From contig JAFAIO010000315.1 of the NCBI GenBank assembly GCA_019236675.1, positions 1-37,483 on the forward strand: a DNA stretch of 37,483 nt, written 5' to 3'. The notes beneath the pieces are model-generated. The model saw only the letters and a program-made list of their open reading frames with translations, was not told the DNA's origin and did no database searches. Both the position numbers and the translations under genes were made by a program. Positions 1 through 37,483 of the stretch are shown piece by piece. This DNA is from Verrucomicrobiota bacterium. GTDB taxonomy: Bacteria > Verrucomicrobiota > Verrucomicrobiia > Chthoniobacterales > JAFAMB01. Each line of letters begins with the position of its first letter. Within the stretch, counting starts at the first letter, position 1.

Positions 1-219
1 TGAGAGGTGAGGAAATCCTCCGCCCTCTGAACGATTTACAAGCTCAAAGTTGGTTCGCAACAAAACGTCTGGGCCAAAGGAAGCCTAGGCAGCTCGCACG
101 TGATGGAGCTTCTCGTAACCTGTCCTGGCGGCTGGTTTTACCTTTCACTTTTCACCTTTCACAACGCACGTCTCACCAACCACTTCTCACCTCTCACGTC
201 TCACATCTCACTCCTTGGA

Positions 220-2820
220 TCACTCCGGCCAAAGAAAGTGTTCCAGTCGCAGCCGGGTTAGGCGATTCTTAGCTTCTTCCGCTCGACTACTGGGAGTTGC
301 TGCCAGTTTTTGATAAATAGCCGCAGCGGATGCCCAAGATTTCTTGGACTCCAAAATCTGGGCCGCGTCGAATCCAGCCCGGAAATACCAGATTTCGCCG
401 GGCGTACCATAGTCTATGCTGAGGACATCATAGTATGCGGCCAAAGCCTCATCCCATTGACCGATTTTCTCGTGGCATTTGGCCTTCTTATACAGGGCGC
501 TCTGCCGGCAAACTGCCGAAACTCCTTCGAGCACCGCTAATGAATCAAAAGTCTTAATGGCTTCACGGTACTCGGCTTCGTCTTTCGATCCTAAAGTGAA
601 TTCCGCATCTCCTTTGGCATCCATGGCTTCGCACCGAATGTCGGTAGGAACGGTTTGGTTCAATAGATCGTTCAGCAGAACAATCGCTTCCCGATCCTGC
701 AAAGCTTGTCTTTTAGTCAATGCCTGTTCCAGGCGTGCCCGGTAGCGAAGCGAACCGTTAATCTTGTAAACGTCCTCAAACAGCTCGACGGCGTGATCCA
801 TCGACGCGGAGTTCAGGCTCTTGCGAGCGGCTTCACCAGCCAGAAATAGGGCCGTCTCCAGCAGCGGCGAATCAGGGTCTTCTTCGGAGACCAGCTCAAA
901 TTGGGTCTGAGCATTTGGATAATCGTCTTGCCGAAAGTAAACTTCTCCCAGCTTTATTCGGATTTCCGGTCTGAAATGGGAATGCGGATATTTTTGGAGA
1001 AAATCTTGAGCCAGGAGCGACACGTTGGCGATCGGTTGATTGGTGTCATCGGCGGCTGCAAAAAATTCCAGTCGCGCTTTCTCTTCTTGGGTAGGGCTAT
1101 CGTCGGTAGCCACCTGGGTGAGTTCAGATTTTAGCCGGCTGCGATCCGAAGGCGACTGTGTAAAGGCGATTTCAGCCAGGGCTAAATGAGCTCGGAATCG
1201 ATGAGGATCTTCGGCAAAATCGGCCAGAAATTGGCGCAAGTTTTTTTCCGCGATCGCGCTTCCGCCTTTAGCTTGTAACATTGCCTTTTCGAACTCGAGC
1301 GCCGCGCGTTCGGATTCAGTGCCAGATAAGCGCGATAGCGCTTCGGCTGGTTGGCGATAGAGAGTCTCGTTACCGAGGCACAGGGCGGAAATGGCGGCAT
1401 TATACAGAAAGCGACCCCGGTTAGGCGTCGGTCCTTGGCTGAGCTGTGTGTAGAGGTCGAACGCGGAGGTGAAATTTTTCCCCTGGAACAAAGCATCCGC
1501 TAAAACTTCCTGAACGCCGGCCCGGTCAGCGGCGCTAGCATTGCTATTCGCCGCTAGCCATTGATTCGCGATCCCGACTGCCTCCCCGAAATTTCCATCC
1601 GCATCCAATTGCTGAGCCAGTGATATCACCGCCGCGCCGGCCAGTGGGTGGCTGGCGTGATCCGTAATGAATTGTCTCAGCAAGTTCAGCCCGTTCGTGT
1701 GCGAACCGATCTTGAGCTCGAGCTTGCCAAGGTAAAATTGGGCCAGTACCGGTCTATCCGAGCCTGACTGTTTCGGATCTTCCTGCGCCCAGCGGATCAG
1801 ATCGTCCAAAGAAGGGGTTTGTTCGAGCAAATAGATTGAATATAGGGCCTGAAAAAGGTCTGGCAGGTTTTCCGTCTGAGGTTGCTCGCCGATGATTTTC
1901 TCGACGATCGATTCGGCCTCTTCGTACTCTTTTCGCGCGATGTAAGTGTTTGCTAACCCGAGCCGAGCGATGGTGGTGACGCGCGAACTTTGTCCTGATT
2001 CAGATTTTAAGACTTGTTGAAAGCTGTTCTCGGCGGCATCGAGGTCTCCCGTTACCAACGAAAGCCGGCCGGAGAGCGCCTCTTTTCGGGCCGATTGCAC
2101 CCGGTCGGGATGATCTACCTTAGCCAGCAAATCCCGAGCTGCCTTAAAATCAGAAAGTTGGAGTTCCAATTCTGCCGCCATTAAAAACGGTTTGGCATCG
2201 CTCAAGGTTTGATCCTTGATCAGTGGCGATAGCGTCTGCAAAGCTTCGTGCGTAGCGCCTAGCTGTTGTTGGGCCTCCGCGAGACCGAGTCGGGCCTCGA
2301 CGATATCGCCGCCGACATTCGGATCCTTTACAATCTCCGACCACATGGTTTCGGCCTCTGCCCATCGACCGGAACGCAGCAATGCTTCAGCGTTCAAACT
2401 CCGGCCAACGATCGAATTCAGAGCCTGTGAATCTAAAACCTGGAGGGCCGCAGCCGGCTGATCGGTGGATAGTAAGCACTTGGCTAACAGGAGCTTTGCT
2501 TCAGCCACGTGCGTGACACCGGGTGCGGCTAGATAGTTGCGAAGCTTTTGAATGCTAACCTCAGGAATTCCTTCTTGGTCAGCCCGCACCGCTTCTTCGT
2601 ACAAATCCGCGGAAGCAATGACGGGGAGGAGGATAAGAGAAAAAAATATGCAGGCTAGTCGCGGCGTCGCATGCCCAGCGCCTGGAGGGGAGCCGCTTTT
2701 TAATTGGGCAGTTCTATCGGGTGGCAGCCGGCGGCTCCCGCGAACGTCCCAGCGCAATGTTTGTTCCCAGCGTCTCTGTTCCGATGGTGACCGATTTGCA
2801 CGCCGCCCATAGCCTTGCAT
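220..2820 (-). CDS. TPR-repeat secreted/periplasmic protein (start uncertain)
   Basis: Long ORF with repeated TPR-like helices and a hydrophobic signal-like stretch LACIFFSLILLPVIASA. The longer ORF start (3108) would overlap the uvrA 3' end, so a start at or below 2820 is used. The native start is ambiguous because the 5' region is an inverted-repeat element. Confidence 0.75.
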   Translation of the reverse strand: MQGYGRRANRSPSEQRRWEQTLRWDVRGSRRLPPDRTAQLKSGSPPGAGHATPRLACIFFSLILLPVIASADLYEEAVRADQEGIPEVSIQKLRNYLAAPGVTHVAEAKLLLAKCLLSTDQPAAALQVLDSQALNSIVGRSLNAEALLRSGRWAEAETMWSEIVKDPNVGGDIVEARLGLAEAQQQLGATHEALQTLSPLIKDQTLSDAKPFLMAAELELQLSDFKAARDLLAKVDHPDRVQSARKEALSGRLSLVTGDLDAAENSFQQVLKSESGQSSRVTTIARLGLANTYIARKEYEEAESIVEKIIGEQPQTENLPDLFQALYSIYLLEQTPSLDDLIRWAQEDPKQSGSDRPVLAQFYLGKLELKIGSHTNGLNLLRQFITDHASHPLAGAAVISLAQQLDADGNFGEAVGIANQWLAANSNASAADRAGVQEVLADALFQGKNFTSAFDLYTQLSQGPTPNRGRFLYNAAISALCLGNETLYRQPAEALSRLSGTESERAALEFEKAMLQAKGGSAIAEKNLRQFLADFAEDPHRFRAHLALAEIAFTQSPSDRSRLKSELTQVATDDSPTQEEKARLEFFAAADDTNQPIANVSLLAQDFLQKYPHSHFRPEIRIKLGEVYFRQDDYPNAQTQFELVSEEDPDSPLLETALFLAGEAARKSLNSASMDHAVELFEDVYKINGSLRYRARLEQALTKRQALQDREAIVLLNDLLNQTVPTDIRCEAMDAKGDAEFTLGSKDEAEYREAIKTFDSLAVLEGVSAVCRQSALYKKAKCHEKIGQWDEALAAYYDVLSIDYGTPGEIWYFRAGFDAAQILESKKSWASAAAIYQKLAATPSSRAEEAKNRLTRLRLEHFLWPE

Positions 2821-2918
2821 CGCGCGGAAATGTTCCCGGGAGCCGCCTGTTTTACCCCGAAGGCTTTCGGCGGCAGCCACGTAGAGCTGCCCAATCGAAA
2901 AGCGGCTCCCCTCCAGGC
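2680..2918. repeat. Nested inverted-repeat (foldback) element
   Basis: Arm 2680-2733 gcctggaggggagccgctttttaattgggcagttctatcgggtggcagccggcgg is inverted at 2869-2918. Inner arms ggcggctcccgcgaacgt / aatgttcccgggagccgcc at about 2730-2747 and 2829-2847. Confidence 0.85.
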
Positions 2919-2966
2919 CGTGGGTGGCTTGATCACGCGGGTCACTCGTGCCTGTACCCACTCGCT

Positions 2967-5870
2967 TCAGGATCCCGCGCATTCGAACATTCTCCGCAAA
3001 TAGCGCCCTGTGTGGCTGGCTTCTACCTCGGCGATGTACTCCGGCGGACCTTGGGCAATGACCATTCCGCCTTCGACGCCGCCTTCTGGTCCGAGATCGA
3101 TGACCCAATCCGCGGTTTTGATTACCTCAAGGTTATGCTCAATGACGATTAGAGTGTTGCCTTGATTCCGAAGTTTTATCAGAACATCGAGGAGTTGGCG
3201 GATATCGGCGAAGTGAAGACCGGTCGTCGGTTCGTCCAGGATATACATTGTGCGTCCAGTCGCCTTTTTTGCGAGCTCCGCCGCTAATTTTACCCGTTGC
3301 GCTTCTCCTCCGGAAAGTTGGGTGCCGGATTGCCCCAGCGTCAGATAGCCCAGACCAACATCGACGAGCGGTTCCAATCGGTCATAGATCGCGGGCACAT
3401 TGCGGAAAAACCTGGCCGCCTCATCAACCGACATCGCCAGGATATCCGCGATGTTCTTTCCCCGATAGGTGATTTCCAGCGTCTCCCGGTTGTAGCGGGC
3501 GCCCCGGCAGATCTCACACTCAACGTAGACATCTGCGAGAAAGTGCATCTCGATTTTGATCACACCGTCGCCCTGACAATTCTCGCAGCGGCCTCCCTTC
3601 AGGTTAAAGCTAAACCGTCCGCTATCGTACCCGCGTATTCGGGCGGCCGGTAATTGGCTAAACAGCTCCCGAATTGGACCAAACGCGCCGGAGTAGGTCG
3701 CTGCATTCGAACGCGGCGTACGACCGATCGGACTTTGGTCGATGACGATTGCCTTGTCGACCTGGTCCAAGCCGAGTAGGCGATCGTGCGCACCCGGTTT
3801 ATCTTTGGATTGGTAAAAGTGCCGAAAGAGGGCACGCCGGAGGATATCGTCCACCAGGGTCGATTTACCGCTGCCGGAAACGCCGGTCACGCACACTAAA
3901 CAGCCTAAGGGAAACGATATGTTGAGATCCCGAAGGTTATTTTCCCGGGCGCCGGTTACCGTTAGCCAGCCTTCGGAGCCAGGCTCCGGCAGCCTGCCTC
4001 GGTTGTACAGGGTTCCGCGGGGCTGCACCCGGGATCGCGGTACCGGTATCTGGAGCGCTCCTTTAAGGTATTGGCCGGTGAGAGATTCTTCGCTCGATTC
4101 GATATCTGCCACTGAACCGGCTGCCACGATCTGACCTCCGCGGGGTCCGGCGCCTGGTCCGAGATCAATGACATAGTCGGCAGCTCGAATGGTGTCTTCG
4201 TCGTGCTCGACTACAACCACGGTATTCCCCATGTCACGGAGCCGTTTCAGGGTTTGGATCAGGCGGTCATTGTCGCGTTGATGGAGGCCGATGCTGGGCT
4301 CATCCAGTACATACAGAACGCCGGCCAATCCGGACCCGATTTGGGTGCCTAACCGGATACGCTGAGCTTCACCACCGGAAAGTGTTCCGCTCTCCCGATT
4401 CAACGTGAGATACCCGAGGCCTACCTCAGCCAAAAAACGTAACCGGGCTGTGATCTCCCTGAGCACTTCGGCAGCTACGTGTTTCTGATGCTTCGAAAGC
4501 GCGATTTCAGCAAGGAAACCCAACGAGTTTTCGATCGTTAACTGGCAAAATTGGTGGATGTTGACCTCAACACCCTTTGCGTTTTCGATCGTGACCGCAA
4601 GGATTTCCGGGCGTAAGCGGGCTCCGTTGCAAACTTCGCACGGCCGTCTGCCTTGGAAGCTCTTTAATCGGGCGCGAGTGAACTCGCTTTCGGTGTTTTT
4701 TCTCAGTTGTTCCAGCTGAGCCAAAACACCTTCGAAAGGTTTTTCGACATCCCGGCTTCCGAACTTGAATCGAAGCGCCAAGTCACCGGTGCCGTAGAGG
4801 ACAGCATCACGGCAATTTGCGGGCAAATCCGCAAACGGCGATTCCAGGTTACCTTTGTAAGCTTCAACCAGAGAGCCCAACAGGGCTTGATGGTAGGCAT
4901 GAATGCGTTTGCTCGCCTTGCGCCAGGGTGCGATCGCACCATCTCCCAAGGGTCGAGCCAAATCCGGGATCACCAACTCAGGATCGAAATAGCTGACAGA
5001 ACCAAGCCCTTGGCAATTCGGGCAAGCGCCGGCTAAGCTGTTGAAAGAGAAATGTTTGGGGGTCAGTTCCGGCAAAATGAACTCGGTCTTGGGATTACAA
5101 AATTCGGTCGAGTAGGCGAGTTCTTCCCAGTTTTCCGAGTTTGGCAGTTGCCGGCTGATCACGATGCGATTGCCGCCCCATTTTAACGCGGTGTCGATGG
5201 AATCGGCCAAGCGAGTGCGTACTCCTTCGCGCAACACCAACCGGTCAACGACGATCTCGATCGTATGCCGGCTATCTTTCGCCAGGCGGATTGGTTCCGG
5301 CCGGGCCAGCTCTAATATGTCTCCATCGACGCGGACTCGAACGAAGCCTTCTCGGCGGATCTTTTCCAGAACGTCGCGGAACTCTCCTATTTCGTGCCGG
5401 ACCACCGGAGCGATCACCAGAAACCTGGTTTCTTCCGGGTAAGTCAGAATTTGATCGACGATTTGCTGGGGCGTCTGTTTAAAGACTTTTTCTCCCGTAG
5501 CGGGATCGTGCGGTTGGCCGATTGCCGAAAAGAGCAGCCGCAGATAGTCATAAATTTCCGTCGTGGTTGCAATGGTTGATCGCGGGTTCGCGACCGATCC
5601 TCGCTGCTCAATGGCGATGGCCGGCGACAGACCCTCGATAAAGTCGACATCCGGCTTTTCCATCTTATCGAGAAATTGGCGGGCGTACGCAGAGAGACTT
5701 TCCACGTATCGACGTTGTCCTTCCGCGTACAGCGTATCAAAGGCGAGGGAGGACTTGCCCGATCCGCTCATACCGGTTATGACAACCAGTTTTTCTCGCG
5801 GAAACTCGACGTTAACTCCTTTAAGATTGTGCTGGCGAGCGCCTACAATGCGAATATTCTCCGCAGCCAT
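2967..5870 (-). CDS. uvrA: Excinuclease ABC subunit UvrA
   Basis: 967 aa; GMSGSGKSSLAFDTLYAEGQRRYVESLSAYARQFL, GSVSGSGKS-type second Walker A (GVSGSGKSTLV), LSGGEAQRI/LSGGEAQRV signatures, CxxC zinc motifs. Confidence 0.98.
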   Translation of the reverse strand: MAAENIRIVGARQHNLKGVNVEFPREKLVVITGMSGSGKSSLAFDTLYAEGQRRYVESLSAYARQFLDKMEKPDVDFIEGLSPAIAIEQRGSVANPRSTIATTTEIYDYLRLLFSAIGQPHDPATGEKVFKQTPQQIVDQILTYPEETRFLVIAPVVRHEIGEFRDVLEKIRREGFVRVRVDGDILELARPEPIRLAKDSRHTIEIVVDRLVLREGVRTRLADSIDTALKWGGNRIVISRQLPNSENWEELAYSTEFCNPKTEFILPELTPKHFSFNSLAGACPNCQGLGSVSYFDPELVIPDLARPLGDGAIAPWRKASKRIHAYHQALLGSLVEAYKGNLESPFADLPANCRDAVLYGTGDLALRFKFGSRDVEKPFEGVLAQLEQLRKNTESEFTRARLKSFQGRRPCEVCNGARLRPEILAVTIENAKGVEVNIHQFCQLTIENSLGFLAEIALSKHQKHVAAEVLREITARLRFLAEVGLGYLTLNRESGTLSGGEAQRIRLGTQIGSGLAGVLYVLDEPSIGLHQRDNDRLIQTLKRLRDMGNTVVVVEHDEDTIRAADYVIDLGPGAGPRGGQIVAAGSVADIESSEESLTGQYLKGALQIPVPRSRVQPRGTLYNRGRLPEPGSEGWLTVTGARENNLRDLNISFPLGCLVCVTGVSGSGKSTLVDDILRRALFRHFYQSKDKPGAHDRLLGLDQVDKAIVIDQSPIGRTPRSNAATYSGAFGPIRELFSQLPAARIRGYDSGRFSFNLKGGRCENCQGDGVIKIEMHFLADVYVECEICRGARYNRETLEITYRGKNIADILAMSVDEAARFFRNVPAIYDRLEPLVDVGLGYLTLGQSGTQLSGGEAQRVKLAAELAKKATGRTMYILDEPTTGLHFADIRQLLDVLIKLRNQGNTLIVIEHNLEVIKTADWVIDLGPEGGVEGGMVIAQGPPEYIAEVEASHTGRYLRRMFECAGS

Positions 5871-6112
5871 CGGTTCAAAACCCGTAAACTACCACCAAAG
5901 CACAAGACGACGGGCGGGACCAGCGGTTTTCGGCGGAAGGAGCCAGGAGGGGAATCTCTGCCTTATGGAAACCGTGGGCTCCGCGAACAAATAGGACTTA
6001 TGCGACCGATGAGATCTATGTGTTCAGGCCCCATGACTCTCATGAGCCACATCAGTTCTCGGCGCCCACATCACATACTGTCGTGGCATGTCGACACGCC
6101 CACACCCCTCCT

Positions 6113-6140
6113 AGCTCCTAGATTCTAGCTCCTAGGTCCT
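6113..6140. repeat. AGCTCCT heptamer array
   Basis: agctcct-agattct-agctcct-aggtcct in 7-bp register, same words as at 20024, 26212, 30172 and 30403. Confidence 0.8.
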
Positions 6141-6157
6141 GGGTGGCATGGTCCGCC

Positions 6158-7531
6158 TTACCCGCTGATATTATACTTCTGCAGCCGCCGGTAGAAGGCG
6201 CTCCGGCTTAGCCCTAAGGCTTTGGCCGCCGTAATCGCATTTCCGTTGTGCCGGTCGAGCGCTTTCCGGATGAGATGCGCTTCTACGGACTCGAGGTCCA
6301 TCTCTTCCAGGAGGCCGGCTCGGCTCTGCTGGGCAGTCTGTAAGCCCAGATCTCCCGGTTCGATGACATCGGAACGGGACAATAAAACGGCTCTCTCCAT
6401 CACGTGGCGAAGTTCTCGGACGTTTCCGGGCCAGTTGTGTTGGCGCAGTGCATCCACCGCCTTCGGTGAAATCTCGCCGATCTTTTTGCGGTAGCGCACG
6501 GCGAGTTCGTCCAAAAATACCTTTACCAGAGCCGGAATGTCGTCTCGGCGTTCGCGCAGCGAAGGTAGATGGATCTGAATCGTGTTCAGCCGGAAGTAGA
6601 GATCCTCTCTGAATTTCCCGGCCTCAATATCCTTTATCAGGTCAGCGTTAGTGGCACTCAGTAACCGCGTATTCGCTTTTTGGGTCCGAGAGGAACCCAC
6701 TCGCTCGAATTCGCCGGTCTCCAACACTCGGAGGATCTTGGCTTGTTGGGAGCCGGTCAAATTAGCGATCTCGTCGAGGAATAGAGTTCCTCCGTCGGCG
6801 AGCTCGAATCGACCCACGCGATCAGAGCGTGCGTCCGTAAACGCGCCTTTCACGTGCCCGAACATTTCGCTTTCGAACAATGTCTCCGGGATACCGCCCA
6901 TGTTGACACTGATCAACGGTTGTTGCACCCGGCCTGATAGCCGGTGCAGCATCCGCGCCACGACACCCTTACCAGTGCCATTCTCGCCCGTGATCAAAAT
7001 GTTCGCGTCGGATGGCGCCACCTGTTCCACGATTCTTTGCACCTCCTGCATAGCGGGAGATAGAGCCACAAAGTCGGAGATTGGATTTTGGGCGTTTCTC
7101 AGTACGAGGTTTTCGGCCTCCAGGCGTTCTTTGCCCTTGAGAGCGGCGCGCAACTGGATTTGAGTTCTTACAATCGAAAGAAGCCGTTCGTTCTCCCATG
7201 GTTTTTGGAGAAAATCTTTAGCTCCCGCCTGAACGGCTTCGACTGCAAGCGGGATCGATCCCCAGGCCGTCATCACCACCGCCGGCAGTGACGGATCAAT
7301 CTGTTGAACCCGCCGGAGCAGATCGAGACCCTCCTGACCTGAAGTGCGGTCCTGATGATAATTCATATCCATCAGGAGGAGATCGAACTCGCCCTTACCC
7401 AGGGCAGCGATCGCTGCCTCCGGGCTCTCAACACAGGTTGTGTGGTAGCCTTCCGCAGAACATATAAACGAGAGGGCGCTTAATATCTCCGGTTGATCAT
7501 CAGCAATAAGGATTTTAGCGCGATTCGGCAT
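6158..7531 (-). CDS. Sigma-54-dependent NtrC-family response regulator (REC-AAA+-Fis HTH)
   Basis: REC domain (ADDQPE, LLLMDMN, K in FLQKPW), AAA+ GENGTGKG, GAFTDA loop (variant of GAFTGA), C-terminal Fis-type HTH AAKALGLSRSAFYRRLQKY. Confidence 0.96.
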   Translation of the reverse strand: MPNRAKILIADDQPEILSALSFICSAEGYHTTCVESPEAAIAALGKGEFDLLLMDMNYHQDRTSGQEGLDLLRRVQQIDPSLPAVVMTAWGSIPLAVEAVQAGAKDFLQKPWENERLLSIVRTQIQLRAALKGKERLEAENLVLRNAQNPISDFVALSPAMQEVQRIVEQVAPSDANILITGENGTGKGVVARMLHRLSGRVQQPLISVNMGGIPETLFESEMFGHVKGAFTDARSDRVGRFELADGGTLFLDEIANLTGSQQAKILRVLETGEFERVGSSRTQKANTRLLSATNADLIKDIEAGKFREDLYFRLNTIQIHLPSLRERRDDIPALVKVFLDELAVRYRKKIGEISPKAVDALRQHNWPGNVRELRHVMERAVLLSRSDVIEPGDLGLQTAQQSRAGLLEEMDLESVEAHLIRKALDRHNGNAITAAKALGLSRSAFYRRLQKYNISG

Positions 7532-7627
7532 CTTCAGACAGGGCGCGAGATATCGGGGTGCGGTTCCCTTAACTCCTCTAAGAAAGAGGGTTTACGCTCA
7601 TTCGTAAAGCAGAATGGTGTGGCCGGT

Positions 7628-7841
7628 TTGGATCGTCCTCGTACTCGTCCTCGACTTGGGGTGCACGTGGCCTCAATCGTGGCTATGGATCGGGCCCGCT
7701 CCAAACACAATAGTCCCATTTGTCCCATAAGTCCCATCCGTTGCACGTCTGAAGGTGTTGTTCCTGCTCGGAGCGCAGTGACATGGAGAACCCCGCCCAA
7801 ATCGAGGACGAGGACGACGACGAGGACGAGTACGATATGGG
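7628..7841. repeat. About 210-bp composite element: inverted GAGGACGA arrays flanking a GTCCCATNN array
   Basis: Left tcgtcctcgtactcgtcctcgacttggg, centre gtcccatttgtcccataagtcccatccg, right atcgaggacgaggacgacgacgaggacgagtacga. Same architecture at 23465-23677. Confidence 0.85.
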
Positions 7842-7859
7842 AATGCCGACTGCCAAGCC

Positions 7860-8561
7860 CTACCCGACCTTCTTAAACCAAACCTTCGCCCGATCGATAT
7901 GGGCTCCGCGCCCGATAAAGAATTGCTTTAATGCGGGCGTATAAAAGGATCCGTCCTCTTCCGGATTCATCCCCAGGAAGATCTCTCCGCCGGGCTTGAG
8001 GAACCGCTTCTGCAAATCATCGAGAAAGAAGGACCATTCCTTTGAGGTCCAGAGGTTGGAGCGCTTATGGCCATTGAAACAGATAGAGAAAGCAGTGACC
8101 ATATCGAATCGCTCACCGAGATCCGGCAAAGGTTCATGCGCTTTGATCTCCCAAACCGTCCTCTTCAGCCCAAACAGCTCGAAGAGCTCTCCATACATCG
8201 GCGGCTCAGGAATATCTAAACCGACGCCCGAGTGCCCGAGGTATCGCGCAACCAAGAGAAACCAGCCTGCGCCACTACCCAAATCGAGGATCCGCAACGG
8301 TCGCGGACGAGCGGTCAAACGAAGCTCTTGCGCGCGCCGGATGTTAAGGCGGAGCCAACGGTTCGCGTCTAAATATTTAGGCCAATGCGTCCGTTCGCCC
8401 GGGACCGAAAATTGGTCGCGGATTTTAGCAAATCCTGCCAAATCAATTTTCTTGATGATTTCCTGGGGATCGATCGGATGCCGCCATCGATGGTAAGCGT
8501 TGCTGGTGCTTAACCAAGCAGTTCCATCGACCAATTTCGCGATTTTATTAGCAACACGCAT
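7860..8561 (-). CDS. Class I SAM-dependent methyltransferase
   Basis: Motif I ILDLGSGAGWFLLVARYLG, GLDIPEP, FLKPGGEIFLGMN. Confidence 0.85.
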   Translation of the reverse strand: MRVANKIAKLVDGTAWLSTSNAYHRWRHPIDPQEIIKKIDLAGFAKIRDQFSVPGERTHWPKYLDANRWLRLNIRRAQELRLTARPRPLRILDLGSGAGWFLLVARYLGHSGVGLDIPEPPMYGELFELFGLKRTVWEIKAHEPLPDLGERFDMVTAFSICFNGHKRSNLWTSKEWSFFLDDLQKRFLKPGGEIFLGMNPEEDGSFYTPALKQFFIGRGAHIDRAKVWFKKVG

Positions 8562-8590
8562 TCTAAAACTGAAAAGACCTGAACAAAAAC

Positions 8591-8710
8591 TTCACCACAA
8601 AGACACAGAAGTTCAACGCCGACATCGCCGGCATCGCCGTGAACGCCGCGAACGTCCTAGTAGCATCTTCGCTCTCACTCGTTCCCGCCGTTCCCGGCGA
8701 TGTCGGCGTT
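8591..8710. repeat. Inverted-repeat element ending in TTCACCACAAAGACACAGAAG
   Basis: Arms aacgccgacatcgccgg / ccggcgatgtcggcgtt; loop contains cgtcctagtagcatctt. The reverse-complement layout matches 22181-22289. Confidence 0.8.
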
Positions 8711-8711
8711 A

Positions 8712-9119
8712 TTATTGAGCATCGCCGTTGTTGGACTTGAATTTTGTGAGGACGAGTGTGGTGCCTCGGCTCTTGCGCTGATAGTCGACTTGATCAAAGG
8801 CGTGACGAATCAAGTGCAACCCGAGACCGCCTGGGCGCACATGATCCAGCGGCCGGCCTTGGACCACCTCGGGTTGATCGCCGAAATCTCTCAACCGGAA
8901 GCGCACACCGCCAGAATACGTCTGCAGTGATAACGTGATCAGTTTGTCCTCGGCCAGATGGTAAGCGTGCCGGATAATATTTGTGCACGCCTCATCAACT
9001 CCCAGCACCATCAGATCGATTTGGCGCGCCGGGAAACCTTGCTCTTGCAAAAATTGCCGGACGCAACTGCGGACAAGACCCAAGTTGGCCGGGTGGCTGG
9101 CAAACTCTAGCTTCTTCAT
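8712..9119 (-). CDS. Anti-sigma regulatory factor, RsbW-like HATPase
   Basis: VDEACTNIIRHAY (N-box) and GGLGLHLIRHAFDQVDY (G-box) typical of HATPase_c_2. Confidence 0.9.
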   Translation of the reverse strand: MKKLEFASHPANLGLVRSCVRQFLQEQGFPARQIDLMVLGVDEACTNIIRHAYHLAEDKLITLSLQTYSGGVRFRLRDFGDQPEVVQGRPLDHVRPGGLGLHLIRHAFDQVDYQRKSRGTTLVLTKFKSNNGDAQ

Positions 9120-10390
9120 TTCAAACCGATGGCCAAAACTGTCATGTCATCGTGAGGAGCAACCTCTCCGCGGTGCTCCGCCTCGGCCTTAATCAAGGCG
9201 GTAACCACCGTTGTCAAATCGGTGCCCGACTCCGCGAGCACTTTTTTCACCTGGTCGGAAGACAACGGTTTTCGGTCAGCATCAAACGACTCGATTAGGC
9301 CGTCCGTATAAAAAATCGCAAGCGATCGAGGCAATAGCTGGATCTGGTTCAATTCGTAAATCTGATCTCGAATAATACCAAGTGGTGGCGCAGCCAGGAT
9401 CCGCGGTTCTTCCACCGTGCCATCTTCGAAACGTAACCAGGGTGGGCTGTGACCCGCTACCGCGAACTCGATTAGCCGTTTTTCAGGGAAGATCCTTCCT
9501 AAGACGGCCGTGATAAACATCCCGTGAATGGTGCGATCGTAAAGGCGGTTATTCCATTTCGCCAACGCATCGATGGGAGACATTCCTTTGTGAACTATGA
9601 GGCGGAGCATGCTGATCGCTTGGGCCATCAATAAAGCCGCCGAAACCCCCTTTCCGGAGACGTCCCCAACCACGAAATAGAATTCTCCCTCGTTGCGCTC
9701 AAATACGTCGTAGAAATCGCCGGCGATGTTCCGCGCCGGGCGATAGTGAGAGGCGACGGTTAGGAGTTCAGTGGAAGGCAGGACGTCTGGCAAAAACGAA
9801 TGCTGAATTTCCGTCGCGAGCGCCAAATCCTTTTCGAGCTGTTTGCGTTCTCGCTCGCGCTCGATGGCCCGCATTTTGGCAATCGCGGTTGCGACCAGGT
9901 TTCCATACGCCTCGAATGCCTCCAGATCGAGACGATCGAAGAATGGTTTATCAGACGGGTTTAGAACCTGCAAAACGCCGATCTCGGTCTCTTGTTGAAA
10001 TAGCGGGATGCATAGGATTGACCGCGTCACAAAACCTGAACTCCGGTCCAGTTCCGGGTAGAAGCGCGCGTCTTTGTACGCGTCTGTAACTAGGACGCTA
10101 CGCCGATTCTCTCGAACCCAGCCCGCGATACCCTTGCCGCGAGGAATTTTAATCGGATGAGAAAGCGCGTCCTCGACCGGGCCACGAGCGATCACAAGTT
10201 CCAGGTCGCCGGTCGATTCGTTGATTAGAAAAAGCGAACTCGCCTCTGCGTGCATGACGCGACCTGCGACATCCAGAATCGCTGAAAGCAATTCGTTGAA
10301 ATCCGTGATCGAATTGATCAGTGCGCTTACCTCAACCAATCCGCGGTAGATGTTCACCGAACGTGCAAGCTCGTCGATGGTCGTCGTCAT
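9116..10390 (-). CDS. GAF domain plus PP2C/SpoIIE-type phosphatase (RsbU-like)
   Basis: N-terminal GAF; C-terminal AGDFYDVF, VVGDVSGKGVSAALLMA, YTDGLIE, HDDMTVLAI. ATGA overlap with the downstream RsbW-like gene. Confidence 0.92.
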   Translation of the reverse strand: MTTTIDELARSVNIYRGLVEVSALINSITDFNELLSAILDVAGRVMHAEASSLFLINESTGDLELVIARGPVEDALSHPIKIPRGKGIAGWVRENRRSVLVTDAYKDARFYPELDRSSGFVTRSILCIPLFQQETEIGVLQVLNPSDKPFFDRLDLEAFEAYGNLVATAIAKMRAIERERERKQLEKDLALATEIQHSFLPDVLPSTELLTVASHYRPARNIAGDFYDVFERNEGEFYFVVGDVSGKGVSAALLMAQAISMLRLIVHKGMSPIDALAKWNNRLYDRTIHGMFITAVLGRIFPEKRLIEFAVAGHSPPWLRFEDGTVEEPRILAAPPLGIIRDQIYELNQIQLLPRSLAIFYTDGLIESFDADRKPLSSDQVKKVLAESGTDLTTVVTALIKAEAEHRGEVAPHDDMTVLAIGLK

Positions 10391-10418
10391 TGGCGCCAGA
10401 GTATAACACGGGAAAAAT

Positions 10419-10700
10419 GGTAGGGCGAGGCTCCTGAAAGACCTGAAGGTTAGACCCGAAGCGACACGTTTGTCGGCGCTATTTCACTAACAAGTCCGAA
10501 CCGCGTGCCGAGCCGCGGCGCTGCGTGTGCCATCACGATATGATTCTACGACTCAAAGCCTCTGTTGCTTCACCGCTCGATTGATGCCATCTCCAACCCC
10601 TAGCTCGGCGCGCGAATTGGCGTCGCTTGCGGAAGAGCGCCGAAACCTCTTGTATCTCCGCTTGACTGTTCAGGTCTTTCGGGAACCTCGCCCTACCTAC
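10419..10700. repeat. Foldback element, GGGCGAGGCTCC family
   Basis: Left ggtagggcgaggctcctgaaagacctgaaggt; right ttcaggtctttcgggaacctcgccctacctac (reverse complement with few mismatches); interior has gccgagccgcgg. Confidence 0.85.
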
Positions 10701-10759
10701 CCCTCCATTCACAACAAACGCGATAAAATGTTGCAATCCCCATGGTAGGAGCGTATAAC

Positions 10760-11734
10760 ATGCCGGTTGTTATGCGTAGTTGGCTGTTCGTTTGTGGATC
10801 AACCATCTTATTTGCTGTAACTGGTCACACTCAGGTCACCGGTTATGCGGCTTTGCGGACTGTGGGGTCAAGCCGCGGAGAAAAAGTGCTGAGCCAGGTA
10901 CTCGCCATTTCAGGCGAAGGGTCGGGTGCGCAACCAAATCATTGGAAAGTCTGGATCGATGATCCAGCTGCGCGCGGTGGAGTACGTGAACTAGAGGTTT
11001 CTGGCAACCAGATTACCGCCGAACGAACCCCGGTGAAATCGGAATGGGCTGGCGGTAAAGATATGGATCTGGCCCATCTCAACCTCGATTCTGACGGCGC
11101 ATATCAAGTAGCGACTCAAGAGGCGAAAACGAAAGGGATCGAATTCTCGAAGGTCCAATTTCAGTTGGCCGCTGATCGGGACACCGGTAAACCAGGGTGG
11201 ACGGTACAACTGACAGACGCGAAGGATCAACGGGTAGGCGCGATCAAGGTCAATGCAGATTCGGGGACGATCGTGAGTTCGGCTTGGGGCGCGGACGCGC
11301 CTAATTTGGTGGCGCAGCGACGGACATCAGAAAACTCAGATGAACGTTTTCTAAATAGTCCCGAGTCACAAACGACGGGTCACCATTCTCAAGAAGAAGA
11401 AGCGGCGCCCGTGGCAAAAGCGTCACCGGAGAAGCAAACGCAAGCCCACTACGCGCAAGCGCAGGAGTACCCGGATGAGCCCGGCCAATATTCCACTCAA
11501 TCTGGCCAATCTGGTCAACAGTCGGGCTCGATCACCGACCGTGCCGGAAACTTCGGCCGTTCCGTTGTCAATCGAGTTGAGCGACCTTTCCTAAGAGCTG
11601 GAGGCTGGATTCAGAAAAAATTTACTGGTCAGGATACGATTAGTCCGCCGCGGACTAAAGATGACGACGATGACGATGATGATAATCGCTCGAACGACCA
11701 GTACAACAAGCCCGTGCATCCTGTGCCCCAATAA
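10760..11734 (+). CDS. Secreted PepSY-like hypothetical protein with acidic C-terminal tract
   Basis: Signal-like N-terminus; WTVQLTDAKDQRVGAIKVNADSGTIVSS resembles PepSY; C-terminal DDDDDDDN run; aggag upstream of ATG 10760. Confidence 0.6.
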   Translation: MPVVMRSWLFVCGSTILFAVTGHTQVTGYAALRTVGSSRGEKVLSQVLAISGEGSGAQPNHWKVWIDDPAARGGVRELEVSGNQITAERTPVKSEWAGGKDMDLAHLNLDSDGAYQVATQEAKTKGIEFSKVQFQLAADRDTGKPGWTVQLTDAKDQRVGAIKVNADSGTIVSSAWGADAPNLVAQRRTSENSDERFLNSPESQTTGHHSQEEEAAPVAKASPEKQTQAHYAQAQEYPDEPGQYSTQSGQSGQQSGSITDRAGNFGRSVVNRVERPFLRAGGWIQKKFTGQDTISPPRTKDDDDDDDDNRSNDQYNKPVHPVPQ

Positions 11735-11800
11735 GCGGGTCTCTCGGCCCTCTGGGCAGCAGTTATCCAGCCCGTCGAAGCCGCGACCACATCATGATGG

Positions 11801-11917
11801 GAGCCTCGCGCAAAGGGCGCAGAGGACGCAAAGGTTGAAAAGCTTAGGAATTACTCAAAAAAAGTATTCTCCCGCTCTTCCTACCTCTGCGTCCGCCGCG
11901 TCCTCTGCGCGAGGCTC
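11801..11917. repeat. Inverted repeat with gagcctcgcgca/cgcagaggacgc words
   Basis: 11801-11833 gagcctcgcgcaaagggcgcagaggacgcaaag versus 11884-11917 cctctgcgtccgccgcgtcctctgcgcgaggctc. Confidence 0.75.
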
Positions 11918-11974
11918 TTTCTCTGCTCTGTTTGCCTCGATCCACAACATCTGTGACGTTATTGTGCTGACTCC

Positions 11975-13150
11975 ATGCTTACAGAACAAGATGCGTTGAG
12001 CTCGATTCTGGCGGCAGTCCGGCCGCTGGAGATAGAGGAACTGCGATTGTTCGACGCTGGCGACCGCATTTTGGCCGAGGACGTCTTTGCCCGAGTCAGT
12101 CTGCCGCGGTTCGATAATTCCTCGATGGACGGGTATGCGGTCAGGGCTGCTGACGCCGTTGCGGGAGCAAAATTACGGGTCATTGGTGAGCAACCTGCCG
12201 GTCCCGATCAAGGGCTGACGGTCAACGCAGGGACTGCTGTGCGCGTGTACACAGGGGCGCCGATCCCAGCGGGCGCGAACGCGGTGGTAATGCAGGAAGA
12301 TTGCGACCGGCAAGGGGATCAGGTGACGATTAGAGAAGCCGCTTCGCCGGGAGAATTTATTCGACTACGCGGTGGAGACCTTTGTGAAGGACAGAAGATC
12401 GCTGCCGCCGGCGCTCGTCTGAACGGCCCGTTGCTCGCTACTCTTGCTTCCCAAGGCGTTGGTCGAGTCCACGCCTTTCGTCGACCGAACGTGGCGATTC
12501 TGGCAACGGGCAGTGAATTGAAGAACCCCGGAGAACCGCTCGGATCGGGTGAGATTTATGAAACCAATCGTGTGATGTTGCACGAACTGGTCCTGGATGC
12601 CGGAGGGATACCTCGCCTCTTCGAGCCGGTACCGGATGAAGAGAATGAACACCTGCGAGCGTTCCGGGACGCAGCGTCCGATGATGTGGTCGTCATTGCA
12701 GGCGGTGTTTCCGTCGGAGAACGAGACCTGGTGAAATCGACCCTTCAGAAACTCGGATGCAATATCGAGCTTTGGCGGGTTGCGGTTCGCCCTGGTAAAC
12801 CTTTTTTATTTGGTCGATTGAACGAAAAGTGGGTCTTTGGTTTGCCGGGTAATCCTGTCTCAGCCTATGTGACTTTTTTGTTATTTGTGCGACCGGCTCT
12901 GCTTGCGATGCAAGGTTGGCAAGGCGCCTCGGTGGCCAAGACCCAGGCCATCTTGTCCAAATCGGTGACAAACAAGGGCGAACGTCCGCATTACCTGCGA
13001 GGATACCTCGAGGCCGGTCGGTTTATGCCTTTCGAAAACCAGGAGTCTCATGCGCTATTCGCCCTGTCGCGAGCAAACGCGCTGTTACGGATCGGTGCCG
13101 GAGAACAAATTTCGGAATATCAAACCGTGGAGGTAGTCTTATTGCGGTAG
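11975..13150 (+). CDS. moeA: Molybdopterin molybdenumtransferase MoeA
   Basis: FDNSSMDGYAVRAAD, GTAVRVYTGAPIPAGANAVVMQED, ATGSEL, GGVSVGERD, RPGKPFLFG, GLPGNPVSA. Confidence 0.97.
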   Translation: MLTEQDALSSILAAVRPLEIEELRLFDAGDRILAEDVFARVSLPRFDNSSMDGYAVRAADAVAGAKLRVIGEQPAGPDQGLTVNAGTAVRVYTGAPIPAGANAVVMQEDCDRQGDQVTIREAASPGEFIRLRGGDLCEGQKIAAAGARLNGPLLATLASQGVGRVHAFRRPNVAILATGSELKNPGEPLGSGEIYETNRVMLHELVLDAGGIPRLFEPVPDEENEHLRAFRDAASDDVVVIAGGVSVGERDLVKSTLQKLGCNIELWRVAVRPGKPFLFGRLNEKWVFGLPGNPVSAYVTFLLFVRPALLAMQGWQGASVAKTQAILSKSVTNKGERPHYLRGYLEAGRFMPFENQESHALFALSRANALLRIGAGEQISEYQTVEVVLLR

Positions 13151-13175
13151 GTTCGTAAGGAGAAATCAAATTTGA

Positions 13176-13374
13176 TTGGGCGAGGCTCCAGAGCGTGATC
13201 CGAATTCAAGGCGAATTCGTCATGTGATGGGATTTGATCTAGACGCGAAGGAGCCATGGCCGAGCCGGGGTGGCGCGGTCCAACGGCTCGGCCATGCTGC
13301 TATACGTTGGGAGGAGCCAAACCAGGTGCCGAATTCGTTTTGAGGCCGGTCAGATTCTGGAGCCTCGCCCCACC
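13176..13374. repeat. Foldback element, GGGCGAGGCTCC family
   Basis: Outer arms ttgggcgaggctccagag / ttctggagcctcgccccacc; inner perfect arms atggccgagccg (13255-13266) / cggctcggccat (13284-13295). Confidence 0.85.
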
Positions 13375-13474
13375 AAATAGTGGCTCGTTCCTACTGGAAC
13401 TATCCGTTTTCCGAAACTGCAAGTGAAAACAAGATTGAATCCTAAAGATTCAGAACTCATACTTACCTAATCAA

Positions 13475-14416
13475 ATGGTTGCTCTAAAGGAAGGGTACGA
13501 CCTAGCGAGTGAGGTGCGGCGTCTTAAGGTCGAACGCAATGCGGTCATCCTCGCTCACAATTATCAAGTACCTGAAATTCAGGATGTTGCGGATTTTGTC
13601 GGTGATTCTCTCGGGCTCAGCTATCGAGCAAAAGAGACTGACGCGGACGTCATTGTGTTCTGCGGAGTCCACTTTATGGCCGAGACCGCCAAAATCGTAA
13701 ATCCATCCCGCACCGTGATTCTACCGGACTTGGAGGCAGGGTGTTCGCTTTCCGACTCATGCCCTGCCGACCAACTGGCCGATTTTCTAACCAGGCACCC
13801 GGAAAAGAATTACTACGTCATTGCTTATATCAATTGCAGCGCCGGCGTTAAAGCTTTGGCCGATATCATTTGTACTAGCGGCAACGCGGTCAAGGTGGTA
13901 CAAAATGCGCCTGCGGATAGAAATATTCTCTTTGTTCCAGACCAGAATCTCGGTTCCTGGGTGATGGAGCAAACAGGCAGAAAGATGGATCTCTGGAAAG
14001 GGGCCTGTTATGTCCACGTTGAGTTCACCCAGAACAGTATCCAAAAGATCCGGGATGTGTATCCGGATGCGCCGGTCGTGGCGCATCCCGAATGCACCTA
14101 TGCGGTGCGGATGCTGGCAGACGAAGTTTGCTCGACCGAAAAAATGGTCAGCTACTGCCGGAATTCGCCGGCCGAAGCTTTTATTATCGTGACCGAATCC
14201 GGAATGCTGCATCGCCTGAGGAAAGAGATACCGAATAAGGAATTTATTCCTGGTCCCACCGATCACTGTTCGTGCGCCGATTGCCGGTTCATGAAACGCA
14301 ACACTTTAGAAAAACTGCGGGATGCGTTGGATGCGCTTCAACCCGAAATCATAATATCGGAAGTTATTAGAAAGCGAGCCGAGCAGCCGATTTTGCGGAT
14401 GCTTGAACTTAAGTGA
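13475..14416 (+). CDS. nadA: Quinolinate synthase NadA
   Basis: AHNYQVPEIQDVADFVGDSLGLS, AGCSLSDSC, YVHVEFT, HPECT, Cys-rich C-terminus. Confidence 0.97.
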   Translation: MVALKEGYDLASEVRRLKVERNAVILAHNYQVPEIQDVADFVGDSLGLSYRAKETDADVIVFCGVHFMAETAKIVNPSRTVILPDLEAGCSLSDSCPADQLADFLTRHPEKNYYVIAYINCSAGVKALADIICTSGNAVKVVQNAPADRNILFVPDQNLGSWVMEQTGRKMDLWKGACYVHVEFTQNSIQKIRDVYPDAPVVAHPECTYAVRMLADEVCSTEKMVSYCRNSPAEAFIIVTESGMLHRLRKEIPNKEFIPGPTDHCSCADCRFMKRNTLEKLRDALDALQPEIIISEVIRKRAEQPILRMLELK

Positions 14417-15606
14417 AATTCGATGGTGCGGTGGTGATTGGGGCGGGCCCGGCCGGATTGTGGGCAGCCGAGTCCTTAGGGCTTGCAGGGGTCACGGTCT
14501 GGATTTTTGATCATAAGCCATCGCTTGGCCGGAAATTCCTGGTGGCGGGTCGTGGAGGCCTCAATATCACGCACTCCGAAGAGCTCGATCAGTTTGCCTC
14601 GCGTTACGACAATCCCAAGCGTTGGACATCCCTTTTGGAGCGCTTCCCGCCTCATCGCCTTAAGACGTGGTTCGAGGAGTTAGGCGTACCAACCTACGTC
14701 GGCACGAGTGGACGCGTATTTCCGCGCTCCGCCCGTGCTCCTGAAATTCTGGAACGTTGGCTGGAGCGGCTTTATGAGCTCGGATGCGACATTCGTTTAG
14801 GTTATAGATTCCATCAGCTTTCTGCGAGCGGTCGCTCCCTTGAAGTTGTGTTTCAGAAGGGACAGGAGTTTTCGCCCGTGAACGCTTCAGCAGTCGTTTT
14901 CGCGCTTGGAGGAGCTTCCTGGCCACAGACCGGTTCTGACGGCCAGTGGACCCAGCAATTCGCGGATATGGGCGTCCGCATCAATCCGTTTTCACCCTCC
15001 AATGTAGGCTGGGAATATAATTGGTCTCCGGAATTCCTAAGCGTAGCAGAAGGCAAACCTTTGAAAAATCTAGCGGTGACCTGTGCCGGACAGAGGGTTC
15101 GGGGGGAGCTCCTGATCACTAAGTACGGGCTTGAAGGTGGAGCCCTTTATCAGTTGGGACGAAAGCTCAAATTGGATTCTTCGATTGAAATCGACTTTAA
15201 ACCCGATCTCACGGATGAAGAGCTCCAGAAAAAGTGGCGCAACGGTAGTAGCTTACAGGACTCCGCCTCCAAGTATTGGCGTTTGAGCCCGGCTGCGATC
15301 GCTCTGATCGATGAGGCCATGAAGCCGACAGACTTTAACTCGCTGCTGACCGCCGTCCGGCGTTGCCACCTTCGATTGAATCATCCTCGCCCAATCGACG
15401 AAGCAATTTCGTCAGCCGGGGGAATCGACTGGAGCGAGCTCGACGATTATCTAATGCTCGGTCGATTGCCGGGTGTCTTTTGTGCAGGAGAGATGATCGA
15501 CTGGGATGCCCCGACCGGAGGCTACTTACTCCAGGGTTGCTATGCGACCGGCAAAATTGCGGGAGAAGGCGCAGTGAAGTGGATTGCGCAGGGCACGGAG
15601 GCGTGA
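14413..15606 (+). CDS. HI0933/BaiN-type NAD(P)/FAD-dependent flavoprotein
   Basis: VIGAGPAGLWAAESL, GRKFLVAGRGGLNITHSE, LPGVFCAGEMIDWDAPTGGYLLQGCYATG. GTG start overlapping the nadA stop. Confidence 0.92.
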   Translation: MKFDGAVVIGAGPAGLWAAESLGLAGVTVWIFDHKPSLGRKFLVAGRGGLNITHSEELDQFASRYDNPKRWTSLLERFPPHRLKTWFEELGVPTYVGTSGRVFPRSARAPEILERWLERLYELGCDIRLGYRFHQLSASGRSLEVVFQKGQEFSPVNASAVVFALGGASWPQTGSDGQWTQQFADMGVRINPFSPSNVGWEYNWSPEFLSVAEGKPLKNLAVTCAGQRVRGELLITKYGLEGGALYQLGRKLKLDSSIEIDFKPDLTDEELQKKWRNGSSLQDSASKYWRLSPAAIALIDEAMKPTDFNSLLTAVRRCHLRLNHPRPIDEAISSAGGIDWSELDDYLMLGRLPGVFCAGEMIDWDAPTGGYLLQGCYATGKIAGEGAVKWIAQGTEA

Positions 15607-15633
15607 GAGCTTTTGCCACTTATTTCTGTGAAT

Positions 15634-16119
15634 ATGGAGCTGAAAATTGGTGATGCTGCCCCGGCTTTTCAGGCAACCGCCGTCGGGGGCATTTATGGAG
15701 CCGGACAGCCGGTGAAGTTGAACGATTTCAAAGGATCGATGTTGGTTCTTTACTTCTATCCGAAGGATGATACCCCGGGATGCACGCGCCAGGCGTGCGA
15801 TCTTCGCGATACTTGGGGCGACATTCAATCCCGGGCGGAGCTTTTTGGTGTCAGCGTTGATAACGCAGCGAGCCATGAGAAGTTCATCAAGAAACATGGA
15901 CTGCCTTTCCCTCTGCTGAGCGATCCCGACAAGCAGTTGGTTCAGAGCTACGGCGTGTGGGTCGAAAAGAGCATGTACGGAAAGAAATATTTCGGTACCG
16001 AAAGGACCACCTTTGTGATCGGACCGGATCTCCGAATCGTCAATATCCTGAAGAAGGTAAAACCGGCCGAGCATGTGACCCTGCTGGCAAAAGCGCTTTT
16101 GGAACGAGCGGCGGCTTAA
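15634..16119 (+). CDS. bcp: Thioredoxin-dependent peroxiredoxin, Bcp/PrxQ type
   Basis: LNDFKGSMLVLYFYPKDDTPGCTRQACDLRD, GVSVDNAASHEKFIKKHGLPFPLLSDPD. Confidence 0.95.
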   Translation: MELKIGDAAPAFQATAVGGIYGAGQPVKLNDFKGSMLVLYFYPKDDTPGCTRQACDLRDTWGDIQSRAELFGVSVDNAASHEKFIKKHGLPFPLLSDPDKQLVQSYGVWVEKSMYGKKYFGTERTTFVIGPDLRIVNILKKVKPAEHVTLLAKALLERAAA

Positions 16120-16229
16120 AAACTAGCAGGAACGCCGGGATCGCCGTAACGATGAAGCGGCACAGTCAAGAACTGCCGACTCAATGGGTGCTGCCATGAT
16201 CAGCCATGAAATGGGGAAATAGAACAGCT

Positions 16230-16280
16230 CAGGGCTTTAGCCCTGGGTATGCCGAATCCGATGATCGCCCTGTAAGGGCG
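16230..16280. repeat. Double-hairpin intergenic repeat
   Basis: cagggct-tt-agccctg (16230-16245) and cgccct-gta-agggcg (16266-16280). Confidence 0.7.
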
Positions 16281-16436
16281 GCCGATTTGATCAGGGCTAG
16301 CTCGCGGATATAGCGGTGGAATTAATAGGTGCCGTTCGAGTGAATCGTTACGTTTCGGTCCCAGCACACGATTGCTGCCGCCCGTTTGCTACCTTATACC
16401 CGCCCGGCGCGGGCTGTAGTTCAGACAAAGTGCAGT

Positions 16437-16508
16437 ACTCCGAAACTCCAACACTCCGATACTCCGCGCGGCCGGATTCGAGGACGAGGACGACGAGGAC
16501 GAGAACGA
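16437..16508. repeat. ACTCCGAN octamer array followed by GAGGACGA array
   Basis: actccgaa-actccaac-actccgat-actccgcg in 8-bp register, then ttcgaggacgaggacgacgaggacgagaacga. Confidence 0.8.
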
Positions 16509-16518
16509 AGTGCTTCCC

Positions 16519-17736
16519 ATGAACCAGCAGTTGTTGCTTAACATCTACGAGAAGATAGAAGCTTTGGTCGGCCGTCTTCCTGGGCCGTTGCAAAGCGCGG
16601 TGCTGAACGAGCTGCGGCCGATCAAGCAGATCTTTATCGCCCAACGCCCGGCCCGCCTCGCTTTACTTGGTCAAGCATCCGCGAATGCCTCCGCCCTTTT
16701 GTCGGCGCTACTCGGTTCCGAGCTTAAATTGATTGATTCCAACCAGAGCGCAGGCTGGGTCAGTTACGAACAGAAAGTCAAAGGTGGGTTCCGCGTACTA
16801 GACGCGCGCCAGCTAAATCAAAGCAGTCGGTCTTGGGCTGATCTGACGAATGTTCTTGCGGAGGAAGCGCCCGACCTCTGTCTGTTCTTGGTAGATGGAA
16901 ATACGCCGGGCAACCTTCTTGCCTACAATGAACACACCATTCGGGTATTGGACTTTGTTCGCGAGCGCTACGATCGCAAGGTCCCGCTGATCGGTGTCAT
17001 CGATTTCCCGGCAACAATTCCACAGGAAGCCGTTGATAAACGCCGTCTGGAGCTACAGTCATGGCTCAGCGGTCAAGGAGGGATCGCCTCTCACTTTGTC
17101 CGAGCTGTGGCAGTATCTTCCTTTGTCCGGTTTCGTCAGGACGGTACCCTTGATCCGGAGCGCGACGAAAGACGAAACATTCGCATGTTAGGTGATTTAT
17201 TGGCGCGGGAATTGCCGGATGAAGCGCAAGTTGACATGGCGCGTCTGGTTGGAGCCAAAGAGCTACAGACTGAGCTATCGATGCGTCTGGTACGATCGGT
17301 GACGGCGATCTGTGCCGCCGTTGGTGCGCAGCCGATCCCTTTAGCGGATTTTCCAGTTTTAACCACGTTGCAGTTCGCGATGGTGGCCGGTGTAATGCAC
17401 ATCGGCGGCCGTGAGCTCAGTTTAAGGGCTGCCGCTGAATTCGTGGGCGCCTTGGGAATGAATATAGGCGTCGGGATGGTCTTTCGCGAAGGTGCCCGAG
17501 CAGCGGTCAAAGTTTTGCCCGGTTGGGGTAATGCCATCTCCGGAGGGATCGCCGCTGCCGGTACGTATGGAATCGGACGAGCGGCGACCTCTTACTTCAT
17601 CGACGGGTTGGCACTCGCCGACGTTCGCCGCTTCCTTGGCCGGCGCCTCAAGCGCTGGAGAAAGCGAGGAGCCGCGGATTTAGAAGACGCGAAACAGGCC
17701 GAGACAAAGACCCGCGACCGTGACAAAGGGGTGTGA
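16519..17736 (+). CDS. DUF697/YcjF-like membrane protein with degenerate GTPase-like N-domain
   Basis: LALLGQASANASALLSALLGSEL sits where a P-loop would be; C-terminal hydrophobic region IPLADFPVLTTLQFAMVAGVMHIGG typical of DUF697. Confidence 0.7.
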   Translation: MNQQLLLNIYEKIEALVGRLPGPLQSAVLNELRPIKQIFIAQRPARLALLGQASANASALLSALLGSELKLIDSNQSAGWVSYEQKVKGGFRVLDARQLNQSSRSWADLTNVLAEEAPDLCLFLVDGNTPGNLLAYNEHTIRVLDFVRERYDRKVPLIGVIDFPATIPQEAVDKRRLELQSWLSGQGGIASHFVRAVAVSSFVRFRQDGTLDPERDERRNIRMLGDLLARELPDEAQVDMARLVGAKELQTELSMRLVRSVTAICAAVGAQPIPLADFPVLTTLQFAMVAGVMHIGGRELSLRAAAEFVGALGMNIGVGMVFREGARAAVKVLPGWGNAISGGIAAAGTYGIGRAATSYFIDGLALADVRRFLGRRLKRWRKRGAADLEDAKQAETKTRDRDKGV

Positions 17737-17826
17737 ATAACTTGTTAAAAAATTCCCTCTTTTGGAGGAAAACGTGGTAGCAAGTGGCTTCCGATCGAGT
17801 TGAGCTGAGTGAAGATCTCCGAAATC

Positions 17827-19239
17827 ATGTCAACGCTGGAGAAGTTGAAAGCTTCACCACGTAAATCGCTCGGGCAAAACTTTTTACACGATAATAATCT
17901 CGCCCGTTGGATTGTTGAATGCCTCGAACTGCAGGAGGGCGAACACGTCTTGGAAATCGGCCCTGGTCTGGGTGCTCTGACCGAGTGGTTGCCCCTCGAT
18001 CGGGTGTCGGCAACTTTGCTCGAAAAGGACCGTTTGTTCGCTTCGTTTCTGCAGGAGCGGTTCAGTGAACCCTCCGTGGAGGTCAAGCTGGGCGACGCGC
18101 TTCAATACGATAAACGGGCTCTTTTCTGTAAAGGCGAGGTTAAGTTGGTCGGCAACTTGCCTTACTACGTATCGACAGCTCTGCTGTTCCATTTCTCCGC
18201 TGAGCCATGCCCAATCTCTCGCATGGTATTGACCGTCCAGAAGGAAGTCGGTGACCGTGTCACAGCTTCTCCCAGATCCGGCGAGTACGGTTCGCTTTCC
18301 GTTTTGCTGCAACGCCGGTGGCACATCAAACGGTTGCGGGTCCTCCCCCCGAGCGTATTTCTCCCACGGCCAGAGGTCGATTCCCTGGTAATCGAGCTTA
18401 GAAAAAAGCGACCAGAGGATGTGCCGGAGATCGGTGAGCAGCGGTTCGAGAAAGTCGTGAAGGCGGGATTCTCGGAAAGACGGAAGAAGCTGACGAATAC
18501 GCTCTCAAAATTGGTGCCCTCGCGAGCGGTAGAAGAAGCCCTGGCGGCCGGCGGGCTTAGCGGACTCTCGCGGGCGGAAGAATTATCGCCCGAGGCCTGG
18601 GTCAATCTAGCAATGCGCCTAGGGGATTTTTGCTCGGTGGCGAACCGCGATCTTCGGCCCGAGGGCTTAGGCCAACCTCGAGCTGAGGCCGTCGTGCCGC
18701 CGCCTCGAGCGGCAGCCGTGGATCCGAGAGAGAGTCTCCAGGTCGTGGATGAGCAAGATCGCCCAATCCGAGGTGTCGACCGGGCAACCGTCCACTCTCA
18801 GAAGCTCTTGCATCGCGCAGTCCATATTCTCGTGCTGAACCGCGCCGGCGAAGTGTTTCTACAACGGCGTTCTTACCGTAAAGATACTTTCCCCAGGAAA
18901 TGGGATTCTAGCGCAGCCGGGCATGTCGACGAGGGAGAATCCTACGACGCATGCGCTGGCCGGGAAGTGCGCGAAGAGCTCGGCTTGATCGCTGAACCCG
19001 TAGAGATCGCCCGGGTTACAGCCTCGGAAAAGACAGGTCAGGAATTCATAAGCGTTTACCTGGCCCAAGCCGAAGAAATTGTCGACCTCAACGAACGGGA
19101 GATAGAAACCGGCGGTTTCTTTCCGTTAGGGATCGTTGACGAATGGATCGAAAGCCGTCCTGGGGATTTTGCGTCTGGTTTCTTAGAATGCTATCGCAAG
19201 GTGCAAGCGAGGCTAGGAGCGGCGAAAAGTGACAGGTGA
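17827..19239 (+). CDS. rsmA: 16S rRNA dimethyltransferase RsmA (KsgA) fused to C-terminal NUDIX hydrolase
   Basis: KSLGQNFLHDNNLA, VLEIGPGLGALTEWL, VGNLPYYVS, FLPRPEVDS; then complete Nudix box GHVDEGESYDACAGREVREELGL in the same ORF. Confidence 0.93.
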   Translation: MSTLEKLKASPRKSLGQNFLHDNNLARWIVECLELQEGEHVLEIGPGLGALTEWLPLDRVSATLLEKDRLFASFLQERFSEPSVEVKLGDALQYDKRALFCKGEVKLVGNLPYYVSTALLFHFSAEPCPISRMVLTVQKEVGDRVTASPRSGEYGSLSVLLQRRWHIKRLRVLPPSVFLPRPEVDSLVIELRKKRPEDVPEIGEQRFEKVVKAGFSERRKKLTNTLSKLVPSRAVEEALAAGGLSGLSRAEELSPEAWVNLAMRLGDFCSVANRDLRPEGLGQPRAEAVVPPPRAAAVDPRESLQVVDEQDRPIRGVDRATVHSQKLLHRAVHILVLNRAGEVFLQRRSYRKDTFPRKWDSSAAGHVDEGESYDACAGREVREELGLIAEPVEIARVTASEKTGQEFISVYLAQAEEIVDLNEREIETGGFFPLGIVDEWIESRPGDFASGFLECYRKVQARLGAAKSDR

Positions 19240-20032
19240 GACGGCTGTTCCCGGCGGTTCCTTCAACCCTGACTCCTTGCCCCGTATCCGCGAGATCCTG
19301 AATCGCGATAGGGAATGGAGTCTGTACGCTTTGGGTGATCTGGCGCTGGCGGAGGTTATGCATTGTGAGTGGCGCTTCAGTGCGGTTAATCCATCCGCCC
19401 TGACATTGTTTTATCGAGCCTTTGATCCTCCCGTTTTCTTCGCCATTGGCGCCGCTATGGCCTTAGAACGGCTTCTCGATCAGGCTCCGCTGCCTCCAAG
19501 GCTTTATCTGCATATTAGACCTGAGATTTTAGACTTAGTGTGTGCACGCTATCACCGAGTAACGACGAAGATGATGCAGAGGATGATCCTCCGGAGTGCC
19601 GCCTTGGCGGAATTCGCCGGCACTGAAATCATTTCAGCGAACGAATTGAATGAATTAGTCGAGCTCTACAATTGCCGCGACGGGAAGGAAAAAGAAGGAA
19701 CCTTCTTTTTGCCCGCTCAGGTGGAAGAAGGGATCTACTTTGGAGCCCGTTGCAACGGCCGGTTGGTGGCAGCAGCGGGAACGCATTTGATCAACCGGCG
19801 TGAGGGCGTTGCTGCCATTGGGAATGTTTTTTGTCTTCCCGCCTATCGCGGCAAAGGTCTGGGAGGCCGTGTGACCAGCGCGGTCGTTAACGCCCTGGTT
19901 AGAGAAGGCATCCAGACCATCGGCCTGAACGTTAGTCCCGAAAGCCCCGCAACGAGGCTTTATCACCGCCTCGGCTTCCGAGAAGCGTGTCGGTATGTAG
20001 AAGGAACGGCCGCAGGAAGAGCGAGGAGCTAG
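19229..20032 (+). CDS. GNAT-family N-acetyltransferase
   Basis: GNVFCLPAYRGKGLGGRVTSAVVNALVREG...LNVSPESPATRLYHRLGFRE. Stop TAG lies in the AGGAGCTAG terminus of the adjacent repeat. Confidence 0.88.
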   Translation: MTGETAVPGGSFNPDSLPRIREILNRDREWSLYALGDLALAEVMHCEWRFSAVNPSALTLFYRAFDPPVFFAIGAAMALERLLDQAPLPPRLYLHIRPEILDLVCARYHRVTTKMMQRMILRSAALAEFAGTEIISANELNELVELYNCRDGKEKEGTFFLPAQVEEGIYFGARCNGRLVAAAGTHLINRREGVAAIGNVFCLPAYRGKGLGGRVTSAVVNALVREGIQTIGLNVSPESPATRLYHRLGFREACRYVEGTAAGRARS

Positions 20033-20498
20033 AATCTAGGAGCTAGGACGGGGTGGGCGTGCAAGGTGAGGGTGGCTCTTGTGGAGCGCTGCCTCGCTTG
20101 CGAGGCCGATGCGGTCGGAGACTTGGTGGGGCGAGGGCCTGCCGCGCCGTAGGCTTGGCGAAGGCGGGCTCCCGAAAGACCTAACGGTTTTACCGGAGGT
20201 GATGTGTTCGAAGGGTTTGCTTCGGGTGGCTACACCAAGACGCTCGCCGAGCCGCGGACATATCGCGTGTTCTCACTTTATGTGGTGCCACATCCTAGAC
20301 CCGCGGCTCGGCGAGTTTACAGGCCTAACGTGGCGCTTGGTATCCAGGTCGTTTCTTCGCCCTGGCTTTGCGTATCGGCCGTGCGGGAGCCTCGCCCCAC
20401 CAGGTGTCCGACCTCATCGGCCTCGCTTGCGAGGCAGCGCTCCACAAGAGCCAGCCTGACCTTGCACACCCCCGCCCCTCCTAGCTCCTAACTCCTAG
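20024..20498. repeat. Large nested foldback element
   Basis: About 110-bp imperfect inverted arms (20024-20137 / 20388-20498) sharing agctagga...gtgcaaggt...ctcttgtggagcgctgcctcgcttgcgaggccgat...gtggggcgagg; inner ctcgccgagccgcgg / ccgcggctcggcgag. Confidence 0.92.
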
Positions 20499-21025
20499 TA
20501 GAGAATAAACTCGATCCAGCGTCCGATTTCATCGTGTCCCTGCTCACCTTCCCTCCAGCCCAAGTGCTGATAAAACTCGCGCGCATTTTTGTTAGCCGAT
20601 TGGCATTTTAGTTTAGCTGGTCTGGAAATAGTTCTGAGCGCCGAATCGAGCAGAGCTCGGCCAATGCCAACCCGGTGGAACTCCGGTAATACGTAAAGGT
20701 GATGAATGAAATTTTCTGGCATCCAGATTCCCACGAAGCCGATGACCCCATTCATCGAGTGATCCGCAACCAATAGCGATTCCCCCAGAGTGTCCGGACC
20801 GAAATCACTCGGTTTGAATCTTTTGGGATTTACCCACGAAAACGTCGAAGCGCGGACTTTGGTATAGATTTCCTGGCATCGGGCTGAGTCCCGGCGAGGT
20901 TCAAAGACACGAATCCGCAGCCCGGTATCTAATGTTCCTGTATTGAAGGAGTCCATCTGATAAGGCGATGCCGACCGAATCCGGCATTTTCCTGGATTTT
21001 TGCGATGAAAACCGAGTTTGTGCAA
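20495..21025 (-). CDS. GNAT-family N-acetyltransferase
   Basis: HHLYVLPEFHRVGIGRALLDSALR...NKNAREFYQHLGWREGE. Start may be the internal MDSFNTG. Confidence 0.85.
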   Translation of the reverse strand: MHKLGFHRKNPGKCRIRSASPYQMDSFNTGTLDTGLRIRVFEPRRDSARCQEIYTKVRASTFSWVNPKRFKPSDFGPDTLGESLLVADHSMNGVIGFVGIWMPENFIHHLYVLPEFHRVGIGRALLDSALRTISRPAKLKCQSANKNAREFYQHLGWREGEQGHDEIGRWIEFILY

Positions 21026-21034
21026 GTCATCACC

Positions 21035-21126
21035 GTTTGGCGCTCAGGGTTCGGCGTACACCGTTTGCGGTTGGGGAGATCGAGTTGCGAACGCCAAACG
21101 CTAAACACCGAACGCCGAACGCTGAA
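21035..21126. repeat. Inverted NRAACGC heptamer arrays
   Basis: 21088-21122 cgaacgc-caaacgc-taaacac-cgaacgc-cgaacgc in 7-bp register; opposite-orientation arm gtttggcgctcagggttcggcgt at 21035. Confidence 0.75.
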
Positions 21127-21189
21127 ATGTCATACGCCATCGTTCGGTGAATAAACCTTTTCCCGATTTCGTCCCATAAGCTTAGGACT

Positions 21190-21660
21190 ATGAAAGCGAA
21201 AATTCTCATCATAGCGACGGTCGTTGGGTTAGGAATCACCACGGTGGCGTTTGGGGACGAAATTCAATTCGTAACCTTACCTCAAGCGGTGCGGACAGCG
21301 GTTATTCGCGAGACGAATATTCCAGATTATTCGCGAGTCACCCGGGTATACCAAGACCAGAATGGATTATATGAAGTGACCGTGCGTAGAAACACGGATA
21401 ACGAGGTGCTCTATCTTGAGCCAACCGGCTCTGTAGTACGAGAGCAAACCGTAGCGTTGAACGCGCCGGTCGTGCCGGCGAGAGGAGTAATAACAAGGAC
21501 AGTTACAATCGAACAACCGACCGTCGATACTTTTGTCCGAGATCTAGATCAGCCCGACCGGTTCCAACTGATCGAGAAGAAAGGCCACAAAGAAGTCTAT
21601 CTTGATAAACAGACCGGCCAACGTTGGAGAGTTGAAGTTAGACAAGTACCCAAAGACTAA
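21190..21660 (+). CDS. Secreted PepSY-like hypothetical protein
   Basis: Signal peptide MKAKILIIATVVGLGITTVAFG; RVTRVYQDQNGLYEVTVRRNTDNEVLYLEPTGSVV. Confidence 0.6.
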   Translation: MKAKILIIATVVGLGITTVAFGDEIQFVTLPQAVRTAVIRETNIPDYSRVTRVYQDQNGLYEVTVRRNTDNEVLYLEPTGSVVREQTVALNAPVVPARGVITRTVTIEQPTVDTFVRDLDQPDRFQLIEKKGHKEVYLDKQTGQRWRVEVRQVPKD

Positions 21661-21710
21661 GCCGGGAATTGGTGGCTATAGATTGAGGCTTGTTAGTTTC
21701 TGTTGAAGTC

Positions 21711-21744
21711 CACAGTAGCCCCGAGGACCTCGTCGGGGCTGCTG
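21711..21744 (+). terminator. Possible stem-loop terminator
   Basis: cagtagccccgagg acct cgtcggggctgctg stem followed by tttgg; 50 bp after a stop codon. No long T tract. Confidence 0.35.
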
Positions 21745-21775
21745 TTTGGAAACAAATCGAACGTAAGCATTAAAT

Positions 21776-21845
21776 AGTAAGCGGTCAGCCCCTAATCAGT
21801 AGGAATTTCCGTTATGGGCATACCGCTTACGGCTTACTGCTTACT
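21776..21845. repeat. Inverted AGTAAGC/GCTTACT word pair
   Basis: agtaagcggtcag...cagtagg versus taccgcttacggcttactgcttact. Confidence 0.65.
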
Positions 21846-21887
21846 TTTCTTTGTGTCCTTTGTGTCTTTGTGGTGAATTCCTTTTCT

Positions 21888-22181
21888 ATGGTTGCCGTCG
21901 TGGTACATCTTCAGGTTAAGCCCGAGTCTTTGGACCAATTCGTTGCGGAAACGAAAGAGAACGCCCGAAACAGTCGCAAAGAGTCGGGCGTGGTTCGATT
22001 CGACGTCATTCAACAGGTCGATGATCCGAGCCGGTTCGTGCTATTTGAGCTCTATCGCGATGAACAGGCGATTGAAGCTCATCGAGCCACTCCTCATTAC
22101 GGCAAGTGGCGAGACGCGGTTCCCGCTTTCCTCGTGACCGAGAGAACCCGCCAAATCTATCGGGCCATCGAACCAGATTAA
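21888..22181 (+). CDS. Antibiotic biosynthesis monooxygenase (ABM/YgiN-like) family protein
   Basis: VVVHLQVKPESLDQFVAETKENARNSRKESGVVRFDVIQQVDDPSRFVLFELYRDEQAIEAHRATPHY. Confidence 0.9.
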   Translation: MVAVVVHLQVKPESLDQFVAETKENARNSRKESGVVRFDVIQQVDDPSRFVLFELYRDEQAIEAHRATPHYGKWRDAVPAFLVTERTRQIYRAIEPD

Positions 22182-22289
22182 AAACGCCGGGATCGTCGGG
22201 AACGGAGCTGCTAGTAGGACGTTCCCGCTCGTTCTCGGCGCTCCCGGCGTTGCCGCTCGTTGACCTTCTGTGTCTCTGTGGTGAATTTC
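22181..22289. repeat. Inverted-repeat element ending in CTTCTGTGTCTCTGTGGTGAATTTC
   Basis: aacgccgggatcgtcgggaacg...ctagtaggacgttcc...cggcgctcccggcgtt, then terminal motif; homologous layout to 8591-8710. Confidence 0.8.
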
Positions 22290-22293
22290 TGCC

Positions 22294-23442
22294 GTGAGCT
22301 TTGAGCTATCGGTTCCGGAAAAGATTATTTTTGGCAAAGGCAGCCTAGCCCGGCTGGGACAGTTGGTTTCCGGTTTCGGGAGCCGGGTTCTCATCGCACA
22401 CGGAGCCAACCCTGATCGAGCCCACTCCATTGAGGGGCTGTTGGCCCAATCGACGATCACTTTGTACCCGGTCCGGAATGAGCCTACGACCGAAGACATA
22501 GCCAAGGGCGTCGCAGAAGCGAAAACGAGAGAAGTTACGCTCGTTATCGGTATTGGCGGCGGTAGCGTGATCGACGCCGCCAAAGCGATTTCCGCGCTTG
22601 CCACTAACACGGGTGATATTCTCGACTATCTGGAAGTGATCGGTCGAGGGAACCCGCTGACGAAACCTGGATTACCATGTGTGGCGATTCCCACCACAGC
22701 GGGTACCGGCGCAGAGGTGACCAAGAATGCAGTGATCGCGTCCCTAGAGCATCAGGTCAAAGTCAGCTTGCGCAGCCCCTTCCTTTTGCCGCGGATTGCG
22801 CTAGTCGACCCCGAGCTTACCTATTCGCTTCCAGTCAAGGTCACGATTGCAACCGGTCTGGATGCCTTGACACAGCTCATCGAGCCTCTGGTTTCCTCAC
22901 GAGCCAATCCGGCAACGGATGGCCTTTGCCGGGAAGGGATTCCTCGAGTCGCCCGTTCGCTGCCTGCGGTCGTACAGAACGGCAAAGATTTCGCTGCACG
23001 AGAGGGAATGGCCTTGGCAAGCTTGTTTGGAGGCTTGGCTCTGGCAAACTCCGGCTTAGGAGCAGTCCATGGGTTCGCCGGACCGATTGGCGGAATGTTC
23101 AGTGTATCCCACGGGTTGATCTGCGGAATTCTGCTGCGATTCGTTGTGGACGCCAATATTCGCGCTCTGCGGCTCCGCGCGCCGGATTCAATCGCCTTAG
23201 CCCGGTACGACGAAATCGGTCGTCTGCTGACGGGTTCGCCAGATGCGCTTGCTACCGATGGATTGGCATGGCTAACCGATGTCAGCAAAACCTTAAACCT
23301 GCCGGCCCTGTCGTCGCTTGGGATACCAAGAGAAGCAATCTCCGAGATCGCCAGCAAAACAGCCAAAGCCAGTAGCACGAAAGCGAACCCGATCGAGCTA
23401 ACCCTGCCCGAGCTAGAAGCGATCCTCGAGGCGGCATGGTAG
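22294..23442 (+). CDS. Iron-containing alcohol dehydrogenase family protein
   Basis: IGIGGGSVIDAAKAISAL, AIPTTAGTGAEVTKNAVI, GLDALTQLIEPLVS, GAVHGFAGPIGGMFSVSHG; GTG start. Confidence 0.94.
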   Translation: MSFELSVPEKIIFGKGSLARLGQLVSGFGSRVLIAHGANPDRAHSIEGLLAQSTITLYPVRNEPTTEDIAKGVAEAKTREVTLVIGIGGGSVIDAAKAISALATNTGDILDYLEVIGRGNPLTKPGLPCVAIPTTAGTGAEVTKNAVIASLEHQVKVSLRSPFLLPRIALVDPELTYSLPVKVTIATGLDALTQLIEPLVSSRANPATDGLCREGIPRVARSLPAVVQNGKDFAAREGMALASLFGGLALANSGLGAVHGFAGPIGGMFSVSHGLICGILLRFVVDANIRALRLRAPDSIALARYDEIGRLLTGSPDALATDGLAWLTDVSKTLNLPALSSLGIPREAISEIASKTAKASSTKANPIELTLPELEAILEAAW

Positions 23443-23464
23443 GGTAGGGTTAACAGTTAGCGTT

Positions 23465-23677
23465 CCCATATCGTCCTCGTCCGCGTCGTCGTCCTCGTCC
23501 TCGATTTGAGTTGGGTTTGTCCGAGCGCCGGTTTGTCGGTTAGGGGTCGCACGCGCCGACACATAAGTCCCATTTGTCCCATAAGTCCCATCCGTCCCAC
23601 GCCTGAACGTTTTGTCTCTCTCCCTAGGATGCCATTGAACAGCGCGCACCAATTCGAGGACGAGGACGAGTACGACA
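23465..23677. repeat. Second copy of GAGGACGA / GTCCCATNN composite element
   Basis: Left cgtcctcgtccgcgtcgtcgtcctcgtcctcgatttgag; centre acataagtcccatttgtcccataagtcccatccgtccca; right ttcgaggacgaggacgagtacga. Confidence 0.85.
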
Positions 23678-23683
23678 ATCTCT

Positions 23684-24244
23684 TTACGGGATCAGGGAGA
23701 ACACATATGCATCCTGCGGTTGGCCCCGGAGCAGTAATCGATTGCGGAGCAATCCTTCTCTAAGCGCGCCTACTTTCTCAGCGACCCGCTGGCTGGCGAC
23801 GTTGCCGGCAGCAACGAAGATCTCGATCCTGATCAACCCGAGCTGCGCAAAACCGAATTGCGCCAGCAGTGAGGCAGCTTCAGCCGCGAAACCTTGTTTG
23901 GTCCGGGAAGTTCTGATCCAGTAACCGATGGAGCCGTTGCGATGCGCCGGCCTGTCAAAAGTGATGCCGCATCCTCCCAGTATTTGATTGGTTTGTTGCT
24001 CAACAACTGTGAAGCCGAAACTGGAATCCGCTTCCCAGGCCTTCTGGCAATGCGCAACCCATTGCTCTGTCTCGGCTATCGAATAGTCGGGATGCAACCA
24101 TTCCATCCAAGGCGAAAGCTCGGCACTCGACTCGGTGATCGCTTCATAGAGTTCCTTTACCTGGCTCGCCTGGACCGGCGCGAGCGCGATTCGCCCGCCG
24201 TCGGCGATAGAGTGGGGAATGGCAAGCATGTGGCTATTTATCAC
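23684..24244 (-). CDS. GNAT acetyltransferase, RimJ/RimL-like
   Basis: SIGYWIRTSRTKQGFAAEAASLLAQFGFAQLGLIRIEIFVAAGNVASQRVAEKVGALREGLLRN. Confidence 0.9.
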   Translation of the reverse strand: MINSHMLAIPHSIADGGRIALAPVQASQVKELYEAITESSAELSPWMEWLHPDYSIAETEQWVAHCQKAWEADSSFGFTVVEQQTNQILGGCGITFDRPAHRNGSIGYWIRTSRTKQGFAAEAASLLAQFGFAQLGLIRIEIFVAAGNVASQRVAEKVGALREGLLRNRLLLRGQPQDAYVFSLIP

Positions 24245-24281
24245 GGTTCGAATGGATGAACGAGCTCAGCGCGCCCTCTCA

Positions 24282-24427
24282 AGTAGTCAGTAATCAGTGA
24301 GTCAGTAATCAGTACAGAAGATGTTCGCGACCAACTGCTTACCGCTTACCGCTTACTGCTTACTGCTTACTGCTTACTGCTTACCGCTTGCTGCTTACTG
24401 AATACTGAATACTGAATACTGAATACT
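24282..24427. repeat. Heptamer tandem array (ACTGCTT)n-(ACTGAAT)4 with inverted partner
   Basis: 24334-24424: 13 consecutive 7-mers (actgctt/accgctt/gctgctt then actgaat x4); inverted related words agtagtcagtaatcagtgagtcagtaatcagtac at 24282-24315. Confidence 0.92.
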
Positions 24428-24450
24428 ATTTCCCCGATCGAGTGCTGCCC

Positions 24451-25854
24451 CTACCGCAAGACGAACACCATCACGCTCCGGGCCGGCAGATCAAAGCTGA
24501 GCTCTGAGCTGTCGAGTGTAAAGGTGAAAGCCGGGACAAGCTGGGGAGTTGCTCCGTGGGAATCGAATCGGCGTCCCGAAACGACCTTGGTCGGAAACGG
24601 GGAGTTCACAATACGGGCATCGATCTTCCTGGAGTCCTGGCTCAAGTTCGCGGTTGCCAGTACCCAGTCGCGCTCAGTACGTACACAAACCGACGCCAGG
24701 CCGAAGGTAAGCTGTTTCTGCTTGGCGACATCGCAGTTTGGCGGGATGAGTTCCGAGAACATCTGGAGGGCGGCCGCAGCCGGTTTGCGTTGTCCCTCCT
24801 CGTTTAGAAGACCAAAAGCGTCCTGGGTCCAGGCCGGATCTTCTGCCTGCCAATAAGACAATGAATTGGCGCCGTCCCCGACTAGTTTAATTGCTTCGGC
24901 CACTACTGAAACCGCGAAATCAGGTGAATCAGCGGCATTATTGTCGCCGCGGTTTCGCGGGCCGGAATCGTAAGGGGACCGTTCCCATTGCGGGTTCTCG
25001 CTGCTGAATTCAGTGATCGCGATCGGTAGTTGATGAGCTTTCGCCAATAACCCCAACGGGATTCCGCAAAATCCAGCTGGCTCCGGCCGTCTGACGGTGT
25101 CCATGTCGTGCCAGGAAAGCTGTGCCAAAAGGGAGATATGCCCGGTTCGTTCCAGCACTTGGGTGTAAGCCTCGACAGTCGACGCGGAGGCTACACCAGG
25201 CCCTTCGATCCCAACCCCCGCTAGCCCCGTCCTATCAAGGGTCGCGCGGGTGGCAAACACCAAGGCATCGTATTGTTCCGGCGAAAATTGGGTGCCAGCC
25301 GCGCTATCCGGTTCATTGATCAACTCGATCGTGCTCGGCAGCAGTCGCAGGCGCTTGGCATATAACAGGTGGGCCGCGATCCAATTCGCGTAATCCTGGA
25401 TGTTATCCGGGTTGATCCTGGCGTGACTGAACTCGCTGTCACCACTGCTGATGCACCAGGTTGAAGGTACCTGCCAGAAAACCAGATCTAACTTGAGGCG
25501 CAGTTGGTTGATCTCGTCGTGCAGTTGCGAATAAACGGTTGTCTCATCGGCGTCGGCAGCCTTGTTGATCGCCGACGAGATCTCTGCGACCGACATATGG
25601 TTCTTTAATTGTTCGTCTGTGAGTCTCGAAGTGAAGCCGACGCGCACGAACCTGCAGTGCAGGTCGCGCAATAAGGCATCGCGTTCGGCTAAATGACTCG
25701 TGGCAGGCCAGAGCTGGACCCCGAATCCAGAGAACTTTCGCGGTGGGCCAAAATCAAAGACGAGACTATCGTCCGCAACGGCGTGTGAAGTCAGGATACA
25801 AGTTAGAAAAGCAACGATACCGGCGGATCTAGCAAAAAAGACAACATCGTTCAC
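24451..25854 (-). CDS. Secreted clan GH-A-like glycoside hydrolase
   Basis: Signal peptide; acid/base candidate in TIELINEPDSAAG and nucleophile candidate in LPIAITEFSSENPQW; C-terminal beta domain. Confidence 0.7.
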   Translation of the reverse strand: MNDVVFFARSAGIVAFLTCILTSHAVADDSLVFDFGPPRKFSGFGVQLWPATSHLAERDALLRDLHCRFVRVGFTSRLTDEQLKNHMSVAEISSAINKAADADETTVYSQLHDEINQLRLKLDLVFWQVPSTWCISSGDSEFSHARINPDNIQDYANWIAAHLLYAKRLRLLPSTIELINEPDSAAGTQFSPEQYDALVFATRATLDRTGLAGVGIEGPGVASASTVEAYTQVLERTGHISLLAQLSWHDMDTVRRPEPAGFCGIPLGLLAKAHQLPIAITEFSSENPQWERSPYDSGPRNRGDNNAADSPDFAVSVVAEAIKLVGDGANSLSYWQAEDPAWTQDAFGLLNEEGQRKPAAAALQMFSELIPPNCDVAKQKQLTFGLASVCVRTERDWVLATANLSQDSRKIDARIVNSPFPTKVVSGRRFDSHGATPQLVPAFTFTLDSSELSFDLPARSVMVFVLR

Positions 25855-25905
25855 TCGAAACGCTTAGCGTGTTCGGAGGTCGGTTGCCAGTGGCTGTTCC
25901 AAGAA

Positions 25906-26246
25906 TGGTGGGGCGAGGGCGGGCGCGCGTAGGCTTTGCGAAGCCAGGCTCCCGAAAGGCTTGTCTCTTATCCCGAAGGGATTAAAGGACTAAGCCCGGG
26001 GTTTTAACCCCGGGGACACGCGATAAAATGCGTCCGCCCTCACAAGGGGCGGTAGAGATTTCATTTCGGACCCGGTTTTGACACCTGATCGCATCACATT
26101 GCGCTCTGCCGCCCCTTCAGGGCGGATCGCTTTTTTTCCCTACCCGGGGTTAAACCGGTTAAAACCCCGGGCTTAGTCCTTTAATCCCTTCGGGATAAGA
26201 CCGCCCTTCCAAGCTCCAAGCTCCTAGATTCCAGCTCCTGACTCCT
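25906..26246. repeat. Compound nested inverted-repeat element
   Basis: Perfect 44-bp arms 25966-26009 / 26157-26200 (tcttatcccgaagggattaaaggactaagcccggggttttaacc); inner arms tccgccctcacaaggggcggtagag / ctctgccgccccttcagggcgga; ends with agctcca-agctcct-agattcc-agctcct-gactcct. Confidence 0.95.
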
Positions 26247-26248
26247 TC

Positions 26249-28030
26249 TCAATACACATCCCGCTGATACCGATGCTCCGCCTTTAGCCTTTTGACATAG
26301 GCATCGGCCTCTTCCTTAGACTTATTGCCAGCCTGCTCTATGATCGTGTGCAAAGCGGCATCGACATCTTTCGCCATTCTTTGGGCATCGCCACACACGT
26401 AGAAGTGGGCGCCTTCCTCCAGCCATGCCCATAGTTTCGCCGCGTTTTCCAGCATCCTCTTTTGAACATAGATCTTCTCGGGCTGATCCCGTGAAAAAGC
26501 CGTGTTGAACTGCGTGAGGAGGCCGTTCTTTTTGAAGCGGAACAGTTCGTCCTGATAAAGGAAATCCGTGCTCTCTTTCTGATCTCCGAAAAACAGCCAG
26601 TTGCGCCCGGCGGCGCCTATCGCCTCCCGTTCGTACAGGAATCCACGAAACGGCGCGATTCCGGTTCCGGGACCAACCATGATCACCGGTCTAGTCTGAT
26701 CCTCAGGTAAGCGGAAATGTGCGGACTGATGCACAAAAGTCCCAACTTTTTGCTGCGCTCGATCAGCTAAAAACGTGGAGCAAACTCCTTTGCGTTTTCT
26801 GCCATTGGTTTCGTACCGAACGATTGAAATGGTCAGATGAACCGAGTGGCCATGTGCTGCCGGACTCGACGCGATTGAGTAAAGACGCGGCGCCAGCTTT
26901 CTCAGGTGGGAAACAAACTCGCTGGCATTGATTTTCGTGGATGAATGTTCCAGTAGCAGGTCCACTATTTCTCTCTGGCTGACAAAACTCTTGAGCTGGT
27001 TAACGGCTGCCGGCTCTAATAGTTGTCGTAAACCAGGATCTGCGCTGCGTTCTGCAATGCATTTTAGGAGACCCACGGGAATCTTGGTAATCTCGTAAAA
27101 CTCCAGCAGCGCTTTGTGCAGCGGTACCTCAGTTCCTTCAGGCGACGGTACCGCCTCTTCGCCGTCGCAATTTAGCGCCTTAAGGATCTGCTCGACCAAA
27201 TCCGGGCAGTTGCACGGCAAGATTCCCAGCGCATCACCTGCGTTATACGATAGGTTTGATCCTTCCAGGGAAATCTCGAAGTGGCGGGTTTCCTTTGCAG
27301 AGGCCGGCGCTGTCAGCAGCCGATTGGCGGACACCGCGGCGAGGAATGGATGTTTTCGGTTGTAGACAGTTTCTCCGCTTGGCGATGATTTATCCGGGAC
27401 AGCCCGTGTTGGCTCCGGAGGGGGTGCTGCCTTGGCTTCAATCTTAGCCGATTGCGCTGGAGAAGCTGCTTCTAAGACAGTGGCAACACCATTTCGCCAA
27501 CCTTCTGCAGCTGCCTCATAATCGACGTCGCAATCCACTCGCTGATAAATTCTCTGGCCTCCAAGCGCCTCAAGGCGAGCATCGATATCCTTTCCACACT
27601 GACAAAACCGTTCGTAATTCCGGTCACCGAGTGCGAGCACTGAATATCGAAGCTCGGAAAGGCGAGGGTGATCCGGTGCTTGTAACTCGGTATAAAACGC
27701 TTTGGCGCTGTCCGGCGGGTCGCCGTCGCCGAAAGTGCTGGTAACGACGAGAGCACAAGCTTCGCCGGCTAGCGCACTGGATGAGATTTTACTTAGATTA
27801 ACGGCCTGGGATTCGAAGCCGCGGCTTTGGAGAAATTTCGCTGTCTGCTTTGCAACTGCTTCGGAATTGCCCGTTTCCGTGCCGAAATAAACATTGGCCC
27901 GAATCTTGGGCGCTTGAGTAGCCTCGGCCGGTTTCTGCGAAAAAAGCCCCGCCAAAAATCCATTCAACCATGCTCTTTGCGCCGGGCTGAACGGAGCATT
28001 TTCGGGTATGTACGGTACCTGGACATCCAT
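26249..28030 (-). CDS. Sulfite reductase flavoprotein-like (CysJ-type) diflavin reductase
   Basis: Flavodoxin domain [17 protein letters not shown] and [18 protein letters not shown] binding [14 protein letters not shown] domain [33 protein letters not shown]-terminal RYQRDVY. Confidence 0.92.
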
Positions 28031-28165
28031 CTTGAAACTTAAAAGCAAAAGATGAGGTGTTAGCGTGTCGCGTACCAGTTGGGCCCGGTGGAGGAGAAAA
28101 CCGCTGAGATTGAGCCGAATTCCCAATGCCTCCACCTTTCGTTCTCCCAACTTCGCCACCGTGCT

Positions 28166-28349
28166 CCTGTGGAGCGCGCCTCGCTTGCGAGGCCGACCTT
28201 GAGCGGGTGACAACATAGAGCCTGGGCTACGTCGGGCAGGCTGTCCTCGTCGTCGTCCTCGTCCTCGAGAGGGAACTTCGTGTGGAGCTCACGCTAGACG
28301 GAATATCGCGTCGGGAGGGATCGCGTCCCCGCGATCCGCCGGGTCCGGG
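28166..28349. repeat. Cluster of three repeat modules
   Basis: cctgtggagcgcgcctcgcttgcgaggccga (28166-28196, also in the arms of 20024-20498); GAGGACGA array rc (about 28243-28268); perfect hairpin ggatcgcg-tccc-cgcgatcc (28318-28337). Confidence 0.75.
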
Positions 28350-28508
28350 AGCGAGGCGGATTCGATATTACTGATCTCGGGGTGATCTCCGTCCCGCGGC
28401 GCGCGGCGACCCGTGCCCTCCCTGCCTCCGGCGGCGGTCATGTCAATGGCAACTTTTTGACCTCGATGACAAAAATGCAGCAATGTCTTATTGCCGCGAT
28501 TCCTTGGC

Positions 28509-29231
28509 TTATCCCCGGTTAGCTCCAGCCTGCTTACCCTCGGTTGAGTCAATATATGGCAGCGGCGTCTTCTTTAGCCCGAGCTCAGCGTCGAGAAGAT
28601 TGCGCAGCTGATCGATATTGTTCTTCAGCGCGTTATAAGACTCAATCAGAGTCAACGCCCCAGCGTGCAAAGCATACGTCGTGTCCGCGGTGGCTCCGCT
28701 TGCGGGTTGAGCCGCATTTGTCGAGGCGCGAACATCCATGCGGTTATAGCCCTGGTATTGATCAACGAGACGTTTCGCGAACATATAGGTTCGCACCAGG
28801 CTCGAACGCAGTTGATCATTCTCGATCAATCCAATTGTGCCCGCATTACGGTCAAACACGGAGAAGTAACTCTGATTGTAGGACCAGTACGGCAAAGGTT
28901 TTCGCTTGAGGTCCAAATTTTCAATTGGCCCGCCCAGATCCTCGGCCACAATTATCCAGAGCTGCAAAATCTCCTCGCGTAGAGCGTGCAGAGTTCCTAA
29001 AACTCGATCCCGATCAGATGTCCGATTACGTTGGCGTTCCGCTTCGGCCTGCTCGAACCGTGACTTGTTTACGTTTCGATAGGCGGCGTTGGCTGCGATC
29101 ACCGCTCCTCCCAAAGCGATGACGGCCGCTAACAGGATAGTAACTGCTTGCAGCCAAACCGAGGGCCCAAGTTGTGAAAAGAACTGGGATAGAGAACTCC
29201 AAATCTGGTTTGTTAAAAGATGGGCGTCCAT
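28509..29231 (-). CDS. Membrane-anchored hypothetical protein
   Basis: N-terminal TM VWLQAVTILLAAVIALGGAVIAANAAY followed by helical region. Confidence 0.7.
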   Translation of the reverse strand: MDAHLLTNQIWSSLSQFFSQLGPSVWLQAVTILLAAVIALGGAVIAANAAYRNVNKSRFEQAEAERQRNRTSDRDRVLGTLHALREEILQLWIIVAEDLGGPIENLDLKRKPLPYWSYNQSYFSVFDRNAGTIGLIENDQLRSSLVRTYMFAKRLVDQYQGYNRMDVRASTNAAQPASGATADTTYALHAGALTLIESYNALKNNIDQLRNLLDAELGLKKTPLPYIDSTEGKQAGANRG

Positions 29232-30171
29232 GAGCTACCGCGATCTTGGCTTTTTCGCCGTAATTGTTCAGCTTTTTTTTGCTCTAGCGAGCGCACTAGC
29301 GAGCGAGTCGCCCGAGATCATCGATTTGATTCCCCAGGAGCTGCACCTGGTAACCAGCTTGTCCGGGGACACCGACACCCGGGTTGAACGTTTTTCTAAT
29401 CAGATTCTTGCGAGAGAACCAGAAGTTTATCAGCACCTTTGGCACTTCGATTCGGCGAAGGTCAAGGCTTTCGTGGCAAAAGTGCCGGAATACATTTCCG
29501 GGATTCGAAAGTTGCACGCTTTGTTCGAGCAGCAGGAACCAACAATACTCGGTCGTTTTTGTCAGGCTTTCCCGGAATTCGCCCCGGGAAAGGTCAAGAT
29601 CTACTTGATGCTCTCTCTCTTCCAGTTCGATGCCAAGATCCCGAGCGAGCATCCGGACTCGCTGCTAATAGGATTAGACGGGTTAGCCCGCTTCCATGGA
29701 ACCGATGCGCCGTTGGCGGTGATCCTTTCGCACGAATTCTTTCATCTCTATCATTTCCAGGTCAATCCGTTGCCGAAAAATCCGGACGACTTGCCCCTCT
29801 ATCGATTGCTCTGGCAGGAGGGACTGGCGGTCTATGCAAGCCAGCAACTCAATAGCGGAGCATCGTTGGCTGACGTCTTGCTTGACCCTCGACTAGCAAC
29901 AAACGGTCCCACGTCGGTCCGGGCCGAAGCAAAACGGCTCCTATTATGTCTGGACTCACGCGAGGACATCACGGCTGCGCATTTTCTCGCCAAAAGCGAA
30001 AACGGAGAAGTTCCCGGGAGAATCGGCTATCTCATCGGATATGATATAGCTGCCCGGTTAGCCCAGAAACGATCGCTGAGCGCCTTAGCCCGGCTCCGAG
30101 ACCCTGGCCTCCGCTTTGCCTTACACCGGGAGGTATATCGGCTGGCCTACGGCACGGCGACATCGCCGTGA
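29230..30171 (+). CDS. Secreted/lipo HExxH metallopeptidase-like protein
   Basis: Signal-like FFAVIVQLFFALASALASE; VILSHEFFHLYHF zinc motif followed by LLWQEGLAVYAS (candidate third ligand). Confidence 0.7.
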   Translation: MSYRDLGFFAVIVQLFFALASALASESPEIIDLIPQELHLVTSLSGDTDTRVERFSNQILAREPEVYQHLWHFDSAKVKAFVAKVPEYISGIRKLHALFEQQEPTILGRFCQAFPEFAPGKVKIYLMLSLFQFDAKIPSEHPDSLLIGLDGLARFHGTDAPLAVILSHEFFHLYHFQVNPLPKNPDDLPLYRLLWQEGLAVYASQQLNSGASLADVLLDPRLATNGPTSVRAEAKRLLLCLDSREDITAAHFLAKSENGEVPGRIGYLIGYDIAARLAQKRSLSALARLRDPGLRFALHREVYRLAYGTATSP

Positions 30172-30430
30172 AGGAGCTAGGAGCTAGAATCTAGGAGCTA
30201 GGAGGGACAGTGTGGTGTGGCGTCTCAGATCGTGAGCGTTCCCGAATCCTGCGCGCCGCAATCGGATGGGACCTATGGGACTCATACGACCAACGGGAAA
30301 TGAAAACATAAGTCCCATGAGTCCCATAGGTCCCATCGATTAGCAGCGCCTACCGCACCCTCATACCGGGCAGTGTGGAGATACCTTGCGGCTTTCCCTT
30401 CTAGCTCCTAGATCCCAGCTCCTAGCTCCT
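30172..30430. repeat. Nested inverted element: AGGAGCT outer arms, GTCCCATNN inner arms
   Basis: Outer 30172-30206 / 30397-30430; inner atcggatgggacctatgggactcat (30261) / atgagtcccataggtcccatcgat (30317). Confidence 0.93.
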
Positions 30431-30433
30431 ATC

Positions 30434-31246
30434 CTACTTCAACTGATAGCCGGCCTGCACCGCGGCATCCGAGAACGCTTTCCCGAGTTGCTGGGCTTTG
30501 GTAACAGCTTCTTTATCGTGGAACGAAAGGGTACCGTCAGGCTTACGTGTCCAAGAATTTTTGCTCTCCTTCAGAAAATCGACGTAAGCGGCCGTTGCGT
30601 CGGCGAATTTGCTCGTGTTCTGTGCCGTTTTCAGATCATCGGGTACGTTGCCTTGCTTAGCGAAAGCGTCGGCCACTTGGGTATTGAGCGGATCGGCCAC
30701 TCCAATATCGGCCAAGCGCTTGGCTAACTCATTTTGCACGTCTTGAAAAACGCCGACAGCGTCCTCCGAACTTTGTTTCAGGTGCATCGCTGCATCTCTG
30801 ATCTTTGCCAGATCGTCGTCGGTTTTAGCCTGAGCAAGTGGTTGAAAGATTAACGTCACCTGAGTGTTGGAATCGACCGTTTCCTTTTCTTTAGTTTTCG
30901 TGATCTTGTCCAGCTCATCGCTAAAGATGTTTAATATCTTCTTGTTTGTGTCCGAGAGAGTGCTGGCATTCACCTTCAACAAGTTGAGAAAATCATCCGG
31001 AGTTTTCAGCTCGCCGACAGCGCTGGCAGCGGCCGATGCTGAAGCGGATGCCGAAGCTTCAGCGTTGGCCTGGGCCATCGTCTTCCCTTGGCTTGTGGCC
31101 TGCGCGTACTTCATCAGGTTGATGAACGGCGCCGGATTAAGGAACAGGTAAACCAGCGCCGCGATCACGATCGCCATTACAATTAACGGCGCCATTCGCC
31201 CCAGGGAGCCGTGCGGCTTGTCAATTTGGGATTTTTTTAACTCCAT
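30434..31246 (-). CDS. Hypothetical membrane-anchored protein, Ala/Ser-rich segment
   Basis: TM MAPLIVMAIVIAALVYLFLNPA; low-complexity ANAEASASASASAAASAVGE. Confidence 0.65.
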   Translation of the reverse strand: MELKKSQIDKPHGSLGRMAPLIVMAIVIAALVYLFLNPAPFINLMKYAQATSQGKTMAQANAEASASASASAAASAVGELKTPDDFLNLLKVNASTLSDTNKKILNIFSDELDKITKTKEKETVDSNTQVTLIFQPLAQAKTDDDLAKIRDAAMHLKQSSEDAVGVFQDVQNELAKRLADIGVADPLNTQVADAFAKQGNVPDDLKTAQNTSKFADATAAYVDFLKESKNSWTRKPDGTLSFHDKEAVTKAQQLGKAFSDAAVQAGYQLK

Positions 31247-31259
31247 AATGTTCGTTTTC

Positions 31260-32162
31260 TTACTGTGCGGATTCGATTTGTTCGACGATCTCAGCAGTGA
31301 CTTCTGCGGCGTTGCTGGCCGCCAACTGAGTATTTCTCTCCTCCTGATTCACACCTCTCTGGCCTCCTGCCAAGTCGCTCAGTCCTCGGACTATCAGGAT
31401 CGGGACACGATTAGAGTATCCTACCTGGGCGATTGCGGTTCCTTCCATCTCGTGGATCCTGGCATGCCATTTTTGAAATGCAAAATCACGAAAAGAACGA
31501 TCATCTAAAAATATCGGTCCGCTCATTCCGATGCCGCCAATCACAACGTTGGCTTTACTACCGTCTGGCCGGCGAATCGAGACCTTTGGAGCGGTTACTC
31601 GAGCTGCATCGAACAAGTTTGGATCCATCGCAAAAGCATGAACTCGATGCGGTGTTGTGTCGCCTTTCCGCACGACCCAGACATCGTCCGGAAAGATATT
31701 GCCGAAGTTCGGATAGCGTGGCCGAAAATATTCAGGGATGACATACGAGCCGGACCGCTCCGGATCTCGGTTTAGCCAGGCTGCTTCGGCTTGGTGAATC
31801 CATCGCTCGGGAATAACCACGTCGCCGGGCTGAAAAGAGGGATCGAGGCCGCCGGCAATCCCGCTGAACAGAATTGCGTCCGGATGAAAATGATCAATCG
31901 CCAACTGCGTCGACATGGCGGCATTGATCATACTGACGCCGCTCATCCAGATGACTAGGCGCCGGCCGCGCTGTTGCACCTCCGAAAAGACCGTGCCGTC
32001 GATTTCCGTGTTTCGAACATTGGCGCCCGGAGCCAATACGGCTCGCTTCAACGCCTTCATTTCCGGGTCCCAAGCCGAGACCAGGCCGATCGTCTTGAAC
32101 GGTGAAGCGTAAACCGAAACTGCGCTGAAAAGGGAAAAGAAGCAGAGGAGGGCGAATGGCAA
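31260..32162 (-). CDS. Secreted MTA/SAH nucleosidase-like (PNP/UDP phosphorylase superfamily) protein
   Basis: Signal peptide; GIAGGLDPSFQPGDVVIP, HEMEGTAIAQVGY, LIVRGLSDLAGG. Confidence 0.85.
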   Translation of the reverse strand: MPFALLCFFSLFSAVSVYASPFKTIGLVSAWDPEMKALKRAVLAPGANVRNTEIDGTVFSEVQQRGRRLVIWMSGVSMINAAMSTQLAIDHFHPDAILFSGIAGGLDPSFQPGDVVIPERWIHQAEAAWLNRDPERSGSYVIPEYFRPRYPNFGNIFPDDVWVVRKGDTTPHRVHAFAMDPNLFDAARVTAPKVSIRRPDGSKANVVIGGIGMSGPIFLDDRSFRDFAFQKWHARIHEMEGTAIAQVGYSNRVPILIVRGLSDLAGGQRGVNQEERNTQLAASNAAEVTAEIVEQIESAQ

Positions 32163-32361
32163 TGAAGTGACCTATTTTTTTGCCGCCTAGCATGTTATGT
32201 ACCAGCGTTTTGTCAAATTCAGCGCTAAGAAATGTTGTGCAACGCTCCTGGAAAATGCTTTGAGAAGGGCCCTGAAGCTGCTAGTTCTCGGAGCAGCGCT
32301 CACCCGCTCCCAGCGCATGGAAATCAATTTCAGCTGAAGAAGAAATAGCATTAGCTAAACC

Positions 32362-33783
32362 ATGGACTTACTCCGCCTAAAACCGGTAGAACCGACGACT
32401 ACAGAGGAAAATCCGCTTCGTCGTGAGTTGGGCGGCCTGCAGCTCACGCTATTGGGTATCGGTTGCATCGTCGGCACAGGAATTTTCGTGATCACAGGGA
32501 CCGCAGCCGCTGAACATGCTGGTCCCGCCATCGTCCTGTCATTCATCATATCGGCGCTCGGTTGTCTTTGCGCGGGGTTTTGTTACGCCGAATTAGCATC
32601 GATGATCCCACTTTGCGGCAGCGCCTACACCTACGCTTACTCAACCATCGGAGAAATCTTTGCGTGGATCATTGGCTGGGACTTGATTCTCGAATATTTA
32701 GTTGGTTCGGCCACAGTTGCGGTCGGTTGGTCTGCTTATGTGGTTTCGTTCCTTTCCGGTATCGGAATCCCTTTTCCAGCGGCGCTAGCTAATGCACCCC
32801 TATTGTTCAAGGACGGCTGGGTAGCTTCGGGCGCTATTCTCAATCTACCTGCAGTTCTGATTGTCTTAGCCGTTACCCTGCTCCTGATCCTCGGCATCCG
32901 CGAATCCTCCGCCGTCAACGCCATCATTGTCGCGATCAAAGTGGCGATCATTATACTCTTCCTGGTGTTCTGTTTCCATTACGTCCAGCCCTCGAACTGG
33001 GTGCCCTTCATCCCACCCAGTACTGGTTTCGGCCAATTCGGTTGGACCGGCATCATGGCCGGAGCAGGGGTGATTTTTTATGCCTACATCGGGTTCGATG
33101 CTGTAACCACCGCCGCCCAAGAAACCAAGAAACCGCAACGTGATCTTCCAATGGGAATCCTGGGATCACTTCTTATCTGCACGATTCTTTATGTGCTGGT
33201 ATCGCTGGTTTTAACCGGCGTGGTTAACTACAAACAACTCGATGTAGCGGCGCCGGTTGCTTATGCGATTCAGCAAATCGGCCCGGCCGTCGCTTGGCTG
33301 CGGCCCCTGGTCGAACTGGGGGCAATAGCCGGCATTACTTCGGTAATCCTGGTGCTCCTCTTGGGACAGCCGCGAATTTTCTATCGGATGGCCGTAGACG
33401 GGCTATTGCCGAAGGTCTTCACAAAGGTCCATTCAACTTTTCGGACTCCGCATGTTACCACTGCGGTTACCGGGATCGTTTCCGCCACCTTAGCCGGTCT
33501 GTTCCCGATCGGTGTACTCAGCGAGTTAGTCTCCATCGGAACTTTGCTCGCTTTCGTGATCGTCTGTATCAGTGTGATGGTACTACGTGCGACCCGTCCG
33601 GACGTACCGCGGTTATTCAAGACACCGTTAGTTCCTTTTGTGCCAATAGTCGGCGCCATCCTCTGCTTCGCTCAGATGGTGTTTTTACCGCCCCCCACCT
33701 GGGTCCGTCTCCTAATCTGGCTCGCGATCGGCCTGGCAATCTATTTCGGCTACGGATACCGTAAGAGCCGGTTGAACGGTTAG
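32362..33783 (+). CDS. APC-family amino acid permease
   Basis: GIGCIVGTGIFVITGTAAAEHAGPAIVLSFIISALGCLCAGFCYAELASMIPLCGSAYTY; about 12 hydrophobic segments. Confidence 0.95.
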   Translation: MDLLRLKPVEPTTTEENPLRRELGGLQLTLLGIGCIVGTGIFVITGTAAAEHAGPAIVLSFIISALGCLCAGFCYAELASMIPLCGSAYTYAYSTIGEIFAWIIGWDLILEYLVGSATVAVGWSAYVVSFLSGIGIPFPAALANAPLLFKDGWVASGAILNLPAVLIVLAVTLLLILGIRESSAVNAIIVAIKVAIIILFLVFCFHYVQPSNWVPFIPPSTGFGQFGWTGIMAGAGVIFYAYIGFDAVTTAAQETKKPQRDLPMGILGSLLICTILYVLVSLVLTGVVNYKQLDVAAPVAYAIQQIGPAVAWLRPLVELGAIAGITSVILVLLLGQPRIFYRMAVDGLLPKVFTKVHSTFRTPHVTTAVTGIVSATLAGLFPIGVLSELVSIGTLLAFVIVCISVMVLRATRPDVPRLFKTPLVPFVPIVGAILCFAQMVFLPPPTWVRLLIWLAIGLAIYFGYGYRKSRLNG

Positions 33784-33950
33784 CAGTAAGCAGTTAGCGG
33801 TTGGCGGTTGGACGTTCTTCGTCCTCGTCGTCGTCCTCGTCCTCGAAAGGTTTGCCGTTGGCGCCGGTTGCCGGCGCGGAATCGCTCATCCGCTTTTGGT
33901 CTTGTGTCCCGGAGGGACTGAATGAAAGTAGCCTGGCACGAGGTGCCTGG
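33782..33950. repeat. Heptamer words, GAGGACGA array (rc) and double-hairpin repeat
   Basis: agcagta-agcagtt-agcggtt-ggcggtt-ggacgtt; cgtcctcgtcgtcgtcctcgtcctcga; gtccc-gga-gggac (33906-33918) and cctggcac-gag-gtgcctgg (33932-33950). Confidence 0.8.
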
Positions 33951-34049
33951 AAAAACGTCCCCCACGACCCGTCCCGGAGGGTACGGTATGATCGGGATTT
34001 GATTGCGGCGTCTTTCGCAAAAAACGCGTGCTAGCCGACACCGATTTAA

Positions 34050-34571
34050 TTGGAAACCAACCGACACTATTCAATCTGGGCGATCCTGAAGCTCCTTATT
34101 TTTTGGATCGCGATTTTGATCCCGCCCATCATCGAGCGAACTGTCCTTGGTTCGAGGACCTACTATTTCCTCTATATCGGACTCGCATCGGTTTTTGTGA
34201 TGTACGGGATAACAGTGCGTACGGTTTTCAACTACCTGCGCCACACCAGACGAGAGCCAATTTTCGTTTGGATCGGGTACCTTCTCTGGTCTGTTTTTCT
34301 GTGCGGCGTTTTAGCCGTCTTCCCCTTCGAATACGATCTGTTGCCGCGTATCTCAGACCCGTCCGCGGCCCAAAGCCGCCCGTTGATCGATTACCTCTAT
34401 TTTGAGGTAATCACGTTCACCACCGTCGGCTACGGCGATATAGTTCCTGCCACGGTGCCAGCAAAGATTCTGGCCATGTGTACTGCTTTGTTTGGCGCCA
34501 CCCATGGGGTTACATTCGTAGCCATCGCTCTCCAGGCTTTGACCCACACGCCATCAAAAGGCGAGGAGTGA
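34050..34571 (+). CDS. Ion channel family protein (K+ selectivity filter)
   Basis: FEVITFTTVGYGDIVPAT pore motif with flanking TM helices; TTG start inferred. Confidence 0.85.
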   Translation: METNRHYSIWAILKLLIFWIAILIPPIIERTVLGSRTYYFLYIGLASVFVMYGITVRTVFNYLRHTRREPIFVWIGYLLWSVFLCGVLAVFPFEYDLLPRISDPSAAQSRPLIDYLYFEVITFTTVGYGDIVPATVPAKILAMCTALFGATHGVTFVAIALQALTHTPSKGEE

Positions 34572-34602
34572 TTCGGGTCCCGTTGGGTTCCGCCCTCAAG
34601 AT

Positions 34603-34775
34603 CACAATACGGAAAGATCACAAAGGTCACAAAGACAGAAGAACTGACCGTCCTACAGATTTAGAGGAAGACGATTATACCTACGCACTTCCGGCTCTGT
34701 ACAACCCTGACGACCTGGTCCTGAAGATACGGCAAGGTTATCTTTGTGATCTTTGTGATCTTTCCGTATTGTGCG
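34603..34775. repeat. Inverted repeat with 9-bp GATCACAAA words
   Basis: cacaatacggaaagatcacaaaggtcacaaaga / tctttgtgatctttgtgatctttccgtattgtg, one apparent mismatch. Confidence 0.9.
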
Positions 34776-34805
34776 CATAGAAGCGGGCAAAAGTATAATC
34801 GATCC

Positions 34806-35210
34806 ATGGCCAACGAAGCTGTGAACCAAGTCATCGCCGATTACTATCGCGACTTTAGCACGCTGAATGTCCGGACGATTCTACCGTACTTTAACGAGCC
34901 TTCGTTGCTTGTCGGGCCGCAAGGAGTGATCCCGATACCTAATCACGCAGCGCTCGTGTTTGTTTTTGGGCCGGTGATGGAAGGTCTGCGAGGGAAAGGC
35001 TATGGCCGGAGCGAATTCGAACTGGATTACGCCAAGTCGCTCAGTTCATCCGCCGCATTAATTGCTGGGGTAGCGGTGCGACACGACACTGCTGGCCAGC
35101 AACTGGAGCGCGTGGGTATAACCTACGTGCTCCACAAAACGGAGAGCGGCTGGAAGTTCGTCACCGTTATCCTTCACGATCCAAACCCGCCAGGCGGAGG
35201 CAAGCAGTGA
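34806..35210 (+). CDS. SnoaL/NTF2-like family protein
   Basis: MANEAVNQVIADYYRDFSTLNVRTILPYFNEPSLLVGPQG...TYVLHKTESGWKFVTVILHD. Confidence 0.75.
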   Translation: MANEAVNQVIADYYRDFSTLNVRTILPYFNEPSLLVGPQGVIPIPNHAALVFVFGPVMEGLRGKGYGRSEFELDYAKSLSSSAALIAGVAVRHDTAGQQLERVGITYVLHKTESGWKFVTVILHDPNPPGGGKQ

Positions 35211-35276
35211 GCTCGATTTTTGTGGTGTAGCATCAGCTTGCCTCTCGATCCATGCGCCCCCGCCCGATAATCGAGC

Positions 35277-37483
35277 TCAGCCTCTGACTATCATCCTGAC
35301 TATTCTATTATGGTTTCCCTTTTCTACGTACACGGATACCAGCAAGCGTTCCTTGCACGAGAGTAAGGCAATCTCGCCGATCGCTCTTTCGCAGCTCTTA
35401 AAGGAATGCCTGGCGCAACAGCTCGCCAGAACAAAACCTTCAAAATCGGCGAAGCAATCGTAGATCACTTCACACACTTTGCCGGTGTATTCTTCATATT
35501 CAGTTTGCGGTTTTATTTTAATCGGGATGCCTGTCTGAGAGGGCATAATACCGGCAGCGTAACCACCCGCGCCGTCAACTCGCGCTGAAAGATACGCGAT
35601 ATATTTTTTCACAACTGGGTACCACCTGTATTCGGGCGTCATGTTATCGAGCCGCCATTTCATGATAGCCAGAGTGTTTTCATCAGAGGGAAGCATCGCC
35701 TCCTCTGTTGTGACCGGGATAGTGACCTGGAAGGCACCGGTCACATAACGCCATTTGGCATATTTGCCGTTTGTGGAATATGCCACCGTATTAATCTCGT
35801 CCCTTATGGGTATCGTCCCCGTGGTTAGCCGGCGAACGGTGATTCTAAACAGTTGTCCCCTGGTGATCCCCCTTGGTAAATCGACCGTCAAAAGGCCTGC
35901 AAATTGTTTGCCTGCCGCGGACGGTATAGGAATATACGTTACTCCATTTACCACCTTGCAAGTAATAGTATTTGTCTCGGAGGCCGTGAGCAGATGCGTC
36001 CCATATATCTCTGCTGCCAGTTGCACCACGTCGGCGGCTTTTACCTGGGGCCAGTAAATATGAGCGACACTGCCGGGAGGCGTATTCCCCCAATCGATCA
36101 TCAACTCATCGGGATTGTTGACCAGGCTGCCGTTGGTATCGCGGAAAGGTGGACTCGGACGCGTGTCAAATGCTTGCGGAATTCGGTGAGTCGATGCCGG
36201 CCCCGGGTTGCCTGACGATGTAATCTGGAGATTGCGCTGCGCCAACTTATCCGAATTGCCCGGGTATGTGGTAACAGAGCTTGAATAGTTAATCGGGGCT
36301 CCGTCGTAAGCGATCTGAGCCACCAAACAGTGGTGTGTGCCCGGATACAAACTATTATTATTGGAGTCATACACGTCAAGATAACAACCGTAGTAGGCCC
36401 ATACGCTATCCCGACCGGATATAACTGGGACTTCGATAGTTTGTATATTGTTGTTGATATTCGGGTTAGTAAAAGTTGGATTATAATCGTTGGTACCATT
36501 ATCCGTAGCAAAAAACGGAACTGTCTGGATGCCAGCCCCAGTGGGATCCGGTGGCAGGCTGGCCGACGAGGGTAAGGGATTAGTCGGCAAAGCCGGGTAC
36601 CCGGGATTGCTCGGGTAAGTGGTGTAGGGCTGGAAGTCAGTATCAAACGATGGAGCGACCCAGAGCCTAAAAAATACCCTTACATTAGTCGCTTCTCCCG
36701 CTGAGCCCTGCTGATCGCTTCTCAGGCGCACTCTGGCTATGGCAAAATTGTAATTCTTTTCGTTGCCATTCAACGGAGTTACCGATGTTTCCCCAGTCTC
36801 GTATCCTGCCTGGTCCGGTAAGCCGTTTAACGGATCGGAGGAGCTGCTCAGGACGGGGGTTGTATAGGCACTGGAATCGTTTAGATAACCGAGAAACGCT
36901 TGAAGGTATTCGTGTGCGGTTTGACTGGCTGAAAACGTAGGAGCATTAGTGTCATTAGGCAATCCTGACGCTCCCTGGGTAATAGTAAACACCCGCAAAT
37001 CTTGGCTTAAATAAGAAACCGCATCGTTATTAGCAGGGTCGATATTTGAGAAGTAAGGGTCAGCGCCGGACACCAATTCAAAATCAACCGTATCCTGTGA
37101 GTGAACACCGGGTACAGTTACACCGCCAATAGTAAAAGTCGTGTTCAGCGGGTACTCCTGATTACCACTCGAGGGAAACGCCGACGTATCCGTAAAAATG
37201 ATATCAAAAGAGTATCTGATCCTTTGTACGAGGGACGGGTTATTCGGGTCTTCGTAGACCGGAAACGGCTGAGCCGGAGTAGGTCCACCGGGCATCTGTG
37301 GCGAAGGCGCTACCTTAATCCCGGTCAGACCCAAAAACGACCCTGATACCGTGGGTATGCCTACGCCAAAGGATTTAAAGGTATTTATGCTGAAGCCGTC
37401 GAGCGCAAGCCAGAAGGCGTTGGAAAATACCCCGCCGTTGGTATTGATTGCGTCCGTCACTTCGTCTACACCGAAGGTATTTT
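35277..37483 (-). CDS. Large hypothetical protein, truncated at window edge
   Basis: Frame stays open past 37460 (NTFGVDEVTDAINTNGG...); Asn/Thr/Pro/Ser-rich; C-terminal GKVCEVIYDCFADFEGFVLASC segment. Confidence 0.75.
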   Translation of the reverse strand, partial: NTFGVDEVTDAINTNGGVFSNAFWLALDGFSINTFKSFGVGIPTVSGSFLGLTGIKVAPSPQMPGGPTPAQPFPVYEDPNNPSLVQRIRYSFDIIFTDTSAFPSSGNQEYPLNTTFTIGGVTVPGVHSQDTVDFELVSGADPYFSNIDPANNDAVSYLSQDLRVFTITQGASGLPNDTNAPTFSASQTAHEYLQAFLGYLNDSSAYTTPVLSSSSDPLNGLPDQAGYETGETSVTPLNGNEKNYNFAIARVRLRSDQQGSAGEATNVRVFFRLWVAPSFDTDFQPYTTYPSNPGYPALPTNPLPSSASLPPDPTGAGIQTVPFFATDNGTNDYNPTFTNPNINNNIQTIEVPVISGRDSVWAYYGCYLDVYDSNNNSLYPGTHHCLVAQIAYDGAPINYSSSVTTYPGNSDKLAQRNLQITSSGNPGPASTHRIPQAFDTRPSPPFRDTNGSLVNNPDELMIDWGNTPPGSVAHIYWPQVKAADVVQLAAEIYGTHLLTASETNTITCKVVNGVTYIPIPSAAGKQFAGLLTVDLPRGITRGQLFRITVRRLTTGTIPIRDEINTVAYSTNGKYAKWRYVTGAFQVTIPVTTEEAMLPSDENTLAIMKWRLDNMTPEYRWYPVVKKYIAYLSARVDGAGGYAAGIMPSQTGIPIKIKPQTEYEEYTGKVCEVIYDCFADFEGFVLASCCARHSFKSCERAIGEIALLSCKERLLVSVYVEKGNHNRIVRMIVRG

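Follow-up and report, generated by a model that had tools for sequence, protein, structure and literature searches.

The window, the whole stretch of 37,483 nucleotides analysed here, is contig C214 of a 5.87 Mb source genome (G000) that comprises 565 contigs and is 84.67% complete. The source genome and its sister genomes (G002 and G003) are metagenome-assembled and incomplete, and the repeat counts given below come from genome searches together with about 1.3 Mb of contigs and are based on fuzzy pattern matches. A 475-base composite fills the junction between two converging GNAT acetyltransferase genes (Table 1), and the stop codons of both genes lie inside the outer CTAG-containing heptamers (TAG at 20030-20032 on the plus strand and 20495-20497 on the minus strand). 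At 17809-19239 a KsgA rRNA adenine dimethylase (PF00398) and a NUDIX domain (PF00293) are fused in one ORF, an arrangement that is kept in G002 (L070).

Table 1. Genes and layers of the composite at the GNAT/GNAT junction (positions in the window).
Feature	Position	Strand	Basis or remark
GNAT acetyltransferase, upstream, converging on the element	19229..20032	+	Pfam PF00583, 4.7e-13
Shell A left, AGGAGCT/CTAGGAG heptamers, holds the upstream GNAT stop	20024..20048	+	inverted repeat with 20478-20498
Spacer arm left (GTGCAAGGT...GGCTCTT)	20049..20080	+	arm of the 87-nt inverted repeat; homologous in the C18 copy
Module B left, REP unit GTGGAGCGCTGCCTCGCTTGCGAGGCC and tail GATGCGGTCGGAGACT	20081..20123	+	REP family that brackets the C312 RAYT
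Element C, 279 bp, ends TGGTGGGGCGAGG / CCTCGCCCCACCA	20124..20402	+	170 exact feet in the genome
Hairpin F, 32 bp, left C arm only	20137..20168	+	missing from the right arm
Inner pair E, left arm CTCGCCGAGCCGCGG	20243..20257	+	100% complementary to 20301-20315; also in other C copies
Inner pair E, right arm	20301..20315	-	complement of the left arm
Module B right, REP unit in opposite orientation	20403..20445	-	inverted repeat and module scan
Spacer arm right	20446..20477	-	arm of both long inverted repeats
Shell A right, holds the minus-strand GNAT stop 20495-20497	20478..20498	-	inverted repeat with left A
GNAT acetyltransferase, downstream, converging from the other side	20495..21025	-	Pfam PF13508, 7.5e-13

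The initial annotation had described 20024-20498 as a nested foldback, and both the complementarity of the arms and their folding confirmed this. The arms extend overall over 20029-20136 and 20390-20498. Within them an ungapped 87-nt pair (20050-20136/20390-20476) is 89% complementary and a second pair of 29 nt (20029-20057/20470-20498) is 79% complementary, while the 15-nt inner pair is a perfect complement. When folded as single-stranded DNA the interval reached -177.8 kcal/mol, compared to -95.2 +/- 4.9 kcal/mol for shuffled sequences (z = -16.9), and none of 100 shuffles folded as well. The absence of a coding signal was likewise borne out, as the longest internal ORF (20079-20459, 126 aa) had no Pfam match. 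At the gathering threshold no Rfam match was found across the whole window. A coding origin and a structured RNA, either of which had been named as an alternative account of the whole interval, were both dropped.

From the outside in, the layers follow the order A, a 32-bp spacer, B, C and the inner pair E. It had been claimed that the two arms carry their layers in the same order; this held for the reverse-complement shells but not in full, since hairpin F is present on the left only and the loop of the mini-hairpin in the right B copy is flipped, with GCCTCGCTTGCGAGGC reading identically in both arms. Near the inner pair are GCCTAAC-like words, which may be reminiscent of integron attC sites.

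The modules are dispersed repeat families. With the whole element as a BLAST query we obtained 113 matches in its own genome, so a lack of copies elsewhere, which had been raised as a possible objection, can be set aside. The A word was found at 127 genome places at one mismatch or fewer (none for the reversed pattern), the exact C foot at 170 (none for its control), with the other C copies in unrelated contexts, and B at 152 distinct occurrences in the fetched DNA. We found the families to be common to G002 and G003 and their matches to be nearly absent outside the genus. Named records containing B were Verrucomicrobiota metagenome-assembled genomes, with one exception labelled Planctomycetota. 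These searches upheld the proposal that the shells were assembled from modules that also occur alone, as each shell is a repeat family with solo copies. Within the window the solo motifs lay within a few bases of where they had been placed (GTGGAGCGC at 28169, GGGCGAGG at 10423 and 13178), and AGGAGCT occurs 19 times in the window where 4.3 are expected. A 637-kb sample contained 46 foldbacks whose arms pair over 30 bases or more, and its Markov-shuffled control contained none, indicating that the genome is rich in foldbacks. Direct repeats flanking C copies were not evident, nor was a clean empty site for C.

Further foldbacks were observed in the window. Another composite at 25906-26239 has a C-type left end with F, nested shells (ATCCCGAAGGGAT, CCCGGGGTTTTAACCCCGGG, CCGCCCTCACAAGGGGCGG) and A on the right; shells matching its inner ones adjoin a truncated RAYT gene at L079. 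At 30172-30430 a 259-bp foldback has A heptamers outermost and the inner pair GATGGGACCTATGGGACTCAT / ATGAGTCCCATAGGTCCCATC. The foldback at 2683-2915 is of the D type, and that at 34366-34973 contains GATCACAAAGGCCACAAAG-like words near 34.4-35.0 kb. Outside the window, an F-like 30-bp hairpin is located at about 575-606 of L076 (G000:C75) in an acyl-CoA synthetase/acetyltransferase-like ORF with no evident frame break. In-frame palindromic inserts are known from Rickettsia, to which this hairpin may be likened.

The family of module B is linked to a transposase gene. On contig C312 of the source genome the gene of a REP-associated tyrosine transposase (RAYT, a Y1 transposase) is bracketed by inverted B copies, and an 88%-identical ortholog adjoins a B copy in the same gene neighbourhood of G003, where the other side is cut off. 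The C312 protein scored 86.6 bits against NCBI NF047646 (REP_Tyr_transpos; cut-off 80), matched the solved TnpArep structure 4er8 (2e-9) and retains the HUH and tyrosine residues. Sister RAYTs are about 50% identical to it and are bracketed by other REP families: the D family (TGGAGGGGAGCCGC) brackets RAYTs in G002 and G003, and the CGGAGGGGCGTTGCATTC family does so in the source genome and G002. Bracketing by inverted repeats was found at 21 of 32 RAYT loci, compared to 3/500 random and 1/71 shifted intervals. Distinct adjacent B pairs mostly face each other with their feet outward (47/55). By crude gene calls, 11 of the 14 B groups that could be placed in the sampled contigs are intergenic and 3 are in predicted genes. 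GT[AG]G feet are canonical for REPs (PMC6006769). A GTGG is present and conserved at the B foot; its gap to the GCCTCGC/GCGAGGC stem is 6 nt, above the 0-2 nt of PMC6006769. Thus B is a high-copy, mostly extragenic palindrome that forms inverted doublets and has a dedicated RAYT, and by these sequence features we classify it as a REP. It is most likely mobilised in trans by the RAYT.

Among the RAYT loci recovered in the source genome none was bracketed by C or A, and for this reason we do not class C as a member of the REPs. RAYTs with C-like ends on both sides occurred only in other families of the order (L214, L217), and among the loci read no transposase gene was bracketed by A. At L077:1295-1974 (G000:C552) a RAYT gene occupies the middle of three palindromes arranged concentrically, with CCGCTAA heptamers as the outermost layer, so an onion of this kind can also surround a transposase gene.

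Composites also occur as whole copies. Contig C18 carries a second full composite that shares A, the spacer, B, C and E with the window element; homology ends at A, and the flanks are unrelated. In G003 a B-D-B composite is dispersed in at least 12 places as a segment of about 350 bp consisting of the left B, D and the start of the right B. Further partial B-D matches are present in G003, and at 8 sister loci we read both copies of B. Since composites also multiply as units, some copies did not arise by a nesting event of their own.

The layers follow fixed rules of order and orientation. A lay outside B and B outside C or D in 18/18 nested pairs, and the C feet faced each other in all 37 distinct adjacent pairs. 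For 15 of the 36 copies of C the flanking sequences are complementary to each other right up to its ends, compared to 3% of mismatched pairs (p about 7e-14, a value to be read with the non-independence of copies of one composite in mind). The palindromes around C are B, A and several other heptamer words. After B, the next TGG[AT]G foot begins 15-18 nt past the hairpin in 33/34 cases. Most solo B pairs have loops of 60-220 nt, whereas in the composites C or D abuts B with no remnant of a loop.

Relatives hold different palindromes at the same junctions. The G002 sequence aligns with the GNAT/GNAT junction up to 20013 and resumes at 20504, with a different palindrome of about 107 bp between. 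The C18 junction is likewise occupied by other nested palindromes in G002 and G003, so that at both composite loci the relatives carry unrelated palindromes. The alignment of orthologous loci thus recovered relatives but no clean empty site at this junction, and since other palindromes are present there the order of insertion is taken from other loci. The most direct case is one site in two genomes. A sister genome (L348) has nothing there but a short palindrome of heptamers whose centre is intact, and in the source genome (L394, contig C334) the same site has expanded heptamers, an A shell and C at that centre; C lacks its right end here and the pair is not polarised by an outgroup. For hairpin F clean filled and empty orthologous pairs were found (L160/L133, and L081/L082 within B). 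Shells also disappear, since the difference at L045/L249 reflects loss of the B shell in G002 rather than its gain in the source genome. A gain of B around D at L045 was considered and rejected, because B is also present in the relative from G003 and its tail CGACACGA persists in G002. The stepwise nesting of palindromic modules proposed in the initial annotation was therefore right in kind, given the central placement of C and the L394/L348 pair, though it did not foresee that composites are also copied whole.

These arrangements suggest that new palindromes landed precisely in the middle of older ones, after which the package spread as a unit. We hold with moderate confidence that the interval is a composite non-autonomous mobile element, in which palindromes became nested at older centres and were later copied whole. 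C, the second palindromic element, would sit exactly in the middle of the REP doublet B, and the heptamer palindrome A would enclose both. Most likely an HUH/Y1 single-strand transposase inserts each unit at the centre or loop of an existing palindrome, the RAYT being the putative mover of B, with C and A presumably having movers too. Because a palindrome centre would be exposed as single-stranded DNA and would already be neutral and non-coding, nested arms could build up like an onion, and a completed composite could be copied whole as long as its outer ends were still recognised. Several points go against this explanation: the L394/L348 pair is unpolarised and its C copy incomplete, shells can be lost as at L045/L249, the source genome yielded no RAYT between copies of C or A, and copies of one composite are not independent in the statistics. 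In addition, the loop-free B/C and B/D joints are not predicted by random insertion into loops of 60-220 nt. We propose only tentatively, and with less confidence than we place in the composite itself, that palindrome centres are a preferred landing site for several unrelated single-strand-transposed families and that composites become new mobile units. If true, this would be a route from small REPs to large foldback elements, repeated in one soil Verrucomicrobiota genus.

The main rival concerns the direction of insertion. If B units inserted at each end of a C or D already in place, next to its TGG[AT]G feet, the shells would have accreted outward. The fixed distance from B to the next foot is what such insertion would give, the number of units in tandem arrays of B differs by one from species to species (L055/L307, L046/L175), and L120 has B on one side only where G003 has both. 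However, the L394/L348 pair shows an outer palindrome without inner elements, C is flush-centred in many palindromes other than B, and the difference at L045/L249 that was first taken as a B gain is a loss. We consider accretion unlikely, although the 60-220-nt loops of solo B pairs fit neither it nor inward nesting neatly. It is less likely still that the mobile origin is incidental and that selection maintains the hairpin as a bidirectional transcription terminator or insulator for the convergent gene pair. Relatives do hold some palindrome at the same junctions, and 15 of 42 foldbacks lie at convergent junctions, a class that accounts for 78 of the 466 junctions and about 20% of the intergenic sequence by a crude gene calling that overlooked the window's own minus-strand GNAT gene. 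Yet the junction sequences are wholly different between sister species, the other 27 foldbacks are at tandem or divergent junctions, and the modules recur as dispersed families. A terminator role is possible as a by-product. A strict limitation of foldbacks to convergent junctions was unsupported, the enrichment there being only mild.

We regard as very improbable that replication template switching copied one flank inverted to the other side with no transposition at all. Matching of the arms across the joints between shells would fit such an event, as would the flipped mini-hairpin loop of the right B, which hairpin processing could produce. But these modules are found at hundreds of places that are unrelated to one another and lie on both sides of transposase genes, the surroundings of the C18 copy are unrelated, and clean filled and empty sites have already been seen for hairpin F. 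An assembly artefact is hardly credible. The metagenome-assembled source genome is fragmented and incomplete, and contigs C312 and C375 resemble strain variants of one locus; nevertheless genomes that were assembled separately contain the same modules, and the element lies in the interior of a 37-kb contig, where its flanks on either side have orthologs. We thus continue to favour a composite mobile element nested at palindrome centres.

Several known systems share features with this composite. BIMEs of enteric bacteria are mosaic REP clusters in which related REP types of one system alternate in orientation; the mosaic clustering is alike, but the families combined here are unrelated. MITEs and nested transposons are short non-autonomous inverted-repeat elements inserted in one another, whereas here we saw no target-site duplication, and the enzyme linked to the element is of the HUH/Y1 rather than the DDE type. 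REPINs, REP doublets that form hairpins and are associated with RAYTs in Pseudomonas fluorescens SBW25, are likewise dispersed inverted palindromic doublets with a RAYT beside its own doublet family, in which the whole doublet replicates as a unit and tandem clusters form (PMC3116915). Higher-order REPIN clusters are mostly tandem (PMC3116915), in contrast to the concentric families in fixed order, the 279-bp element and the heptamer shells described here. REP dimers lie inside palindromes in Anabaena variabilis, Thermomicrobium roseum and Halothiobacillus neapolitanus (PMC3733652), and the present case resembles these in having a REP dimer within a longer palindrome. Those cases involve one REP family and one palindrome type per species (PMC3733652), while here the outer palindromes are several mobile families in at least three layers. 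TIRtrons, with their TIRYT genes, are tyrosine transposases flanked by long terminal inverted repeats (PMC3733652), and Y1 genes bracketed by long composite inverted repeats are present at L076, L077 and L080; unlike in TIRtrons, B is REP-like with a GTGG foot, and A and C have no such gene in the source genome. The literature searched, which lay outside subscription journals, yielded no description of several REP families stacked concentrically. REPs inside palindromes are thus already known and the concentric version with many families is new.

The composite bears on how REP palindromes pick their targets and on how larger foldback elements originate. Its layers, their order, orientation and junctions can be read directly, and sister species hold other states of the same junctions. 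Since a candidate transposase for one layer has been identified, the insertion rule is testable with one protein and short single-stranded DNA oligonucleotides.

A further gene family was found between inverted repeats. GxxExxY / PDDEXK_3 nuclease-like genes (PF13366, TIGR04256) were bracketed by inverted oligomer words, for example CACAAAGGCACGAAG or GCGAATGGACGCGAATG, at 27 of 31 loci, compared to 3/500 random and 1/71 shifted intervals. The loci are L143 and L146-L149 in the source genome and L177-L205 in related genomes of the order. The GxxExxY family looks like a gene of a mobile or invertible element. The gene lies in opposite orientations at L114:2792-3292 (G000:C112) and L204:1454-1956 (G002:C118), and the breakpoints of this segment are in the flanking inverted words, as if the segment had flipped.

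Follow-up and report, generated by a model that had tools for sequence, protein, structure and literature searches.

The inverted repeat at 30172-30430 of a Verrucomicrobiota contig combines two independent repeat families in a two-layer intergenic mosaic

The gap between two convergent ORFs of a Verrucomicrobiota genome is filled exactly by an inverted repeat composed of two layers, an AGGAGCT pair outside and a pair of GTCCCATNN words inside. Taken singly, this locus (30172-30430) resembles a perfect bidirectional terminator. Is it a signal serving the neighbouring genes, a copy of one duplicated composite, or an assembly of parts that exist independently of each other? We addressed this question in the window, by which we mean the whole analysed stretch of 37,483 nucleotides, and in the genome to which it belongs. 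The window corresponds to contig C214 in the metagenome-assembled genome (MAG; G000) of an uncultured bacterium of soil type, an incomplete assembly (85%) of 5.87 Mb in 565 contigs.

Architecture of the element

The earlier note had described an outer inverted pair of 7-bp words in register, enclosing a near-perfect inverted pair of about 24 bp made of 9-bp words, and both parts of this description were borne out (Table 1). The outer arms (30172-30210 and 30392-30430) are complementary at 90% over 39 nt, and in 7-bp register the left one reads AGGAGCT AGGAGCT AGAATCT AGGAGCT AGGAGG. Since the deviating AGAATCT word recurs at the same arm position in most other AGGAGCT copies, the arm has a fixed sequence, about 34 bp long, and is not a free tandem array. 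The inner pair, ATGGGACCTATGGGACTCAT (30266-30285) and ATGAGTCCCATAGGTCCCAT (30317-30336), is perfect across 20 nt and near-perfect across about 24 nt with one 1-nt bulge; it can be extended to 30253-30290 and 30312-30349 (38 nt, 82%). Folded as single-stranded DNA, the element reaches -74.6 kcal/mol (z = -9.3 relative to dinucleotide shuffles). The stretch 30172-30430 is an intergenic mosaic with two layers, each from an independent repeat family: arms of about 34 bp of the AGGAGCT family surround a smaller GTCCYATNN module.

Table 1. Parts of the element at 30172-30430, its neighbours and related elements of the window
Feature	Coordinates	Strand	Remark
Outer left arm, AGGAGCT family (AGGAGCTAGGAGCTAGAATCTAGGAGCTAGGAGG)	30172..30205	+	
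Outer right arm, inverted AGGAGCT copy	30397..30430	-	3 mismatches to consensus
Inner left arm	30266..30285	-	two minus-strand GTCCCATNN words
Inner right arm ACATAAGTCCCATGAGTCCCATAGGTCCCATCG	30306..30338	+	three 9-bp words; fits family consensus CACATAAGTCCCATnnGTCCCAT..GTCCCATCCGT
Left spacer, outer to inner arm	30206..30265		no counterpart in other AGGAGCT elements except a short stretch beside the inner module
Right spacer, inner to outer arm	30339..30396		likewise mostly unique
Flanking ORF, weak DUF2268 (predicted Zn protease) match	29089..30171	+	stop directly before outer left arm
Flanking convergent ORF, no Pfam match	30434..31246	-	stop just past outer right arm
TCGTCC/GAGGAC arms around GTCCCATNN array (7713-7737)	7633..7835	.	
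TCGTCC/GAGGAC arms around GTCCCATNN array (23567-23593)	23471..23680	.	
AGGAGCT arms enclosing additional nested inverted repeats (GTGGAGCGCTGCCTCGC, GGTGGGGCGAGG..CTCCCG, GCTCGCCGAGCCGCGG)	20024..20498	.	
Lone unpaired AGGAGCT arm	6108..6140	-	

The inner words had also been reported within arms near positions 7628 and 23465. At both places GTCCCATNN arrays do lie between GAGGAC-word arms, but the array is on the right side only. Other gaps of the window hold repeats of different kinds. At 34609-34764, inverted arms of 9-bp words (GATCACAAAGGTCACAAAG / CTTTGTGATCTTTGTGATC) enclose about 100 bp, and a similar pair occurs in a neighbouring gap of the congeneric genome G002. A single gap (24285-24427) carries long heptamer arrays of AGTAATC, ACTGCTT and TACTGAA, which are shorter in G003, another genome of the genus, and almost lacking in G002. 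A palindromic element of about 230 bp at 25967-26202 (TTATCCCGAAGGGATTAAAGG..CCGGGGTTTTAACC) has many copies in G002 and G003, and REPs related to it flank a truncated RAYT gene in stretch L004.

Pairing and exchange of layers

The observation as a whole is real and goes beyond chance. Genome-wide, there are 80 occurrences of GTCCYATNNGTCCYAT (GTCCYAT doublets), 234 of AGGAGCTAGGAG (AGGAGCT 12-mers) and 187 of CGAGGACGAGGACGA, as opposed to 0, 1 and 0 for the respective reversed-pattern controls. The GAGGAC-type arm, a 28-mer (CGAGGACGAGGACGACGACGAGGACGAG), has 84 copies in this genome at up to 2 mismatches. Pairing was analysed in a catalogue sample of about 0.63 Mb in stretches (L-numbers), with genes called by a simple codon-bias script; because the contigs were mostly picked for having a GTCCCAT site, frequencies in the catalogue are conditional. 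A search with the 34-bp consensus, allowing up to 9 mismatches, identified 62 AGGAGCT arms in this sample, forming 21 inward and no outward pairs with spans of 134-379 bp, while about a third of the arms are unpaired. For ten word families, set by eye from the sequences and searched as word patterns, the corresponding numbers are 69 inward pairs and 0 outward. Strong inverted repeats, defined as those above the 99th percentile of shuffles, are present in 58% of 240 intergenic gaps of 100-700 bp, compared with 1% for shuffled sequences and 3% for coding pieces of equal length. Elements of this sort occupy more than half of the intergenic gaps in the genome.

The gaps are small and crowded, so that two families might merely share them and assume a concentric order by chance. 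Yet enclosure clearly exceeds random intergenic placement. When GTCCCAT sites were re-placed within the intergenic DNA of the same stretch, 1.36 of them were expected inside AGGAGCT pairs, whereas 6 are observed (P<=0.0015); for the pairs of any family, the numbers are 3.0 expected and 13 observed (P<=0.0005). The same follows from a test that requires no word definitions, in which the left flank of each inner site was aligned to the reverse complement of the right flank: matching inverted arms were found at 47% of 51 inner sites, but only for 9.5% of mismatched left/right flanks. Coincidence is, in our estimate, scarcely credible.

The earlier note had further proposed that inner and outer modules are exchangeable between elements, to be checked by cataloguing their combinations and by comparing syntenic loci, and had named fixed combinations derived from a single duplicated sequence as the outcome that would speak against it. 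Exchange is supported by the matched arms just described and by the catalogue, in which GTCCCAT arrays are enclosed by at least six unrelated outer families (AGGAGCT, TCGTCC, GGTTAGC, AAGCAGT, GGCGAAA and GTGAAAG). Where the counts, which are small, allow a test within the 0.63 Mb, combinations of inner and outer modules do not depart from random (p = 0.55). Size alone imposes one restriction: pairs with an interior below 60 bp never contain a GTCCCAT module. AGGAGCT interiors, in turn, hold GTCCCAT modules, AGTAATC/AAGCAGT heptamers, GGCGAAA words, GGTGGGGCGAGGCTCCCG hairpins, CTCCGTAGGAGCGACAT, others, or none that we recognised. BLAST comparisons among these interiors recover mainly the inner module, with no sharing of the sequence that separates it from the arms. 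Because homology is largely confined to the module, the GTCCCAT-bearing AGGAGCT elements do not descend from a single duplicated composite; the non-homologous spacers rule out such an origin, and the combinations are many rather than fixed.

Layers may also number three, as in L055 near 5484-5848 (AAGCAGT, AGGAGCT and GTCCCAT, from outside inwards) and in L059 near 16792-17156 (AAGCAGT, TCGTCC and GTCCCAT). At L088 1228-1478 AGGAGCT lies outside AAGCAGT-type words, reversing the order seen at L055, and thus the order of layers is not fixed. On the other hand, GTCCCAT is the innermost layer in every catalogued case, and the exchange between inner and outer modules is therefore not fully symmetric. 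The GTCCCAT module itself is asymmetric too: its right array fits CACATAAGTCCCATnnGTCCCAT..GTCCCATCCGT, whereas the mirrored left word is present in only about a third of the copies. Exchangeability nevertheless reaches far beyond the AGGAGCT and GTCCCAT families.

Orthologous gaps in related genomes

We compared the gaps with those of three other genomes, all fragmented MAGs like G000, of which G002 and G003 belong to the same genus and G001 is more distant. The blocks and genes flanking the gaps of the window are mostly 82-89% identical in G002 and G003, whereas most gap interiors (window, L084 and L088) have no homology to the orthologous gap. The gap orthologous to 30172-30430 contains an unrelated nested inverted repeat in G002 (GGTAGGGCGACGCTCCCGA / TCGGGAGCCTCGCCCTACC), with a counterpart in G003, and is only short in G001; an empty precursor of the element was not seen in any of these three genomes. 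Filled gaps that are short or empty in another genome do occur, at L088 10961, L088 15623 and L084 8238. At the first of these, near an ORF start, G002 and G003 have a 75-100 bp element with a 20-bp TIR (AGCCTGCATTTCTCACAGCA) that G000 lacks.

The most instructive loci are those where one layer is retained. At L088 14101-14304, G000 and G003 share the AGGAGCT arms but not the interior, which is a CTCCGTAGGAGCGACAT hairpin in G000 and a module of GTCCCAT type in G003; this difference supports the exchangeability of modules. At L088 6446-6608, G003 carries the 104-bp interior in inverted orientation (92% identity), the GGCGA-word and GGTAGGGCGAAAA arms are retained, and the space between them has gained another module (CTCGGCGCGCCGAG .. 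CGCCGGTTTTGAGCC). An inverted interior is likewise found in G002 at L084 6125-6264, beside a retained AGGAGCT left arm. Conversely, the G003 orthologue of 23471-23680 keeps the GTCCCAT array and one GAGGAC arm and has GGTTAGC-type arms outside. This suggests that outer layers may also differ around a shared inner layer, a pattern that fits accretion as well as insertion.

These comparisons bear directly on whether the hairpins could be transcription terminators or structured RNAs, including those of mRNA 3' ends, with structure selected and sequence drifting. The very stable fold of 30172-30430, its placement exactly between convergent genes and the presence of another hairpin in several orthologous gaps are all in line with this idea. 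However, the occurrence of word pairs in a gap is not biased with respect to gene orientation (chi-square p = 0.63), and divergent gaps (0.55) are as rich in strong inverted repeats as tandem ones (0.56), with 0.64 for convergent gaps; the position after stop codons with a convergent bias, characteristic of intrinsic terminators, was not found. Nor is presence retained: orthologous gaps have a strong inverted repeat in 11 of 24 cases where G000 has one and in 9 of 19 where it lacks one. A search of the window against Rfam yielded no match. Since gene arrangement is irrelevant and the presence of a hairpin is not conserved at orthologous gaps, a terminator or a fixed regulatory RNA is very unlikely, and a bidirectional terminator was rejected on the same grounds. 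It would accordingly be a mistake to annotate strong, stable hairpins in such genomes as conserved RNAs or terminators. The elements described here are fast-changing mosaic repeats and not fixed gene switches: most gaps of the genome hold layered, exchangeable inverted repeats that mostly differ in congeners despite the high identity of most blocks, so that genes are kept while layers are swapped, flipped and replaced.

Origin, known systems and distribution

How might such layers arise? With 34-bp inverted arms that point strictly inward and spans in the range given above, the AGGAGCT arms could be taken for TIRs of a cut-and-paste element, i.e. for MITEs of a classical DDE transposon. However, no signal of target-site duplication (TSD) was detected beyond mismatched-flank controls, which disfavours DDE transposition and is expected for HUH-type movement. 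In addition, the interiors are non-homologous between copies, unlike in a MITE family, and among the listed coordinates we noticed no longer AGGAGCT pair around a transposase gene. The missing TSD led us to reject MITEs of this type as highly improbable.

Growth in place deserves more attention. Replication slippage would build arrays of 6-9 bp words and template switching would copy them across the hairpin, making the layers local products. Consistent with this, the arms are tandem words with periods of 6-9, the lengths of left and right arrays are weakly correlated within families (r = 0.31, P = 0.019), the interior inversions fit template switching and TSDs are lacking. Yet slippage cannot independently make the fixed arms of 28-34 bp that recur at scores of loci (AGGAGCT with its AGAATCT word, or the 84 copies of CGAGGACGAGGACGACGACGAGGACGAG), and many inner modules lack a tandem-word structure altogether. 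We therefore regard growth in place as possible but doubtful.

We consider it probable, if only by a modest measure, that the elements form an intergenic mosaic resembling REPINs and Neisserial intergenic mosaic elements (NIME), the interiors being sites of insertion and recombination. Interiors change while arms stay, which argues that a resident hairpin is both a target of insertion and a site of recombination. Palindromic units may act as non-autonomous mobile DNA that spreads without duplicating its target, and new units would land preferentially in a hairpin already in place, probably at times when this is extruded or single-stranded. Interiors could be flipped and swapped when the arms recombine or when the replication template is switched from one arm to the other, and insertion together with arm exchange would give rise to concentric layers. 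The elements would be mainly selfish or neutral, no host function being needed. An unlikely variant is a hitherto undescribed mobile-repeat system of Verrucomicrobiota, in which an enzyme inserts palindromes specifically at the centres of existing hairpins or writes templated 6-9 bp arrays on both sides, turning gaps into layered combinatorial palindromes with a turnover faster than that of genes. Insertion at hairpin centres, arm-mediated inversion and the origin of word arrays are directly testable in natural strains.

RAYT/HUH-type transposases act on hairpins of single-stranded DNA and are the leading candidates for the mobilising enzyme. The MAG contains seven Y1_Tnp (RAYT-like) loci, but at these 7 inspected loci (in an assembly 85% complete) no flanking AGGAGCT or GTCCCAT repeats were found. 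Hence, no enzyme can be tied to either family, and the enzyme step is one that we infer. Ownership by a RAYT was rejected for both families, as the flanks of the seven genes carry other repeats. Three of the loci (L001, L002 and L005) are readable on both sides and have REP-like flanking repeats of three different types (GTCCCGTAGGGAC, CCTAGGGC.GCCCTAGG and GGAGGGGCGTTGCA). The RAYT gene of L002 lies inside word-type arms (GGTTAGC) and that of L005, less clearly, inside GTGAAAG arms, the left one being weak. At L002, and likely at L005, a whole transposon stands where GTCCCAT modules sit elsewhere.

Several known systems share features with these elements, and REP dimers inserted within palindromes, as well as RAYT-like genes between unrelated TIRs, set a precedent for the reading we favour (PMC3733652). 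REP dimers inside palindromes have been described in A. variabilis, T. roseum and H. neapolitanus, and REPs have been reported in the verrucomicrobium Opitutus terrae (PMC3116915, PMC3733652). REPINs, or REP dimers, are likewise intergenic, multicopy and hairpin-forming, with inward inverted arms and a variable spacer. Here, however, the arms are tandem 7- or 9-bp words, the interiors are unrelated between copies, several families are concentric and no RAYT is linked to AGGAGCT or GTCCCAT. By inspection, neither a GTAG/CGTC-tagged palindrome nor a REP-type internal stem is evident in the arm consensus AGGAGCTAGGAGCTAGAATCTAGGAGCTAGGAGG or the inner consensus. RAYT-like genes flanked by unrelated TIRs are known as TIRYT elements (PMC3733652). 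L002, and probably L005, are similar to them, having a Y1 transposase with its own repeats within unrelated inverted arms, whereas AGGAGCT and GTCCCAT elements contain no gene.

In NIME, 20-bp dRS3 repeats with 6-bp inverted ends are combined with RS units and occur in long arrays (PMC3898611). The likeness consists in intergenic mosaics that join conserved short repeats to unrelated units which can be exchanged, and extends to serving as a recombination substrate; the differences are the concentric modules and the word-array arms of about 34 bp found here. The dRS3 motif (ATTCCC-N8-GGGAAT) is absent from the arm consensus. Cyanobacterial STRRs and TAACTGA repeats are intergenic direct repeats of heptamers. 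The TAACTGA repeats are located mostly upstream of start codons (PMC4679880). Tandem intergenic heptamers, with a variant word sometimes splitting the run, are common to both, but here they form inverted pairs around other modules and show no preference for a gene arrangement. In the open-access literature, we found no paper on nested inverted repeats in bacterial intergenic DNA, and none of the accounts of REPIN/RAYT, TIRYT, NIME or TAACTGA includes several tandem-word families stacked concentrically with exchange of interiors.

Amplification of AGGAGCT arms is confined to this genus (234, 105, 80 and 4 copies). One other family has tandem runs in a few of its genomes, and an arm 25-mer has exact matches in MAGs of Verrucomicrobiota, in strain IMCC26134, and in one MAG each of Opitutaceae and Planctomycetota; the assignment of the present genome to its phylum is based on these matches. 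No copy of the GAGGAC arm (28-mer, 2 mismatches) was found in 58 further Verrucomicrobiota genomes. The GTCCYATNN word has a scattered occurrence in the phylum and is amplified in G131 (185), G196 (103), G201 (20) and a few others, with controls near zero; in G131 it again occurs among other word families in intergenic DNA. The 9-bp GTCCTATNN words are amplified in the same three distant Verrucomicrobiota, G131 (L205-L214), G196 and G201 (L215-L223). In G201 they are often located shortly downstream of stop codons, and the variable NN dinucleotide of the word is kept across the phylum.
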